Shown: positions 1 through 64,000 of the stretch, piece by piece | Position numbering within the stretch: the stretch's first letter is position 1 | Layout: each line of letters opens with the position of its first letter | DNA from: Actinomycetota bacterium | Lineage (GTDB): Bacteria; Actinomycetota; Geothermincolia; Geothermincolales; RBG-13-55-18 | Length of the DNA stretch: 64,000 bases | Assembly (NCBI GenBank): GCA_014360685.1 | Contig: JACIXB010000015.1 | Location: forward strand, 1-64,000 | Reading direction: 5' to 3' | Notes under the pieces: generated by a model | What the model was told of the DNA's origin: nothing | Seen by the model: only the letters and a program-made list of their open reading frames with translations | The model's database searches: none | Made by a program: the position numbers and the translations under genes

Positions 1-14
1 GCTACCATCTTCAT
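1..14 (-). CDS. Start of an unidentified gene running off the left edge
   Basis: An ATG at position 14 on the minus strand follows a good Shine-Dalgarno sequence (AGGAGG on the minus strand, about 9 nt away). Only four codons (Met-Lys-Met-Val) lie inside the window, so no function can be assigned. The upstream region carries a perfect inverted repeat that overlaps the ribosome binding site. Confidence 0.4.
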
Positions 15-15
15 T

Positions 16-78
16 GAGAGAAACCTCCTTCCTGGTTCGGTTTTGGTTTTCCATCAGGATATCAGAGAGGTTTCTCTC
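16..78 (-). promoter_or_regulatory. Inverted repeat overlapping the ribosome binding site of the left-edge gene
   Basis: GAGAGAAACCTC at 16-27 and GAGGTTTCTCTC at 67-78 are perfect 12-bp inverted copies separated by 39 nt. In a minus-strand transcript the arm nearest the start codon contains part of the Shine-Dalgarno sequence, so pairing would mask it. This suggests translational control or a processing hairpin. No protein or ligand partner can be inferred. Confidence 0.35.
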
Positions 79-305
79 CTGTTTTGGAGATCTCTCCCTA
101 AACCCACCTATTCTTTACACGAACCCAGCGAGACGTATCTCTATAAATAGGTTAAGGCCGGCACCCCGGAGGCGATTAAATTGAGAGGAGTCAAGGTCTT
201 AAGGATGCCCCGGAGGGAGGAGAGAGGGGATGGCCGATAACCTGCGGAAACGCGTTCAGCGTCCTGAGTTTCCGGCATATTTCCGGCATGAATTTCCCTT
301 CGAGT

Positions 306-353
306 TGGAAAAAGGAAGACCAGGCCGGGAAACATGCCCTCTGACCTGGTCTT
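306..353 (-). terminator. Intrinsic terminator after the tRNA operon
   Basis: Downstream of tRNA-Phe the minus strand has a perfect 9-bp stem, AAGACCAGG with CCTGGTCTT, closing a loop of about 20 nt, followed by CCTTTTTCC. The sequence from the tRNA CCA end through the hairpin is shared with the tRNA-Lys terminator at 8807-8853 and with a degenerate copy at 14904-14946. Confidence 0.85.
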
Positions 354-357
354 TTAC

Positions 358-433
358 TGGTGGCGAGAGGCGGAATCGAACCGCCGACGCCAGGATTTTC
401 AGTCCTGCGCTCTACCGACTGAGCTATCTCGCC
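358..433 (-). tRNA. tRNA-Phe (GAA)
   Basis: A complete 76-nt cloverleaf with encoded CCA. The anticodon loop reads CTGAAAA, giving anticodon GAA. It is the last tRNA of a Glu-Asp-Phe array on the minus strand and is followed directly by an intrinsic terminator. Confidence 0.97.
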
Positions 434-466
434 CCACTATACAAACTCCCTCTCGGGAGTTGATTT

Positions 467-544
467 TGGCGGAACCGACGGGATTTGAACCCGCGATCTC
501 CGGCTTGACAGGCCGGCGTGTTAACCTGACTACACCACGGCTCC
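467..544 (-). tRNA. tRNA-Asp (GTC)
   Basis: A 78-nt tRNA with encoded CCA, a 7-bp acceptor stem GGAGCCG/CGGTTCC with one G-T wobble, and discriminator G as expected for tRNA-Asp. The anticodon loop CTGTCAA gives GTC. It is the middle gene of the tRNA array. Confidence 0.97.
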
Positions 545-627
545 GCGTTAAGATTCCGGGGTCGCCCCCAAGTAAGGCTTCCCCATAAATAGTATCTCAA
601 GTCGTCCTTACGGACAACGATCCATGT

Positions 628-703
628 TGGTGCCCCCAGCGGAATTCGAATCCGCGTCACCGCCTTGAAAGGGCGATATCCTAGGCCGCTAGACGATGGG
701 GGC
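628..703 (-). tRNA. tRNA-Glu (TTC)
   Basis: A 76-nt tRNA with encoded CCA. The anticodon loop CTTTCAA gives TTC. It is the first gene of the minus-strand array, about 33 nt downstream of the predicted transcription start. Confidence 0.97.
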
Positions 704-743
704 ACGCCAAGCCTGATTCTCTTACCTGACGGCTCCGGTTATT

Positions 744-773
744 ATTATAAGGCATCTTCTCGCCGGGCCATAA
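744..773 (-). promoter_or_regulatory. Promoter of the tRNA Glu-Asp-Phe array
   Basis: A consensus -10 TATAAT lies at 744-749 on the minus strand. A weak -35 candidate, TTATGG, sits at 768-773 with an 18-nt spacer. The predicted start is near 737. The -10 is convincing and the -35 is not. Confidence 0.6.
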
Positions 774-1179
774 AAATTTAAACATCAAACCCCGCCTCCT
801 TCAATCCCCCCATCGAGCATCTTCTCCGCCTTCCGACCACCGATCCCATGGAGAAGCCCCGCCGACCGGCTTGGCCTACATCGGGACACCGCGGGTCCCC
901 CGGCTCCCCAACCGCGATAGCTCGCCGATCTCCTTACGGCCGGTAAACCTTAACCAAACCGCATGGACATGTCGATAGATAAGTGCGGATATGCACGGGT
1001 GCGGATATGCACGGCAAGAGTGGCGGCCTTCCCCGCGCCTCGCGCGGAGACGAGAAAAAGGAGAAACCGGGGGGCGGAAAAAGCATCGCCTTCCGGGGGA
1101 GAAGCCCGCCGCTCACCCCCGTCTCGAGGAACCGCCTGCGGTGAAGCGTCCGGATATTGAGCCAAGGCGGAGGGGCGTG
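774..1179. other. Intergenic stretch without an intact gene
   Basis: Between the tRNA promoter and the HEAT-repeat gene no intact gene is supported. On the minus strand near 790-850 a short frame reads like a helix-hairpin-helix fragment (LLHGIGGRKAEKML) before a stop. It has no start and its upstream frame is broken, so it may be a relic or chance. Confidence 0.3.
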
Positions 1180-3357
1180 ATGGATCATCCCGACAACCCC
1201 GGCATCGACCCCACGCCGAATGCCGGTGAATTCGACGAGATCTGGGCGGGACGCAGCCAGGAGCAGGCCGCCCTGGACATCCTCACCCGCCTGGCCGTCG
1301 CCTGCAAATCCCGGCTACTCTATTCGCCGCAACATCCCGCCGTGCAGGATGCCGTTGCCGTCCTGCACGCGGTCATGGAGGACAGCCTCAAAGCCTACCC
1401 CGAGATCTCCGTGCGGGTGGAAAGGGATCGCTTCACCTGCAACGGCGTCCCCCTGGGTGAGGGGAGGGAGAGCCTCCGCAGGTTGGCATTCCAAATGAGG
1501 GCTCTCAACATCCGCGCCCTGACCTTCTCCCATGGGGTCGGCCCCGGGGAAGCGGGGGCCTTGGTGGAGCTGGCCGTCTCACCACCGGAAGTAGTGGAAA
1601 AAGAGGGCGGCGCGGAGGCCTTCCTCCTGGGCCGGGGAATACACGGCATAAGGGTGGTGGAAAGCGAGGCCGGTAAGGCCGAAGAGGATAATTCCTCCCC
1701 GGGAGAAACCCGAACCGCGGAAGCGGAGGAGCGAGATGAGGCGGAGGAAGCCGGGGAAGAAGGCCGGCTCCAACGGCTTTTGGACCTCCTTTTCGAACCG
1801 GAGAAACTGGCCCTGGCCCTGGTCCGGTTGAGAGGACCGGAGGGCCAGTCGCTGGAGGGCGAGGCCCTGGCCTCGGCCGTTTACGCTTTCCTCAAGGAGG
1901 CATGGGGGGTGGTACAAAAAAAGGCCCCGGAAAGGATCCCCGCCCTTTCTCGCTCCCTGGCCGAGGCCCTCCTTTTCCTGGATAACCATCTCCGCAACCT
2001 CCTTCTCCTGCACCACCTTCTTCCCGGGATGCGCCGGGAGCCGCCCGGCAAGGAGGTGCTCGGCCGCTTGAGCCCGCAAGAGGCAGCCGACGTTTTCAGC
2101 CACCTGCTTCCCTTGGCTCCCCAGCTCGTTCCCAAGATGGACGAGCTCTTCACGCTCCTCGGTCACCGGGAGCGGGATCTCGACCAAGCCCTGATCCTGC
2201 TGAGGGAAAGGTTGATAGACCTGGGCGAGGTGCCCATCACCATGATCTCGGCCCTGGATGCCTTGCTCGCCTCGCGGGGGATAGGGCGTGCCGTGAGCGG
2301 CCTGCCCACCTTGGAGGAGATATCCTCTCTCTCCGAATATTACGGGGAAGAGGAACTGGCGGAGATCCGCGACATAGCGGACATGGATATCGCGACGGAG
2401 GCTTACCAGTCCACCACCCCCATGCTCCTCGACCTCCTCCAGAGGGGGGAAGAGCTGGACAACCTGGGCAAGGTGGTTGACCTGCTGGTGGAGAACTTCT
2501 GGGGACTGGTCGCCTCCGCCCGCTTCTCCATGGCTGCCTCCGTACTGGAAGCCTTCAGGCAGGCCCTGGAAGGCGGCAGTCCCGCTTTGCTCCCCCACCG
2601 GGAACGGCTCGAGGGCCTGCTGGAGGAAGCCTCCCGGAAAGGGATATTGCAGCGCATCATCCAGATGGGCAGCGAACACCGCGGGGACCAGGAAAGGATG
2701 GAAGGGTTCAAAGCCCTCATGAAGCAGTTCGGTGACGTGGGGCTCTTGGCCATGATAGACGCCCTGGGCTCCGAGGAGAGGATGTCGGTGCGCAAGTTCA
2801 TCGTGGACAGCCTGGCCGACCTGGCCCGGGACCGGATTTCCCTCCTCGGTTCTTTCCTCGACGATCCCCGCTGGTACCTGGTGCGCAATATCGTCACCGT
2901 CATGGCCCGCATCCGCTCGCCCTTCACCCTGCCCTACCTGGAAAGAGCCATGGCTCACCCCCATCCCCGGGTCAGGTCGGAGGCGGTCCGGGCGGTGGGG
3001 CTTACCGGAGGATACGAGGCCGAGGGGCTGCTCATCAAGGGCCTTGACCACCCGGACGAGAAAGTGCGCATATTCTGCATCCGGTGGCTGGGGCGGCTCG
3101 GCGTGGCCAGGGCCGTGCCCCGGCTCACGGCCATGCTGGAGGACAAGGAACCGGGGGCCGGGGTTCCCTCCGTGAAGAAGGAGATATTGGAAAGCCTCGG
3201 AAAGATCGGGGATCCCTCCACCTACGAGCTCCTCCGCAAGTACGCGGGGCGGCCGCGGGGACTCTTCAAGTCGGATTGGCAAATACTGGCAAGCGCCGCC
3301 CAGGGTGCTCTCCGGCAACTGACGGAAAAATACCCTCACCTGGCACGCAAGAGGTGA
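1180..3357 (+). CDS. HEAT-repeat protein with an N-terminal module shared with the downstream HD-GYP protein
   Basis: This is a 725-residue protein. Residues about 25-130 (LLYSPQHPAVQDAV and following) resemble the N-terminus of the next gene in motif and spacing, so both probably carry the same small sensory or scaffolding domain. A charged linker follows at about 160-200. The middle is helical, and the last ~180 residues form HEAT/PBS-lyase-like helical repeats (YLERAMAHPHPRVRSEAVRA is one unit). No signal peptide or membrane segment is visible. An upstream in-frame extension to 991 exists, but the start at 1180 has a close GGAGGGG ribosome binding site and is preferred. HEAT repeats normally mediate protein contacts, so a regulatory partnership with the adjacent HD-GYP enzyme is inferred. 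The gene is 35 bp from the next one and probably cotranscribed. The family name is not recognised. Confidence 0.75.
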   Translation: MDHPDNPGIDPTPNAGEFDEIWAGRSQEQAALDILTRLAVACKSRLLYSPQHPAVQDAVAVLHAVMEDSLKAYPEISVRVERDRFTCNGVPLGEGRESLRRLAFQMRALNIRALTFSHGVGPGEAGALVELAVSPPEVVEKEGGAEAFLLGRGIHGIRVVESEAGKAEEDNSSPGETRTAEAEERDEAEEAGEEGRLQRLLDLLFEPEKLALALVRLRGPEGQSLEGEALASAVYAFLKEAWGVVQKKAPERIPALSRSLAEALLFLDNHLRNLLLLHHLLPGMRREPPGKEVLGRLSPQEAADVFSHLLPLAPQLVPKMDELFTLLGHRERDLDQALILLRERLIDLGEVPITMISALDALLASRGIGRAVSGLPTLEEISSLSEYYGEEELAEIRDIADMDIATEAYQSTTPMLLDLLQRGEELDNLGKVVDLLVENFWGLVASARFSMAASVLEAFRQALEGGSPALLPHRERLEGLLEEASRKGILQRIIQMGSEHRGDQERMEGFKALMKQFGDVGLLAMIDALGSEERMSVRKFIVDSLADLARDRISLLGSFLDDPRWYLVRNIVTVMARIRSPFTLPYLERAMAHPHPRVRSEAVRAVGLTGGYEAEGLLIKGLDHPDEKVRIFCIRWLGRLGVARAVPRLTAMLEDKEPGAGVPSVKKEILESLGKIGDPSTYELLRKYAGRPRGLFKSDWQILASAAQGALRQLTEKYPHLARKR

Positions 3358-3392
3358 GGCGCGCGGCACGGGCACCGGAAGCGAGGGGAGAC

Positions 3393-4832
3393 ATGAACGC
3401 GAAGTCCCGGATCGGCGGTGAGGACAGGAAACGCGAGGCCCTGGACTACTTCCGCTCCAAGGGTCTCCTGGAGAGGGTCCGCGAGGCGCTCAAGGACTTT
3501 TCCTCCGCCAAGAAAAGCCTCCTACTCTACCCTCCCCAGCACGAGATATGCCTGGATTCCATCTCCCGCTTCATGCGCTCCTTCCGCGAATATCTCCGCC
3601 ATCGGGAGAGCCTCTCCCTGCGCATCGTGGGGGAGGAGTTTTTCTTCGAGGAGAGGCTCCTGGCCCGGGAGAGCGTCCTCTATTATCCGCTGCTCCAGGA
3701 ACTCCGCTCCAAGGGGGTGGGGGGCTTGAACCTCCTGGCGGGTCTCGAGGCGGGGGAATTCCTGGAGTTCCTGAAGCTCCTCAACCTTGGCGAGGATGAG
3801 ATCGCCTCCCGGGGTGGACTGCCCAGGCTCATGGAAGAACACGGGATAGCCCACATAGTCGTCGACCCCCCGGGCACATGGGAGGAGAAGGCCCCCAGGC
3901 TCAGGGAGGCGGCATCGGCCCGCGAGGAATACTTCGAGGCCGTGGACGTCATCCGCGAGCTCTCGGAGCAGGTGCTGCACGACCGCCGCCTCTCGGTGAC
4001 CAAGGCCAACCGGGTCGTGGGCATGATGCTCAACCGGGTGGGGGAAAACCGCTCCGCGGTCCTGGGACTGGCCACCTTGAAGAGCTACGATGAATACACC
4101 ACCTTCCATTCCGTGAACGTGCTCATCCTCTCCCTGGCCTTGGGGTCCATGCTCCCCCTGGACCGCAACGCGCTCATGATATTGGGGACCGGCGCCCTCC
4201 TGCACGACCTGGGAAAAGTTACCATTCCGAAAAGCATCCTCACCAAGAGGGGGCCCCTCACCGCCGCGGAGTGGGAGGAGATGAAGCGGCACCCGGTGCG
4301 GGGGGCGGACATCCTCCTCGCCCAACCCGGGGTGCATCCCCTTTCGGTACTGGTGGCCTACGAGCACCACGCACGCTACGACCTCACCGGCTACCCCCGG
4401 CTGAACGGCGTGAAGAAGCCCAGCCTCTTCTCCCGCATCGTTCAGCTGGTGGACGTCTACGACGCCATGACCACCGCCCGCCCCTACCAGGACGCCCGCA
4501 CTCCCGACCACGCCATCCGGGTACTGGTGAGGGAGAAGGGAACCGCCTTCGACCCCCTCCTGGTCAAGGTCTTCGTGGACATGATGGGACTCTACCCCGT
4601 GGGTACCCTGGTTCGCCTTCACACCGGCGAACTGGGGGTGGTGTACGAGCAGGTGGAGGGCGACATCTGCTCCCCGCGGGTCAAGGTCATCCGCGACCCC
4701 GAGGGCCGGGAAGTGGAGCCGTTCCTGGTGGAAGTGGCCAGGCTCAGGGAAAGGGCGGCTCCCGGAGAGGAGGTCATCACCTCCATCAAACCCGAACAGG
4801 TGGGTCTCGATCCCCTGGATTACCTGGGATAG
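3393..4832 (+). CDS. HD-GYP domain phosphodiesterase-like protein
   Basis: This is a 479-residue protein. Residues 1-150 form the module shared with the upstream gene (LLLYPPQHEICLDSI near the start). Residues about 200-420 form an HD-GYP domain with an upstream metal-ligand His in the YTTFHSVNV segment, the HDLGK motif at H271-D272, and the HHARYDLTGYP segment that carries the GYP signature near 333. HD-GYP enzymes hydrolyse cyclic di-GMP or related cyclic dinucleotides using a metal centre, and the key residues look intact here. There is no receiver or GGDEF domain and no membrane segment, so the input is probably the shared N-terminal module or the HEAT protein. The start is chosen at 3393 behind GAGGGGAG. 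The nucleotide specificity cannot be read from sequence. Confidence 0.88.
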   Translation: MNAKSRIGGEDRKREALDYFRSKGLLERVREALKDFSSAKKSLLLYPPQHEICLDSISRFMRSFREYLRHRESLSLRIVGEEFFFEERLLARESVLYYPLLQELRSKGVGGLNLLAGLEAGEFLEFLKLLNLGEDEIASRGGLPRLMEEHGIAHIVVDPPGTWEEKAPRLREAASAREEYFEAVDVIRELSEQVLHDRRLSVTKANRVVGMMLNRVGENRSAVLGLATLKSYDEYTTFHSVNVLILSLALGSMLPLDRNALMILGTGALLHDLGKVTIPKSILTKRGPLTAAEWEEMKRHPVRGADILLAQPGVHPLSVLVAYEHHARYDLTGYPRLNGVKKPSLFSRIVQLVDVYDAMTTARPYQDARTPDHAIRVLVREKGTAFDPLLVKVFVDMMGLYPVGTLVRLHTGELGVVYEQVEGDICSPRVKVIRDPEGREVEPFLVEVARLRERAAPGEEVITSIKPEQVGLDPLDYLG

Positions 4833-5169
4833 GCCGCCATGGGCTCCGCGGCGTTTCATCCCTGGAACCGCACGAATGATGACGGTACTCGCGCCGAGGT
4901 AAACCGGAGCCTTCATATCCCGACCGGGCGGCCGCTGCTTCTTCTCGAGATATTCCCCGAAACCAACGCCTTGCCTGCGCGGGTCGACCGAGCCGGCCTT
5001 AAATCTTTGCGCAACCGGCCGTTACCGGGTCTCCCGCATGTTTTTCATGTGTGTCTCGCTGCCACCTTGGCTTTGATACCCGCGTTATCATGATAGGGGG
5101 ATCGATCCCCCATCTTGCCCCCGTGCGCCTTATCCCATAAGCCCAGCGATCTCCCGTCACGAAGCAGGT
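4833..5169. other. Intergenic stretch between convergent genes
   Basis: This 337-bp region separates the HD-GYP gene (plus) from the MFS gene (minus). No gene, strong terminator or repeat was found. Confidence 0.4.
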
Positions 5170-6651
5170 TCACCCTTCGGGACGGCGTGGACTCCGATCC
5201 CCGCGGATCATCACCTTCACCCGGGTGAAAAGGAGGGTGGAGACGGCCACGCAGGCCAAAGCCAGTATCCAGGCTCCCACGTAGCCGCCGGTGCGGTCGA
5301 ATATGAAACCGGTGAGCACCGGCCCGAAAGCGCCCCCCAGGGCACCTCCCGTGGTCACGGCCCCGAAGATGGCCCCCATGCTCCCCTTCCCGAAGACCTC
5401 GGCGCAGACGGCGGGGATCACCGGGCCGTAAGCCGCGAAACCGAACCCGAAGACCGCGGCGAAGAGCATGAGCAGCCACGGCCGGTCGGCGGTAAGGAGC
5501 AGGAATATGCTCGCCGCCAGGATGAAACAGGCGGGATAGAGGGCGTTCTTCTTCTCCCGCGTTCGATCGGAAAGGCGCCCGAAGAAAACGCGTCCCAGGA
5601 TGGAAGTGGCCCCGTAAAGGAACACCGACCATTCCGCCCACTCGCGGGAGATACCGCGGTCGGTGGCGTAGGGAACCTGGTGGACCATGATCCCGTAGAG
5701 AGCGACGACGATGAGCACGAAGCCCAGGAAGAGGTACCAGAAGGAGGCCGTCCGAAAGGCCTCCCCCAGGGTCAGCCCGCCGTGTTCTCCCCCATCTTCG
5801 ACCCTCTCGCCGCGGGTTCCGGCTCCAACGCCGGGGCCTTTCCGGGATCCCCGGGTATCGCTTGCGGCATACCTTTCCGCCTCGCCCTTTCTTCTTACCA
5901 TCCCTGAGACGGATGGGAAGGATCCTTCCCCAACCACATGCCCCTCGCTGTTCTCCCGGGCGAAAAGGGGTTCGTCCTGCGCAGCCGGCATCCCCACACC
6001 CTTGCCGCCGGCCAAGCCCGAAGCCGATTCTTCCTCCGGCTCCTCACCCTTGCCAGCCCCACGCTTCAGGAACAGGAGGACGGGCACGGTCAGGGCCAAG
6101 GCCACGTATCCCAGGAACTGGAAGGAAGCCCGCCATCCGGAGTGAGCCTGCACCAAACCGGTGAGCCGGGGAAGGATCATGGTGCCGAACCCTATCCCCA
6201 TGGTGGCCATTCCCAGGGCCAGCCCCAGGCGCCTCCGGAACCACATGGCCACCGAGGTGTTGGAGGGCACCAGCCCTACCCCGTTTCCCCCCACACCGAA
6301 TACAAAGCCAAAAAAGAAGGTCAAGGCCCAGAGGCTGTGGGCTCGGGAGCATAACCAGAGGCCCACCCCCGAGAGGAGGGCCCCACAGGCCATCACCCAA
6401 CGGGGGCCGAAGCGGTCGACGAGCCGTCCGGTCAACGGGGCCAGGAAGGCATAGACCAGGACGGAGACGGTAAAGGGGAGGGAGGCCGCCGCCCGGCCTA
6501 TGTCCAGTTCACTGGAAAAACCCTTGATGAGCACGGTCTGGGTGCTGCGCACACCGTAGTTGACGAACATGGCCAGGAAGGCCACGGCGACCACCACCCA
6601 GCCGTAGTAAAGCGTTTTTTCTTTCGTTCTTCCTTTCCGCTTCTCTCTCAT
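5170..6651 (-). CDS. Major facilitator superfamily transporter, monocarboxylate/oxalate-formate-antiporter-like
   Basis: A 493-residue integral membrane protein with about 12 hydrophobic segments in two halves, separated by a long polar linker near residues 200-270 that is rich in Gly, Glu and Arg. The N-terminal LYYGWVVVAVAF start and the LVDRFGPRW loop after helix 2 are typical of MFS carriers of small carboxylates. The real substrate is unknown. Two starts are possible: ATG at 6651, with GGAAG only a few bases upstream, or GTG at 6678, which would add nine residues. The downstream coding direction and the nearby acyl-CoA-type gene are compatible with organic acid uptake, but this is only inference. 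The long central loop is larger than usual. Confidence 0.8.
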   Translation of the reverse strand: MREKRKGRTKEKTLYYGWVVVAVAFLAMFVNYGVRSTQTVLIKGFSSELDIGRAAASLPFTVSVLVYAFLAPLTGRLVDRFGPRWVMACGALLSGVGLWLCSRAHSLWALTFFFGFVFGVGGNGVGLVPSNTSVAMWFRRRLGLALGMATMGIGFGTMILPRLTGLVQAHSGWRASFQFLGYVALALTVPVLLFLKRGAGKGEEPEEESASGLAGGKGVGMPAAQDEPLFARENSEGHVVGEGSFPSVSGMVRRKGEAERYAASDTRGSRKGPGVGAGTRGERVEDGGEHGGLTLGEAFRTASFWYLFLGFVLIVVALYGIMVHQVPYATDRGISREWAEWSVFLYGATSILGRVFFGRLSDRTREKKNALYPACFILAASIFLLLTADRPWLLMLFAAVFGFGFAAYGPVIPAVCAEVFGKGSMGAIFGAVTTGGALGGAFGPVLTGFIFDRTGGYVGAWILALACVAVSTLLFTRVKVMIRGDRSPRRPEG

Positions 6652-6774
6652 GGTCTTCCGGAAGAACCCGCCGGCCACAGGCCTTCGCCCCGGCTCAGCT
6701 CACCCCGCTTGTCTCGCCGAACCGCCTGTTATCGGCGAGGGACGTCTCTCCTCCGACAAGTCGGAAAGCCGGAG

Positions 6775-6793
6775 AAAAAACGGGGCTGCCCCG
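6775..6793 (-). terminator. Intrinsic terminator after the CoA-binding gene
   Basis: On the minus strand CGGGG-CAG-CCCCG is followed at once by TTTTTT. It lies about 80 bp beyond the stop of the CoA-binding protein gene and before the MFS gene, so the two genes are probably separate transcription units. Confidence 0.8.
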
Positions 6794-6873
6794 ATGCGAA
6801 TCCCAGCCCCCTTTCCCGGAAACCTTATTCCCCAGGGCGAATCGCGGAATCCGCGCCGCCAGGCGGGATCAAC

Positions 6874-8304
6874 CTACCCGGCTCTTTTCCCGTCCTCCTC
6901 CCCGCGACGACCTTCTTCCGCCCCTTTCCGCGAGGAGCGCAGGCTGTGATCGCGCAGCACGGCAGCCGCATCCACCGCCTCCTCGGCATCGTCGAAAATG
7001 GGGAAATCCACCATGTAGCGGGCTTTTATCCTCACCTCGCTGGGGGCCATAAGGCTGAAGACGATGGGTTTTTCATGTTTTCGCACCAGATCAGCGAGGT
7101 CGGGGATTATGTTCTTCCGAAGGCCATGGATGCCGCCGGTGGCTACCTCCTCGGAGGAGAAACGAGCGATGAGTAGCATGATGATGCCGTCGATGAAGTC
7201 CTGCTCCAGCAGCCGGTCGATGATGTACACCCGGGCGTCGGCATCGTGCACGTCTCCCAGGTCCACGGGGTTGGAGATATTGATCACCCCGGCTCTCAGC
7301 CGGGACTGTATATCCTCGACCAGCGAGGGCGGCAGGGGTGGGAAGACGAAGCCGCGCCGGGCGCACTGGTCGCTGGCCAAGACCAGTATCCCGCCGGTGG
7401 GGGAAACCAGGGCTACCCGGTTGCCCCGCAGGGGGGGCAGCGAAAACACCTTGGCATATCCGGCGAGTTCGGCCAGGCTGCGCACGCGGATGACGCCCGC
7501 CTGGCGGAAAGCCCCTTCCAGCACGGCGTCGTCGTTGGCCAGGGCGGCGGTGTGTGATTTGGCGCTCTGGCGGGCCAGGGGCTCCACGTTGGCCTTGTAC
7601 ACCAGGATGGGTTTCTGGACCTCCCGGGCCACCTGGAGGAATTCCCGGCCACGCTGCACGTCCTCCAGGTACATGCAGATGACCCTCGTGTCGGGGTCCT
7701 TCCCCAGGTACCGGAGGAAATCCACCTCGTCCAGGTCGGTCTTGTTCCCCATGGACACGAACTTGGCGAAGCCGGTGTTCTGGTCCTTGAGGCGGGCCAG
7801 GAAATCCAGCCCTATCCCCCCGCTCTGGGCCACGATGCTCACCCCGCCCCGCGGCAGGTCGGGAGGGACGGGAACGAAAGGGAGACACAGGCCGGTATGG
7901 GCGTTGATCACCGTGAGGCAGTTGGGGCCCACGAAGCGGATGCCATGCCGCCGCGCCGCTTGAACCAGGCGGTCCCGGTGGCTGACCCCGTCCCCCCCGA
8001 ACTCCTCGAAGCCCCCCGCGGGAATGGCCACGCGGGTGATGCCCTTGCGGCCGCATTCCTCCACCACCCCCGGTACCGCCGGGGCGGGGATGATGAGCAC
8101 GGCGAGGTCCACCGCCTCCGGAAGCTCGGATACGGAGGTATATAGTTTGTGGCCGAGGGCCTCCCCTCCCTTGGGGTTCACGCAGTAGATACGGCCCTGG
8201 TAGTCCCAGTCGATGAGGTTCTGGAGGATGTATCTCCCGAGGTTGTTGGGCCTTTCCGATACTCCGACGACGGCTACGCTTTGTGCTTCGAATATCCTCT
8301 CCAT
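6874..8304 (-). CDS. CoA-binding protein, ADP-forming acyl-CoA synthetase alpha-subunit-like
   Basis: A 476-residue cytosolic protein. The N-terminal Rossmann CoA-binding domain begins MERIFEAQSVAVVGVSERP and contains the YCVNPKGGE region. Two succinyl-CoA-ligase-like domains follow, with GPNCLTVINA and the SQSGG-like motif VAQSGGIGLDF. In the ADP-forming acetyl/acyl-CoA synthetase family the alpha part binds CoA and carries a phospho-His loop, and the beta part is an ATP-grasp unit. The SHTAALAND segment is present near residue 250, but no ATP-grasp domain is encoded here, so the protein either works with a separate beta subunit elsewhere or is a CoA-binding relative. The ATG at 8304 is preferred because a consensus -10 ends 6 nt upstream, which predicts a leaderless mRNA. 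The longer upstream frame runs through repeat sequence. Confidence 0.8.
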   Translation of the reverse strand: MERIFEAQSVAVVGVSERPNNLGRYILQNLIDWDYQGRIYCVNPKGGEALGHKLYTSVSELPEAVDLAVLIIPAPAVPGVVEECGRKGITRVAIPAGGFEEFGGDGVSHRDRLVQAARRHGIRFVGPNCLTVINAHTGLCLPFVPVPPDLPRGGVSIVAQSGGIGLDFLARLKDQNTGFAKFVSMGNKTDLDEVDFLRYLGKDPDTRVICMYLEDVQRGREFLQVAREVQKPILVYKANVEPLARQSAKSHTAALANDDAVLEGAFRQAGVIRVRSLAELAGYAKVFSLPPLRGNRVALVSPTGGILVLASDQCARRGFVFPPLPPSLVEDIQSRLRAGVINISNPVDLGDVHDADARVYIIDRLLEQDFIDGIIMLLIARFSSEEVATGGIHGLRKNIIPDLADLVRKHEKPIVFSLMAPSEVRIKARYMVDFPIFDDAEEAVDAAAVLRDHSLRSSRKGAEEGRRGEEDGKRAG

Positions 8305-8310
8305 GCGCCA

Positions 8311-8319
8311 ATTATACCA
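8311..8319 (-). promoter_or_regulatory. Extended -10 promoter giving a leaderless mRNA
   Basis: The minus strand reads TGGTATAAT, an extended -10, with the last T six nucleotides before the ATG at 8304. A start point seven nucleotides after the hexamer falls on the A of the ATG. No Shine-Dalgarno sequence is present. The spacing matches the -10 to +1 distance at tRNA-Lys (8716-8728). Confidence 0.65.
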
Positions 8320-8320
8320 T

Positions 8321-8378
8321 GGGGTCAGTCCCTTTCCCTGTCTCCAGAAAGATTTGGGGGTCAGTCCCTTTCCCTGTC
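8321..8378. repeat. Exact 22-bp direct repeat, 36-bp period
   Basis: Two identical 22-bp copies lie at 8321-8342 and 8357-8378, beginning GGGGTCAGTCCCTTTCC. The GGGGTNA..CCC core is partly palindromic and recurs, diverged, at 8501-8521 and in the 32.4-32.6 kb spacer, so it looks like a dispersed REP-type element. It sits immediately upstream of the leaderless promoter of the CoA-binding gene. Confidence 0.75.
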
Positions 8379-8715
8379 CGTCGGCGAATCGGACCTTTCC
8401 CCTTTCGGGGCAATATGACAAAGGCGCACATCAAACCCCATTAAACTACCGATATTTCACCTCCACCTCCCCCATCTACCACTCCCTTCAAGACGTATAA
8501 CGGGGTCAGGTCTTGAATCGTGATACCCCAACGGGTATAAAGGCACCTGGAAATGGGTGCAGCAACTAATAATTTCGCCTGAGAAACGGCAAAGTGAATG
8601 CACCGGAACGACGCCCAACCTCATCCGGCTATGAGCCAAGTGGAAAAATGGTCGGTCTTAAAACCGGATGCCGCGCATTGGGATTGAACCACTTCTTGCC
8701 TCCTTCCCGGCGAGA
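8379..8715. other. Intergenic stretch with a REP-like motif and a tRNA-like hairpin
   Basis: No gene is supported. A GGGGTCAGGTCTTG motif at about 8502-8515 belongs to the repeat family above. Near 8638-8694 a short stem AAGTGG/CCACTT encloses a hairpin with loop CTTAAAA, resembling the anticodon arm of a Leu tRNA, but acceptor and T arms are not intact. It may be a tRNA relic. Confidence 0.3.
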
Positions 8716-8721
8716 TATAAT
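8716..8721 (+). promoter_or_regulatory. -10 element of tRNA-Lys
   Basis: A consensus TATAAT is followed by six nucleotides and then the first base of tRNA-Lys at 8728, so transcription probably starts on or next to the mature 5' end. No clear -35 is visible. Confidence 0.6.
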
Positions 8722-8727
8722 GACTTT

Positions 8728-8803
8728 GGGCCGCTAGCTCAGTTGGCAGAGCACCGGACTTTTAATCCGGGTGTCCTGGGTTCGAGTCCCAGGCGGCTCA
8801 CCA
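8728..8803 (+). tRNA. tRNA-Lys (TTT)
   Basis: A complete 76-nt tRNA with encoded CCA. The acceptor stem is GGGCCGC with GCGGCTC and one G-T wobble. The anticodon loop CTTTTAA gives TTT. Its 3' half plus the downstream terminator is duplicated in degenerate form at 14853-14946. Confidence 0.97.
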
Positions 8804-8806
8804 GTA

Positions 8807-8853
8807 AAAGACCAGGTCAGGGAGTATGTCCCAGGGCCTGGTTTTGCTTTTTT
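8807..8853 (+). terminator. Intrinsic terminator of tRNA-Lys
   Basis: An ACCAGG/CCTGGT stem extended by A-U and G-U pairs is followed by TTTTGCTTTTTT. It is a diverged copy of the element behind tRNA-Phe. Confidence 0.8.
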
Positions 8854-9215
8854 GAGCGCTTCTTTAAGGCATTGAAGAAAGTCCCGAGCTCAGGCCGGAA
8901 AAATTGCAGGAAGTTACAACTCCCCATGCGAAAAAGATGATGGAGATGATTTATAGGTTATCCATACGCCGTCCTTGGAATCAGCAGTGAAGGAAGGCGG
9001 GCTTCATGGTGACTATATGAGACTCCTTGACAGGACTTGGGAGATAATGGAAGATAATGGAAACATTTTAAAATTAATTATCCCGTAAACCCAGCAATGA
9101 AAGCCATGACCCCGACTCCAAGAAGCCAGGGCGCAGGCCTCTCCCGCGGCCGGTCCGTCTTGCATGAAAGCTGCAGATATTATCTGGAAATCACTACCAG
9201 AAGACGAAACCCCGT
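8854..9215. other. Intergenic stretch after tRNA-Lys
   Basis: This 362-bp stretch has locally lower GC, with an AT-rich tract around 9050-9085. No gene or clear repeat was found. Confidence 0.35.
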
Positions 9216-10721
9216 CTAGGCATGATCCCTGAGCACGTAGTCGGAAGCGATGACCCCGGACGCCAGCGTGGTCGGCACTCCCCCTCCCAAGCCGGTCGAC
9301 GCTCCCGCCAGGTAAAGGTTCTCGATAACCCGCGAACGTGGGTGGGGCCGGAACATGGCCGAGGATAAGAAGTCCAAGAAAAGCCCGTAGATGGCGCCCT
9401 GGGGAGAGAGCAGGCGGCGCTCGAAGTCCAAAGGGGTGGAGACCTCCACCACCTTGATGTGGTCGCTTATATCCCGCATCACCTCTTTCTCCAGTACCCC
9501 CAAAGCCTCCTCTATGAATGAGGGCTTGAGGCGATCCCAGTTGTCCCCCAGGAGGGCATAGGGCGCCGGTCCACCCCAGACGAAGTTCAGGGTATGGCAG
9601 CCCTCCGGCGCCAGACCGGGGTCTGACTCCGTGGGCCAGCTTATCAGCCACCCTCCTCCCTTGGGCCGGATGCCCCGCACATAGTACTCATTCCAGACCT
9701 TGTTGAAATTGTCGATGTGGCCCGTGCAGATGGTGTGGTGGGCATCGAGCGGGGGCCGGGTGTCCAGTCCCACGTAGACCATGGGGCAGGGCATGGCCAT
9801 CTCGTAGGAGCCGATGGCTCTCTTCGCCCAGGCGGGAAGGTTCTCGGGGCCCACCATCTTTAGATAGGTCAACTTGGCGTTGACGTTGGAGACCACGATG
9901 CGCGAGGTGACCACCGTGCCGTCCTCCAGGACGACGCCGCGCGCCTTCCTCCCCTCGAGCAGGATCGCCTCCACCTTGGAGTTGAAGCGCACCTCGAGCC
10001 CGTACTCCTCCCCTACCCTGCGGATGCCCTCCGGGATGGCGATCATCCCGCCCCGGGGATAGTAGATGCCCAGGTGCTCGCAGAGGGCGACGAATACCAG
10101 GGAGCCCATCCCCAGATCCGGGGGCGAGCCAGCGCAATAGGCCTGGAAGGCGACCGCGGACTGCAGCACGGGATTATGCAACCAGCGCAGGGTAACGCCC
10201 TGGGCAGTGCGCAGGATGTAGGGAAGGTGACGCAGGAGGGCCGGGTTCCTGCGGTATAGGCGCAAAGTCTCGGACATGGTGTTGGCCGGGGTGAGCATCA
10301 TCTCGCCCAGCAGCTCCAGCATGGACATGCCGACCTTCACGTATTTTCTCCAACCCTCCACGTCCTCAGGGGCGATGGAGGCGACCACCGCGGCGGCCTC
10401 ATCGATGTCCCGGGGAAGGGCGAAGCGGCGTCCGTCGAAGGCATGGACGCAATAGATGGGGTCACAGGGGATGAGCTCGATGTAATCCTTCATGTTCTTA
10501 CCCATGCGCCGGAAGATCTCCTCCAGGGGCAGGGTGAGCATCACCATGGTGGCCCCGGTGTCGAACAGGTAGCCCCCGTGCCGGAAGGAGGAGCAGCAGC
10601 CGCCCACGGTGTCCGCCTGCTCCAGGACCAGCGTTCTGAAGCCATGCGCCGAGAGAAGAGCGGCGGTCGAAATCCCGCCCAGCCCCGCGCCTATGACCAG
10701 GACGTCATAGTCGTCATCCAT
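9216..10721 (-). CDS. FAD-dependent oxidoreductase of the phytoene desaturase/carotenoid isomerase family
   Basis: A 501-residue flavoprotein. The N-terminus has the Rossmann dinucleotide motif DVLVIGAGLGGISTAALLS, followed by the LEQADTVGGCCSSF segment typical of CrtI-like desaturases and isomerases. The C-terminus has the second FAD-contact motif (NLYLAGASTGLGGGVPTT). No carotenoid gene (crtB, crtE) is nearby, and many anaerobes use such proteins for unknown redox chemistry, so the substrate is open. It is 105 bp downstream of a truncated flavoprotein of the same superfamily and probably belonged to the same operon as the relic AOR and ferredoxin. The gene looks intact. Confidence 0.82.
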   Translation of the reverse strand: MDDDYDVLVIGAGLGGISTAALLSAHGFRTLVLEQADTVGGCCSSFRHGGYLFDTGATMVMLTLPLEEIFRRMGKNMKDYIELIPCDPIYCVHAFDGRRFALPRDIDEAAAVVASIAPEDVEGWRKYVKVGMSMLELLGEMMLTPANTMSETLRLYRRNPALLRHLPYILRTAQGVTLRWLHNPVLQSAVAFQAYCAGSPPDLGMGSLVFVALCEHLGIYYPRGGMIAIPEGIRRVGEEYGLEVRFNSKVEAILLEGRKARGVVLEDGTVVTSRIVVSNVNAKLTYLKMVGPENLPAWAKRAIGSYEMAMPCPMVYVGLDTRPPLDAHHTICTGHIDNFNKVWNEYYVRGIRPKGGGWLISWPTESDPGLAPEGCHTLNFVWGGPAPYALLGDNWDRLKPSFIEEALGVLEKEVMRDISDHIKVVEVSTPLDFERRLLSPQGAIYGLFLDFLSSAMFRPHPRSRVIENLYLAGASTGLGGGVPTTLASGVIASDYVLRDHA

Positions 10722-10826
10722 GCCCGCCTCCCCATGCCGGATCGCGCCATTCAGGGAGAAGAAAAACGCCTGCCATGTCGCCCCACATCCCTACCTACAA
10801 ACCATGGCCGTTAGAGGTGACCCGGA

Positions 10827-11894
10827 TCACGACGCCCTGCAGACGATGTCGGCGACCTCCATGGCCGTCTGCGCCGTCTTGTTGGTACCCGACCAGCCCG
10901 GTGCCCGGACCCCCTCGCCCACGTTGTAGAGGTTCCTGATCGGCGTCTCCGGCGGCATGTCGAAGCCGGGCCAGGCGCGGGCGCCGGGAAAGTCGCTGTC
11001 CACGTCGTGCGGCTCCATGCGCAGTATCTCGCCGTGTTCCCTTATGCCCGGGAAGTGTTCCTCCAGGTCCCGCCGGCACTGTAACTTTTCCCACTCCTCC
11101 TCCATGGGAACGAGGGAGTTGAGCGGGTACCCGCAATAGTAGGAAAGGTGTTTGCCCGGCGGCGCCAGCTCCGGACACAATATGGCCAGCTCCCCGCCGA
11201 CGACCAGGCGGCGGGTGCCCACGATGAGCATGAAGGGTGCGCTTTCCGGAAGAACCGGGCGGTCGCTCCCCACCAGTATGAGCATGGCATGGCCAGCGCG
11301 CAGCCTCACCCTCATCTCCCGCAGGTACTTGGGGTCAAAATTGTCGCTTCCCGCGAGTTCCACCGTCTTCCTGGGACCGGTATCGCTTATCACCACCCGG
11401 CTTTCAACCTCGATTTCGCGGCCTTCCCTCACCACCGTTATTCCGCGGGCGGTACCCTTCTTCACCTTTATTCTCCTCACCGGGCTGCTCAACCAGGCGT
11501 CGCCGTTCTTCTTGACCGTCTCCACCAGGCCCTTTATAAGCTGGATGTTTCCCCTCGGGGCCACGCCCGCGTCGGCAAGGGACCCCAGGCGGGTCATGTA
11601 ATAGAAGAACTGGGATGCCGGAAGCTCCCAGGATCGGCAGGCCAGCACGCCGACGATGATGGCGTCGAATATCTTGTGGACCACCTCGTTGTTCGTGTAT
11701 TGCATGAGCCAGTCCCGGAAGGTCAAGTTGCCCGTGCCCCACAGGGGGTCCTCGACCCCCCTTCCGAAGGCCTTCAGGACCTTTTTCTTGCCTATCTCCC
11801 TGGCCAGGCTGCCGCCCAGCCTGACCAGCTTGCCGTGGGATATCTCCAGGTCGGCGGCCACTTCTATGAGGGTGAGGGGGTTGTTCAGCTTCAT
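10827..11894 (-). pseudogene. N-terminally truncated FAD-dependent oxidoreductase
   Basis: The open frame codes for 355 residues that match the C-terminal two thirds of a phytoene-desaturase-like flavoprotein, including the FAD-contact end RNLYNVGEGVRAPGWSGTNK. The GxGxxG dinucleotide-binding N-terminus, normally the first ~100-150 residues, is missing. The frame begins exactly where the AOR reading frame upstream loses similarity (11895-11905), and its first ATG has no well-spaced ribosome binding site. The simplest reading is a deletion that joined the 5' part of the AOR gene to the 3' part of this gene. Without the FAD-binding loop the product is unlikely to be active. A genuine shortened protein is possible but less likely. 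Confidence 0.7.
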
Positions 11895-11895
11895 G

Positions 11896-13580
11896 GAGGA
11901 TATCGCTCTCCCTTCCGGCGCGTCCCTCCCTGGCGAGGATGGCCCATTGAAGGTTGAAGATCCTTTCGCCGACGCGGTAGAGGCCCTCCTCGTCCATCTC
12001 CTTCCCGGTGACCGCCGAATAGACCCTACTCTCCATGCCGAGGTCGCCCACGTGGTCCGGTGAGCCCTCCACGAACATCAGGGGCCAGGCGAAGTTGCAG
12101 AGGATGAGGCACTCGTTGGCGTACTGGCAGTCCTGGATCTTCTTGGCGGCCAGGGCCTTGCCCTCGTAGGTGGAGAAATCCGCCGCCTCCTCGCTCCCCC
12201 AGAACCTCCTGGCCATGGCCCGGATGACCTCCCCCGTGGCGTAGGTCCCCGGAAGGCCGTAGGTGGTCAGAAGCCAGGAGAGCAGCGGGTTGAAAACCTC
12301 GTGGAGCTGCCGGATGGGCTGCCTGGTCTCCATGGCGTAGAGCAGGCCGGTCACCAGGTATAACCTGGGGTCATAGGCCGAATCCTGTCCGGCCCTGATG
12401 GTATAGTTTTCCAGGATGCTCGACGCTTCCCTTCCCATCTCCTCCGTCGCCCGGGCGCTTCCGCGCGCCAGGGGATCCCCGAAGCCATGCCGCAGGGATA
12501 CCTTGCGGACCAGGTCCTCGATGAACTCCAGGCTGCCCACCCGGGAGGGGGGAAGGCCGGCCTCCTCCTCGCCGAGGATGCCCGCCTGGTAACAACTGGC
12601 AAGCCAGTTGATGATCACCTTCAGGGCTTTAGTGTCCACACCGTAATCGTCACACAACCGATTAGCGGCGAAAGCCACCTCGTCCCATTCTCCGGCGCTG
12701 GTCACCCTCCCCCGCGGCAGGGCGAAGTCCTCGGGCGGCCTGGACTGGTAGAAGAGGCCGGACTGGCACATCACCTTGCCCTTTCTGCCGTCAGGGGCCC
12801 TGTAGATGCTCCTGACGCATCCCCTCGCGCAGCCGTAGCAGAGGAAGGGCTTCACCTGCGGGTTTACGACCAAAGGGATCGGGGAGCCGCCGCCCATGGC
12901 ACGGATCGACTTCCTCAATTCCTCCAGCCTCCGCGGGTCCGCCACGGCGACTTTTCCCTCCCCCCGCACCGCCACGGCCTTCAACCTCTTGCGGCCCATG
13001 ACCGCCCCCAGGCCACCCGAGCCGCTGGAGTCGTCATCCGCCAGAAGGCCGGCGAAGACGACTCCGTTCTCCCCGGCGATGCCCGTGGCCACCACCCCGG
13101 TGGACCTCCCCAGCTCGCTCTTGAGGATTTCCCTCACCTCGGCGGCTCCCTTTCCCCATAAGTGGGATGCGTGCCGCAATTCCGCCCTGCCCTCCTCGAC
13201 GAGAAGATAGACCGGCCTCTCCGACTCCCCCTGGACGACTATGCCGTCAAAGCCGGCGGACTTGAGCTTGGCTCCCATCTACCTCCCAGGTTGGAATAGC
13301 AGAAGGTCTCCGGGGCGGTGGCTGGAGATTTACCACAGACCTGCCATCGGGAACCGGCCACCCCGGGCACCCCTGCCAGGGGGCCGGTGACGAAGACGAG
13401 GACGTTACGGGGGTCTAAGGCGGTGACATCCGGCGGCACCTCCTCCCAGTATATCCGGACGGCGATGCCCCGCCCCCCGACCCAGGCATCCGCAAAGTCG
13501 ACCGTCGGCTGTATGCCGGATCTCCCTGAGGAAAGATCCACCCTCAGGATACTCCCGGCATACCCGAACTTTCCGCGCAT
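11896..13580 (-). pseudogene. Tungsten-type aldehyde:ferredoxin oxidoreductase (AOR), frameshifted and C-terminally truncated
   Basis: The first ~100 residues (MRGKFGYAGSILRVDLSSG, then CYSNLGGR) are the AOR N-terminal domain. At 13279-13280 one base is missing, and the protein continues in another frame as MGAKLKSAGFDGIVVQGESE. The later part has the Cys cluster FLCYGCARGC (C-x2-C-x3-C) and the distal Cys segment CLILCNFAW that ligate the [4Fe-4S] cluster in this family. Similarity ends near 11899 in GRAGRESDI, where AORs continue for about 60 more residues. AOR enzymes use a tungstopterin and an iron-sulfur cluster to oxidise aldehydes, or in BamB-like relatives to reduce aromatic acyl-CoAs, with ferredoxin. 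A ferredoxin gene lies just upstream. Start at 13580 has a GGGGGGAAGAGG ribosome binding site. Confidence 0.8.
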
Positions 13581-13689
13581 CCTCTTCCCCCCTCAAGAAG
13601 CCACCGGGAACAGCCTTGCGAGTCCACGCATTAATATGCCCGTGATATCCCCTCTCTCATTCGGGAAGTGGACACTCTCCCCGCGTCGC

Positions 13690-13974
13690 TCATCCGTATT
13701 CTATGACCACCCCGGTGCCGCCCCGCGGATACGAGAAATCGATGGCCTCCTGCTCGCATATCTCCCAGCAGGAGGCGCACTCCAGGCACAGCTCCTGAAA
13801 TCGAGGAGCCAGTCTCGCCTTTCCTTCATTCACCGACCATAGCTTGTAAGGACAGATCGCGGCGCAAAGGCCGCATCCGTTACACTTCTCCTGGTCGTAG
13901 GATATGAAATCGCCGGTCTTATCCGCGTCCACGCGCTTGACGAGGCTCTTGTAATCTATCTTCCACTCCCTCAT
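13690..13974 (-). CDS. Two-cluster ferredoxin
   Basis: A 94-residue protein with two [4Fe-4S] motifs, CNGCGLCAAICP and CLECASCWEICE, of the FixX/ferredoxin-like type. Its ATG overlaps the stop of the degraded upstream gene by four bases (ATGA), so the two were translationally coupled. It probably supplied electrons to, or accepted them from, the AOR and flavoproteins encoded downstream on the same strand. The gene itself is intact although its likely partners are damaged. Confidence 0.85.
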   Translation of the reverse strand: MREWKIDYKSLVKRVDADKTGDFISYDQEKCNGCGLCAAICPYKLWSVNEGKARLAPRFQELCLECASCWEICEQEAIDFSYPRGGTGVVIEYG

Positions 13975-14538
13975 CTCCTCTCACCTCCACGCGTCTTCAA
14001 GCTCCCCCTGGGCAACGGGGCATCCTGCTCGGCCGACGGGTCGAGGAAGGGGGCGAGCTGCTTGAAGAGCCTGGCCATGACCCGGAAGTAGTTGCGGTCC
14101 GAGAGGTTCCTGAGCACGGGGATCCTGGGCTTGACCTTCAGCAGGATCGCCTTAACGTTGCTGGGCCAGATTCCCCTGGCCAAGGGTGCGAGATAGGTCC
14201 TCCCGAAGTCGGAGAACTGGGGGGGTCAATTCCAGAAACTTCGAGAAATCGAAATCCTCCTCGTCGCAATAACTACCGGTGTCCGCGGCATGCCTGGAAT
14301 CCACGGCGGAGGATATCCTTTTCTGCCATTCGTTGTAGTGGCCCATCATGGGGCTGATGGTCTTCCGGAGGCGGGCGTCGCAGGAAGAGAGGGACTCCAT
14401 GCACTTCTCGATGGCGGCGAGAAGGTGCCCTTCAGGGCATCGTTCAAAACCCTGCGCAGGTGGGTGGTGGCGGCTATTCTCCTCAAGAGTTGGGGGCCGA
14501 TGGTGTAGATGAAAGCCGCGCGGTTTTATCGTGGCCAC
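13971..14538 (-). pseudogene. Degraded gene of unknown function upstream of the ferredoxin
   Basis: A continuous protein can be read only by changing frame twice. The first break is near 14432 (from the frame ending LNDALKGTF into LLAAIEKCMESL). The second lies in a run of seven C residues at 14219-14225 on the minus strand (from LELTPP into FSDFGRTYLAPLARG). The last frame ends at 13971, overlapping the ferredoxin start. I do not recognise the family. Its position directly before a FixX-like ferredoxin would fit the C-terminus of a FixC-type flavoprotein, but the sequence does not prove it. The homopolymer break could also be an assembly error or a phase-variable tract. Confidence 0.5.
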
Positions 14539-14852
14539 CCCCCTTGCCGGTTTGTTTTTTCACCGGGCGAAAGCGATCAGGTTGGATCGGCCGGCACCCG
14601 GATTTGTCGAGACATGATCGTTCTGCCCCACCGCTTATATTTTAGATTTATCCCTTTTCCGCGCTTTGAAAACCTTCGCGTTGGAGCATGCTTCGCCCGG
14701 CATCACCATACGGGCCATGTCGAACATGACCCTTAGATCACCTCCCGGCGACCTCTCCCCATCTCTCATCCCGGCAACCGGAGACTCGTAAAACCGTAAA
14801 CCTTACGCCGGGACATGAAAAACTTGGAAAACATTGACAGGCGCAAGGCGAT
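14539..14852. other. Intergenic stretch, no gene
   Basis: No intact gene or clear signal. The frame of the degraded gene is closed by a stop near 14530, and any N-terminal part beyond it is not recognisable. Confidence 0.3.
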
Positions 14853-14946
14853 ACCTGGATTCTGATCCGGGTGTCCCGGGTTCGGGTTCCGAGCGGCTCA
14901 CCAGTAAAAAGCTGGGTCAGAGGACATGTTTCCCGGCCTGGTTTTC
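14853..14946 (+). pseudogene. tRNA 3'-half relic with degenerate terminator
   Basis: Positions 14853-14903 match the anticodon arm, variable loop, T arm, acceptor 3' strand and CCA of tRNA-Lys (8753-8803) at about 41 of 51 bases, but the 5' half is absent. The following bases to about 14946 match the terminator elements of tRNA-Lys and tRNA-Phe, with one stem arm decayed to GCTGGG. It cannot fold as a tRNA. It is either a partial duplication or an old attachment-site copy. Confidence 0.7.
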
Positions 14947-15480
14947 AAGTTCACGGCGCGTGAAGGTTTTTCTCCCCAAATACTCCCCACATTTACAACT
15001 ATCCCCACGCTCACCGGGGTGCAAGAGGCATGGTTTAGCGTGGCTAAACATCTTTCTCCTCCTTGGGCATCCGTATGACCCTGGTGCCACCCGAGAGGGC
15101 GTTCTCCATCCCTTTGCCATTCTCTCAAGACCGGCTTCGAACGGGTGGTCATAGGTGTTGGCGGTCCCGGAAATGGAGGAAATGGCCCATGGCCGCCTGC
15201 AGGCCCTTGAGGTCCGCTCACTCTCTATGGCCAGGCGGCGTTGGTGTGCCGCAGTCCCCGGAAGCGTATCCGGGGTAGCCTGACCACCTCCGTGGCTGGG
15301 AGGAACTCCCGTTTTTCCAGGGTGCTGGGTCCATGTGGCCGCCGGTCCCTTAGGGGAAGGCGGGGCTCCCGGTGGGGGAAGCTCATGCGCCGTCGCCTCT
15401 ACCCCGGGACCTTCGCCGGGTGCACCGGGTCGGTGGAGGCGCGCCTTTGCACGGGGATTCGTGACCCGCTTCGCCTGGCT
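14947..15480. other. Intergenic stretch upstream of mgtE
   Basis: About 530 bp with no supported gene. An M-box-type magnesium riboswitch was looked for by eye and not recognised. Confidence 0.3.
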
Positions 15481-15508
15481 TTAACTTTTCCTTTCCTTCG
15501 GGTAATAT
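15481..15508 (+). promoter_or_regulatory. Candidate promoter for the MgtE gene
   Basis: TTAACT at 15481-15486 and TAATAT at 15503-15508 are separated by 16 bp, within an AT-rich pocket in otherwise GC-rich DNA. The predicted leader is about 100 nt. Confidence 0.5.
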
Positions 15509-15615
15509 ATTGATTGGCCTCATCTTTTTCCGTTTGCCCGTGTGCAAAACAAGAAACCAAGGGAGGCTATTTGCAACCAGACCCGGTGTTTTCTCACGCC
15601 TGGAGGTGCCCTGCG

Positions 15616-16974
15616 TTGAAAGAATCAGGCCCCTTGGTGAAAGACATTAAAAAGTACATCAGCCTCAAGGAGTTTCATTCCCTGAAGCGCCTGATCGAGG
15701 TTTTGTCCGCTCCCGATCTCGCGGATATACTGCTCGAGTTGAACGAGACCGACCGTTTTGTCCTCTTTCGCATCCTACCTCGTGACCTGGCCTCGGAGGT
15801 CTTCGCCTTGCTGGACCCGAAGTACAGGGACGAGATAATACTCAGCCTTTCCACCGATGAAACCAAGCGCCTCCTCGCCGATCTGCGGCCGGATGACCGT
15901 ACGGAATTGTTCGACGAGTTGCCGGGCCAGGTGGTGCAGAGGTTACTCAACCTGCTCAGCCCGGAAGACCTGGCGGAAGCGAAGCAATTACTGGGATACC
16001 CACCGGAAAGCGTAGGCCGCATCATGACCCCGGACTACATCGCCGTGCGTTCTTACTGGACGGTGGAACGGGGCCTGCGTCACGTGAGGTCGATGGGGCA
16101 GCTGGCCGAGACCATAAATGACATCTACGTGGTTGACGATTCGTGGGTGCTTTTGGATGCCCTGGAGATACGCAAGCTCATCCTCGCCGAGCCGGATCAA
16201 AGGATAGAAGAGCTCATGGATCACCGCTTCGTATGTATCCGCGAGACCGCGGATCGTGAACAGGCGGTACAGCTGATCCAACGCTACAACCTGGATTCCC
16301 TCCCCGTAGTCGATTCGTCGGGAGTCCTGCTGGGAATAGTCACCGTGGATGACATCATGGACGTGGCGGAGAAGGAGGTCACGGAGGATTTTCACAAGAG
16401 CGCAGCCATTGCCCCGCTACATATGAGCTACCGCGATCTAGGCGTAACCTCCCTGTATTCGAAAAGGGTCACGTGGCTCCTCATGTTGGTCATCCTTAAC
16501 CTCGTGTCTTCGGGAATCATCGCCTCGTTCGAGAAGACCCTGGCCTCGGTGATCGCGCTTGCCTATTTCATCCCCCTCTTGATAGACACCGGGGGCAACG
16601 TGGGTTCGCAGTCGGCTACCATAATCATCCGCTCCATGGCCACTGGTGACATAAAACTCCGCCAGTGGCTGCAGACCTTGACCAAGGAGATATTGGTCGG
16701 TGCGTCCCTCGGGATTACCCTGGGTGTAAGCGCGAGCGTGGTGGGCCTGTATCGCGGCGGGTGGAAGATCGGCTTGGTAGTGGGAATAAGCATGTTCTTG
16801 ATAGTGGTTTTCGCTAACCTCGTCGGGACCTTCCTCCCGTTCCTGCTGGCACGCATGCGGTTGGATCCCGCGACCGCCTCGAGCCCTCTCGTGACCACGC
16901 TGGCCGATATCTTAGGGTTGGCCATATATTTCTCCGTGGCCAACCTCCTTCTCAATGCCCTGCGCGCCCTGTAA
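15616..16974 (+). CDS. mgtE: MgtE-family magnesium transporter
   Basis: A 452-residue protein with the full MgtE plan: N-terminal helical Mg-sensing domain (about 10-130), paired CBS domains (about 135-255, beginning GRIMTPDYIAVRSYWTVE) and five C-terminal membrane segments (about 285-450). The pore region LIDTGGNVGSQSATIIIRSM carries the conserved Gly-Gly-Asn. The protein is a gated Mg2+ channel of the inner membrane; cytosolic Mg2+ closes it through the N and CBS domains. The start is a TTG at 15616 with GGAGGTG seven bases upstream. A second TTG at 15571 behind GGGAGG would add 15 residues. It is monocistronic and looks intact, unlike its neighbours on both sides. Confidence 0.93.
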   Translation: MKESGPLVKDIKKYISLKEFHSLKRLIEVLSAPDLADILLELNETDRFVLFRILPRDLASEVFALLDPKYRDEIILSLSTDETKRLLADLRPDDRTELFDELPGQVVQRLLNLLSPEDLAEAKQLLGYPPESVGRIMTPDYIAVRSYWTVERGLRHVRSMGQLAETINDIYVVDDSWVLLDALEIRKLILAEPDQRIEELMDHRFVCIRETADREQAVQLIQRYNLDSLPVVDSSGVLLGIVTVDDIMDVAEKEVTEDFHKSAAIAPLHMSYRDLGVTSLYSKRVTWLLMLVILNLVSSGIIASFEKTLASVIALAYFIPLLIDTGGNVGSQSATIIIRSMATGDIKLRQWLQTLTKEILVGASLGITLGVSASVVGLYRGGWKIGLVVGISMFLIVVFANLVGTFLPFLLARMRLDPATASSPLVTTLADILGLAIYFSVANLLLNALRAL

Positions 16975-17974
16975 GCGATGCATCATGACATCTCTTTTCG
17001 GGTGCTCATTTCACGGGAAACCCATGATGTCATGTCAACGTGAAAGCGCCCAAGGAACGGTAAAATAAGGGCGCGATGGCCTGGTTCATCCTCCTCGCCT
17101 CCCAGTTTTATGTTTACGGGTGTTCCTCCCCTTCCGCCCCTCGCCCACAGGTACCTCATCCTCACATTGTGCCGGTAATTCCCGCCCGAGATGTCCAGGG
17201 CATGGCGATGATACGGGAAACGGCCGGGGAAGCCTCGGGTAGGGCACTGGAAGGGTGCTTTTACCGCTTCACAAACCACCTTTCATCGTTGTTTAGGATG
17301 GAAGCCTCCCGTGGCGGGAGTTCACCACGCTGGAGTAGGGACGGGCATCGCGCACCTCCATGGACAGGTACCCTACTTCGCACATGGTGAGTAGAAAGGG
17401 ATTGGAAAGGACCCGAGGGCCCCGTCAGCGAACCGAGCCCGCCGGTGCCTGCCGTTTATGCCATAAAGGGTGGTGTGGCTCGTCCAGTTGCCCACCCTGG
17501 ACTCATACGCCCAGGTGGCCATGGCCGAGGCGGCTCCTGCGCAAACGGAGGACTCTGAGGGAGCGCGTCCTCGTGCCTGGGAGGAAGCGCAGCCGTGCGA
17601 TACTTTGGAGTCATTTTAGGATCGAACCGCTTTCGTTTCCCATGTGGCCATTTTCCTCGGGTCACCTTGGTTTCCTTTTCCCGCGGATGATCCACGCTTA
17701 TGGTCGTTTTCCCCTTGGAAGTGAGGCCGTGGATTTTTCTCAGCGTTGTTCACGGAGCTCTTGGCGCCCGCGATGGACCCGACCTCGGCCCCTTTCCCCT
17801 TGCCCCGCTTGCCCTGACAAAAGTCCCACGGCTGGCTGCCTGTCAGGGTCCAGGCCTTGGGGACGGGCCAAGTCCCGGTCATAACCTTCAAAACGAAAGG
17901 ATCAAGCGGGTAAGGCCGGGGTCTTGTGAAATCGGTATGGGGAGGATGGCTGTTTCGACCACGCTGAAGCAATA
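16975..17974. other. 1-kb stretch without an intact gene
   Basis: Open frames here are short, overlapping and of skewed composition. None has a recognisable motif or a good ribosome binding site. Given decayed genes on both sides this is probably eroded coding sequence, but I cannot name its origin. Confidence 0.35.
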
Positions 17975-18560
17975 ATGCCTTCCATGTCAGGATCTTTAGG
18001 CGAAAGGGAACGAGCTACGGTGTATGATGCAGCGGGCCCGGAAGAGCGGGGAATAATCTTTCCTCCGGAGGAGGTCAGGCGCAACTCCTACATAAGTGGC
18101 ATGGAAAAGTGCCGTGAGATGTACAGGCGCTCCCTGGAGGATCCGGAGTCGTTCTGGGACGAGCATGCGGAAACCTCGATTGGTTCAAGAAGTGGGACAC
18201 ACTCCATATATGTGATCCCGCGGAATGCCGGTGCACCTTGTTTGCCGGGGGGAAATCAAACGTCTCTTACAACCGCCTCGACCGCCACCTCAAGGCGGGA
18301 AGGGGCGAAAGGAAGGCCTTCCTCTGTGGGAGCCCGATGAACCGGGTGAAGGGCGCGAGCTGACCTGCGGGGAGATGTACCAGGCGGTATGCCGACTGGC
18401 CAACGTGCCCAGGGAGCACGGGGTGAAAAGGGCGACCGGGTGTGCATCTACACCGAGGGTGCTGCGTTATTCTCCGGGAGAAACCGGCACACTGGACGAC
18501 CATTCGGTGATATACTCCCTTATCGAGGGCCATAGGAGGCTCGTGGTGAAACAGGACTGG
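17975..18560 (+). pseudogene. acs: Acetyl-CoA synthetase (AMP-forming) relic with internal deletion
   Basis: The frame from 17975 has the Acs N-terminus (FPPEEVRRNSYISGMEKC, then ESFWDEHAE). Restoring the frame after about 18177 gives LDWFKKWDTLHI and CRCTLFAGGKSNVSYN. Another shift near 18326 restores FLWEPDEPGEGRELTCGEMY, and a third near 18427 gives KGDRVCIYTE. Similarity then jumps to the extreme C-terminus of Acs (GETGTLDDHSVIYSLIEGH). The adenylation core, about 450 residues, is therefore missing. Acs activates acetate with ATP and CoA. The relic lies 38 bp before an acetate transporter gene, the usual acs-satP arrangement. The gene cannot make a working enzyme. Confidence 0.75.
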
Positions 18561-18597
18561 CAGCAAGGGATGAAGTTGAAGTCGAGGGAGGGAGGAA

Positions 18598-19245
18598 ATG
18601 CAGGCATTGCAGAAACTGGCGAATCCGGCGGTTTTGGGGCTTACGAGTTTCGGGCTCACCACCATCCTGCTCAACCTACACAATGCGGGCCTTTTCGGCC
18701 AGGACGTGGCCATACTGGCGATGGGCATTTTCCTGGGCGGCATAGCCCAGATCATCGCCGGTATAATGGAGTTCAAAAAAGGCAACACCTTCGCTACCAC
18801 GGCCTTCATCGCCTATGGCTCGTTCTGGTTGACCCTGGTGTTCATCATCATTTTCAAACCGGGGCTCTTGGCATGGCATGTAGGCGGCAAGGCCCTTCTG
18901 GCGCTGGAGCAGACCAACAGGGGTTTCGCCTGGTACCTTGCGCTCTGGGGGCTATTCACGCTGTTCATGACGGTCGGGACTTTCAGGGTTAACCGTGTAC
19001 TCCAGTTCACCTTCATATCCCTGACGGTGCTTTTTTGCCTCTTGGTCATCCATTTCGCCTGGTTCTCGGAGCCTGGCGACAGCGCTGCAGTGCTGAAGGT
19101 CGCGGGGATAATCGGGATCATCTGCGGAAGCTCGGCGATCTACCTGGCTCAGGCCGAGCTGTGGAACGAGATGTATGGCAAGACCATCCTGCCGATCTGG
19201 CCTGTTGGGGAGAGGGAAGCCTACAAGCGCCCCGAAGACCTCTGA
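18598..19245 (+). CDS. SatP/YaaH (GPR1/FUN34) acetate uptake transporter
   Basis: A 215-residue inner-membrane protein with six hydrophobic segments. The family signature near the N-terminus is present as NPAVLGL (usually NPAPLGL), and the GIMEFKKGNTFATTAF region matches the second signature. SatP-type channels take up acetate and succinate with protons. The ATG at 18598 follows GGGAGGGAGGAA. It is directly downstream of the acs relic and ended by a 10-bp stem hairpin, so the transporter has outlived its partner. Acetate could be activated by another enzyme encoded elsewhere. Confidence 0.9.
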   Translation: MQALQKLANPAVLGLTSFGLTTILLNLHNAGLFGQDVAILAMGIFLGGIAQIIAGIMEFKKGNTFATTAFIAYGSFWLTLVFIIIFKPGLLAWHVGGKALLALEQTNRGFAWYLALWGLFTLFMTVGTFRVNRVLQFTFISLTVLFCLLVIHFAWFSEPGDSAAVLKVAGIIGIICGSSAIYLAQAELWNEMYGKTILPIWPVGEREAYKRPEDL

Positions 19246-19272
19246 ACGGCTTTACTTGCGACATCTCGAAAG

Positions 19273-19305
19273 AGGGACCCCGTTCCCTGGCGGGGTCCCT
19301 TTCGC
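19273..19305 (+). terminator. Terminator hairpin after the acetate transporter
   Basis: A perfect 10-bp stem, AGGGACCCCG with CGGGGTCCCT, and an 8-nt loop are followed by a weak T tract (TTTCGCTT). It lies 28 bp beyond the stop codon. Confidence 0.65.
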
Positions 19306-19468
19306 TTACGGATGTCCCGGCGGAAGCGGGTTGCAAGCGCATGCTGATTACCGCCGTTCCGCCGATCGCGGAATCGATCGGGCCGGGGGACTAATAAGAA
19401 GGCGTTATTGGGCTCTCGCTATTTCCTATGTGTTACCCATAGAAAACAGCGGGGAACCACCCTTTCTC

Positions 19469-20602
19469 TCACGGGCTGTGCCGGTGCACGGAGGCCAGCA
19501 TGGCCTTGACGTTCTCCGGCTTGGCGTCCACGGGTATGGTGCACCCGGAACTCAGGATGAACCCACCGTCGGAGCCGATCTCGGTGATCAAACGGAGGCA
19601 GTACTCCTCCACCTCCTCGGGCTCGCCCAGCTTGAGCAGGGTGGCGGGAACGTCGCCCATGATGCACATGTGGTCCCCCAGCTGTTCCTTGGCGGCGAAG
19701 ATGTCCGAGGTCCCGTCCAGGTTGAGCACGCACTTTCCCCGGGGAAGCTCACGCAGGTAGGGGAAGAAGGCCGTCCAGTCGCTGTCGAAGTGCAGCACGG
19801 GGGTGATCCCCTTAGCCACCCAGAACTCGCACATCTCCTTCCACTCCGGGAGGGCGAATTCCTCGAATTGCCGGGGGCTGAGGAAGGAGGCGCTGGTGCG
19901 TGTGCCGCCCATGAAGACGCGCCTGATCCCGCTCATCCTCACCATCAGGGAGCCCTGCATCTTCATGGTGGGCATGAGGACCCGGCTGGCCGCCTTGACC
20001 TCTTCCGGACGGCGAAAAAGGTCCAGGATGAACTCTTGGAAGGAACGCATGAAAAGGGAGATGTACTCCAACGGGGTGAAGACGATGTTGAAGGCCACCA
20101 GCGACTCCACTCCCCTGGCTCGCCAGCCCTTCACCGAGCGCTTGACCCTGGCCATGTCCGCGGCGGCCCTCCCCAAGGCCCTCGCCAAGCCCAGGGGGCT
20201 TCCCAGGTCCGGGTTGCTCAGCTTCATCTTGTCCAGGATCCAGCGCAAAGGCCCTCGTTTCTCTATCTCCAGGTATTCCTCCGGTCCCATGACCGTTTTT
20301 TCCACGAATTGGAACTGCCCATCGGGGGGTTCGTCACCCACGCCGGGCATCACGGGAGGAGTGGGGAAGATGAGCTGCATGATGCGGCCCAGCCCGGCGT
20401 AGGAGAGGTGCAGGCCGTCGATGGGGCCCAGGTCGCGAAGGGTCTTTTCCAGGGCCTGGTCCGCCTTCCTCATGTCGAAGAGCATGTCGTGCTGGGAAAT
20501 CCCCCCATAACGCGCGGAGAAGAAGTCGATGATGGGGACCACCGGAACGCGGTCCGGCTTTCCCAGGCCTATGGCGGTCTCGATGCGCTCCCTGGAGTCC
20601 AT
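19469..20602 (-). CDS. Uroporphyrinogen-decarboxylase-family methyltransferase (MtaA/MtbA-like)
   Basis: A 377-residue TIM-barrel protein of the URO-D superfamily. It starts MDSRERIETAIGLGKPDRVPV, typical of the methylcobamide methyltransferase branch and unlike HemE. The segments PVLHFDSDW and KCVLNLDGTSD and the C-terminal ILSSGCTIPVDAKPENV match the branch that transfers methyl groups between corrinoid proteins and acceptors using a metal bound near the C-terminal Cys. The gene for a matching corrinoid protein lies 156 bp upstream on the same strand, so methyl-donor demethylation is the likely job. The donor is unknown. The ATG at 20602 follows GGAAGGA and is preferred over an in-frame codon at 20668. 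Confidence 0.85.
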   Translation of the reverse strand: MDSRERIETAIGLGKPDRVPVVPIIDFFSARYGGISQHDMLFDMRKADQALEKTLRDLGPIDGLHLSYAGLGRIMQLIFPTPPVMPGVGDEPPDGQFQFVEKTVMGPEEYLEIEKRGPLRWILDKMKLSNPDLGSPLGLARALGRAAADMARVKRSVKGWRARGVESLVAFNIVFTPLEYISLFMRSFQEFILDLFRRPEEVKAASRVLMPTMKMQGSLMVRMSGIRRVFMGGTRTSASFLSPRQFEEFALPEWKEMCEFWVAKGITPVLHFDSDWTAFFPYLRELPRGKCVLNLDGTSDIFAAKEQLGDHMCIMGDVPATLLKLGEPEEVEEYCLRLITEIGSDGGFILSSGCTIPVDAKPENVKAMLASVHRHSP

Positions 20603-20758
20603 GATTCGTCCTTCCCCCCTCTCCTGGAGATACCTTACTTGCGACCCCTCACATACTCTTGGTCCCACCCGCCGGTGTCACCCAATTTTTCCCAGCCATT
20701 AACTGTTAGGCGGGCAAGCCATCCGCGGCAGGTCCATCATCCAATCGGGCATCGACCA

Positions 20759-21385
20759 TCATCCGCCGAGGAAGGCATTAGCCAGCTTGACGCCCTGGGC
20801 GGCGTCCTTCCCGAAAGCGTCGGCCCCCACGTACTCGAGGACCTTCTCGTCAACCGGACCCCCGCCGATGATGACCTTCACCCGCTCGCGCAGGCCGGCC
20901 TCGGCAACCGCCCGCACCGTGTCCCTCATGGAGTCGAAGGCCAGGGTGAGCAAGCCCGAGAGGGCCAGCAGGTGGGCGCCGGTCTCCCTCAATTTCTCCA
21001 CGAATAATCCCGGCGGCACGTCCACCCCCAGGTCGTGAACGCGGAAGCCGTCGCAGCGCATGAGGGTGGCCACCAGGTTCTTGCCGATGTCGTGTATATC
21101 TCCCTTCACCGTGCCGATGACCACGCTCCCCTTAGCCTCACCGGAAGCCCCCGCCAGGCGGGGCTCCACCAGGGCCATGGCCTCTTTGAAGATCTCCGCG
21201 GACATGATCAGCTCGGAGAGGTAGTACTCTTTCCTCTCGAAGCGCCTGCCCACCTCCTCCATGCCCTCCCTCAATCTCTCCACCAGGGCCAGCGGGTCCT
21301 CCCCCCTCTCCAGGGCGCTTCCAACCGTTTCCAGGACCTCCTTCTCCTTGAGCTCAGCCAGCAACGAGGCCAATTCTCCATCCAT
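20759..21385 (-). CDS. Corrinoid-binding methyl-carrier protein (MtbC/MtaC-like)
   Basis: A 208-residue protein with an N-terminal helical B12-cap domain (about 1-80) and a C-terminal Rossmann cobalamin-binding domain. The base-off His ligand motif DIHDIGKN is present with His98, and SGLLTLAFDSM and IIGGGPVDEKVLEYVGADA follow as expected. Such proteins carry a methyl group on cobalt between two methyltransferases. The URO-D-type partner is encoded next to it, but the substrate-specific methyltransferase that would load the corrinoid is not in the window, unless one of the flanking genes plays that part. The gene looks intact. Confidence 0.92.
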   Translation of the reverse strand: MDGELASLLAELKEKEVLETVGSALERGEDPLALVERLREGMEEVGRRFERKEYYLSELIMSAEIFKEAMALVEPRLAGASGEAKGSVVIGTVKGDIHDIGKNLVATLMRCDGFRVHDLGVDVPPGLFVEKLRETGAHLLALSGLLTLAFDSMRDTVRAVAEAGLRERVKVIIGGGPVDEKVLEYVGADAFGKDAAQGVKLANAFLGG

Positions 21386-21620
21386 TTCTCACCTACCTCC
21401 CGATGCCGTAACCAGGGAACGATTCCCGACTTGTGGGCGCCACAGCGGCACCCGGATTACCTGCCCCGCGCCTCCCTATACCGGTACCACGGGACCAATC
21501 CCCGCCCCGCCTCGAGGGCGGCGGATCCCCGCACAAGAACCGTTGGAGTCCCGGGATCTCCTGCCCACCGCCAAACTTTTGCGCACGGGGGGCGCATCCC
21601 AGTACCGTGAACCCGCCGCC

Positions 21621-23225
21621 TTAACCTCTGCCGCCGCCCTCCGCTCCCTCCCGGTCGGCGCAGTAGAAACTCCCGTCCGCCGCGCCGTCGGGGTCGAGCA
21701 TCTCCTTGATCCTCCTCTGCCAGGAGGGATAATCCCAGGTATGGGGCCCGAATACGCGATCTCTCTCCGAGGCCTCCAGCATGAAGGCCCCCAAGCCCAC
21801 GCCGAAATTCCTGTCCCGCATGGCCTCCGCCGCCTCCAGGGCGTATTCCGCTACGCCGCTCCGGTGGCGCGGATCCCGGTGGTCGAAGAGGATGAGCTCC
21901 TCCTGGTGCCCGTAATGGCCGCTGCCCTCGTAGACCCCTCCCCAGGCGTTGTCCGCCAGGTCGTCGAAGAGCTTGTCCTGCTCTATGTAGCGCCTCTTGA
22001 GCTCGGCCCCCACGCGGGACTGGTTGACGCAGTTGTCGAAGGCGGCGCAGGTCCCGAAGGAGGTGCCCATCATGCCTCCCATGCGGAAGGACAGGGGCGG
22101 AAGGGCGCCCCGGACCATGCCCCACCACACGGCTCCCCCTAGACCGGGGGCGCCCGCCAGGTCGACGAGGGCCCCCCGACATTCCTCGACCAGCTCCGCC
22201 AGCACCCTCTCCTGGTACTCCAGCTCACCCGGCGAGGCGGCGGCGATCATGAACTGGAACATGTGCTCGGCCGCGTTCAGGGCCGCCTTCAGGTTGTCCC
22301 TTCCGGCCAGCTTCTTGAGCAGGCGGGGCATGAAGATGGAGAGGATGAGCCCTATGGAGTTCTTGCAGATCATGAACCCTATCTCCGCGTCGGCCACTCG
22401 GTATGCGAAGTCGGCGTAATCCTCGAAGGAGGGGAAGACGCACATGTATATCCTGAAGTTTTCGGGCACCACGGCCCGCAGGTCATCCATGGTGCCCTCC
22501 ACCCGGGGCCGCGGCTCGCCGTGCCAGGGATAGAGCTTCACCGCCGCCTTGGTAAAAACTCCCAGTCCGCTGCGGGCCCCGAAGAGGCCGCGCATGACGC
22601 CCCGCAGGGAGGGGCCCGGCCCGTCCCCGCAGAACCAGCCGCACCCGCTCCCCGCGCTTCCCAGCCGGATTATCTCCCCGTCCGGAAGCACCCATTCCAC
22701 GGCCAGCACGTTGCGGCAGTTGTACCCGGTGCTCAACCCCGTCCATCCCGTCCCGTCCATGGAGGTACAGCTGGCCAAGGGGGAGGTCCCGCAGCCTGCC
22801 CCGATGACGTGCAGGTTGAGCCCCCTCTTCAGCGCCTCCGCCTGCAGCTGGGCGCATATGACGTAGGGCTCCACCAGGGCGATCATGTTCTTCTCGTCCA
22901 GGTCCAGGATGCGGTCCATGCGCCGCAGGTCTATCTGGACAACGCCGTCGCCTCCGGGGCCGCCGTGGGCCCCCCACCCGGTGGAGAAGGCCTTGAATTT
23001 CAGCTTGAGGTCGCGGCAGGCTTGTATCACCGCCCGCACCTCCTCCGCCGTGGAGGGAAGCACCACCGCCACCGGGCGGTGGATCCAGGGGGCCGATTCC
23101 CCCAGGTTTCCGAAGCTCTGGAAGGCGTAACCGTCAAGGACGGCGGGGTCCATGGACACGTAATCCGGGCCCACCGTCTCCTCCAACCTTCGCAGGATAT
23201 CCCCGGTCCGCATCGCTTCCACCAC
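21621..23225 (-). CDS. FAD-binding (PCMH/VAO-type) oxidoreductase, paralogue 1
   Basis: A 534-residue flavoenzyme. Residues about 30-230 form the FAD-binding type 4 domain (RPVAVVLPSTAEEVRAVIQA, then FSTGWGAHGG and IGAGCGTSPLAS). The long C-terminal half is the substrate domain. It is a clear paralogue of the protein encoded at 25532-27169, sharing LRRMDRIL and CGDGPGPSLRGVMRG. VAO-type enzymes oxidise alcohols, phenolic compounds or hydroxy acids, and the catalytic specificity cannot be deduced. Its place upstream of the corrinoid and URO-D genes on the same strand suggests a shared pathway for methoxylated or aromatic substrates (inference). The start may be GTG 23225 or ATG 23213, both behind a GAGGGGGTGG tract. 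Confidence 0.8.
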   Translation of the reverse strand: MVEAMRTGDILRRLEETVGPDYVSMDPAVLDGYAFQSFGNLGESAPWIHRPVAVVLPSTAEEVRAVIQACRDLKLKFKAFSTGWGAHGGPGGDGVVQIDLRRMDRILDLDEKNMIALVEPYVICAQLQAEALKRGLNLHVIGAGCGTSPLASCTSMDGTGWTGLSTGYNCRNVLAVEWVLPDGEIIRLGSAGSGCGWFCGDGPGPSLRGVMRGLFGARSGLGVFTKAAVKLYPWHGEPRPRVEGTMDDLRAVVPENFRIYMCVFPSFEDYADFAYRVADAEIGFMICKNSIGLILSIFMPRLLKKLAGRDNLKAALNAAEHMFQFMIAAASPGELEYQERVLAELVEECRGALVDLAGAPGLGGAVWWGMVRGALPPLSFRMGGMMGTSFGTCAAFDNCVNQSRVGAELKRRYIEQDKLFDDLADNAWGGVYEGSGHYGHQEELILFDHRDPRHRSGVAEYALEAAEAMRDRNFGVGLGAFMLEASERDRVFGPHTWDYPSWQRRIKEMLDPDGAADGSFYCADREGAEGGGRG

Positions 23226-23755
23226 CCCCTCATCCCGGCCCGCGGAGGAAAAACCGGATTCATCCCGATGATGGCCGCAGCCGGAAACGTTCCTTCCCCT
23301 TTATGAAATCCTCCATCCCGGAAATTTCTTCAAGCGGGCCAGGGAGCCGGCATGCTTAGGAGCCCGCGTACTTATTATATATGCTTCCAGAACATGCTCC
23401 CGGTTATTCTCCATGGCTAACACATGGCACGGGTGACGGCAAGCCATGGAAATCCGGTCTTTCTGCGGTCAGGTACCGTCCGGACATCGACCCTGCCGGC
23501 CTGGAGCCGAAGGAGGCCGTCGAAGTCCAGCCTCCATGTGACCAGGTTCCCACAGCTACTTCACCAATTCTGAAAGGGAGTCGCCGGAGCGGAACGGTTG
23601 GCAGACCAGGCGTTCTCGAGTGGAGGATGGCGGGGCCTCCGGCCCTATCTCCATCCCGCCTTCAAGGGGTTATGGTTTTCCCGGCCGGGATCATCCACGG
23701 CGTTTTACGTATAGCCTTGATTCTTTATAACTGACCAACGGATGACTCTCCACGT
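23226..23755. other. 530-bp intergenic stretch
   Basis: No gene is supported. A minus-strand TATAAT near 23370-23375 in an AT-rich patch may be the -10 of the flavoenzyme gene downstream, but no good -35 is seen. Confidence 0.35.
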
Positions 23756-24202
23756 TCATTTACTCCCGCCCCGGAAGCGGTGGCGGTGCCGGCCTTGGAG
23801 CGAAGTGCGGCGGGTCATGATTCCGGCCCTCTTCCTTGATATCCTCGACCTCCGCACGCCTACAACGGTGCGCGCCAGGCCCATCGCCACCTCCAGGGCT
23901 GCCGGGGTGAGGGCCGCCAGCAAGCGGGGCAACTTCCTCCCGGAGACCACCCGGGCATCGTTTTCCCTGGAGACTCCCGTTTGAACGGCCTTCTTTGCCG
24001 GCGTGCTGGGAGAGAAGACGGCCACCGCGGTTTCCTCTTCGTAGATGGCTCCCTGGGGGCAAGCCGTGAAGCAGGAACCGCACTGGTCACAAATGGACTG
24101 GTCTATGGCCGCCACGCCCCCTTCGATCCTTATGGCCCCGCGGGGGCAGGCATCCTCGCAAATGCCGCATCCGCTGCAATCACCTTGATCCACAAAGTAC
24201 AT
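23756..24202 (-). CDS. Ferredoxin with two [4Fe-4S] clusters and a long basic C-terminal tail
   Basis: A 148-residue protein. The first 60 residues hold two motifs, CSGCGICEDACP and CDQCGSCFTACP, of the bacterial 2[4Fe-4S] ferredoxin type. The remaining ~85 residues are not conserved ferredoxin: they contain a hydrophobic or amphipathic helix (LLAALTPAALEVAMGLARTV) and a very basic end that could sit at the membrane or bind a partner. The start at 24202 is chosen for the AGGAGG ribosome binding site five bases upstream. The longer upstream frame crosses the promoter. The electron partner is unknown; the flavoenzymes on either side are candidates. Confidence 0.85.
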   Translation of the reverse strand: MYFVDQGDCSGCGICEDACPRGAIRIEGGVAAIDQSICDQCGSCFTACPQGAIYEEETAVAVFSPSTPAKKAVQTGVSRENDARVVSGRKLPRLLAALTPAALEVAMGLARTVVGVRRSRISRKRAGIMTRRTSLQGRHRHRFRGGSK

Positions 24203-24236
24203 CGGTTCCTCCTCTATTATGGGCATATGCATTTTT

Positions 24237-24266
24237 ATAGTAACATATCCCCGTTTCACCGCACAA
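24237..24266 (-). promoter_or_regulatory. Promoter of the ferredoxin gene
   Basis: On the minus strand TTGTGC (24261-24266) and TACTAT (24237-24242) are 18 bp apart in an AT-rich stretch, giving a leader of about 30 nt before the ribosome binding site. Confidence 0.5.
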
Positions 24267-24341
24267 GAAATCCGGAAACCCGGAATCTGGATGGTGCCGT
24301 CAGTCGAGCTCGTCAGGAAAGGTACGATTTTGTCCCCGTGC

Positions 24342-24445
24342 AGAAGGCCATTCCCCGCCCACGGAAAAGAGGTGGTGGAGCGGATTATGCGCTTTCCTCC
24401 ATGACCGCCAACCATTTAGAAGGCCATTTCCCGCCCACGGAAAAG
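24342..24445. repeat. 28-bp direct repeat
   Basis: Copies at 24342-24369 and 24418-24445 differ at one base (AGAAGGCCATT and following). They lie between the ferredoxin promoter and an MFS gene stub, a place where homologous deletion may have occurred. Confidence 0.7.
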
Positions 24446-24509
24446 GGCCCTGGCAATAGGACCATGGAAGGCCCGCTTTTGCTGGCAGCCTGGATCGGGG
24501 ATAAGCTTC

Positions 24510-24674
24510 TCATGAGAACCGGTGTGCGGTCTTCAAGCACGATTCGATGGGGGCGAAGCTCGGCCACAGCACGGCCTGGGCCACCAGTATGAAGCCGTAG
24601 ATCAGGAGCACCACCCACCGGTAGGCGTACTGGCGGTACTCCCCCGCCTCCCCGATGACCTTATCCTCGTCCAT
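24510..24674 (-). pseudogene. N-terminal stub of an MFS transporter
   Basis: The 54-residue frame starts MDEDKVIGEAG and continues YRWVVLLIYGFILVAQAVLW, the typical first helix of an MFS carrier, through SFAPIE. It then loses similarity and stops. A GGGGGAG ribosome binding site precedes the ATG at 24674. The rest of the transporter (normally ~400 residues) is absent, so this is a truncation. The 28-bp direct repeat lies just beyond the break. Confidence 0.6.
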
Positions 24675-24844
24675 CCGCGCTCCCCCTTCCTCGGACAGGC
24701 CTTTGCGCCCGGGGCGTAAACGGCTATGGCTCATCTAAGAACGTGAAGCCGGGGAATAGGTCCTGTCTTTCCGCGGCGGCCTGGCCTAAAACCCGGAAGA
24801 AGCCGCACTTATTCTATTACCATTACCTGGAAAACAAGATCAGG

Positions 24845-25521
24845 TCACGACAGCCTGACCCTTATCACGCCGGGGGCGGGCGACTCCCACTCCCAGGAAG
24901 GTTTTTCCCCGCCGCAGGCGGCGGCCACCATCCCCGCCAGCATGGCGCCGTGGAAACCGTTGCGTATGTCCACCCCTTCCCTCAGGTCTTCGGCGGAGGG
25001 CCGCGTTTTGTCCGGCACCCCCATGCCCCTTATCTTGAGGAAGGACAGATCCTCGAAGACACCGGGGTGTTCCTCCCTCCGGCGCCGGAAGAATCTCCAG
25101 GTCGCCTCTGCGACAAGATGAGGTATCTCCTCTCCCAGCTCGACCTCCAGCTCCCTCAGCACGGCGTCCAGGGCCCGCGTCCCTTGGACGAAGAACCACT
25201 CGCCGGTCCTCTGGTCCACGATCTTCCCGTTTTTCTCGTCCCACCGGAAATGGGCCAGCTCCGAAGGCGACCCGCAGCGGGGACAGCGCTGGAAATCCGC
25301 CTGGGCTTTCACGACGGGCGCCTCCTTGAGCTCCAGGCGCTCGCTCACATGCGCGCTTTCGGAAGCCTCGATGCGCAGGAACATCTCCGAGGAGAGGAAG
25401 GCGTAGGAAAGCTCGGCCCGGCGGCCCTCGAAGGTCTCGAAAGCCCCCAGGGCGTCCCCGGCGAAAAGGGCGTGATAATAAACGGGGCTTATCTTCCTTT
25501 ATCGTCCCGCGGGGGAGCCAT
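24845..25521 (-). CDS. Hypothetical protein, possible 5' frameshift
   Basis: The open frame from ATG 25384 codes for 179 residues. The same frame continues upstream without a stop to about 25488 as plausible protein (SPVYYHALFAGDALGAFETF), but lacks a start there. A good ATG at 25521, behind AAGGAG overlapping the stop of the upstream flavoenzyme, opens MAPPRDDKGR in another frame. One base change near 25490 would join them, so the gene is probably frameshifted or the base call is wrong. A CPRCGS motif (single CxxC) and the WEWESPAPGVIRVRL end are visible. I do not recognise the family. Position right after the flavoenzyme suggests a coupled accessory protein. Confidence 0.5.
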
Positions 25522-25531
25522 CCTGAAGGCG

Positions 25532-27169
25532 TCACTCCTTCCAGGCCCTCTCCCGCATCAGCCTGGACAACCTCTCCGCCTGTTCCCGGTCGAGGGTGGA
25601 CGGGTCGAGGTCCTCTTCCCCGGTGTAAAAGCGGGCGTCGGCCACCTGGTTGGGATCCAGGAGGGCGGATACTTCCCGCTGCCACCTGGCATAATCTCCC
25701 TGCAGGGGGCTGAAGAGCTTGCGCATCACGGGGTCGAAGTTGAAGCCCTGCTCCATGCAGTCCTCGATGGCGGCCAGGGCGAAGTCCAGGCTCAAGGGGA
25801 CGATGCTCTCCGTGTGGCGGCGGTTCCGCGGGTCATAGGCGAATATCTCCTCGCAGTGGGCATAGGCGCTGTTCTCGTAGAGGGTCATCCAAGCGCAGTC
25901 CCCCATGTCGTCCAGGATGGCCTCCCGGTCTATCCACTTCTCCTTGATGCCCTGGGCCTGCTCCATATAACGGGTGAGCACCTCCCAGGTCTCGTCCTTG
26001 GGCCATCCGGTGGAGAACTGCCCCCCGGCGCGGTAGATGAGGGGGATGATGGTGGCCCGGATGAAGTTCATCCAGAACATACTACCCAGGGTGGGCACCC
26101 CGTGGAAAAGCTCCAGGGAGACGCCGCCATGGCGGGTGAGGATCTCCCGGAGCGCGCCTTCCTGGTAGGCCATCTCCCGCGGCGTCTCCGCGGCCAGGAC
26201 CACCATGAGGAGATACTTTAAGGTGTCCCTGAGGATGGACCTCAGAGCGTGCCTTCCCCGCAGGTTCTTCAGAAGATGCGGAAGGATGCACAGGAGATAG
26301 CCCGCCGTGGAGGACTTGCTCACCACGTACCCGATCTCCGCCTCTCCCAGGTCGTAACCGGCCTGGTTGAAGGAGCGGAGGTCGGGGAAGAAGCATATGT
26401 GAAAGCGGAGGTTCTCCGGAACCGGAGCCGAGAAGTCGAGAAGCGTACCTCTACCCCGCGTCTCCATCGGACCCGGCCAGTGAAACAGCTTCAGGGCCGC
26501 CCGCGTGTAGATGCCGTTGCCGCTCATGGCGCCCACGTAACCGCGCATGACGCCCCGCAGGGAGGGGCCGGGGCCGTCACCGCAGAACCAGCCCAGGCCC
26601 GAGCCCAGGGAACCGGTTCGGAGCAGGCTACCGTCGGGAAGCACCCATTCCACCCCCAGGAGGTTGCGGGGGCTGTAGCTCATGTACTGCCCGTCCCAGC
26701 CCACTCCCCAGCAGGCGGTGGCGCTGGCCAAGGGGGAGCAGGCGGGACCGGCCCCGATGATGTGGGTGTTCAGGCCCCTCTTCATGGCCTCCGCCTGCAG
26801 CTGGGCCCCGCTCACGTAGGGCTCCACCACGGCGTACATGTTCTTCTCGTCCAACTCCAGGATGCGGTCCATGCGGCGCAGGTCCACCTGAACCACGCCC
26901 TCCCCTGTGGGACCGGCGTGGGCCCCCCAGCCGGTGCTGAAGGCCTTGAACCTCAAGCCGTGCCGGTTGCATATCCTCACCACCTGCTGGACCTCCTCGG
27001 TGCTGGAGGGCAGCACAACGGCCAAGGGCCTCGGCAACCATATCTCGGGGTCGGTGTTGAAGGAGGGCTGCCAGGCGTAACCGTCCAGGACGGTGGGTTC
27101 CTTGGAAACATTTTCCGGTCCCAGGGCTTCTTCCAGTTCCTGGTAAGCAGGCCGGGGGATGTCTTCCAT
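25532..27169 (-). CDS. FAD-binding (PCMH/VAO-type) oxidoreductase, paralogue 2
   Basis: A 545-residue paralogue of the flavoenzyme at 21621-23225, with the same FAD-domain motifs (RPLAVVLPSSTEEVQQVV, FSTGWGAHAGPTGEG) and the same CGDGPGPSLRGVMRG block. The C-terminal substrate half differs more, so the two probably act on different compounds. The start is placed at ATG 27169, six bases after GGAGG; the adjacent ATG at 27172 has only a 3-nt spacer. The gene overlaps the context of a hypothetical accessory gene downstream and lies near two ferredoxin or electron-transfer genes. The reaction is not known. Confidence 0.82.
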   Translation of the reverse strand: MEDIPRPAYQELEEALGPENVSKEPTVLDGYAWQPSFNTDPEIWLPRPLAVVLPSSTEEVQQVVRICNRHGLRFKAFSTGWGAHAGPTGEGVVQVDLRRMDRILELDEKNMYAVVEPYVSGAQLQAEAMKRGLNTHIIGAGPACSPLASATACWGVGWDGQYMSYSPRNLLGVEWVLPDGSLLRTGSLGSGLGWFCGDGPGPSLRGVMRGYVGAMSGNGIYTRAALKLFHWPGPMETRGRGTLLDFSAPVPENLRFHICFFPDLRSFNQAGYDLGEAEIGYVVSKSSTAGYLLCILPHLLKNLRGRHALRSILRDTLKYLLMVVLAAETPREMAYQEGALREILTRHGGVSLELFHGVPTLGSMFWMNFIRATIIPLIYRAGGQFSTGWPKDETWEVLTRYMEQAQGIKEKWIDREAILDDMGDCAWMTLYENSAYAHCEEIFAYDPRNRRHTESIVPLSLDFALAAIEDCMEQGFNFDPVMRKLFSPLQGDYARWQREVSALLDPNQVADARFYTGEEDLDPSTLDREQAERLSRLMRERAWKE

Positions 27170-27390
27170 CATGCACCTCCGCTCCCTCACCGCGGACCGG
27201 CCCGTGCTTTTTTCGGCCACGCGTCAGGCTCGCGGCGGATCCGAAAACATGCTCCGAGACAGCTTAAAATCCAGTTTACAGGCTGCTCGGGAAGGTGTCC
27301 ACTGTTGTCACGGCCCGGGCAAGCGGCTATCGCGGCGGCACGGTTCCCTGAACCTGATCACTTGGTCTGAGCGGGGAGCGCGGGCTGGCC

Positions 27391-28182
27391 TCAGGAGAAG
27401 TTCTGGGTGATATAGACTTCGCCGTCGTCGTCCACCCACACACCGATGCCCTCGCGGGAGAAAGGGGTGAGGATGTTCTCCCGGTGCCCGGGGCTCTCCA
27501 TCCAGCCGTCCACCGTCGTGTCCGCCAGGTTTTCCAGGGTGAAGTAAGAGTAGGAGAGGATCTCTCCCGTGTTCCGGTCGTAGGTGTAAGATTCTACCAC
27601 GTTGCCCAGGAAGAGGTTCTCGCCACCCTGGTACACCACGTCGCCCACCCTGGTGGTACGGTTGTAACCATGCTCCCTGTAACGGTCGGCGAAATCCTTC
27701 CCCTCGGGGCTCACGTGGTCAAAGTAATCCCTTGCCGCCATGTCCCGGCTGTGTTCCAGGGCTATGCCCGCCAGGAGGTCATCCCAGGCCAGGGTGGCCA
27801 GGCCGTGCTGCGCCCGGACGTCGTTTATACGGGCGTGGATCATCAAGGCCAACTCCCGGGATCTCTCCCGGAAAAAGGCGATGCGTTCCTCCTTTTCCTC
27901 TTCCAGGGCCGCGGAGGCACGGAGCCCCCGCGGCTCCTGCGCCTGTTCCTCGGTCACCCTCTCCACGCGGAACTCGAGGGGCACCTCCTCCCGGCTCCGA
28001 GAAACCGGGAGGCAACCGCAACCGGGGCTCATAAAAATGCCCGCTACCAAAAGGAGGGCGAGGGCAAGAGCCAGGCGCGGCGCCGCCCAGCGCCATCGCC
28101 CCGCGAGGCGGCGGGGGGCAGGCCGCCTTCCTGCCCGGCGTATCCTGGGGGTATTTCCCCTTCCCCAAAGGCTCCTTCCCAT
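27391..28182 (-). CDS. Secreted CAP-domain (SCP/PR1, YkwD-like) protein
   Basis: A 263-residue exported protein. A very basic N-terminus is followed by a hydrophobic helix (LALALALLLVAGIFM) and a Cys-rich SPGCGC segment that may be a lipobox-like cleavage site. A charged linker of about 50 residues leads to the CAP domain: ARINDVRAQHGLATLAWDD, HSRDMAARDYFDHVSPEG and GWMESPGHRENIL, ending in VYITQNF. Bacterial CAP proteins are extracellular and mostly of unknown activity. ATG 28182 has GGGAG six bases upstream and is preferred over 28188. It is the last gene of this minus-strand run. Confidence 0.88.
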   Translation of the reverse strand: MGRSLWGRGNTPRIRRAGRRPAPRRLAGRWRWAAPRLALALALLLVAGIFMSPGCGCLPVSRSREEVPLEFRVERVTEEQAQEPRGLRASAALEEEKEERIAFFRERSRELALMIHARINDVRAQHGLATLAWDDLLAGIALEHSRDMAARDYFDHVSPEGKDFADRYREHGYNRTTRVGDVVYQGGENLFLGNVVESYTYDRNTGEILSYSYFTLENLADTTVDGWMESPGHRENILTPFSREGIGVWVDDDGEVYITQNFS

Positions 28183-28188
28183 CACCAT

Positions 28189-28839
28189 CTCCCAGCGAAG
28201 TCCTGTTTACCTCGTCTCCGGGTGCTCGCTTTAAGAGCGGATAGACCGGAGATCATCGCAACGGCATTCTTTTCCCGGCACCGCGGTCTTGGCCATATCC
28301 TCCCCGGCGGAGCGCATGCTCCCGGTGGGCTTGCGGCCGCTCCCCCACGGCCATGAAGAGGCGCGGCCGACCCGCCATTCCACGCTCCCCACCCCGGACC
28401 GTGGGGCCAGTTACCTCGGAACCACGTTCCGGTTCTCCCGGCCCTGGATCCGGTCTCCCGGCAAGAGCATCCGGCTTATATATAACATAAATGCCACACG
28501 AGCCCCGTGGCATGTATGTCCCGGATCTCCTCGCGTCACGGCGGCCCGGGCCACCCGGCATCGGTGAACGGCCCCGGCTCTTTCTTCCATCCAGCCCTCC
28601 ACCATGGTGGAGGCCGACGGGTATCGGTTGGAGACGCGTTCCATTGCATGGTGCGGAGCGGGATGCGCTCGGGCTTCGGGAAAAGCCATCCCTCCCATGG
28701 GGACCAAAGCAGGTAATGGCCGAGGCAGTCAAAACCCAGGGGTTCAGTTGGGGCTCGATCCCGCGCCCCGTCTTGCGAACCGGGAATGAAGCCGTGTTAG
28801 TATGATAAACGGAGTCACATCCCGGAAAGGAGTGGACCC
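28189..28839. other. 651-bp stretch between divergent genes
   Basis: No coding sequence is supported. Promoters for the CAP gene (minus) and the YkgJ-like gene (plus) should lie here. TATATATAA near 28477 and TATGAT near 28801 are AT-rich candidates without convincing -35 boxes. Confidence 0.35.
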
Positions 28840-29079
28840 TTGGAATGCCGCAGATGCGGGGCGTGCTGCATCGCCCTCTCCATCTCCACCTTGAACAAGC
28901 CCGCGGGAGCAAGGTGCCCGTATCTCAGCCCGGAAAACCTGTGTTCCCTGTGGGGGAAGCCGGAACGGCCGGATGTCTGTTCGGCTTTCCGGCCCGATCC
29001 CCTCTTCTGCGGTTCGAGTTTCGAGGAAGCCCTGGAGATCATGGCGGCCCTGGAAAGGGAAACCGGGTCGGGGGCCTAA
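28840..29079 (+). CDS. YkgJ-family cysteine-cluster protein
   Basis: A 79-residue protein with the family's metal-binding Cys pattern: ECRRCGACC at the start, then CPYLSPENLCSLW and PDVCSAFRPDPLFC. YkgJ-like proteins are predicted zinc or iron-sulfur chelators of unknown role. The start is TTG at 28840 with AAGGAG seven bases upstream. The protein is on the short side for the family but the Cys set appears complete. Confidence 0.75.
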   Translation: MECRRCGACCIALSISTLNKPAGARCPYLSPENLCSLWGKPERPDVCSAFRPDPLFCGSSFEEALEIMAALERETGSGA

Positions 29080-29179
29080 AAGCGGGCGCTCGTCCAGGCG
29101 TCCCCTCCAACGGTCAACCGGGGATTCTCGATTACGCGTATTCCCCGGTCGAGATCGCGGGGAACGACGTGAGGGCAAT

Positions 29180-29332
29180 GCGCCGGAGGGGAGGGTCGAG
29201 GCGGACCGAGGGCGAGCTGCGCGTGGCGCCCGGTGCGGGGAGCGGCGCCGTCCCGCTACCGTGAATCCCCGTTTTCGCCCGTTTCCCGCGATAGTAACGA
29301 GGTCGGCGCGCCGGAGGGGAGGGTCAAGGCGG
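29180..29332. repeat. 25-bp near-identical direct repeat upstream of the SGNH gene
   Basis: Copies at 29180-29204 and 29308-29332 (GCGCCGGAGGGGAGGGTC and following) differ at one base. The second copy supplies the ribosome-binding region of the SGNH hydrolase, so the first may be a duplicated 5' flank. The DNA between holds no recognised gene. Confidence 0.6.
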
Positions 29333-29333
29333 C

Positions 29334-30059
29334 GTGAAAGCAAGAAGGCTGCTGGTGGTGGGTGACAGCCTGGCGGGCGGGTTCCCTCACCTCTGTTTTC
29401 CATCCCTCCTGGCCAGCCTGGAACCGACCTGGGAGATAACCGTGAGCGCCAGGGGCGGCGACACCCTGCTGGGCGCGGGGAACCGCCTGGCGGGGCTCCT
29501 CGCGGGCGACCGGCCGGAGGTCGTCCTCCTCGAGGCGGGGGCCAACGACCTCCTCCTGCCCCACCTTGAGAGAAGGGGGGGTTCTTGGAAGATGCTGGCA
29601 AGGAAGCTCGTCTCTCGGGGGAGCATACCAGCCAATCACCCGGAGGCCTTTCGTTCCCTCCTGGAAAGAATCACCAGAACGGCTTTGCGGGGGTCGCGCC
29701 TGGTCGTCCTGGCCACCATTCCCTGCCTTGGCGAGGACCTCCGCTCCCCCCTCAACCGTCGCCGGGAGGAATACAACCACGTCATCGCGGAAACGGCCGG
29801 GGGTACCGGAGCCGGGCTGGCCGACCTGGCCGAGCCCTACGAACGGGAATTGCATGGCCTGGAAAACCCCTCGCCCTACCTTTTGGGCCGTTTCTCCGAC
29901 GCCTTCCTGGATCCCCTTCGTTCCTTGACTCCCCGCGCGGCCTTCCAGCTCAGCGGCAGGCGGGGACTCGTCTTGACCATTGACGGAGTGCACCCCAACC
30001 CCCGGGGAGCGCGCCTCATGGCGGACACGGTAGCGGCGGTGTTGCGCCGAACGACTTAG
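29334..30059 (+). CDS. SGNH/GDSL-type hydrolase
   Basis: A 241-residue cytosolic protein with the SGNH blocks: VVGDSLAGGFPH (nucleophile Ser in GDSL-like context), the Gly block near SARGGDTL, EAGANDLL (block III Asn), and DGVHPNPRGARLMA (catalytic Asp and His). Such enzymes cleave ester or thioester bonds of acyl or acetyl groups. No signal peptide is visible. The start is GTG 29334. It stands between a YkgJ-like gene and an acyl-CoA synthetase, so an acyl-ester substrate is plausible but unproven. Confidence 0.87.
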   Translation: MKARRLLVVGDSLAGGFPHLCFPSLLASLEPTWEITVSARGGDTLLGAGNRLAGLLAGDRPEVVLLEAGANDLLLPHLERRGGSWKMLARKLVSRGSIPANHPEAFRSLLERITRTALRGSRLVVLATIPCLGEDLRSPLNRRREEYNHVIAETAGGTGAGLADLAEPYERELHGLENPSPYLLGRFSDAFLDPLRSLTPRAAFQLSGRRGLVLTIDGVHPNPRGARLMADTVAAVLRRTT

Positions 30060-30508
30060 GCCATCACACCGGAAAGTCAGGGCGGAGGCCCCCCGCAAGA
30101 GCCGCGCGGGAAGGTGGCGGGGATTTATACCGGCCCTTGGATGGAGCGAATACGCAGGGTATACGTCTTGGCTTACCCCTTCCAAAAATCGGGTATACTT
30201 ACGCTATGGGGATGGTCGACGACGGCACGAGGTTGGACGGCCTTCGGATGGATCGCTTCTGCCGACTTTTAACCGGTGTACGGAGGTATCGCGCGGGAAG
30301 AGCTGTTTCCGGCCGCACCGCAACACCGGAGGCAAGGGGAACGGGCTGCCGCCTTCCTCTTCGTATATAAAGACCGGCGCACAAGGCGAAGCTCCGTCCC
30401 CCGGGAAAGGCGTGAACCCCCGGGTCGCGCGGGTGAAATGAATAGAAGACAAGGTCTGAATGGAAGACAAGGTCTGCCCACGGTGTAATGTCTGGGGAGG
30501 GAGAGGCC
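30060..30508. other. 449-bp spacer with a 17-bp tandem repeat
   Basis: Two copies of a 17-bp sequence (ATRGAAGACAAGGTCTG) lie at 30442-30458 and 30460-30476, each containing a small AGAC-AAG-GTCT palindrome, 33 bp before the acyl-CoA synthetase start. TATACT near 30193 is a possible -10. No gene is supported. Confidence 0.45.
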
Positions 30509-32374
30509 ATGACGGTCAAGGCGGAAAAGAACTTCCGGGAGCTGCTGCGCGCCCTGCCCCCCGCGCTGCGCATGGAGGAGGCCAAGGGGCTGGGCAGGAC
30601 TTTCCGGGAACAGTGGGGAGGGCCCAAGAACACCCGGCGCATCGTGTACCGCATCTTCACCGGCGGAAGGGGTTTGCTCTCCAACCTCAAGGACCTGGGG
30701 AAGATGAAGGTGGGACGCATCATCCCCAACTGGATCCTGGGCATGTGGGACACCTTCCCGGAACGGGAAGCGGTGGTGGACGGGGATAAGCGGTACACCT
30801 TCGGAGAGCTCAAGGAGCGGGTGTTACGCCTGGCCAACGCCCTGCAGTCCCTGGGACTCCAACCCAGGGACACGGCGGGAGTGATGCTGCACAACAGCGC
30901 CGAGTTCCTGGAGGTCATGTGCGCCAGCAGCCTCATCGGGGTGGTCAACCCGTTCGTCAACTGGCACCTGCGCGGCGAGGAGCTAGTGAAGACCGTCAAC
31001 CTCCGAAGCCCCAAGGTGCTGGTCTTGGACGCCGAATTCTCCGAGGAGATAGAGCGCGTCCGCGGAAAGCTGGAGGGCGTCCGCCACCTGGTCATGGTGG
31101 GGGATGGCGAAACCGCCGGAAAGGACGTCCTCCCCTACGAGGAGCTGCTGGCTTCCCGGCCTGCCGCCATGCCCGAGGTCAACTTCATGGTCTCCTTCAA
31201 CCCCTACACCGGGGGCACCACGGGGATACCCAAGAGTTCCAACCTCTTCGACAGCCTGGGGTACATGCTCTCCGACCTTGCCGAGCCTCCCCGGGCCACC
31301 CTCAAGGAGTTCGCGCGCTACAACTTCCTGGCCTTCAGCTACTTGTACTGGTTCGGGGGTGAGCGCATTCACGACCCGGTCACCGGGAACATACGCACCC
31401 TCATCGTCACCCCCCTCTACCACGCGGGAACCGCCGTTGGTTGGTCCCCCTTCTTCCTCCTGGGAGCCACGGCGGTGATCATGCGCAAGTTCGACGCCGA
31501 GGAGTTCCTGCGCCTCATCGAAAAAGAGAGGATAAACTGGACCTTCGTGGCCCCCACAATCCTGCAGCGGGTACTGGCCCTGCCCGAGGAGGTGAAGAGC
31601 CGCTACGACCTTTCCTCCATGCGTTCCATCATTTGCGCCGCCGCGCCTTGCCCGCCGGAGGTCAAGCAGGCCACCAACGAGCTCTTCGTACGCCAGGGCG
31701 CGCCCGGTCCCGTGTTCGGGGAATACTACGGGAGCGCGGAGACGGCCATCATCACCGTGCTCCTCCCCGAGGATTACCGGGAGAACCCAAAACGGCTTTC
31801 AAGCGTGGGAAAAGCGCGTTGCGGGGACTTGCGCATCTACATCGAGGAGGAGGGTCGCTGGGCTCAACCCGGCGAGGTGGGCAAGGTCATGGGCCGCACC
31901 GCTTCCACCCTGGCCCTGCGCTACCCGGGATCGGAGGAGCGGCTCCACGAGTCCATCCGCCTCATCGACGGCCAGGAGTGGTACGACGACGGCCTGCTGG
32001 GATACCTGGACGAGGACGGCTTTCTGTACCTCACGGGAAGGGTAAAGGAGATGATCATCTCCGGCGGGGTCAATATCTACCCCCTGGAGATAGAGGAGGT
32101 CATCCTCCGCCATCCCGCCGTATTCGACGTGGCGGTGGTGCGGCTCCCCCACCCCGACCTGGGGGAGGTCCCCGTGGCCTGCGTGCAACTCCACCAGGGG
32201 AAAGCGGCCACCGAGGAGGAGATCATCGAGTTCTGCAAGCGGGAGGGATTATACGGATACAAGCTGCCGGCCAAGGTGGACTTCTTCGACGAGCTTCCCC
32301 GCCACATCGACGGCAAGATAATCAAGCGGGAGCTGGAGGAACGCTACTGGAAGGAAGCGGAAAGAAGGGGCTGA
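30509..32374 (+). CDS. Long-chain-type acyl-CoA synthetase (AMP-forming)
   Basis: A 621-residue adenylate-forming enzyme. The P-loop-like motif YTGGTTGIPKSS is at about 233-244, the FGEYYGSAETAII adenine motif is in the centre, GYLDEDGFLYLTGRVKEMI leads into the C-terminal domain, and the catalytic Lys lies in DGKIIKREL near the end. It activates a carboxylic acid to its acyl-CoA through an acyl-AMP. The insert after the P-loop is longer than in short-chain enzymes, which fits a fatty or aromatic acid, but the substrate is unknown. The ATG at 30509 follows GGGAGGGAGAGG. A thiolase gene follows 369 bp downstream on the same strand, suggesting fatty-acid or ketone-type catabolism. Confidence 0.9.
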   Translation: MTVKAEKNFRELLRALPPALRMEEAKGLGRTFREQWGGPKNTRRIVYRIFTGGRGLLSNLKDLGKMKVGRIIPNWILGMWDTFPEREAVVDGDKRYTFGELKERVLRLANALQSLGLQPRDTAGVMLHNSAEFLEVMCASSLIGVVNPFVNWHLRGEELVKTVNLRSPKVLVLDAEFSEEIERVRGKLEGVRHLVMVGDGETAGKDVLPYEELLASRPAAMPEVNFMVSFNPYTGGTTGIPKSSNLFDSLGYMLSDLAEPPRATLKEFARYNFLAFSYLYWFGGERIHDPVTGNIRTLIVTPLYHAGTAVGWSPFFLLGATAVIMRKFDAEEFLRLIEKERINWTFVAPTILQRVLALPEEVKSRYDLSSMRSIICAAAPCPPEVKQATNELFVRQGAPGPVFGEYYGSAETAIITVLLPEDYRENPKRLSSVGKARCGDLRIYIEEEGRWAQPGEVGKVMGRTASTLALRYPGSEERLHESIRLIDGQEWYDDGLLGYLDEDGFLYLTGRVKEMIISGGVNIYPLEIEEVILRHPAVFDVAVVRLPHPDLGEVPVACVQLHQGKAATEEEIIEFCKREGLYGYKLPAKVDFFDELPRHIDGKIIKRELEERYWKEAERRG

Positions 32375-32585
32375 GCCCCGCATATCCCGCCGGGGGATTT
32401 TTCGAAAGGCCGCTATGGCGCGCGGGGTTTGCCGCGGGGCGTGGAAAGATTGCAGGGACGTGCGAAGAAGGGGTTGAGCCCGGTTGCTCCCAATCCCGGG
32501 GACATACGTGGACATCCCCGAATGGCGTGAGGTCTTGTGAGCGGGAGGGCTGCATTGGAGAGAGGTGGCAAAAGGGGTTAAGCCC
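32367..32585. repeat. Three diverged ~105-bp repeat units with GGGGTTGAGCCC cores
   Basis: Cores at 32367-32379, 32470-32481 and 32574-32585 are spaced 103-104 bp apart. Each is a short imperfect palindrome preceded by AAGAAGG or CAAAAGG. The first overlaps the stop codon of the acyl-CoA synthetase. On the other strand they resemble the GGGGTCAGTCCCTTTCC element at 8321-8378. Confidence 0.5.
32384..32402 (+). terminator. Possible terminator after the acyl-CoA synthetase
   Basis: ATCCC and GGGAT form a 5-bp stem with loop GCCGG and run straight into TTTTT. The stem is short, so read-through toward the thiolase is possible. Confidence 0.4.
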
Positions 32586-32743
32586 GTTCTTCCCGGCCCG
32601 GGGAAACACGCGGAGGTTCCCGCGCCGCGGGAATCACTCGAAGAGCGAGGCCGGAACAGGTTGAAAGGATGGACCGGAAAGGCATAATGCCCCGCCACGG
32701 GCATTCCGGGAACCAAAAAGATCCGAAGTCCGGGAGGTGAAAG

Positions 32744-33985
32744 ATGCCGGAGCGTCTCAAGGAAGTGGTGGTGGTAGAGGCAGTTCGTACGCCCACCGGC
32801 AGGTCCGGTTGGGCGGGGGCGGCGAAGGGAGGGGTCTTCGCCAATGTTTCCGCCCAGCACTTGCTGGCTACGGCGCTGCGCGGCCTGGTGAACAGGGTAA
32901 TGGAAAAGTCCTCCTCCTTCGATCCCCGTGAGATAGAGGACGTGGCCGTTGGCTGCCTCAGCCAGATCGGGGAACAGGGCCTGAACGTGGGAAGGATAGG
33001 CGTGCTGGCCGCCGACCTCCCCGACGAGGTGGCGGGTTGGACGGTGAACCGCTACTGCAACGCCGGCCTGCAGGCCATCAATTCACAGGCCCACGCCCTG
33101 ATGTGCGGAGCAGGTGATATAGCCATCGCCGCCGGGGTGGAGAGCATGAGCCATTACGCCATGGGCTCCGACTTCATGGTCGCGGGACAGGCCGGTCTTC
33201 CCGCCGCCCTCCACCCCCGGGCCGTGGAACGGGGAGCCCTCAATCCCATGGGGGTCAGCGCCCAGATGGTGGCCGACCGCTACGAACTCGCCCGCGAGGA
33301 CATGGACCGCTTCGGCCTATGGAGCCACCAGAAGGCGGTGCGGGCCATGCGCGAGGAGGAATGGTACCGCAAGAGGATAGTCCCCGTGGAGATCGAGGAC
33401 CAGGGAGGCACCCGCCTGGTGGACCGCGACGAGCCTCCCCGCGAGCAGGCCCTGGACGACCCGGAGGCCGCCTACGCCAAGATGGCCTCCCTCCCTCCCC
33501 GCTTCAAGGAGGGGGGCACGGTCACCGCGGGTAACTCCTCGGCCATCGTGGACGGGGCCGCGGCGGTCATGCTCATGACCGCGGAAAAGGCCGAAAGGTT
33601 GGGCCTGGAGCCGCTGGCGCGTATCGTGTCCACCGCCGTGGCCGGCTCCGAGCCCCTCATCATGCTCCTGGGTCCTATACCGGCCATGCGCAAGGCCCTG
33701 GACCGGGCGGGGATAACCATGGATGATGTGGATGTCTTCGAGCCCAACGAGGCCTTCGCCTCCCCGGTGCTGGCCTTCTGCAAGGAATTCGGGTTGGACT
33801 TCGACGACCCGCGCATCAATCCCACCGGGGGCGCCATCGCCATAGGCCACCCCATAGGCTGCTCGGGGGTCCTCTACTTCACGGAGATGGTGCACTGGAT
33901 GGCCCGCCACGGCCTGAAGTACGGGCTGCAGACCCTGTGTGGGGGCGGAGGGGTGGGTATCGCCACGGTCGTGGACCGTCCATGA
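32744..33985 (+). CDS. Thiolase (acetyl-CoA C-acyltransferase)
   Basis: A 413-residue thiolase. The nucleophilic Cys105 is in NRYCNAGLQAI, slightly different from the usual CxSG. The catalytic His is in GGAIAIGHPIGCSG near 369, and the second Cys is in LQTLCGGGGVGIATV near 399. The enzyme either splits 3-ketoacyl-CoA with CoA or condenses two acetyl-CoA molecules. The long GYRE-type loop insert resembles degradative FadA-like thiolases. It sits downstream of an acyl-CoA synthetase and no other beta-oxidation genes are adjacent. Start ATG 32744 follows GGGAGGTG. Confidence 0.92.
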   Translation: MPERLKEVVVVEAVRTPTGRSGWAGAAKGGVFANVSAQHLLATALRGLVNRVMEKSSSFDPREIEDVAVGCLSQIGEQGLNVGRIGVLAADLPDEVAGWTVNRYCNAGLQAINSQAHALMCGAGDIAIAAGVESMSHYAMGSDFMVAGQAGLPAALHPRAVERGALNPMGVSAQMVADRYELAREDMDRFGLWSHQKAVRAMREEEWYRKRIVPVEIEDQGGTRLVDRDEPPREQALDDPEAAYAKMASLPPRFKEGGTVTAGNSSAIVDGAAAVMLMTAEKAERLGLEPLARIVSTAVAGSEPLIMLLGPIPAMRKALDRAGITMDDVDVFEPNEAFASPVLAFCKEFGLDFDDPRINPTGGAIAIGHPIGCSGVLYFTEMVHWMARHGLKYGLQTLCGGGGVGIATVVDRP

Positions 33986-34274
33986 CCGTTTCCCGAGCCC
34001 CGCGAACCGGTCTCCCGCTCCCCGCTGCCCCTGATGAGAGGTGATGCCGGAGGCGCCGCGGGCGAACGCCCTTCATTTCGGGTCCCGTTCCCATTGACTC
34101 CCATCCCGCGCGCTGCGGACGGATCCGGAAAAGCCGCCGGGAAAAAGTGGGGCCCATAGGCTATCGCGGCCGCCCCTTTTGATAACCGAAAAAACGGGAA
34201 CCTGAAACGGGAACCGCCCAAGGGCCCGCGGTACCGCGTTCTCCACTTCCCGCAAGGCCGGGAGAGGCGAGGGC

Positions 34275-34610
34275 TCAGAACTCCCCGTGGTAGGAACAGG
34301 AGATGGTGGGCGGCGAGTCCCCTCCGCCTGTGAAGGTGTAGGAGTCCGGTGTGCCCACCTCCGGGCATACCGGGACCTTTTCCATGAACTCCGGGACGAG
34401 ATCGCCCACGGAAGTAGGGTAGGAACCGTAATGCGCGTTGTAGGCCCCGGCCGCGGACTTCATGGCCCTCACGTTGGCTTGGCACACCTTCTCCGCGGCG
34501 TTCTCCCGAGCGCTCACGAAAACCGGCACCGCCACGCCCACCAATATCCCCATGATGAGGATGACGATCATGAGCTCGATGAGCGTGAATCCCTTCTCCC
34601 GCGGATTCAT
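34275..34610 (-). CDS. Type IV pilin-like/pseudopilin protein
   Basis: A 111-residue protein with a perfect class III signal: short charged leader MNPREKG, then FTLIELMIVILIMGILVGVA, with Glu at position 5 after the predicted cleavage site. The short C-terminal globular part carries two Cys residues in VCPE and SCSYHG. Such proteins are cut by prepilin peptidase and assembled in a pilus or type II secretion pseudopilus. No pilus assembly genes are nearby, so it is an orphan. The start at 34610 has AGGAG immediately upstream, tighter than usual. Confidence 0.85.
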   Translation of the reverse strand: MNPREKGFTLIELMIVILIMGILVGVAVPVFVSARENAAEKVCQANVRAMKSAAGAYNAHYGSYPTSVGDLVPEFMEKVPVCPEVGTPDSYTFTGGGDSPPTISCSYHGEF

Positions 34611-34760
34611 CTCCTATCCCCGCATGCGGTCGCCCCGGGGGGCAACGCCTGACACCACAAGACTGGATATCGACAAGACAGAGTCACAAGATAAGCTATT
34701 GGCGTGCGTTTTGTTCGCCAATCCCGCCGTTAGCGACGCACAAGTTCACGCGAGGCCTTC

Positions 34761-35279
34761 TCATCCCCACATTCTTACCTCTACCGCACCCCCAGCGTCG
34801 TGAACCTTTCCGCCACCCGCCCCAAGGCCGCTTCCCATGACGTTGCGCTCGCGGTGAAACTTGCGCCTCTCGGAGGAAAGCAGCCGGTCACAGGTGGTGG
34901 CGCTCGCAGGAAGCAGCCTCTTTCTCATCTCCTCCTTCAGCCTCATCTCCCCGAACCTCTCCAGGACCTCCGAGGTATGGGGCATGGCCGCCACCAACCT
35001 TTTCCCGCGGGGACAGTCCAGGATGGCCCACGCCTTGACCAGGTACTTACTGACCTCTGCGGTATAGAGCGGCCTGCGTCCCCGGGAAGGGCCTAAGGGC
35101 CTCAAGGGGGGCCTCCTGTCCTTTCCCTTGGAGGGTGGCCCCTTTCTCAGGATCCCCGCCGCATAGCCGCGGTTGTATCCCGTGAGGGCGCGGAACCCGT
35201 CCAGTATGCGGCCCTTTTCCTTCTTTCCGGCCTTCCTTTAGCGCTTGGCCACTTCTTGGGTTATCCTCTTTCTGGTCAT
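34761..35279 (-). pseudogene. Transposase/integrase-catalytic-type gene relic
   Basis: The frame starting at ATG 35279 reads MTRKRITQEVAKR, then hits an in-frame TAA at 35238-35240 where related proteins have an aromatic residue. It continues RKAGKKEKGRILDGFRALTG and on to LLPASATTCDRLLSSERRKF. This is the N-terminal helix-turn-helix half of an integrase-core transposase family. The DDE catalytic half is missing, and similarity ends near 34850. The element is therefore dead through both a nonsense change and truncation. It lies about 140 bp upstream of the trp promoter on the opposite strand. The exact IS family is not certain, and no clear terminal inverted repeats were identified. Confidence 0.6.
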
Positions 35280-35418
35280 GAGATCCAACCTCAACTTCCT
35301 CACCCCCTCGGTCTATTCATGCCCCGAGGGGATTTTTGTGTGCACCTTTTCGAGTAGATTTTATTTTTGAGGCAACGAATCCGTTTGGAGTAGATTAATT
35401 ATGAGTCAATGCGCACCG

Positions 35419-35447
35419 TTGACACGAGGACTCGTCGCGCGTAAAAT
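35419..35447 (+). promoter_or_regulatory. trp operon promoter
   Basis: TTGACA at 35419-35424 is a perfect -35. A 17-bp spacer leads to TAAAAT at 35442-35447. The predicted start at about 35454-35455 is only two or three bases before the leader-peptide ATG at 35457. Confidence 0.88.
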
Positions 35448-35456
35448 CAGCCTATC

Positions 35457-35513
35457 ATGGAAAGACGAACGACGGTAAGTTCCGAGATTCGATGGTGGTG
35501 GAGCCCCTCCTAG
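35457..35513 (+). CDS. trpL: trp leader peptide
   Basis: An 18-codon open frame, MERRTTVSSEIRWWWSPS, with three consecutive TGG Trp codons at 35493-35501 and a TAG stop at 35511-35513. It begins almost at the predicted transcription start, so it is translated from a leaderless or nearly leaderless mRNA. The Trp codons lie at the foot of the first hairpin and the stop codon is in its loop, exactly the geometry of a ribosome-mediated attenuator. When charged tRNA-Trp is scarce the ribosome stalls on these codons; otherwise it reaches the stop. The peptide itself has no known function. Confidence 0.9.
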   Translation: MERRTTVSSEIRWWWSPS

Positions 35514-35639
35514 GGAGAGGGCTCCGCTGAAGCACGCCTTTTAAGATTCTCAATCCATAGCCAAACGTAAGGCTTAAACCCAAAAGCAAGACAGCGACAA
35601 GGCCGCGAGCCCTCTCCAGGGGAAGCGGCCTCTATTTTT
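35500..35639 (+). promoter_or_regulatory. trp attenuator: competing 1:2, 2:3 and 3:4 hairpins
   Basis: Segment 1 (GGAGCCC, 35500-35506) pairs with segment 2 (GGGCTCC, 35519-35525), extended inside by CTCC/GGAG. Segment 2 (GGAGAGGGCTC, 35514-35524) is also a perfect 11-bp complement of segment 3 (GAGCCCTCTCC, 35607-35617), forming the antiterminator. Segments 3 and 4 form the terminator. A stalled ribosome on the Trp codons covers segment 1 and frees segment 2, allowing transcription into trpE. A second strong hairpin, GGGCCGCT/AGCGGCCC at 35644-35673, lies just beyond and has no T tract. Confidence 0.9.
35601..35639 (+). terminator. trp attenuator terminator
   Basis: GGCCGC (35601-35606) pairs with GCGGCC (35625-35630), with a further CCC/GGG inside, followed by TCTATTTTT. 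It is about 315 bp upstream of trpE and is the 3:4 arm of the attenuator. Confidence 0.88.
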
Positions 35640-35679
35640 GCGTGGGCCGCTTTCCCGCCAGGGCGAGCGGCCCAAATGC

Positions 35680-35861
35680 TTCAGGAGGTGGGAAGGATGG
35701 AGCGATGGCGCACCGGGGATCACCGGGCCGAATGCGCCGTCGGGAACAGGATGAAAGGATGGCCCCGGATAACGGGTGCGACGATCGGAGCCCGGCGTAT
35801 GGAGGATTTCCGCGCCGCCCCAGGGATTCAGGAGGTGGGAAGGATGGAGCGATGGCGCACC
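35680..35861. repeat. 35-bp exact direct repeat in the trp leader
   Basis: Identical 35-bp copies occupy 35680-35714 and 35827-35861 (TTCAGGAGGTGGGAAGGATG and following), 147 bp apart. A weaker third likeness starts near 35750 (AACAGGATGAAAGGATGG). They lie between the attenuator and trpE and contain AGGAGG-like tracts. No function is known; they are not CRISPR-like. Confidence 0.8.
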
Positions 35862-35953
35862 GAGTTCCCGGCATGAATTGTTCGCCTTTCGGTTACGCAC
35901 GGGTTCCGCCGCACCGAGAAGCGGCCGGATAAAGTTCTGGAGGTTAATCGAAG

Positions 35954-37582
35954 ATGCAAAAGGCGATAATGGGAAAAATTCCCATGAACCCCGGGCTCTA
36001 TACGCCCGGCGAGGAGGAATTCCTGGAGCTTTCGCGCGATCACAACCTGGTCACCGTCAGCCGCGCCGTGGAAGCGGACACGGAGACCCCGGTCACTTCC
36101 TTCCTGAAACTGGTAAAAGGTGAGTACGCCTTCCTGCTCGAAAGCGCCGAGGGTGGGGAGCGTTGGGGCCGTTATTCCTTCCTCGGTTGCCGTCCGCTCT
36201 GCGTCATAACCTACGCGGAGGGGAGCATAGGCGTACCCCTAGGGGCGGTAGAGCTCGAACGCCTGCGCGGAGCCTTGCTTCCCACCCGGGAAAAGGAAGG
36301 TGAAAGTCCGGGACGCGCCGATCCCCTGGAGCCTTCGGGAGGGGATCCCGTTGATTTCCTCTTCAACGTCATGGACTCCTTCCGGGCTTCCCCTCCTCCG
36401 GAGGGCCTCCCCTTCTGCGGCGGGGCGGTGGGATATTTCGGCTATGACCTCCTTCCCTTCATGGACAAGGTGACCCTGCGCCAAAAAAGGGGCCTCGCCG
36501 TCCCGGACATGGTCTTCATGCTTACCCGAACCGCTGCCGCCTTCGACCATCTACGGGGTCGCGTGATACTCCTCGCCAACGTACCGATCCCGGAGCACGC
36601 CGAGGCCGGAGAAAGGCGCCTGCTCTACCGGGAAGCTACGGCCGTCCTCGAATCCATGGCCCGCGACCTGGCCGCGAAATCCGTACCTCCTCCGAGGGGA
36701 GAGGTCTACTACCTTTCCGAGGAGATCGATTTCCGGGAGGTGGAATCCAACTGCACCCGCGAGGAATACGAGGACATGGTGCGCCGGGCCAAGGATTATA
36801 TCTTTGCCGGGGAGGCCTTCCAGGTGGTCCCATCCCAGCGCTTTTCCACGCCGCTGCGTTGCTCGCCCTTCTCCGTATACCGTGCGTTGCGGGGACAGAA
36901 TCCCTCCCCCTACATGTTCTTCCTGCGCTGCGGCGCCCTCCACCTGGTGGGGTCCTCGCCGGAACCCATGGTGAGGAGGCGCGGCGCGGAGGCCGTCATC
37001 CGGCCCATCGCCGGCACCAGGCCGCGCGGCAGGACTCCGGAGGAGGACCTGGCGCTGGAGCGGGAGCTGCTCTCCGACGAGAAGGAGCGAGCCGAGCATG
37101 TCATGCTGGTGGACCTGGCCCGCAACGACCTGGGAAGGGTCTGCGAGCCAGGAAGCGTCTCCCTGCGCAGGGTCATGGAAGTGGAGCGATTTTCTCACGT
37201 CATGCACCTGGTGAGCGAGGTGGCGGGGACCCTGCGGGCCGATTTGGGCAACCGCGAGCTACTGCGCTCCGCCTTTCCCGCCGGCACCGTCTCCGGCGCT
37301 CCCAAGATAAGGGCCTGCCAGGTGATAGACGAGCTGGAGAAGGAACGCCGGGGCCCTTACGCCGGAGCCGTGGGTTACGTCTCCTACCACGGGGACATGG
37401 ACACCTGCATCGCCATCCGCACCGTCGTCATTCGCGGGGACCGGGCCTACGTGCAGGCCGGGGGCGGGGTGGTGGCCGACTCGGACCCCTCCCGGGAGTA
37501 CGAGGAAACGGTGAACAAGGCCCGCGCACTCCTGCGTGCCATCCGCATGGCCGAGGCCCGCGAGGGGGTGATGGTCCTTTGA
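35954..37582 (+). CDS. trpE: Anthranilate synthase component I
   Basis: A 542-residue enzyme of the chorismate-binding family. With TrpG it converts chorismate and glutamine to anthranilate, the first committed Trp step. The N-terminal feedback domain includes the LLESAEGGERWGRYSFLG segment, whose LLES and YSF elements bind tryptophan in known TrpE proteins. The catalytic half contains FQVVPSQRFS, the PIAGTRPRGRT block, ERAEHVMLVDLARNDLGRV and YAGAVGYVSYHGDMD. ATG 35954 is 11 bases after GGAGG, a little distant, and nearby ATGs at 35969 and 35984 are alternatives. It is the first structural gene after the attenuator and its stop overlaps the trpG start. Confidence 0.96.
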   Translation: MQKAIMGKIPMNPGLYTPGEEEFLELSRDHNLVTVSRAVEADTETPVTSFLKLVKGEYAFLLESAEGGERWGRYSFLGCRPLCVITYAEGSIGVPLGAVELERLRGALLPTREKEGESPGRADPLEPSGGDPVDFLFNVMDSFRASPPPEGLPFCGGAVGYFGYDLLPFMDKVTLRQKRGLAVPDMVFMLTRTAAAFDHLRGRVILLANVPIPEHAEAGERRLLYREATAVLESMARDLAAKSVPPPRGEVYYLSEEIDFREVESNCTREEYEDMVRRAKDYIFAGEAFQVVPSQRFSTPLRCSPFSVYRALRGQNPSPYMFFLRCGALHLVGSSPEPMVRRRGAEAVIRPIAGTRPRGRTPEEDLALERELLSDEKERAEHVMLVDLARNDLGRVCEPGSVSLRRVMEVERFSHVMHLVSEVAGTLRADLGNRELLRSAFPAGTVSGAPKIRACQVIDELEKERRGPYAGAVGYVSYHGDMDTCIAIRTVVIRGDRAYVQAGGGVVADSDPSREYEETVNKARALLRAIRMAEAREGVMVL

Positions 37583-38151
37583 TCCGGGTGGTGCTCATCG
37601 ACAACTACGACTCCTTCACCTACAACCTGGCCCAAGCCCTACAAGTGCTGGGGGCCGAGGTGATCCCGGTACGCAACGACGAGCTCTCCCCCTCGGAGGC
37701 GATAGGGTTGGATCCCACCCACCTGGTCATCTCTCCCGGTCCGGGTGGACCCGGGGACACCGGGATCACCATCCCCGTGCTCGAAAAGCTGGCGGGTAGG
37801 GTGCCCATCCTCGGTGTCTGCCTGGGACACCAGGCCATCGGCTACGCTTACGGGGCGGAGGTGGTTCGGGCACCGTACCCGATGCACGGGAAAATTTCCA
37901 GAATATACCATGATGGCCGTACCATCTACCGGGGCGTCTCCAACCCCTTTACCGCCACACGATACCACTCCCTGATACTGAGCGACGATCTCCCCGCGGA
38001 ATTGGAGGTGAGCGCCCGCAGCGAGGACGGGCTGGTGATGGGGATCAGGCACCGAACCATCCCCGTGGAAGGGGTGCAGTTCCATCCCGAGTCCTTCCTC
38101 ACCGGCGAGGGAGAGGATATCCTGAGGAATTTCTTGGAAATGGAGGCCTGA
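37579..38151 (+). CDS. trpG: Anthranilate synthase component II (glutamine amidotransferase)
   Basis: A 190-residue class I amidotransferase. It has the IDNYDSFTYNLAQ start, the oxyanion SPGPGGPGD block, the nucleophile in LGVCLGHQAIG and the His-Glu of the triad in GVQFHPESFLT. It supplies ammonia to TrpE. Start TTG 37579 overlaps the trpE stop (TTGA), which implies coupled, equimolar translation; a GTG at 37588 is a less likely start. No pabB is near, so it may also serve folate synthesis. Confidence 0.95.
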   Translation: MIRVVLIDNYDSFTYNLAQALQVLGAEVIPVRNDELSPSEAIGLDPTHLVISPGPGGPGDTGITIPVLEKLAGRVPILGVCLGHQAIGYAYGAEVVRAPYPMHGKISRIYHDGRTIYRGVSNPFTATRYHSLILSDDLPAELEVSARSEDGLVMGIRHRTIPVEGVQFHPESFLTGEGEDILRNFLEMEA

Positions 38152-38215
38152 AGGTGAACGGCTACGGCGAAGTGGATGTCAGGTTGAAAGATGTTTTGGA
38201 AATGGAGGTGGGAAC

Positions 38216-39244
38216 ATGTTGAGCGAGGTCCTGGCCCGGGTCACCGCCGGCGAGAGCCTGGACCGGGAGACCGCCCGGAAGGTCATGTCCCTGATCATGA
38301 GGGGGGAGGCCACCGACGCCCAAGTAGCCTGCCTGCTCACCGCCTTAAGAATGCGAGGAGAGACCTCCGAGGAGATCGCCGGCTTCGCCCAGGCCATGCG
38401 CGATGCGGCGGTCAACATCCGCCCCTCCGTATCCCCCCTTGTGGATACCTGCGGCACGGGGGGAGACGGCCGGGGAACCTTCAACATCTCCACTTCCGCC
38501 GCTTTCGTGGCCGCCGGGGCAGGAGTCTATGTGGCCAAGCACGGTAATCGCGGCGTGAGCTCCTCCTGCGGAAGCGCCGACGTCCTCGAGGCCCTGGGGG
38601 TGGATATCGAGATGGAACCGGAAAGGGTGCGCGCCTGCATCGAGGAGGTGGGCATCGGGTTCCTCTTCGCGCCCCGTTTTCATCCCGCCATGCGCCACGT
38701 GATGCGCGCCCGCCGGGAAATGGGCATCCCAACCGCCTTCAACCTGCTCGGTCCCCTCACCAACCCCGCCGGAGCGCAGTACCAGCTCCTGGGGGTGGGC
38801 AAAAGGGATAAAGCCCCCCTCGTCGCCGGCGCCCTGGCCGGCATGGGGGTTCGCAGGGCCCTGGTGGTGCACGGGGAAGACGGGATGGATGAGATCTCCA
38901 CCTCCTCCCCCACCCTGGTCTGGGAAGTGGAGGAAGGTGAAGTCAGGGAGGGGCGCGTCGAACCCGAGAAACTGGGCCTGGAAGCCGCCGATCTCCGGAC
39001 GCTTCGGGGCGGGAGCGCGGAGGAGAACGCGCGCATCATCCGGGACGAGGTACTCGCCGGAAAGCCGGGGCCCCGCAGGGACATCACCGTCCTCAATGCC
39101 GCCGCGGCCCTCTACGCCGCCGGGAGAGCGGCCGATCTCCGCGAGGGGATATCCTTGGCGCGGGAGGCCATCGATTCCGGGAGGGCGATGCGCAAGCTGG
39201 AGATGTTGGTAGAATATTCCAAGGAGGCCAGCCGTGTTCCTTGA
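38216..39244 (+). CDS. trpD: Anthranilate phosphoribosyltransferase
   Basis: A 342-residue enzyme that joins anthranilate to PRPP. It shows the VDTCGTGGDGRGTFNIST PRPP-binding loop, the KHGNRGVSSSCGSADVLEAL anthranilate and PRPP segment and NLLGPLTNPAGA. ATG 38216 follows GGAGGTGGGAAC. A 64-bp gap after trpG contains a partial copy of the same upstream sequence (TTGGAAATGGAGG twice), probably a small duplication. The stop overlaps trpC by 11 bases. Confidence 0.96.
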   Translation: MLSEVLARVTAGESLDRETARKVMSLIMRGEATDAQVACLLTALRMRGETSEEIAGFAQAMRDAAVNIRPSVSPLVDTCGTGGDGRGTFNISTSAAFVAAGAGVYVAKHGNRGVSSSCGSADVLEALGVDIEMEPERVRACIEEVGIGFLFAPRFHPAMRHVMRARREMGIPTAFNLLGPLTNPAGAQYQLLGVGKRDKAPLVAGALAGMGVRRALVVHGEDGMDEISTSSPTLVWEVEEGEVREGRVEPEKLGLEAADLRTLRGGSAEENARIIRDEVLAGKPGPRRDITVLNAAAALYAAGRAADLREGISLAREAIDSGRAMRKLEMLVEYSKEASRVP

Positions 39245-40064
39245 GCGGGCCGTGGAAGAAGCCAGAAGGCGCGTCCGGGAAATGTCGAAGATATTCCCCG
39301 TCACCCATCTTGAAACCCTTTGCTCGGACCTGCCTCCGCCACCCTCGCTATCAAGGGCTATCCGGCGCAACGCGGAGGAAGGGGTGGCCATAATCGCGGA
39401 AGTGAAACGCCGCTCTCCTTCCAGGGGAGTCATCAATCCCGACCTCCGGGTGGCGGAGACCGTCCGTGCTTATTCTCGGGGCGGCGCTTGCGCGGTCTCC
39501 GTGCTCACCGAACCTCGCCATTTCGGGGGGAGCCTCTTGGACCTCGCCGAGGCTTCGGCCGCCGTGGACATACCGGTGCTGCGCAAGGATTTCATATTGG
39601 ATCGCTACCAACTCCTGGAAGCGAGGGCGGCGGGAGCGGCGGCGGTACTGCTAATCGCCGCCGCACTGGACAAAAGGGGGCTATCATCGCTCCTGGCGGA
39701 ATCGAGGGAACTAGCCTTGGAATGCCTGGTGGAGATACGCGACGAGAAAGAACTGGAGAAAGCGCTGGAGGCCGGTGCGCAGATGATCGGGATCAACAAC
39801 CGGGACCTCGACACCCTTGAGGTGGACGTCAAAACCGCCCTGCGCCTGGCCCCCCTGGTCCCCGATTCCCTTACCCTGGTGGCCGAAAGCGGTTATCGTT
39901 CTCGAGGTGACTTGGAGGGATTGCGGGAAAGGGGAGTGGACGCGGTCCTGGTGGGCGAGGCCCTCTCGGGCAGCCGGGATCCCGAGCGCGCCCTGCTGGC
40001 CCTACGGGGCGCGGGGAAGGCGAGCTCCAACCGGGAAGCGGGCGAAGGACTATCAGGCCCATGA
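39234..40064 (+). CDS. trpC: Indole-3-glycerol phosphate synthase
   Basis: A 276-residue TIM barrel. Catalytic Lys and Glu residues are in IIAEVKRRSPSRG, VLRKDFILDRYQ and LVEIRDEKE, and the phosphate site is in GINNRDLDTL and VAESGYRSRGDL. It closes the pyrrole ring of CdRP to indole-3-glycerol phosphate. GTG 39234 lies inside the end of trpD behind AAGGAGG, indicating translational coupling. The last ~20 residues are not conserved. Confidence 0.95.
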   Translation: MFLERAVEEARRRVREMSKIFPVTHLETLCSDLPPPPSLSRAIRRNAEEGVAIIAEVKRRSPSRGVINPDLRVAETVRAYSRGGACAVSVLTEPRHFGGSLLDLAEASAAVDIPVLRKDFILDRYQLLEARAAGAAAVLLIAAALDKRGLSSLLAESRELALECLVEIRDEKELEKALEAGAQMIGINNRDLDTLEVDVKTALRLAPLVPDSLTLVAESGYRSRGDLEGLRERGVDAVLVGEALSGSRDPERALLALRGAGKASSNREAGEGLSGP

Positions 40065-40340
40065 TTCGAGGTTCCACGGACGGACTCCTCCGTGGAAACG
40101 GGAAAGGGAGAAGCTCCCCGAGTGCGGCGGATGGATCGCGGATAGATGCTTTCAGGACCTGGAGACGAGGCAGCGGGATGAAGCGACTTACCAACAGGGA
40201 AGCGGCTTACCCTCCCCCGAAACGGGAACGCCGGCAACGCGGGGAAAGCGGCTGGAAAGGCGGCACGGTGTCCAGGAACCGGAACGCAACCCGGGCAGCC
40301 GCCTCGCCCGCCCCAGGTAAAAAAGAGGTGAGACAGCACG

Positions 40341-41150
40341 ATGTGGGGAAGGGAAAGTAACGGTACGGTCGGATACGGAGCGCCTTTCATCAAGGCCTGC
40401 GGCATCACCAGGCCGGAGGACGGTTTGGCTGCCTGCGCCGCCGGTTTCACCGCCGTGGGCTTCGTCTTCGCACCCGGCCCGAGGCAGGTGCACCCCGACC
40501 GGGCCCGCCAGATCGCCTCGCGGTTACCCGCCTCCGTGCTGCGGGTAGGGGTCTTTCTCGACCATGACGAGGAGGAAGTGCGCGAGATTGCCGCCTTCTG
40601 TTCCCTGGACCTGGTGCAGCTCCACGGCCCCTCCCGCGACCTGGCCCCACGGTTCTCCGGCAAGGCCATTCCCTCCCTCCAACCGCGCACGGGGGAGGAC
40701 CTGGAAGCGCTTGAGGACTACCACGGCGCTTTCGCGGTGCTTCTGGACACCTGGGACCCGAAGCTCCCGGGGGGGACGGGCCGGGTAGGGGACTGGGGCC
40801 TGGCCGCCGAAGCGGCTCGCAGAAGCCGGGTCATCCTGGCCGGAGGACTGAACCCCGCCAACGTGACCGATGCCGTCTCCCGCGTGCGTCCCTTCGGGAT
40901 CGACGTGTCCAGCGGGGTGGAGGCGGCGCCCGGTATCAAGGACCCCGCCCGCCTGCGCGACTTCGCCGCAGCCGCGTGGGCGGCGTTCGCGGGCAGTCTT
41001 TATCCCGCGAAGGGAGTCAAGGTAAAGAACCGTGCGCTGGGTGTCGGCGACCCCACCGGGGCGGGGTTTTGCACTCCGAAGCAAAATCCTTCTACCTACC
41101 CCGCCCCTTATGGTAAAAGATGGAAAGAAACGGAGAAACCGGAAAGATGA
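40341..41150 (+). CDS. trpF: Phosphoribosylanthranilate isomerase with a long C-terminal tail
   Basis: A 269-residue protein. The catalytic core (about 15-215) has [15 protein letters not shown] with the general-base Cys, VQLHGP, LLDTWDP with the catalytic Asp, and [16 protein letters not shown]. It isomerises PRA to CdRP by an Amadori rearrangement. Family members are about 205-215 residues, so the last ~55 residues are an unconserved extension ending at 41150; it may be read-through of an eroded stop. The 276-bp gap before it holds no gene. ATG 40341 follows GAGGTGAG at a rather long distance. Confidence 0.92.
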
Positions 41151-41328
41151 AAGCGGCTATGGCATTTATTACCAATATAGGGTTGGCCGAGACAGGATAT
41201 GCCCGGTCGTCCCCCGCGAAAACCCCGAAAAGCGCCCGCCCTCCGGAATGGAGCGGGAGCGCGTCGAGAACCGCGCCGGGGCACAGGAAAGGCAGGTCCC
41301 ACACGGGATAAACGAGGAGGTTGAACGG

Positions 41329-42552
41329 GTGAAAGGCATGCAGGATACATCTCCCGGGTACGCGCAACCCGGAGGACACTTCGGGGCTTTCGGGGGGCGT
41401 TTCGTGCCCGAGACGCTCATCGCTCCCCTGGAGGAGTTGGAGGAAGCCTACCTGGAAGCGGCGAGAGACCCCGCTTTTATCGAGGAATTGGACGGCTACC
41501 TTCGTGATTACGTCGGAAGGCCCACCCCGCTCTACCGCGCGGAGCGCCTGAGCCGGGAGCTGGGAGGAGCGACCGTTTTCCTCAAGCGGGAGGACCTCTG
41601 CCATACCGGTTCCCACAAGATAAACAACACCCTGGGGCAGTGCCTGCTGGCCAGGCGCATGGGGAAGCGCCGGGTGATCGCCGAGACGGGAGCCGGTCAG
41701 CACGGAGTGGCCACGGCCACCGCCGCCGCCCTCCTGGGCCTGCAATGCGACGTGTACATGGGCGAGGTGGACATGGAGCGGCAGGCCCTCAACGTCTTCC
41801 GCATGGAACTGCTGGGGGCCCGGGTGATCCCGGTGCGCTGCGGCTCGCGCACCCTCAAGGACGCGGTCAACGAGGCCCTGCGGGACTGGGTGGCCAGCGT
41901 GGACCACACCCATTACTGCCTGGGGTCGGTGGTGGGGCCCCACCCCTTCCCGACAATGGTGCGGGACCTGCAATCCGTGATCGGAAAAGAGGCCCGCCGC
42001 CAACACCTGGAGAAGACCGGCCGCCTGCCCGACTGCCTGGTGGCCTGCGTGGGAGGGGGGAGCAACTCCATCGGGCTCTTCCACCCCTTCCTGGACACCG
42101 GGGTGCGCATGGTGGGGGTGGAGGCCGGGGGCGTGGGCGACGGGCCCGGCCAGCACGGCAGCACCTTGGGACTGGGGTCGGTGGGCGTCCTGCACGGGGC
42201 GCGCTCCTACCTGCTCCAGGACGACGACGGCCAGGTTATGGAAACCCATTCCATCTCCGCCGGCCTCGATTACCCGGGCGTGGGACCGGAACACGCCTTC
42301 CTCAAGGACAGCGGGCGGGTGGAGTACGTCCGGGTGAGCGACGCGGAAGCCCTGGAAGCGGTGGACCTTCTATGCCGCACGGAGGGCATACTCCCCGCCC
42401 TGGAGAGCGCCCATGCCGTGGCCTACGCCGCCAGGCTGGCGCGGGAGCTGGGCCCGGGAGCCTCCATCGTGGTCTGCCTTTCCGGGCGGGGAGACAAGGA
42501 CGTGAACACCCTATCCTCCGCCCGCACGCGCAAAAACAAACCCGCGGGGTGA
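41329..42552 (+). CDS. trpB: Tryptophan synthase beta chain
   Basis: A 407-residue PLP enzyme of the TrpB1 type that normally pairs with TrpA. It has [13 protein letters not shown] near the start, the PLP Lys in [15 protein letters not shown], the EAGAGQHG-like block [13 protein letters not shown], the phosphate-binding [12 protein letters not shown] and the C-terminal [10 protein letters not shown]. It condenses indole with serine. GTG 41329 has GAGGAGG eight bases upstream and is preferred to ATG 41338. A much longer upstream frame overlaps trpF and is not credible. Confidence 0.96.
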
Positions 42553-42628
42553 AAGGGCCTGTACGGGACGGCGGGAATGGCCCGCACCCCGAAAAGACGG
42601 CCGGGTAGGTTATTTCGAGGAGGTTGCA

Positions 42629-43432
42629 TTGGACGGGATAACGAGGCTGGAAAAGATGTTCGAGGGGATCGGAGGCCGACCCGCGCTCATCGGCTTCCAT
42701 ACCGCCGGCTTCCCGGACCGGGATGTATCCCTGCGCATATGCCGAGCCCTGCTGGACCACTGCGACGCGCTGGAAGTGGGCATTCCCTTCTCCGACCCGG
42801 TACTGGACGGGCCGGTGATCCAGGAATCCTCCTTCCGGGCCCTGCGGGCCGGTTTCCGGCCACGCCACGTCTTCGGCCTGGTGGGAGAGCTAAGAAAAGA
42901 CTCGGATAAGCCTCTTCTCATCATGACCTACTACAACCCCGTGCACCGCATGGGGCACGGCCCCTTTTGCCGGGCGGCGGCGGAGGCCGGCGCGGACGGC
43001 CTGCTCATACCCGACCTCCCCCCCGAGGAAATGGGGGATCTCCGGGAAAGGGCCGGAGAGCGCGGTCTGGCGGTGGTCCTCTTCGCCTCCATGACCACCC
43101 CCGACGACCGGCTGCGCATGCTGGCCGGTCAGACGCAGGGCTTCCTCTACTGCTTCGCGGTCAAGGGGACCACCGGGATGCGGGAAAGCCTCTCCCGGGA
43201 ACTGGCCCCCTTCCTGGAGCGGGCGCGCCGTTTTTCCTCCGCGCCCATCGCCGCCGGGCTGGGGGTATCCAACCCGGAACAATGCCGGGAGGTGGGCAGG
43301 CTGGCCGACGGGGTCATCGTGGGAAGCGCCCTGGTCAAGGCGATCATGGACGCCCTGGAAGCGGGGGAGGATCCGGTCCCCGCCTTATCCTCCCTGGTTT
43401 CCGCCCTCCGAGATTCCCTTCACCAGGACTGA
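42629..43432 (+). CDS. trpA: Tryptophan synthase alpha chain
   Basis: A 267-residue TIM barrel that releases indole from indole-3-glycerol phosphate. The catalytic Glu (LEVGIPFSDP) and Asp (VLDGPVIQ) are both present, as are the LLIPDLPPEE loop and the phosphate-binding AAGLGVSNPEQ block. Indole is passed to TrpB through the shared tunnel. TTG 42629 follows GAGGAGG. It is the last gene of the trp operon; no strong terminator is visible after it. Confidence 0.95.
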   Translation: MDGITRLEKMFEGIGGRPALIGFHTAGFPDRDVSLRICRALLDHCDALEVGIPFSDPVLDGPVIQESSFRALRAGFRPRHVFGLVGELRKDSDKPLLIMTYYNPVHRMGHGPFCRAAAEAGADGLLIPDLPPEEMGDLRERAGERGLAVVLFASMTTPDDRLRMLAGQTQGFLYCFAVKGTTGMRESLSRELAPFLERARRFSSAPIAAGLGVSNPEQCREVGRLADGVIVGSALVKAIMDALEAGEDPVPALSSLVSALRDSLHQD

Positions 43433-43525
43433 TGCCCGCTCCCTACGCGATTCCGGGAGGGGCTCGATGAACCGGGCCCCGAGAATCCCGCTCTATCCTG
43501 CGGAGCGTGCTGGGAAATATTGCCT

Positions 43526-43695
43526 CTATTCCTCCGGGGTCCTTACGAGGCGGAAGGTGGCCTGGGCCTGTGCCGCCAGGGTACCCGAGGAGTCGAAGAC
43601 CTTGAGGTCCATGGCCTTATCCGCCCGGCCCTCCCGTCTCCAGGCTTTCTCCCCCGTCTTGACCGTTTGAATCCCCGTTCCAGCAACGTTTTTTC
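43526..43695 (-). pseudogene. C-terminal relic of a hotdog-fold (PaaI-like) thioesterase
   Basis: A minus-strand frame ending in TAG at 43526-43528 reads DKAMDLKVFDSSGTLAAQAQ and ATFRLV, the last two strands of a PaaI-type hotdog thioesterase, preceded by about 20 residues that fit less well. A stop closes the frame near 43700 and there is no start codon. Only about a third of a normal protein remains. Confidence 0.4.
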
Positions 43696-43863
43696 AGAAG
43701 ATGCATATCCTCGGCATGCAGGTCCTTCCATGCAAGAAGGACCCGCCGCACGAAACCCCGGTGCCGGCCGCTGTATTCTTCAGGCCATGATTATCTAAAT
43801 GGAGGCGCTCGAAAATTCATGGGGTACTCCCACCGCTTTCCCAGAAGACCGCCTACCTGGATC

Positions 43864-45090
43864 TCACTTGAAGAACTGCATGGTGCCGTCGGGTATGACC
43901 GCTACCGAGGCGTGCTCGGGATATTCCCTCTCCAGGATGGCCGGCGTCTCCTCCCAGTCGCGGGTGATGGTTACCGCATCGATGGGGGCGAAAAGGTCAC
44001 ACATGGTACGGTCGGGGTAAGCGGTGCACACGATTATCCTCACGCCCGGCGGTGGGGGCCCCATGCGCATGTAGAACTCGCCGCCGTATTCCTTCCCGAA
44101 ACTGCGGATGAGGTAGTGGCAGACCTGGCCCTCGGGAGCGTTGACCACCAGTACGATGACCCCATGCTGCAGGTTCACGGTCATCATGGACATGAGCATG
44201 CAGATGGCCATCTCGTTGTACTTGGCGTAGGCGTTGGCCACCACGATGTCCTTCCCGGGGGATGCATGGGTGCCGTAATGTTCGCGGGCCGCCTCGATCC
44301 CCACGGCGTATTCCTCGACGGGGTCTCCCACGAAGAGGTCGGTTATCTCGCCCCGCGCGTTGATCAAGGCGTCCACCTTCACCTGCAGGCCGGACATGCG
44401 CACCACGTGCTTGATCTCCTCGTACATGACGTTGCCCTGCGTCCGGCCCAGTCCCATGGTCTCCGGCCCCCTCCGGGAGACCTCGCCGTGCCAGGCCTTG
44501 ATGGTCTGCACCCCGCATATACCGGGCAGGATTATCTTCCCGCCTCCCCCGAATCCCACGTGCACGTGCGGGGTTATGCATCCCACGCCTATCCTCAAGT
44601 CGCAATACATGAACTCGCGGTTGACGTACACGGGAACGCCGGTGGGACTTTCGCCCAGGTACTCGCAGTTCTCGTAGGGATTGTGGTTGTAGACGGGAAA
44701 CCTTTCCACTACCTCCGCGCCCAGCTTCTTGCGGAAATCGATGTTGTTCATGGCCCCGTGCATGCCCAGGGCGGGGATGAAGCGGATGTTCTCGTCGGGA
44801 ATGCCGGCCTCCTCCAGTGGCCCCAGTATCCAGGGTAATACGCGGCTCACCGGGGTGGGCCTGGTGATGTCATCGAAGACGATGGCCACCTCCCTGGCTC
44901 CGCGGGCCAGTTCCTGCAGGGTGGGACAGCCGATGGGGTCGCGGAAGGCGCGCTCGATCCCGGCGTCCTCCAGGGGAGGCTTCCCGAACCCGGGAGGCTC
45001 GAGGACCTCCACCTCCCAGCGGTCGGGGAGATCGATCTCCAGGGGCTGGTTCCCGTACCACAGCAGGTTGGGAAGGCTGACTCGGCTCAT
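43864..45090 (-). CDS. LarA-like (DUF2088, nickel-dependent lactate racemase family) protein
   Basis: A 408-residue protein. The N-terminal domain has the family signature FDDITRPTPVSRVLPWI and a His in PALGMHGAMNN. The second domain has GCITPHVHVGFGGGGKIILP. LarA enzymes use a nickel-pincer nucleotide cofactor made by LarBCE and racemise lactate or other 2-hydroxy acids. No lar biosynthesis genes are in the window and the substrate is unknown. The catalytic His/Lys set appears at least partly conserved. ATG 45090 follows AAGGAGGGGG, an excellent ribosome binding site. It faces the end of the trp operon and is separately transcribed. Confidence 0.85.
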   Translation of the reverse strand: MSRVSLPNLLWYGNQPLEIDLPDRWEVEVLEPPGFGKPPLEDAGIERAFRDPIGCPTLQELARGAREVAIVFDDITRPTPVSRVLPWILGPLEEAGIPDENIRFIPALGMHGAMNNIDFRKKLGAEVVERFPVYNHNPYENCEYLGESPTGVPVYVNREFMYCDLRIGVGCITPHVHVGFGGGGKIILPGICGVQTIKAWHGEVSRRGPETMGLGRTQGNVMYEEIKHVVRMSGLQVKVDALINARGEITDLFVGDPVEEYAVGIEAAREHYGTHASPGKDIVVANAYAKYNEMAICMLMSMMTVNLQHGVIVLVVNAPEGQVCHYLIRSFGKEYGGEFYMRMGPPPPGVRIIVCTAYPDRTMCDLFAPIDAVTITRDWEETPAILEREYPEHASVAVIPDGTMQFFK

Positions 45091-45480
45091 GTCCCCCTCC
45101 TTTTCCGATCCATTCCCGATACCCGGATTCAGAAAACCAGGTAGCGGTCTAGCGGGTACACGGTCTCCTCTTCTTCCGATCCGTTCCCGGCATCCGAGCC
45201 CGAGCGTGTCCCCAGGGATCCGGATAAATTCTACAACCAGACGATGTCGACTCCCCATAAGTGCCGGGGATGCCGGGTTACGGGTGAAGGAGCCTTCGCG
45301 AGGTCGAACGGGAAATTCTTCCAGGAAAAACCTCTTCCTCCGGTCCGGCCGGCAAGACCTTTGACCCGGCTATGAGCGGGCTTCCTCGCGATCCCGACCG
45401 GCTTTCAACAAGGTGGGTGGGTTCCGCCCAAGCCTTTTCCTGGTCACGCCCTCCCGGGTCCCCGCCACCCGGCCCGGACA
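45091..45480 (-). other. 390-bp spacer with a mini-ORF and a duplicated ribosome-binding region
   Basis: A GTG-started 10-codon frame (MYPLDRYLVF) spans 45129-45161 with GAGGAG just upstream. The same ~25-bp stretch including the ribosome binding site recurs before the LarA-like gene. It could be a tiny upstream ORF or debris from a local duplication. Nothing else is supported. Confidence 0.3.
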
Positions 45481-45840
45481 TCATCCGGGGCGGTCTTCAT
45501 CCGGCCCCCCCGCTTCGCCGCGTTCTCCCCGGCTGCACCAACCCCTTCTCCCCTCCTCCAGGTAGGGGTTCATGCGGGCCTCTTCCGCTTTTTTCCTGCA
45601 TCGATCATGAAAATCATAGATGATGGAGCCCAGGAGTATGAAGATCCCGCTCACCACGAAAGCGATGAGCAGGTAGGAAGTGTAGGCCTCGGGCTTGGTG
45701 CGCCGGTATTCCTCGGCGATCTGTTCATCCCCGTGGGCCACCGTCTTGTCCCGGTTGGCTATCCCCCAGAAAACGGCCGCCAGGAGGAAGAACAACGCCG
45801 CCAGGACCAATAACCGCACTATCAGGTAAAACCGGTTCAT
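45481..45840 (-). CDS. Small membrane protein of unknown function
   Basis: A 119-residue protein with two hydrophobic segments, at about 8-28 (LIVRLLVLAALFFLLAAVFW) and about 57-77 (LLIAFVVSGIFILLGSIIYD), separated by a polar, acidic loop, with a basic, Gly-rich C-terminal tail. I do not recognise the family. The ATG at 45840 has no ribosome binding site but a promoter-like -10 ends six bases before it, suggesting a leaderless message. Confidence 0.65.
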   Translation of the reverse strand: MNRFYLIVRLLVLAALFFLLAAVFWGIANRDKTVAHGDEQIAEEYRRTKPEAYTSYLLIAFVVSGIFILLGSIIYDFHDRCRKKAEEARMNPYLEEGRRGWCSRGERGEAGGPDEDRPG

Positions 45841-45846
45841 GGTCTA

Positions 45847-45875
45847 ATCATATAGCACTCGGGTCCTGAGTTGAA
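45847..45875 (-). promoter_or_regulatory. Promoter of the small membrane protein, leaderless geometry
   Basis: On the minus strand TTCAAC (45870-45875) and TATGAT (45847-45852) are 17 bp apart, and the ATG at 45840 begins seven bases after the -10. The -10 has one mismatch to consensus and the -35 is weak. Confidence 0.5.
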
Positions 45876-46110
45876 CGGCGGGACTATCTTCTCCCCGATC
45901 TGGTCGTGGTTTTTCGTTTCTACGACCAACCCCTGGAGGCGGTTGACGGGATCCTCCCCGTCCGGACTGAGGAGGCCGACGGGCGAAAAGGCTTTCCATC
46001 CTCGGGCCACGCCAATCCGCCATCGACCCACTCCCCCTTCACGGCGGAACCGGCGCTTGCCGGTAAGCAGCTTGGGGTGGGCTAGATCCTTGACCTGGGA
46101 GAGATTGCCT

Positions 46111-47661
46111 TCAATGGCGGAAATGGCGCTTACCCGTGAGCACCATCACCAAACCCCTCTTTTTCACCTCTTCGAAGATCTCCTCGTCGCGCACCGAGCC
46201 GCCGGGCTGGATAAAAGCCTCCACGCCCGCCTCGGCGGCCAGGATGACCGAGTCCGGGAAGGGGAAGAAGGCGTCCGAGGCCAGGACCGAGCCGCGCGCC
46301 CGGTCTCCCGCCTTCATGAGCGCCACCCGGGTGGCGTCTACCCTGCTCATCTGCCCGGCCCCTATGCCCACCGTGGCGCGGCCCCGGGTCAAGACTATGG
46401 CGTTGGAGCGCACGTGCCTGCATACCTTCCAGGCGAAGATGAGCTCCTCCCATTGCTCCTCGGTGGGCTCGCGGTCTCCCACCAGGAGCATCTCCTCGCG
46501 GGGATCCTCGCCGCGGTCGTAATCCTGGACCAGGAGCCCCCCTTCCACCCGCTTCACGTCCTTGAGCAGCATATAGGTGTCTCTCTCCAGGGGGAGCTGG
46601 AGAAGCCTGATGTCCTCCTTTCCTCGAAGGATGGCCAGCGCGGCCTCCGGGAAGGCCGGGGCGATGACCGCCTCCACGAAGGTCTCGTTTACCCGGGCCG
46701 CCGTCTCCTCGTCCACGGGGCGGTTGAAGGCTATGACGCTGCCGAAGGCGCTCACCGGGTCGCACTCGAAAGCCCTGCGGTAAGCCTCGGAGAGCCTCTC
46801 GGCCATGGCCGCTCCGCAGGGGTTGTTATGCTTGATGATCGCAGCCCCCGGGAGCTCGAACTCCTTGACCAGTGCCCAGGCGGCATCGAGGTCCAGGACG
46901 TTGTTGAAGGAAAGTTCCTTACCGTGCAGCTGCTCGGCGAAGACCAGCGATGTGGAGGGGGCCCCGATCTCCTGGTATAGCGCGGCCTTCTGGTGTGGGT
47001 TCTCCCCGTAGCGCAGGTCGGACTTCTTCTTGCAGACCATGTTCAGGGTGGCCGGGAATTCCTCGAAGGTGCGGGAGAGGTAGGCGAAGATGGCTGAATC
47101 GTATTCCGCGGTGTGGCGGAAGGCCTCCGCGGCCAACGCCCGCCTGGTATCCAGGGAGATGGCTCCACCGTTGCGCCTCATCTCCAGGAGGAGGGAGGAA
47201 TAGCGCTTGGGGTTGGTGACCACGGCCACGTGAGAGAAGTTCTTGGCCGCCGCCCGGATGAGGGTCACTCCCCCGATGTCGATCTGCTCCACCGCCTCTT
47301 CCAGGGTTGTCTCCGGTCGGGAGACGGTCTCCGCGAAGGGATAGAGGTTGACCACCACCAGGTCGATGGGCTTGATGCCCATCTCCTCCATCTCCCGGAG
47401 GTGTTGGGGATCGTCGCGGCGCGCCAGGAGGGCGGCGTGGATGTTGGGGTGCAACGTCTTGACCCTTCCGCCCAGCATCTCCGGGAAACCGGTGACCTCG
47501 GAGATGGGGGTGACTTCTATGCCCTCCTCCCGCAGCTTGGCCTCCGTTCCCCCGGTGGAGATGATCTCCACTCCCATGTCCCGGAGCTCCCTGGCCAAGC
47601 CCACCACGCCGGCCTTGTTGGAAACGCTTATCAGTGCCCTACGTACGGGTTCCACTTCCAT
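46111..47661 (-). CDS. purH: Bifunctional AICAR transformylase/IMP cyclohydrolase
   Basis: A 516-residue enzyme for the last two steps to IMP. The N-terminal IMP cyclohydrolase domain (about 1-195) has ALISVSNKAGVVGLARELRD and GGRVKTLHPNIHAALL. The C-terminal transformylase has LRYGENPHQKAALYQ, AAIIKHNNPCGAAMA with the catalytic Lys-His, and ends SDAFFPFPDSVILAAEAGVE. It uses 10-formyl-tetrahydrofolate. Full length. It is the last gene of the purB-to-purH run, 65 bp after purN. Confidence 0.97.
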   Translation of the reverse strand: MEVEPVRRALISVSNKAGVVGLARELRDMGVEIISTGGTEAKLREEGIEVTPISEVTGFPEMLGGRVKTLHPNIHAALLARRDDPQHLREMEEMGIKPIDLVVVNLYPFAETVSRPETTLEEAVEQIDIGGVTLIRAAAKNFSHVAVVTNPKRYSSLLLEMRRNGGAISLDTRRALAAEAFRHTAEYDSAIFAYLSRTFEEFPATLNMVCKKKSDLRYGENPHQKAALYQEIGAPSTSLVFAEQLHGKELSFNNVLDLDAAWALVKEFELPGAAIIKHNNPCGAAMAERLSEAYRRAFECDPVSAFGSVIAFNRPVDEETAARVNETFVEAVIAPAFPEAALAILRGKEDIRLLQLPLERDTYMLLKDVKRVEGGLLVQDYDRGEDPREEMLLVGDREPTEEQWEELIFAWKVCRHVRSNAIVLTRGRATVGIGAGQMSRVDATRVALMKAGDRARGSVLASDAFFPFPDSVILAAEAGVEAFIQPGGSVRDEEIFEEVKKRGLVMVLTGKRHFRH

Positions 47662-47726
47662 ACCACCTCGCCTCCAAGAACCCGGGCGATTCGCGCCGGG
47701 AGCCTCGTCTCCCGGGCTTCGCCTGT

Positions 47727-48356
47727 CTACCGGCTTTCCTCCTCTTCCAGGACCGCCACCCGCCTGCCCTCCACGCGAAGCCTCCCCCGGCAGAAGAGGC
47801 GGATGGCCTCCGGGTAGAGGCGGTACTCCACCTCGTGTATCCTCTGGTGCAGGCTCTCCACGTCGTCGCCGGGAAGCACGGGGACCGCCTCCTGGAGGAT
47901 TATGGGACCGGTGTCCAGCCCTTCATCCACGAAGTGGACGGTCACTCCGGTGACCTTGACCCCGTAGGCCAGGGCATCGGCCACCCCCGAGGTTCCCGGA
48001 AAGGAAGGCAGCAGGGCGGGATGGATGTTCATGATGCGGTTGCGGAAAGCCTCCACGAACTCGGGGCTCACCAGCCGCATGTAACCGGCCAGGACCACCA
48101 GGTCCACCTCGTTCTCCCGCAAGATGCGGATGAGCTCCCGGTCGTAGGAAACCCGGTCCGGGAAGGACCCGGGATCCACGAAGACCGCCTGGAGACCGTG
48201 TTTCCTGGCCCGTACCAGCCCGTAGGCCTCCTCGCGGTCGCTGATGACCACGGCTATGCGGGCGGGCAGCCGGCCCTCCTCTATCTTCCTGGCAATATTT
48301 TCCAAATTAGTCCCGCTCCCGGAGATCAGTACCCCCAGCCTGCAGATCTCAGCCAT
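47727..48356 (-). CDS. purN: Phosphoribosylglycinamide formyltransferase
   Basis: A 209-residue folate-dependent GAR transformylase. It has the VLISGSGTNLENIA substrate loop, the NIHPALLPSFPG block with catalytic Asn and His, and the catalytic Asp in HFVDEGLDTGPII. It transfers a formyl group from 10-formyl-THF to GAR. ATG 48356. A 331-bp gap separates it from purM upstream, the largest in the run, so a separate promoter is possible. Confidence 0.96.
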   Translation of the reverse strand: MAEICRLGVLISGSGTNLENIARKIEEGRLPARIAVVISDREEAYGLVRARKHGLQAVFVDPGSFPDRVSYDRELIRILRENEVDLVVLAGYMRLVSPEFVEAFRNRIMNIHPALLPSFPGTSGVADALAYGVKVTGVTVHFVDEGLDTGPIILQEAVPVLPGDDVESLHQRIHEVEYRLYPEAIRLFCRGRLRVEGRRVAVLEEEESR

Positions 48357-48687
48357 CGCTCACCCTCCGAGTTCGGTCCCTCTCTCTGATCCCACCCAAG
48401 CGGGCCCTTTAAAGGGCACGTACTCCGCAAGTCACATATACCCCCTTGGCTTCCTTTTTCCTCGTGGACCATGATCCCGCACGCTCGGCTCATTTCTCCC
48501 CAGGGCCACTATCGCGCGCCTTTCCCGCGATGCCGGCAGGGGCCTCACCGCGCGTAACCGAAGCCCGCGACGGGCACCACCCGATCCCGCACCACCCGGG
48601 CAGCCACGTGAATCCGCGTACATACAGGTGGATCGCTTCACCACCTCCACGCAAGCCCCTGTAACCCCGACAGCCCGGCAAGGCCGT
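48357..48687. other. 331-bp gap between purM and purN
   Basis: No gene or clear promoter was found. It interrupts an otherwise tightly packed purine cluster. Confidence 0.35.
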
Positions 48688-49872
48688 TTAACAGGTGAGG
48701 CAGATGCCCCCCGTACCCTCGCGGATCTCCCCGATGCGCAGGGCCCGGTACTGGGAGAGTCCCAGGAGGTGCACGGTCTGCCTATAATCGTTGAGGTCCA
48801 CCACGAGAACCATTCCGATACCCATGTTGAAGGTACGGTACATCTCCACCTCGTCCAGCTCCCCCATCCTCCGGATGATGTTGAAGATGCTGTGGGGATG
48901 CCAAGAGGTCACGTCGATGACCGCGTCGACATGGGGAGGCAGGATGCGGGGCACGTTCTCGATGAGCCCTCCGCCGGTGATGTGGGCGATGCCCTTGACC
49001 TCCACCTCCCGGAGCACGCGCAGGATGCCCGGCGCGTAGATCTCGGTGGGGGTCAACAGCTCCTCGCCCAGGGTGGAGGAGAGGCCGCGCAGGCGGTCCT
49101 GCGGATCGAAGTCGTGGAGCTCGAAGAATATCTTGCGCACCAGGGAATAACCGTTGGCGTGCAGCCCCGAACTCCGCAGGCCCACGATGACGTCACCGGG
49201 GACGATGCGCGACCCGTCGACGATGCGCTTCCGGTCCACCACGCCTACCACGAAACCCGCCAGGTCGTACTCGTCCTCCTCCAGGATGCCGGGGTGCTCC
49301 GCGGTCTCCCCGCCGATGAGCGCGCATCCCGCCCGGCGACATCCGCGGGCGATGCCCGATACGATATCCCTCACCTTCTCGGGGACCACCTTGCCCATGG
49401 CCAGGTAATCCAGCATGAAGAGGGGCTCCGCCCCGCAGGTCACGATGTCGTCCACGCACATGGCCACCAGGTCCACGCCGATGGTGTCGTGGCGGTCCAG
49501 CATCTGGGCTACCTTTACCTTGGTCCCCACGCCGTCCACAGAGGAGACCAGGACCGGTTCTTCCATCTCCTCGAAGCGTGCCCGGAAGAGGGCCCCGAAT
49601 CCACCGAGCCCGGAGAGGACCTCCGGGCGCATCGTGGAGGCCGTCTCCCCGGCTATGAGCTCCACGGCCTTCTTCCCGGCCTCGATGTCCACTCCCGCCT
49701 CCCGGTAGGAGAGAGGAGCGCAGGCCGCTTTCTCGGGATTCGCCTTCACGTTTTTCGCCTTCCGGGAACTCGCCCCTTCCGGCCTCGCCTCCCCGGTATC
49801 CATCCCTCCGGGTTTCAACTCATCGGGACTCCCGGCCTTCCTTTCGTCGCCGGTCGCATCATTATCTACCAT
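48688..49872 (-). CDS. purM: Phosphoribosylformylglycinamidine cyclo-ligase (AIR synthetase) with an N-terminal extension
   Basis: A 394-residue protein. The conserved core begins LSYREAGVDIEAGKKAVELI at about residue 54 and includes SSVDGVGTKVKVAQM, GVDLVAMCVDDIV, GGETAEHPGI and HITGGGLIENVPRI. It closes the imidazole ring of AIR with ATP. PurM is normally ~340-350 residues; here ~50 charged residues precede the core, and no later start codon sits next to it. The ATG at 49872 follows GAGGGAG. The DNA around the start repeats GGTAGATAATG, which may mark how the extension arose. Confidence 0.94.
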   Translation of the reverse strand: MVDNDATGDERKAGSPDELKPGGMDTGEARPEGASSRKAKNVKANPEKAACAPLSYREAGVDIEAGKKAVELIAGETASTMRPEVLSGLGGFGALFRARFEEMEEPVLVSSVDGVGTKVKVAQMLDRHDTIGVDLVAMCVDDIVTCGAEPLFMLDYLAMGKVVPEKVRDIVSGIARGCRRAGCALIGGETAEHPGILEEDEYDLAGFVVGVVDRKRIVDGSRIVPGDVIVGLRSSGLHANGYSLVRKIFFELHDFDPQDRLRGLSSTLGEELLTPTEIYAPGILRVLREVEVKGIAHITGGGLIENVPRILPPHVDAVIDVTSWHPHSIFNIIRRMGELDEVEMYRTFNMGIGMVLVVDLNDYRQTVHLLGLSQYRALRIGEIREGTGGICLTC

Positions 49873-49899
49873 TATCTACCAACTCCCTCACCTTGGCCG

Positions 49900-51315
49900 T
49901 CAAACCGTGTCCACGCCCGCCTCCAGCCGGCACTTGGCCATGCGCATCTCGTCGGGGACGGGGATGGGGTACTCACCGTCGAAGCAGGCGGTGCAGAACT
50001 CCTCCTTGGGCCTACCCGTGGCCCGCACCAGGTTCTCCATGCTCAGGTAGTGCAGGGTGTCAGCCCCGATGAAACGGCGTATCTCCTCCACGCTGCGGGA
50101 GGAGGCGATGAGCTCCTGGCGGGTGGCGGTGTCGATGCCGTAGAAGCAGGGGTTCTTGTCCGGGGGCGAGCTTATGCGCATGTGCACCTCCCGGGCCCCC
50201 GCGTCCCGCAGCATCCTGATGATCTCCTTGGTGGTGTTGCCCCGGACGATGGAATCATCCACCACCACCAGGCGCTTGCCCCGGATATCCCTCACCAGAG
50301 GATTGAGCTTGAGGCGCACCCCCAGCCGGCGTATGGCCTGCGTGGGCTGGATGAAGGTACGCCCCACGTAGCGGTTCTTGATGAGTCCCTCTCCGAAGGG
50401 GATGCCCGAGGCCTGGGAGAAACCGATGGCCGCCGGGACCCCGGTGTCCGGGATGGGAATGACCACGTCCGCCTCCACCGGTGCCTCGTCGGCCAGGCTC
50501 ATCCCCATGTGCTTGCGGGCGTGGTAGAGGTAGATGTCGTACATCACCGAGTCTGGGCGGGCGAAGTAGATGAACTCGAAGATGCACAAGGCCGGCCTGA
50601 CCACCTCCGCGAAGCGCTCGAAGCGGAGGCCGGACTGGTCGATGACCGCCATCTCCCCCGGTTCGATCTCCCTCAGGTACTCCGCCCCGATTATGTCCAG
50701 GCCGCAGCTCTCGCTGGAGACGGCGAACCCGTCCCGGTAACGTCCTACGCACAAGGGGCGGATGCCGTGGGGGTCCCGCAGCCCGATGAGCTTGGTCTCG
50801 GTCAGAATGGCCAGGCTGTAAGCTCCCCGCAGGCGGGGCATGACCTCGCGGACGGCTTCCACGATGTCTTCCGCCGGGTGACGGGCCAGGAGCAAGGCGA
50901 TGACCTCGGTATCGGAGGTGGTGCGAAAGCGCACCCCCTGCTCCCGTAGCTCCTCGCGCAGCTGGTCGGTGTTCACCAGGTTGCCGTTGTGGGCCACGTA
51001 CACCGAGCCGCGGCGGCCGGCCACGTGGATAGGCTGGGAATTCTCCCAGAAGGAGGAGCCGGTGGTGGAATAGCGGACGTGGCCTATGGCCATGTGGCCC
51101 CGCAGGTTCTGGAGGTCCCTCTCGCTGAAGACCTGGGAGACCATGCCCATGTCCTTGAGCATCATGGTCTCCCGCCCGTCGGATACGGCTATGCCCGCGC
51201 TCTCCTGTCCCCGGTGCTGGAGGGCGTAGAGCGCGTAGTAGGTCAACTTGGCCACGTCGTCCTCGCGGGTGCAGATGCCGAAAACCCCGCAGTGATCGCG
51301 GATATCCAGGCTCAT
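49900..51315 (-). CDS. purF: Amidophosphoribosyltransferase
   Basis: A 471-residue first enzyme of purine synthesis, joining PRPP and glutamine to phosphoribosylamine. The nucleophile is the Cys in DHCGVFGICT after an 8-residue propeptide that must be removed. The PRPP loop is VVVDDSIVRGNTTKEI. Cys residues at ALCIFEFIYFARPDS, KNPCFYGIDTATRQEL and EFCTACFDGEYP correspond to the four [4Fe-4S] ligands of the Bacillus-type enzyme, so it is predicted to be an oxygen-sensitive iron-sulfur protein. It lies 27 bp upstream of purM and downstream of purL. Confidence 0.97.
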   Translation of the reverse strand: MSLDIRDHCGVFGICTREDDVAKLTYYALYALQHRGQESAGIAVSDGRETMMLKDMGMVSQVFSERDLQNLRGHMAIGHVRYSTTGSSFWENSQPIHVAGRRGSVYVAHNGNLVNTDQLREELREQGVRFRTTSDTEVIALLLARHPAEDIVEAVREVMPRLRGAYSLAILTETKLIGLRDPHGIRPLCVGRYRDGFAVSSESCGLDIIGAEYLREIEPGEMAVIDQSGLRFERFAEVVRPALCIFEFIYFARPDSVMYDIYLYHARKHMGMSLADEAPVEADVVIPIPDTGVPAAIGFSQASGIPFGEGLIKNRYVGRTFIQPTQAIRRLGVRLKLNPLVRDIRGKRLVVVDDSIVRGNTTKEIIRMLRDAGAREVHMRISSPPDKNPCFYGIDTATRQELIASSRSVEEIRRFIGADTLHYLSMENLVRATGRPKEEFCTACFDGEYPIPVPDEMRMAKCRLEAGVDTV

Positions 51316-51446
51316 GTCCGCCTTCCCACCTCTTCCTTCCCGGGCGCGAGCTCCTACATTACCAGTTTAATACATCCCCGACCTGCATCCATTGACCATC
51401 TCCGGTCTCCGTGACGGGGCGAAGGCCTACTTGCCGTAAGGCCGGC

Positions 51447-53672
51447 CTATAGGCAATGGGCAAATACCTGCGGGTCTTCCGTTTGTTCGCTTCCGCTCAG
51501 GAGCCTCTCCAGGGCCTCTTCCCGGGCTTTCCTCATCTCGCCCAGGCCCAGTTCCAGCCAGTCGTTCACGGACAAGCTGTCGCCGCCCGTTCTTCCCAGC
51601 ACGGCGAAAGGAACCCGCCAGCTCCCGGCCAGGTCGCGGAGGGAATCCAGGTTTTCCTCGGACACGCTGACCACGAAACGCGACTGGCTCTCGCTGAAAA
51701 GCCATACATGGGGCGCCAGGTCGGTCTCCACGCGGAGGGAAGCCCCCACGCGGCCGGCGCAGCAGCACTCGAGAAGGGCCAGGGCCGCGCCTCCTTCCGA
51801 GCAGTCGTGGGCGGAAAGCACGATACCTCGCCGGATGGCCTCTATGCACGCGGCCTGCACCCTCTTCTCCAGGTCCAGGTCCAAGCGGGGAGGATTCCCC
51901 GCCGTCAACCCGTGCACCAAGTTCAGGTACTCCGAACCCCCCAGGTCCTCTCCGGTCTCCCCCAGCAAGACCACCAAAAGCCCGTCGCCGGGGAAGCCCA
52001 TGGTGCGGCGGTGGGCCAGGTTGCCGATCAGGCCCACCATGCCCACTATGGGGGTGGGGTGGATGGCCTTTCCGAAGGATTCGTTGTAGAAGCTCACGTT
52101 CCCGCTCACCACCGGCAGCTCCAGGAAGCGCGCCGCGTCGGCCAGCCCCCGCACCGATTCCCGGAACTGCCAGAAAACGTCAGGACGCTCCGGGCTCCCG
52201 AAGTTCAGGCAGTTGGTCAGGGCCATGGGCACGCCCCCCGAGGCCACCACGTTGCGCGCCGACTCCGCCACCGCGATCTGGGTCCCCAGGTAGGGGTCCA
52301 GGTACACGTAGCGCGAGTTGCCGTCGCAGGAGATGGCCAGGGCCTTGCTGGTGCCCTTTACCCGCAGGACGGCGGCGTCCGAACCGGGATAGACCACGGT
52401 ATTGAGTTGAACCATGTGGTCGTATTGTTCGTACACCCACCGGCGGTCGCAAAGGTTAGGGCTTCCCGCCAGCCTGAGAAGGACGGCCCCGTAATCCGAG
52501 GGATGGTCCAGGGAGGAGAGGTCCAGTTCACGTACCTCGTCAAGGTACTGCGGTTTCTCCGAGTGGCGGTCATAGACCGGGCCGCTGGCCAGGGTGGTGG
52601 CGGGCACGTCGGCCACTTTCTCCCCGTGCCAGAACACCTCCAGCCGGTCCCCCTCGATGACTTCCCCGATGACCACGGCGTTGAGGTCCCACTTGGCACA
52701 GATTTCCAACACCTGGTCCAACTTGGAGGGCTCCACTATGGCCAACATGCGTTCCTGGGATTCGGAGATCATTATCTCGAAGGGCTCCATGTCCTCGCGC
52801 AGGGGCACCCTCTCCAGCCAAACCCTCATTCCCACCCCACCGCGGGCGGCCGTCTCCGAGCAGGCACAGGAAAGCCCTGCGGCTCCCAGGTCCTGCAGGC
52901 CCACCAGGAGGCCCCGGTCCAGGAGCTCCAGGCAGGCCTCGATGAGCAGCTTTTCGGTGAAGGGGTCTCCCACCTGCACGCTGGGGCGCTTCTCCTGGCT
53001 GGTCTCGTCGAACTCCTGCGAAGCCAGGATGGAGGCGCCGCCGATGCCGTCCCTCCCGGTGCGGTTCCCGATGAGCACCACCGCGTTGCCCACCCCGGTG
53101 GCCACTCCCCGGATGAGCTTCTCCTTGGGCATGATGCCCACGCACATCACGTTGACCAATGGGTTCTCGTCGTAACAGGGATCGAAGTAGATATCCCCTC
53201 CCACGGTGGGAATGCCCAGGCAGTTGCCGTACCCGGCGATGCCCGCCACCACCCCGCCCAGGAGGTAACGGGTGCGGGGCTTGGAAGGGTCCCCGAAGCG
53301 CAAGGGGTCCAGGCAGGCGATGGGGCGAGCCCCCATGGTGAAGATGTCACGCACGATCCCCCCAATGCCGGTGGCCGCACCCTGGTAGGGTTCCACCGCG
53401 CTGGGGTGATTGTGGGACTCCATCTTGAAGGCCACCGCCAGGCCGCCCCCGATGTCGATGACCCCGGCGTTCTCCCCCGGGCCCTGCAGCACGTAGGAAG
53501 CCCGGGTGGGGAGCTGGGAGAGTACCATCTTGGAGCTCTTGTAGGAGCAGTGCTCGCTCCACATGAGTGAATACATGCCCAGTTCCACCTTATTGGGCTC
53601 CCGCCCCAGGAGGCGCACTATGTCCCGGTACTCATCCGCCGTCAGACCCAGTTCCTCGTAAAGTTCCGCCAT
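51447..53672 (-). CDS. purL: Phosphoribosylformylglycinamidine synthase subunit PurL
   Basis: A 741-residue small-type PurL that needs PurQ and PurS. It shows MWSEHCSYKSSKMVL, MESHNHPSAVEPYQGAATGI, GLQDLGAAGLSCACSETA and the C-terminal HDCSEGGAALAL. It converts FGAR to FGAM with ATP and ammonia delivered by PurQ. PurQ is the next gene upstream and PurS is fused to PurC just beyond it, so all three subunits are made from one operon. Confidence 0.97.
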   Translation of the reverse strand: MAELYEELGLTADEYRDIVRLLGREPNKVELGMYSLMWSEHCSYKSSKMVLSQLPTRASYVLQGPGENAGVIDIGGGLAVAFKMESHNHPSAVEPYQGAATGIGGIVRDIFTMGARPIACLDPLRFGDPSKPRTRYLLGGVVAGIAGYGNCLGIPTVGGDIYFDPCYDENPLVNVMCVGIMPKEKLIRGVATGVGNAVVLIGNRTGRDGIGGASILASQEFDETSQEKRPSVQVGDPFTEKLLIEACLELLDRGLLVGLQDLGAAGLSCACSETAARGGVGMRVWLERVPLREDMEPFEIMISESQERMLAIVEPSKLDQVLEICAKWDLNAVVIGEVIEGDRLEVFWHGEKVADVPATTLASGPVYDRHSEKPQYLDEVRELDLSSLDHPSDYGAVLLRLAGSPNLCDRRWVYEQYDHMVQLNTVVYPGSDAAVLRVKGTSKALAISCDGNSRYVYLDPYLGTQIAVAESARNVVASGGVPMALTNCLNFGSPERPDVFWQFRESVRGLADAARFLELPVVSGNVSFYNESFGKAIHPTPIVGMVGLIGNLAHRRTMGFPGDGLLVVLLGETGEDLGGSEYLNLVHGLTAGNPPRLDLDLEKRVQAACIEAIRRGIVLSAHDCSEGGAALALLECCCAGRVGASLRVETDLAPHVWLFSESQSRFVVSVSEENLDSLRDLAGSWRVPFAVLGRTGGDSLSVNDWLELGLGEMRKAREEALERLLSGSEQTEDPQVFAHCL

Positions 53673-53764
53673 GGCCTCATCTCCAGTCGCTTCATCCTTT
53701 CTCCCGGCGAAACGGCAACAATTTCCAGAGCGTATCGCGACCGCTCAAGAACGCCGTCTTACGC

Positions 53765-54463
53765 TCACCCCTTCTCCTTGTAGTGTTCGAGGACGGACTT
53801 CCAGATCACCAGGCCGTCCGTGCTCCCCAGTATCTCCTCCGAGGCCCGTTCCGGATGGGGCATGAGCCCGAAAACGTTGAAGCCCTCGTTGCAGATCCCG
53901 GCGATATTGTCCAGGGACCCGTTGGGGTTGGACTCCGGGGTGACCTCCCCGCTTGCGTCGCAGTAGCGCAGTATAACCCTCCTCTCCTCCACCATCCGCC
54001 TGTGGGTTGCGGGATCCACCACGTAATTCCCTTCGTTGTGGGCGATGGGTATGCGCAGCACCTGCCGCGCAGCCGCCTGGTTGGTCCAGGGGGTGGCGTT
54101 GTTCTCCACCCGCAGGTTCACGAAGCGGCAGATGAAATGCAGGCTGGTGTTGCGCAGCATGGCCCCGGGGAGAAGCCCCGCCTCCAGCAGGATCTGGAAC
54201 CCGTTGCAGATGCCGATGACCAGCCCTCCCTCCCTCGCGAAGGCGGTCACCGCCTCCATCACCGGGCTGAAGCGGGCTATGGCCCCGCAGCGCAGGTAGT
54301 CGCCGTAGGAGAAGCCGCCCGGCAAGACCAGGCAGTCGTAGGAGGATACGTCCCTCTCCTTGTGCCACACGTAATCCACGTCCTCCCGGAGCACCTTGTC
54401 GATGACGTAGAAGCAGTCCGCCTCGCAGTTGGAACCGGGAAAGACAACCACACCGAATCTCAT
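53765..54463 (-). CDS. purQ: Phosphoribosylformylglycinamidine synthase subunit PurQ (glutaminase)
   Basis: A 232-residue class I amidotransferase. The oxyanion and entry blocks [12 protein letters not shown] and [16 protein letters not shown], the nucleophile in [10 protein letters not shown], and the His-Glu in [10 protein letters not shown] are present. It hydrolyses glutamine for PurL. Its length fits the stand-alone PurQ family. The gene lies between purL and the purC-purS fusion. Confidence 0.97.
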
Positions 54464-54540
54464 GGACTCAACTCCTTCGGCATCCTCGCCCTGGCCAGGG
54501 ATCTCCTCTCAACTCGTCTCCCGCTTCCCGGTCAACCCCA

Positions 54541-55494
54541 TCACTCGATCTCCACCCGGTAGTCCTCGATGATGGGGTTGGCCAGGAGGCGCTCACACAT
54601 CTCCCGGACGCGTTCCTCGGCCTTGTCCGGCTCCACCCCCTCCAGGCGCAGGGTGATGTATTTCCCGATGCGCACCTCCCGCACCTCGTCGTAGCCCAGG
54701 GACTGGAGGGCGCCCAGCGTGGCCTGGCCGGCGGGATCCAGGATGCCTTTCTTGGGGGACACGTAGACCGCCACGGCGACTCCGGCCTTCTCCTCGCTCA
54801 CCCGTCGCAGGACCTCGGCGTAGGTCTCCTCCACCCTACCCAGGTCCCTTCGGAAACGGTCCTTGTCCATGATCTCCCCCGTCTCCGCGTCCCACAGCCG
54901 ACATACGTCGGGGCTGAACTCGTCCCCTAAAAGGAGGCGCCCTTCCCGCAGGCCGAATTCCAGCTTGAAGTCGGCAAGGATCAGGCCGCGCGCCTCGAAG
55001 TAGGGACGCAGTATCTCGTTTACCCGCAGGGCGATGGAGGTCATCTCGTCCAGCTGCTCGTCGCCGGCCAGGCCCAACTCGCGGATGTGCTCGCGGGCCA
55101 GCATGGGGTCGCCAAGCTCGTCATTCTTGTAATAATATTCCACTATGGGGGCCTTCATCTCCGTGCGCTCCGGGTAACCAAGCCGCTTGGCCAGGCTGCC
55201 CGCCGCGTAGTTGCGCACGATTATCTCCACCGGGATCATCTCCAGCCACCAGGTGAGGAGTTCGTTTTCGGAGAGGAGCTTGAGGTGGTGGGTCCGGATG
55301 CCATGTTTTTCCAGATAGCGGAAGATGATGTCCGACATCTTCGCGTTGACCTTCCCCTTCCCGGCGATGACCCCGCGCTTCTTGCCGTCGAAGGCGGTGG
55401 CCTCGTCCTTGAACTCGTGGATGACCTGGCCGGGCTGGTCTGTGGCATAGACCCTCTTGGCCTTGCCCTCGTAGATGAGTTCCCTCTTTTCCAT
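54541..55494 (-). CDS. PurC-PurS fusion: SAICAR synthetase with a C-terminal FGAM synthase PurS domain
   Basis: A 317-residue protein made of two normally separate proteins. Residues 1 to about 235 are PurC: ELIYEGKAKRVYATD, KDEATAFDGKKRG, VRNYAAGSLAKRLGYPE and ILADFKLEFGLREG. From about 238 the chain is PurS: VAVAVYVSPKKGILDPAGQA, then VREVRIGKYITLRLEG, ending in NPIIEDYRVEIE. PurS bridges PurL and PurQ and channels ammonia; PurC makes SAICAR. No stop or start lies between the parts. ATG 55494 follows GAGGTGAGC. Since PurL and PurQ follow in the same operon, the PurS part is probably functional. Confidence 0.93.
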   Translation of the reverse strand: MEKRELIYEGKAKRVYATDQPGQVIHEFKDEATAFDGKKRGVIAGKGKVNAKMSDIIFRYLEKHGIRTHHLKLLSENELLTWWLEMIPVEIIVRNYAAGSLAKRLGYPERTEMKAPIVEYYYKNDELGDPMLAREHIRELGLAGDEQLDEMTSIALRVNEILRPYFEARGLILADFKLEFGLREGRLLLGDEFSPDVCRLWDAETGEIMDKDRFRRDLGRVEETYAEVLRRVSEEKAGVAVAVYVSPKKGILDPAGQATLGALQSLGYDEVREVRIGKYITLRLEGVEPDKAEERVREMCERLLANPIIEDYRVEIE

Positions 55495-55512
55495 GCTCAC
55501 CTCTCCGTTTCC

Positions 55513-56814
55513 TTAAATTACCAACTCCTCCAGGCGCTGGAAGATGCGCCCCAGGTTGCGCAGGTGGGAGGAGAGGTCGAAGCAGGCCTCCAGCTCCTCC
55601 CGGCCGAGATGCCCGGTGACCTCAGGGTCCTCCAGGAGAAGGGACCGGAAGTCCCGACCCGTGGACCAGGATCGCATGGCGTTGCGCTGTACCAGGGCGT
55701 AGGCCTCCTCCCGCGTCAATCCCTTCCCCACCAGGGCCAGGAGCACACTCTCCGAGAAGACCAGGCCGCGGGTGAGCTCCAGGTTCCGGCGCATGTTCTC
55801 GGGATAGAGACTCAGGTCGCGCACCACGCCGTGGAACTTCACCAGCATGTAATGGAGCAGGGTGGTGGAATCGGGGATGATCACCCGCTCCACCGAGGAA
55901 TGGGAGATGTCCCGCTCGTGCCACAGGGCCACGTTTTCCAGGGCCGCGAGGGCGTTGGACCTCAGTATCCGGGCCAGGCCGCAGATGCGCTCGCAGAGGA
56001 TGGGGTTGCGCTTGTGGGGCATGGCGCTGGACCCCTTCTGCCCACGCCGGAAGGGCTCCTCCGCTTCCCGGACCTCGGTGCGCTGCAGGCCCCGTACCTC
56101 CAGGGCGAACTTCTCCAGGCTGGCCCCGGTCACCGCCAGGGCGGCCAGGTACTCCGCGTGGCGGTCCCTCTGCAGCACCTGGGTGGAGACCTCGGCCGGG
56201 CGCAGGCCGAGCTTGGAGCACACGTATTCCTCCACGCCGGGGTCGAGGTGGGCGTAGGTGCCCACGGCGCCGGAGATCTTGCCGCAGCTTATGACTTCCC
56301 GGGCGCGGCGCAGGCGCTCTACGTTCCGCGCCATCTCGAAGGCCCACAGGGCCAGTTTCTGCCCGAAGACCATGGGCTCGGCATGTACCCCGTGGGTACG
56401 CCCCACCATGACCATGTCCCGGCACTCCAGGGCCCGGGCCTTGAGGGTGGAGGTCAGGGCCGCCGCCTCCTTGAGGATGAGATCCATGGCCTCCCGCATC
56501 TGGAGGGCGAGGCCGGTGTCCAGGATGTCGGAGGAGGTCATGCCGTAGTGGATGAAGCGAGAAGCCTGGCCGACGTTCTCGGCCACGTTGGTGAGGAAGG
56601 CGATGACGTCGTGGTGGACGGTTTCCTCGATCTCCTTCACCCGGCGGGGATCGAAGGCCGCCCGGGCCCTGATATCCTCCAGGGCTTCGCGGGGGACCTC
56701 ACCCCGCTGCACCCGCGCTTCCACGGCCAGTATCTCGATCTCCAGCCACTTTCGGAGCTTGTTCTCCTCGCTCCATACGGAGGCCATCTCGGGAAGGGTA
56801 TAACGCTCGATCAT
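55513..56814 (-). CDS. purB: Adenylosuccinate lyase
   Basis: A 433-residue fumarase-superfamily enzyme acting on SAICAR and adenylosuccinate. The signature loop GSSAMPHKRNPILCERI is present, as are YGMTSSDILDTGLALQ and MVMVGRTHGVHAEP with the catalytic His. ATG 56814. It is the first gene of the purB-C/S-Q-L-F-M-N-H run and follows a plausible promoter; purC-purS begins 18 bp after its stop. Confidence 0.97.
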   Translation of the reverse strand: MIERYTLPEMASVWSEENKLRKWLEIEILAVEARVQRGEVPREALEDIRARAAFDPRRVKEIEETVHHDVIAFLTNVAENVGQASRFIHYGMTSSDILDTGLALQMREAMDLILKEAAALTSTLKARALECRDMVMVGRTHGVHAEPMVFGQKLALWAFEMARNVERLRRAREVISCGKISGAVGTYAHLDPGVEEYVCSKLGLRPAEVSTQVLQRDRHAEYLAALAVTGASLEKFALEVRGLQRTEVREAEEPFRRGQKGSSAMPHKRNPILCERICGLARILRSNALAALENVALWHERDISHSSVERVIIPDSTTLLHYMLVKFHGVVRDLSLYPENMRRNLELTRGLVFSESVLLALVGKGLTREEAYALVQRNAMRSWSTGRDFRSLLLEDPEVTGHLGREELEACFDLSSHLRNLGRIFQRLEELVI

Positions 56815-56870
56815 CCCCGACGCCTTTCTCGCTTCCCGTCCTTCTCCTGTCAGCCGGGCTTTCCCCGACT

Positions 56871-56899
56871 ATATTAACCTGCGCGCAGGGGGATTGTAA
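56871..56899 (-). promoter_or_regulatory. Promoter of the main purine operon
   Basis: On the minus strand TTACAA (56894-56899) and TAATAT (56871-56876) are separated by 17 bp, about 57 bp before the purB ATG. No PurR-type operator or purine riboswitch was recognised. Confidence 0.55.
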
Positions 56900-57173
56900 C
56901 CGCCGTCGCGGGCCTTTCTCCCCCTTTCCTATTCACGCCTCCTCCACCGACGACCGGCCTTCCCACCGAGCCTTCCGCCCCCAGGCCCGGAAGCCCGCGG
57001 GGATGGAGCTCGGGGCGATCCCGGGTTTTCCTCACCGACGAATCTTCATCCCACGCCCAAGGCCCTAACCGTCGGCGGCCATGGCGCCCCGGTTTTATCC
57101 CTACCGACGAGTCTTCCGCCTTTAGGGCCCAGGGCTCAAGGTTCAAAGGATCAGCGGGAAGAGCCCGGGGGCC
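56900..57173. repeat. Diverged tandem repeat between purE and purB
   Basis: Two to three ~75-bp units share a GACTCGTCGGT/GATTCGTCGGT core followed by GG.AAAACC on the minus strand (cores near 57105 and 57040, with a weaker one near 56955). The open frame across them reads as repeated peptide but has no start signal, so no gene is called. Confidence 0.4.
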
Positions 57174-57632
57174 CTATCCCCCGGAAAGGCTCTCGCGGTA
57201 CGCCCTCCAGGCTTGGGCCACCTCCGCGTACTTCAGGGCCAGGATGGAACAGGCCAGGAGGGCGGCGTTCACCGCGTTGTCCACCGCCACCGCGGCCACC
57301 GGCACCCCCCGGGGCATCTGCACCACGGAGAGCAGGGCGTCCAGCCCACCCAGGCCCCCCGAGGAGAGGGGCAGGCCGATTACCGGCAGGTTGGTGAGGG
57401 AGGCCACCACGCCGGGAAGATGTGCGGCCATCCCCGCCGCGGCGATGAAGGCCTCCACTCCCCTGGCAGGCGCTTCCTCCCGCACGAAATCCCGCAGCCG
57501 ATCCGGCTGGCGGTGGGCGGAGATGACCTCCCAGATCACCTCCACGCCCATCTTCTCCAGGGTCTCCGCGGCGGGCCGCACCCGCTCGCGGTCCGATTCC
57601 GAGCCCATGAGCAGAGCCACCGTCGGTGCCAT
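57174..57632 (-). CDS. purE: 5-(carboxyamino)imidazole ribonucleotide mutase/AIR carboxylase
   Basis: A 152-residue PurE. It has VALLMGSESDRERV, the active-site ISAHRQPDRL and AAAGMAAHLPGVVASLT segments and GGLDALLSVVQMPRGVPVA. PurE forms CAIR. In the classical route it works after PurK, yet no purK occurs in this otherwise near-complete cluster, so the enzyme may use CO2 directly, or purK lies elsewhere. Residues in the active-site loop (SSGGLGGL in place of the usual QSKALSGL) differ from the E. coli type. ATG 57632 is 8 bp after the purD stop. Confidence 0.93.
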   Translation of the reverse strand: MAPTVALLMGSESDRERVRPAAETLEKMGVEVIWEVISAHRQPDRLRDFVREEAPARGVEAFIAAAGMAAHLPGVVASLTNLPVIGLPLSSGGLGGLDALLSVVQMPRGVPVAAVAVDNAVNAALLACSILALKYAEVAQAWRAYRESLSGG

Positions 57633-57640
57633 CTCAGGTC

Positions 57641-58930
57641 TTACCTCCCGCTTTCCCAAGCCTCCACCGCCCGCAGGGCGATGTCCTTCCGGTAATAGAT
57701 GTCCGTGAAGTTTATCTTCTCCACCGCCCGGTAGGCCCTCTCCCTGGCCTCCTGGAAATCGCTTCCAAGAGCGCTGACGTTGAGCACCCGGCCTCCGGCG
57801 GTGAGCACCTCGCCGCCCTCCCCCAGCCGGGTCCCGGCGTGGAAGACCACCACCCCCTCCACCGAGCCGGCCTCCTCCAGGCCGGAGATAGCGTATCCCG
57901 TGCGGTATTCTCCAGGGTACCCTCCCGAGGCCGCCACCACTGTAACGCAGGCCTCTTCCTTCCACTTCAATTCCACCTCCGGGAGGCGCCCCTCGAGGAC
58001 GGCCAGCATGGCGGGGACCAGATCGCTCTCCAGCCGGGGCAGGACCGCCTGGGTCTCCGGGTCCCCGAAGCGCACGTTGAATTCCAACACCTTGGGACCC
58101 TCCCGGGTGAGGATGAGGCCGGCGTAGAGGATGCCCCGGTAATGGATACCCTTCCCAGCCAGGGCTTTCGCCGTGGGGCGCAGTATCTCCTCCACCACGC
58201 GGCGGTAATCCTCGGGGGACATCACCGGGACCGGGGAATAGGAGCCCATGCCCCCGGTGTTGGGGCCCGTGTCCCCGTCCCCTACCCGCTTGTAGTCCTG
58301 GGCGGGAGCCAGGGGGAGGATGTCCTCCCCGTCCACCAGGGTTAGCACCGACACCTCCTGGCCCTCCAGGAACTCCTCTATGAGCACTTTCTTCCCCGCC
58401 TCCCCGAAGCGCCCCTCCACGAAACAGGCCCGGAGGGCCTCGTAGGCCGCCCGTTCGTCCCGGGCGATGACCACCCCCTTGCCCGCCGCCAGCCCGTCCG
58501 CCTTGACCACGTAGGGGGGGCTCCCCCGGCGCACGCAGTCCACCGCCGCGTCGAACTCGGTGAACACCTCGGCGGAACCGGTGGGCACCCCGGCCTCCTG
58601 CATGATGCTCTTGGCGAAGTGCTTGCTCCCCTCCATCCGGGCCGCCTGGCGCGTGGGCCCGAACACGGAAAGGCCCCGTTCCTGGAAGACGTCGGCGATG
58701 CCCGCTACCAGGGGGGCCTCCGGGCCCACCACGGTGAGGTCCACCTTCTCGCGCTCCGCGAAAGCGGCCAGGGCCTCGATATCCTCCGCCTTGATGTCCA
58801 CGCAGGTGCCCAGCCGGGCCATGCCCGCGTTTCCGGGAGCGCAGAACAGCTCGTCCACCAGGGGGGATTGAGAGATCTTCCAGGCCAGGGAATGTTCCCT
58901 TCCACCGCCTCCCACCACCAGGACCTTCAT
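57641..58930 (-). CDS. purD: Phosphoribosylamine-glycine ligase
   Basis: A 429-residue ATP-grasp enzyme joining phosphoribosylamine and glycine. It has MKVLVVGGGGREHSLAWKI, the GPEAPLVAGIAD block, YVVKADGLAAGKGVVIA and the metal-binding VLEFNVRFGDPETQ. ATG 58930 follows GGAGGGAGGTGG. It is cotranscribed with purE. A 26-bp tandem repeat array lies between it and the upstream Rnk-like gene. Confidence 0.97.
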   Translation of the reverse strand: MKVLVVGGGGREHSLAWKISQSPLVDELFCAPGNAGMARLGTCVDIKAEDIEALAAFAEREKVDLTVVGPEAPLVAGIADVFQERGLSVFGPTRQAARMEGSKHFAKSIMQEAGVPTGSAEVFTEFDAAVDCVRRGSPPYVVKADGLAAGKGVVIARDERAAYEALRACFVEGRFGEAGKKVLIEEFLEGQEVSVLTLVDGEDILPLAPAQDYKRVGDGDTGPNTGGMGSYSPVPVMSPEDYRRVVEEILRPTAKALAGKGIHYRGILYAGLILTREGPKVLEFNVRFGDPETQAVLPRLESDLVPAMLAVLEGRLPEVELKWKEEACVTVVAASGGYPGEYRTGYAISGLEEAGSVEGVVVFHAGTRLGEGGEVLTAGGRVLNVSALGSDFQEARERAYRAVEKINFTDIYYRKDIALRAVEAWESGR

Positions 58931-58971
58931 GGCCACCTCCCTCCAGTCGCCCTGTTACTACCCAATATTTT

Positions 58972-59098
58972 ATGGAGGGGAATGACAATCCTTCGTTATG
59001 GAGGGGGATGACAACCCTTCGTTATGGAGGGGGATGACAATCCCTCGTTATGGAGGGGGATGACAATCCCTCGTTATGGAGGGGGATGACAACCCTCG
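58972..59098. repeat. 26-bp tandem repeat array, about five copies
   Basis: Units start at 58972, 58998, 59024, 59050 and 59076 with exact 26-bp spacing; the last is cut at 23 bp. The unit begins ATGGAGGGGGATGACAA and the copies differ at two or three positions only. On the minus strand each unit carries TTGTCATCCCCC. It lies in the leader region of purD, 42 bp upstream of its ATG. Confidence 0.93.
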
Positions 59099-59117
59099 CC
59101 GCCCGGAGACCCTGCGT

Positions 59118-59543
59118 CTAAAGATCATATCTTCCCGCCGCTTCGGGCTGGAAGATGACTTCTAGTATCTGCAGCCTTCTCAACCCCGCGGGGACCTCCC
59201 ATTCCAGGACGTCGCCCACCCGGTACCCGAGCATCCCCGTCCCCACCGGTGCGAGCACCGATATCTTGCCCTGGTCTATGTCTGCATCGCCGGGGAAGAC
59301 CAAGGTGAGGGTCATCTCCTCCCCGGTGTCCAGATCCCTGAGGCGTACCCTGGAGTTCATGGTTATCACGTCAGGTGGTATCTCCCTGGAATCGACAACC
59401 GACGCCCGTTCCAGTTCCTTCTCCAGCTCGTCCAGGTTGGCGACGTCCTTGCCGGCCGCCTTGCCATCGGCGATGAGGGTCTTCAGACGCTCGAGATCGT
59501 AGGCGGTTATGTATATATCCCTATCCATCTTATCCTTATCCAT
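59118..59543 (-). CDS. Rnk/GreA-C-terminal-domain protein (nucleoside diphosphate kinase regulator family)
   Basis: A 141-residue protein of the Rnk type. A short N-terminal coiled coil (about 10-50) leads to a GreA/GreB-like FKBP-fold domain with EEIPPDVITM-type sequence (SREIPPDVITMNSRVRLRDL), TLVFPGDADI and SVLAPVGTGMLGYRVGD. It lacks the long GreA coiled coil, so transcript cleavage is unlikely; such proteins bind RNA polymerase. ATG 59543 follows AGGAGGTGG. It sits between purA and purD and probably shares the purA transcript. Confidence 0.85.
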   Translation of the reverse strand: MDKDKMDRDIYITAYDLERLKTLIADGKAAGKDVANLDELEKELERASVVDSREIPPDVITMNSRVRLRDLDTGEEMTLTLVFPGDADIDQGKISVLAPVGTGMLGYRVGDVLEWEVPAGLRRLQILEVIFQPEAAGRYDL

Positions 59544-59659
59544 CACGCCACCTCCTGCATTACGTCGGCCATTCGCCATCCCGCCTGGTCCGGTGTCTGG
59601 AAAACTTAACAGCCACTAGTGTATTTGTACTACATGACGACCGGCGACTTCGCTCCCGG

Positions 59660-60991
59660 TCAGAGCGGCAGGTCGTCGTAGAACAGGAATCTCCCCTGGC
59701 GCAGTGGCTCCCCTCCTCCCTCGAGGAAGATGGACTGCTGGCGCTCCGGGCCCACGGAAACCAGCTTGATGGGGATGCCCGACCTCTCCCGGATGAACTG
59801 GATGTAATCGCGCGCCTCCACCGGGAGTTCCTCGAGTCGGGTGGCGCCGGAGATGTCCGTCCCCCATCCCGGTAGTTCCTCGTAGACCGGCTCGCAGTCG
59901 GAAAAGACCTCGTAGAGGGGCGGGAAATCCCGGATGAGCTCCCCTCCCCGGCGGTAAGCCACGCAGACCTTGAGGGTGTCGAACCGAGAGAGGACGTCCA
60001 GCTTGGTGAGGACCAGGCTGGTCAGGGTGTTGAGGCGCACCGCGTAGCGCAGGATGACCAGGTCGAACCAGCCGCAGCGACGCTTCCTCCCCGTGGTGGT
60101 CCCGAATTCCCGGCCCGCCTCCTGCATGGCCTCGCCGATCTCGTTGTCCTGCTCGGTGGGGAAGGGCCCGGATCCCACCCGGGTGACGTAGGCCTTGGTC
60201 ACCCCGATGATCTCGTCTATGTCGCGGGGCCCGATTCCCGCCCCGGCGCACACCGCCCCGGCCACGGTGTTGGAGGAGGTGACGTAAGGGTAGGTGCCGT
60301 GGTCCAGGTCCAGCATGAGGCCCTGCGCCCCCTCGAAGAGGACGTTCTTCCCCTCCCGGAGGGCCTCCTTGACCAGGAGCGAGGTGTTCGCCAGGAGGGG
60401 GCGCAGGCGTGAGGCGTAGCCGGCGTAGCGTTCGGCGATATCCTCGGCGTCCAGGGGTTCCGCCCCGTAGAGCAGGGTCAGGAGGCGGTTCCGCTCCGTC
60501 ACTGCCCGGCGCACTTTTTCCCCGAAGGCGGCGGGGTCGAGCATGTCCTGCATGCGCAACCCCACCCTGGCCGCCTTGTCCGCGTAGGTGGGGCCGATGC
60601 CCCGCCGCGTGGTGCCCAGGCTGGCGGAGCCTCGGCTCTCTTCGAGGAGCCCGTCCAGCGCCTCGTGGTAAGGGAGGATGACGTGGGCGTTGTAGGAGAT
60701 GCGCAGGCGCCCCGTGTCCACGCCCATCTTGGTAAGATTATCCATCTCGTCCAGGAGCACGGCCGGGTTGACTATGACCCCGTTGCCGATCACGGGGACG
60801 ATGTGCGGGTAAAGGATGCCCGAGGGGACGAGGTGGAGCTTCAGGGTCTCCCCGTCGTAGACGATGGTGTGCCCCGCGTTGTTGCCCCCGTGAAAGCGCA
60901 CCACCATGTGCATGTCGTCGGAGAGGAGGTCGATGACCTTCCCCTTCCCCTCGTCCCCCCACTGGGTTCCCACCACCACTATCCCGGGCAT
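59660..60991 (-). CDS. purA: Adenylosuccinate synthetase
   Basis: A 443-residue GTP-dependent enzyme that commits IMP to AMP. It has VVVGTQWGDEGKGKVIDLL with the GTP and IMP-binding Asp, FHGGNNAGHTIV with the catalytic His, and the RRGIGPTYADKAAR block. Slightly longer than the usual ~430. ATG 60991; an extended -10 promoter is about 64 bp upstream. Confidence 0.97.
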   Translation of the reverse strand: MPGIVVVGTQWGDEGKGKVIDLLSDDMHMVVRFHGGNNAGHTIVYDGETLKLHLVPSGILYPHIVPVIGNGVIVNPAVLLDEMDNLTKMGVDTGRLRISYNAHVILPYHEALDGLLEESRGSASLGTTRRGIGPTYADKAARVGLRMQDMLDPAAFGEKVRRAVTERNRLLTLLYGAEPLDAEDIAERYAGYASRLRPLLANTSLLVKEALREGKNVLFEGAQGLMLDLDHGTYPYVTSSNTVAGAVCAGAGIGPRDIDEIIGVTKAYVTRVGSGPFPTEQDNEIGEAMQEAGREFGTTTGRKRRCGWFDLVILRYAVRLNTLTSLVLTKLDVLSRFDTLKVCVAYRRGGELIRDFPPLYEVFSDCEPVYEELPGWGTDISGATRLEELPVEARDYIQFIRERSGIPIKLVSVGPERQQSIFLEGGGEPLRQGRFLFYDDLPL

Positions 60992-61054
60992 GTCGTACGT
61001 CTCCCTGGCTTTCCGCTTTTACGGCACGGGACTTCCTGCGCCGCACGGAGAAAC

Positions 61055-61063
61055 ATTATAACA
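61055..61063 (-). promoter_or_regulatory. Extended -10 promoter of purA
   Basis: The minus strand reads TGTTATAAT, a perfect -10 (61055-61060) with a TGn extension. The -35 region is poor. The predicted start near 61048 gives a leader of about 57 nt. Confidence 0.7.
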
Positions 61064-61244
61064 CCCCAAAGAAACGGTATCTAATCGCTGGAGCCCCGTC
61101 GGGAACGGACATGGCATGCGGGGAAGTAGGGAAAGCGCCTTCCCAAAGCGGCACCACGTCCGGAGGCTACCCGCCACGGGGTTCGCGCACGGGTCACTTC
61201 TCCGCCAAGCCATCAGGCCGGGATGCCGCCGGGCGGGAACGCTA

Positions 61245-62273
61245 TCAACCCTTGATCAAACCGCTCAGCTCGGCGAGGATCTCCTCGAGAGGTGGCGCTC
61301 CGAAGAAACGCTTTCCGGTTATGCCGTCGCAACAACTCTTGTACAGCAGGGAGAGCAGCTCCTTCATCCTCGCAGGAAGGGGAGGCGGTTCCTGCTGCAC
61401 CAGGCCCTTCCATCCCAGCCGGTCGATCTTCTTGGCCTCCTCGACCTCCCGGGCCCACTCCGTGTTCCGGTAGAAGATACGGGCCACCTCCTTGCTCACG
61501 GGCATGCCCCGGTACTCGAAACGGCACTCATCCGGCGTGCCCAGGACGTCCACCAGCATGAGCCTGCGCTCCTCGTCGAAGGCGAACTCCACCTTGCCGT
61601 CCTGGTTCTCTAGCCCCAGGGGCTCCACGGTCCGCGTGATGAGCTCGTTGATCCGCAGGGTGGCCTCCTTCAGCTCCCGGAGCTCCTCGGGCGAAAGGCC
61701 GGAGATCTCCCCCGCCTCCTCCCATCCCAGGTACCTGTCCGTCGCCTCCAGCTTGGTGGATACGTCCAAGATGGGCCGATCCAGCCGCTCCCCTGGAACG
61801 GGGGGCGATTCCAGGCCCAGGTCCTCTATCCTCAGGCTCCCCTCCTTGAGGCGCTTGAACACGCTGGACCCCTCGGGCAGGGAATTGCGGTAGATAACCT
61901 CCAGGGGTATGAGGAAGTTACCCCTTTCACCCCGATACGCCGAGTAATCGTAGGCGTCCCCGACCGTGCCGGGCTCGATCACCCGTACCAGCTTCACCTC
62001 CATTGTGTCCGCCGGCCTGTCCAGGTCCTCCAGGCGTCTCGCCACGCCGTCTTCACCCACCACGCCGAGGTAGTGGGTGGCCATCCCCATGGCCTCGAGT
62101 TTTTCGAAAAAGTAAGCTCCCATGAGGCAGAGTGCCGCGCCTTTCCCTTCGATATGGTCGGGCATCTCGCCCCAGTCGAAGACCGAGTAGCGGTCAGAGA
62201 AATGGAACCGCCCCCTGCCCGGCCTGTCGCCGGAGGGAGTTTCCAAAACCTCCAGGTCCTTCACGCTTCCCAT
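61245..62273 (-). CDS. Divergent SAICAR-synthetase (PurC) homologue
   Basis: A 342-residue protein of the SAICAR synthetase fold, clearly different from the PurC in the fusion gene. The N-terminus has GRGRFHFSDRYSVFDWGEM and GKGAALCLMGAYFFEKLEAM, the LVRVIEPG segment replaces RNYAAGS, and IPLEVIYRNSLPEGSSVFKR and VEFAFDEERRLMLVDVLG with the metal-binding acidic pair follow. Versions like this occur in archaea and various anaerobes, annotated as PurC. It may be an alternative SAICAR synthetase or act on another carboxylate plus amine. ATG 62273 follows AAGGAGG. It is 253 bp upstream of purA, with a purA promoter in between. Confidence 0.82.
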   Translation of the reverse strand: MGSVKDLEVLETPSGDRPGRGRFHFSDRYSVFDWGEMPDHIEGKGAALCLMGAYFFEKLEAMGMATHYLGVVGEDGVARRLEDLDRPADTMEVKLVRVIEPGTVGDAYDYSAYRGERGNFLIPLEVIYRNSLPEGSSVFKRLKEGSLRIEDLGLESPPVPGERLDRPILDVSTKLEATDRYLGWEEAGEISGLSPEELRELKEATLRINELITRTVEPLGLENQDGKVEFAFDEERRLMLVDVLGTPDECRFEYRGMPVSKEVARIFYRNTEWAREVEEAKKIDRLGWKGLVQQEPPPLPARMKELLSLLYKSCCDGITGKRFFGAPPLEEILAELSGLIKG

Positions 62274-62615
62274 CGGTCCTCCTTTCCATCTCCGGTTTCC
62301 TTCATTGTCGATAGCCATAGGCGGGCAGGATCGGCGCGGCGTTCCACGGCTTCTTCAACGACCTTCCTGCCTGACGCCTCCCGGGCAAACCCACCTTTCA
62401 CTTTCCTCCCGCTGCTGCCGAGGGGCGCGCGTCCGGGGCCGACCCTGCGCATCACCAGTAATACCCGACGCCTCCCCGACGCCTCCCGCCATCCCTTTAC
62501 ATGTCCCGCCTCTTCAGCTACACCTGGCGGATGTTCGGGGCGCGATCGGCCGGCATCCCCCGCTGACCCAAGCCACTACCTGCCACCCTCGCCGGGCATG
62601 GCCTCGCCAGCGCCA
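62274..62615. other. 342-bp spacer
   Basis: No gene is supported. A short motif, GACGCCTCCC, occurs three times (once near 62375, then as an adjacent pair at about 62468-62490). Confidence 0.35.
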
Positions 62616-63173
62616 TCAGCCTCCGGCCATATCCCTGTAGCCCCTTAGCAGAAGCAAGTTCATGGCCACTACTTTCCCCGCGAACTCCGTCTCTTCTTCC
62701 CCGCATACTCCAAGCTGCCTCACCGCTTTCGGTGAATCGATGACGCAACCCGATCCCACCCTTCTCCCCGCACCGATCTCCACTCCCTCGACCACCGCCA
62801 GGTGTCCCACAACCGTTCCATCGCCCAGGGAGGCCTTGAAGACCACCGATCCGAAACCCACGAAACAGCCCGCCCCGATCTCGCAGGGACCGTGCACTAT
62901 GCATCCATGGGCGAGGGAGGTCTCCGGCCCTACCGTCACCGTGGTGCCCTCGAGGGCATGGATGATGACCCGGTCCTGGACGTTGCACCGGTCGCTTATC
63001 ACTATGGTGCTGCCGGGTTCGTCCGCCCTTATAACCGCACCGGGACCCACGAAAACCTCATCCCCTATGACCACATTCCCGATGACCGAGGCGGTTGGGT
63101 CCAGAAACGAACTCCCCGCCACGCGTGGCCTCCTACCGCTCGTGTCCTCCCTTGTGCCTGCCCGTAGCGCCAT
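62616..63173 (-). CDS. Gamma-carbonic-anhydrase-like left-handed beta-helix protein
   Basis: A 185-residue hexapeptide-repeat protein of the gamma-CA type. The repeats start at ASVIGNVVIGDEVFVGPGAV. The three metal-ligand His residues are present in VIIHALEG and LAHGCIVHGP. The C-terminal helix (FAGKVVAMNLLLLRGY) packs the trimer. Gamma-CAs interconvert CO2 and bicarbonate or serve as structural relatives. A link to CO2-using PurE is possible but speculative. ATG 63173 follows GGGAGGGACC. Confidence 0.85.
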   Translation of the reverse strand: MALRAGTREDTSGRRPRVAGSSFLDPTASVIGNVVIGDEVFVGPGAVIRADEPGSTIVISDRCNVQDRVIIHALEGTTVTVGPETSLAHGCIVHGPCEIGAGCFVGFGSVVFKASLGDGTVVGHLAVVEGVEIGAGRRVGSGCVIDSPKAVRQLGVCGEEETEFAGKVVAMNLLLLRGYRDMAGG

Positions 63174-63595
63174 CTTCTGGTCCCTCCCTCGTTGCACTCT
63201 ATTTCAGGCGAGTATTCCTGCCTCGCAACGCAACGGTCCGACAGGGCATCAGGCTTTCCCCACTTTCTGCCCCCGGGATACACATTCCAGGTAGTCGGCC
63301 AGAATCCATTGAAAGCCCTCGGGTCACGCAAACATCTGGCCGTCGGTTGTGGGGAAGATTATCCCTCAAGGTTGACGCCCACGCAAGCGAATCCACGGCC
63401 CTCCCAGCCGCAACGCGATACGACGGAGGACGGGGGACGATCGACCACCAAAACGGGCGATGATGGTGGCGTGAAAAGCCGCCGGGAGACGGTAAAGAGA
63501 CGGACAACAGGCGCCCTTTGAAGGGGGTTTCCTTGGTCCGTCTATCTCGGGCTCCCCGGTGCTGAAGCAAACGTCGCCCAGGATGTATCCTCGCC
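63174..63595. other. 422-bp spacer
   Basis: No supported gene, terminator or clear repeat between the flavoprotein 3' end and the gamma-CA-like gene. Confidence 0.35.
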
Positions 63596-64000
63596 TCAGC
63601 CCCGGTACCCGGCCAGGATGGAGCGGGCGGCCACCACGCCGGAAGCCGAGGCCTGCACCAGGCCGCGGGTGATGCCCGCTCCGTCGCCCACGGCGTAAAG
63701 GTCGCGGACGTCGGTCTGGAGGTCCTTTCCCAGGTGGAGGCGGGAGGAATAGAACTTGACCTCTACGCCGTAGAGGAGGGTATCGCGGGAATTGAGGCCC
63801 GGGCACAGCCGGTCCAGGGCCTCCAACATCTCCAGGATGTCGGAGATGTAGCGGTAAGGCAGGGCGAAGCTCAGGTCCCCCGGCGTGGCGTCGGGAAGGG
63901 TGGGTTTCACCGTGGAGCGGGCGATGCGCCGCGCCGTGGAGCGGCGCCCGGCGAGGAGATCACCCAGGCGCTGTACCAGTATGCCTTCCCCCAAGAGGTT
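63596..64000 (-). CDS. FAD-dependent oxidoreductase, 3' part (runs off the right edge)
   Basis: The last ~134 residues of a flavoprotein of the uncharacterised FAD-dependent dehydrogenase family. It contains ALPYRYISDILEMLEALD, GVEVKFYSSRLHL, and the second FAD-contact motif DLYAVGDGAGITRGLVQASA. The frame stays open to the window edge, so the true start is outside and an in-frame Met at 63994 is internal. Function is unknown. Confidence 0.85.
   Translation of the reverse strand, partial: NLLGEGILVQRLGDLLAGRRSTARRIARSTVKPTLPDATPGDLSFALPYRYISDILEMLEALDRLCPGLNSRDTLLYGVEVKFYSSRLHLGKDLQTDVRDLYAVGDGAGITRGLVQASASGVVAARSILAGYRG

Follow-up and report, generated by a model that had tools for sequence, protein, structure and literature searches.

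Two of the described trp attenuators are close to the locus considered here. The leader peptide TrpL1 of Streptomyces lividans is leaderless and carries three tandem Trp codons (WWW); its 18-codon leader, MFAHSTRNWWWTAHPAAH, is followed by hairpins and a U-rich stretch before trpE, and in these features, as well as in the phylum it comes from, trpL1-trpE resembles the leader, predicted to be leaderless, that is found in the window (the whole 64,000-nt stretch of DNA analysed, which is part of a 2.6-Mb draft genome) (PMC8079986). Classical antiterminator and terminator hairpins are described for S. lividans, but the available part of that report mentions nothing like a second terminator that pairs with arm 4 (PMC8079986); further, S. 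lividans belongs to a different class, and the leader in the window precedes a full trpEGDCFBA operon. In Sinorhizobium meliloti, the trpLE(G) attenuator RNA rnTrpL begins at the trpL ATG, as is predicted for the window, and trp attenuation is likewise ribosome-mediated; S. meliloti, however, is an Alphaproteobacterium with a 14-codon leader, and roles in trans of both sRNA and peptide are known for it (PMC7298713). Predictions of trp attenuators in Actinobacteria date from 2005 (PMC1262725). Since it has already been documented in Streptomyces and Sinorhizobium, a leaderless WWW trpL is not an oddity; in itself it is not new and is ordinary in Actinomycetota.

Enterobacterial relay attenuators of the his/leu type employ alternative sets of pairings, A:B, C:D and E:F versus B:C and D:E, with termination confined to the last hairpin. 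A comparable chain of alternative pairings is found in the class to which the window belongs, with the differences that here both 3:4 and 5:6 (segments as in Table 1) are terminator-like, each followed by a T-run in the majority of relatives beyond the genus, and that the genes are those of trp. Mycobacteria reportedly possess polycysteine leaderless short ORFs, which Canestrari and colleagues are said to have described in 2020 (cited in PMC13236596). Like the predicted leader in the window, these are leaderless short ORFs of Actinomycetota sensing an amino acid; they differ in that the amino acid is cysteine and in that one paper assigns cysteine genes to translation attenuation. The rimP leader, not itself an attenuator of the leader-peptide type, is reported to have a second terminator in tandem (PMC2965389); among peptide attenuators, no trp case with tandem or second terminators was found in the open-licence literature, which is weak evidence of absence.

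The element upstream of trpE in the window is very probably a ribosome-mediated transcription attenuator of the trp operon with a (near-)leaderless 18-codon leader peptide, because a promoter, the ORF, alternative stems, the trp operon downstream, conservation in the class, and covariation are found together. A first-pass annotation had proposed a classical four-part trp attenuator; all its parts are found immediately ahead of the trp operon, and in all 25 genomes of the class that have a close trpE match they are conserved and covary.

Table 1. Features of the trp leader and operon in the window
Feature	Position	Strand	Basis or detail
Sigma-70-type promoter TTGACA-17-TAAAAT	35419..35447	+	Sequence; equivalent promoter at similar ATG distance in 25/25 class relatives
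trpL leader peptide ORF	35457..35513	+	18 codons, WWW = codons 13-15, MERRTTVSSEIRWWWSPS, then stop
Segment 1, overlapping the Trp codons	35491..35510	+	Fold
Segment 2, partner of 1 (loop = stop codon) or of 3	35514..35530	+	Sequence, fold, shuffles
Segment 3, 5′ arm of terminator 1; upper part complements segment 2	35601..35617	+
Segment 4, 3′ arm of terminator 1; complementary to segment 5 over 13 bp	35619..35631	+
T-run of terminator 1, ATTTTT	35634..35639	+	Sequence
Segment 5, 5′ arm of second hairpin; alternative partner of 4	35644..35659	+
Segment 6, 3′ arm of second hairpin; no T-run here, present in the majority of relatives beyond the genus	35660..35673	+
trpE, first gene of the operon	35954..37582	+	TIGR00564 above its cut-off
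trpG, trpD, trpC, trpF, trpB, trpA	37573..43432	+	NCBIfam matches

Promoter, leader ORF and genomic setting

The promoter matches 11 of 12 consensus positions at a spacer of 17, and its −10 box lies 9 nt ahead of the leader ATG; both the promoter and the ORF with three tandem Trp codons are where the first-pass annotation had placed them. No Shine-Dalgarno sequence precedes the ATG. In several members of the genus and family the start reads ATGATGG, 6 nt separating the −10 box from the first ATG, and because this aligns with ATCATGG in the window, the 5′ UTR of the latter is likely to be about 0–3 nt long; the trpL start codon would thus coincide with the predicted 5′ end of the mRNA or lie no more than about 3 nt from it. 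The class set (phylum Actinomycetota) comprises 31 genomes, 25 of which matched trpE with E values of 1e-110 or lower, and in every one of these a near-consensus promoter places its −10 box 6–10 nt ahead of an ATG (the second ATG in L026). This spacing lends support to the near absence of a 5′ leader that had been claimed, and it makes (near-)leaderless initiation of trpL likely. If instead the peptide were translated from a longer mRNA that began at an upstream promoter and had a normal 5′ UTR, one might point to the leader frame being open upstream of the ATG in some relatives; against such a transcript, which we deem improbable, stand the lack of a Shine-Dalgarno sequence in the window and the fact that all 25 genomes keep the −10 box close to the ATG. 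Predicted ribosome-mediated attenuation with a (near-)leaderless start is well supported by these comparisons. In the window's own genome, perfect-consensus leaderless promoters are not generally enriched: 5 are followed by ATG and 5 by the control triplet GTA. Another perfect −35/−10 promoter (L114, G000:C8:61904-61943) is located 7 nt ahead of the ATG of an 11-codon ORF (MIMGRFGPRPG), which precedes a longer ORF; this arrangement is possibly due to chance.

A Trp-rich leader ORF is present upstream of trpE in all 25 genomes. Immediately before its stop codon it reads, among others, RWWWS(P/S/L/T)S; the window's family has RWWWSPS or a close variant, its order has RWWPS, GWWWSP or SWWWSP, and other families have FWWGSQ, FWWAPE, TWWWTL or similar; no WW leader was found upstream of the closest trpE-like gene in 20 genomes from other classes of the phylum. 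That a different sensor, i.e., a T-box or another described RNA element, is at work here is exceedingly improbable, because the tandem Trp codons are conserved and the Rfam families (including attenuator and T-box) gave no match to 35380-36000 at E up to 1.

Directly downstream of the leader follows the seven-gene operon trpE-G-D-C-F-B-A. Upstream of trpE, a direct repeat (35664-35715 and 35811-35862, spacing 147 nt) carries in each copy AGGAGG and an ATG (35697 and 35844), close to the point at which trpE begins in relatives; the two ATGs share one frame, that of a 59-codon ORF (35697-35876), and trpE of the window starts at 35954. The 5′ end of trpE looks as if it had been remodelled in this genome. 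Elsewhere in the genome, a second chorismate-binding paralogue (pabB- or trpE-like) is encoded (L001, G000:C3:433174-433935), and on the minus strand of the window (34275-34610) a type IV pilin-like ORF (MNPREKGFTLIELMIVILIMGILVGVAVPVF...) was recognized by eye.

Segments 1 to 4 and the first terminator

The 227-nt leader was folded, as the first-pass annotation had suggested, and gave a z-score of −4.4 (200 shuffles); in the minimum-energy fold the stop codon TAG (35511-35513), which had been placed within the loop of hairpin 1:2, is exactly its 3-nt loop. Base for base, 35514-35524 (GGAGAGGGCTC) is the 11-bp complement of 35607-35617 (GAGCCCTCTCC) that had been described, and the T-tracted terminator is there as well, with 3:4 at 35601-35630 followed by CTCTATTTTT (35630-35639). 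In the window 1:2, 2:3 and 3:4 are mutually exclusive, and segment 1 overlaps the Trp codons. Mononucleotide shuffles reached the pairing found in the window in 0 of 3000 cases for 1:2 and for 4:5, and at frequencies of 0.0003 for 3:4, 0.0017 for 5:6 and 0.015 for 2:3. A pairing that was absent from the first-pass annotation appears in the lowest-energy fold, where the extra hairpin's 5′ arm takes up arm 4 and terminator 3:4 does not form.

With enough Trp-tRNA, the ribosome would reach the stop codon in the loop of 1:2 and cover segment 2, upon which 3:4 would form and transcription would terminate; under Trp shortage it would stall on WWW in segment 1, allowing 2:3 to form and transcription to read through into trpE. 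When ribosome positions were simulated on the window, a stalled ribosome led to 2:3 plus 4:5, and a ribosome at the stop codon, on RNA ending at the first T-run, to 3:4. Folded at equilibrium, the leaders of the majority of relatives beyond the genus give 3:4 even with a stalled ribosome, and no antiterminator; therefore, the predicted switch must be kinetic there.

Of the 11 nt after hairpin 1, 7 are T in the window and 4–6 in its own genus and nearest neighbour (G001-G003 and G007); close relatives have weak U-runs behind this hairpin, other families strong ones. The first-terminator stems of L004-L007 are strong despite their poor T-runs (4–6 T of 11), and termination in these closest relatives may be weakly U-dependent.

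For covariation, arms 3 to 6 were marked in 24 genomes and species-matched pairing of arms was compared to species-shuffled pairing in 20,000 permutations. Matched pairing exceeded all permutations for each of 1:2, 2:3, 3:4, 4:5 and 5:6, and the control pairs 2:5 and 1:5 showed no excess. When permuted inside four clades only, the excess held for 2:3 (p=0.0013) and 3:4 (p=0.0006), the two stems for which the first-pass annotation had called for this check, as well as for 5:6 (0 of 20,000) and 4:5 (p=0.02); for 1:2 it was not significant inside clades (p=0.15). Scored by counts of paired positions instead of energies, 4:5 gave p=0.0004 overall and 0.10 inside clades.

The second hairpin and its pairing with segment 4

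The first-pass annotation had noted an extra hairpin behind the terminator. Its existence stands (35644-35673), but the view of it as an appendix does not, as it is conserved, covaries, and is able to pair with terminator arm 4. It is kept in 24 of the 25 class relatives at 3–19 nt from hairpin 1 and is missing from L015 (G004) alone; this sole trpE-bearing member of the class without it has its first terminator directly ahead of trpE and is a natural single-terminator control. Outside the window's genus the second hairpin is usually T-tailed, and in most relatives its 3′ end lies roughly 15–45 nt ahead of the likely trpE start, just before the ribosome-binding site; in the class it would most likely be a second terminator at this place. 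In the window's genus and nearest neighbour 3–6 of the 11 nt following it are T; in the window it is without a T-run and may have decayed, or may act via 4:5 alone.

In the window, 4:5 comprises 35619-35631 with 35644-35656, is used by the best fold, and in simulated folding of the full-length leader forms over 5:6 even in the replete state. Set against the 4–40 other terminator-like hairpins found in each of ten genomes, the complementarity of 4 and 5 stands out as exceptional (combined p about 1e-4 and 1e-5). By this comparison, the idea that GGCCG arms are a mere terminator habit of this genome was rejected. In most species the energies of 4:5 and of hairpin 5:6 are near each other, as expected of a switch, though the two do have an arm in common.

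The leader might nevertheless be a classical four-segment attenuator, with the second hairpin a duplicated back-up terminator or an mRNA-stabilizing hairpin and 4:5 without a role, a reading to which we give close to an even chance. Arms 3 and 5 are similar, as are arms 4 and 6, hence 3:6 is about as complementary as 4:5, and the preference of 4:5 over 3:6 is not significant (paired test, p=0.21); arms kept alike by duplication or for another reason would yield the same data, and L015 manages with one terminator. On the other hand, were a second terminator to stay closed upon starvation, trpE would be blocked, yet 24 of 25 genomes retain both hairpins; in the window, the fit of arm 5 to the complement of arm 4 (13 bp, −27.1) is better than the pairing of arms 3 and 6 (−25.6, interrupted); and in L016, arm 5 (AGCCGC) fits arm 4 (GCGGCT), arm 3 being GGCCGC.

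Six segments with alternative 2:3 and 4:5 complementarity are present, and for their function we tentatively propose, at somewhat less than an even chance, a class-wide double-terminator relay in which one stalled ribosome would disarm two consecutive terminators via 2:3 and then 4:5. Arm 4, once freed by 2:3, could pair with 5, leave arm 6 free and thereby disarm the second terminator, a step we hold to be quite possible though short of probable; under Trp sufficiency, 3:4 and 5:6 would both be closed, resulting in a tight off state.

Significance for the class

With the predicted attenuator, leaderless trp attenuation mediated by the ribosome would extend to an entire, mostly uncultured class of actinobacteria, which offers 25 natural variants for testing. 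The second hairpin is plausibly the interesting part of this leader, and the possible double-terminator relay the reason to look again; if the 4:5 step holds true, one ribosome stall would control two serial terminators, lowering leakiness without a repressor.
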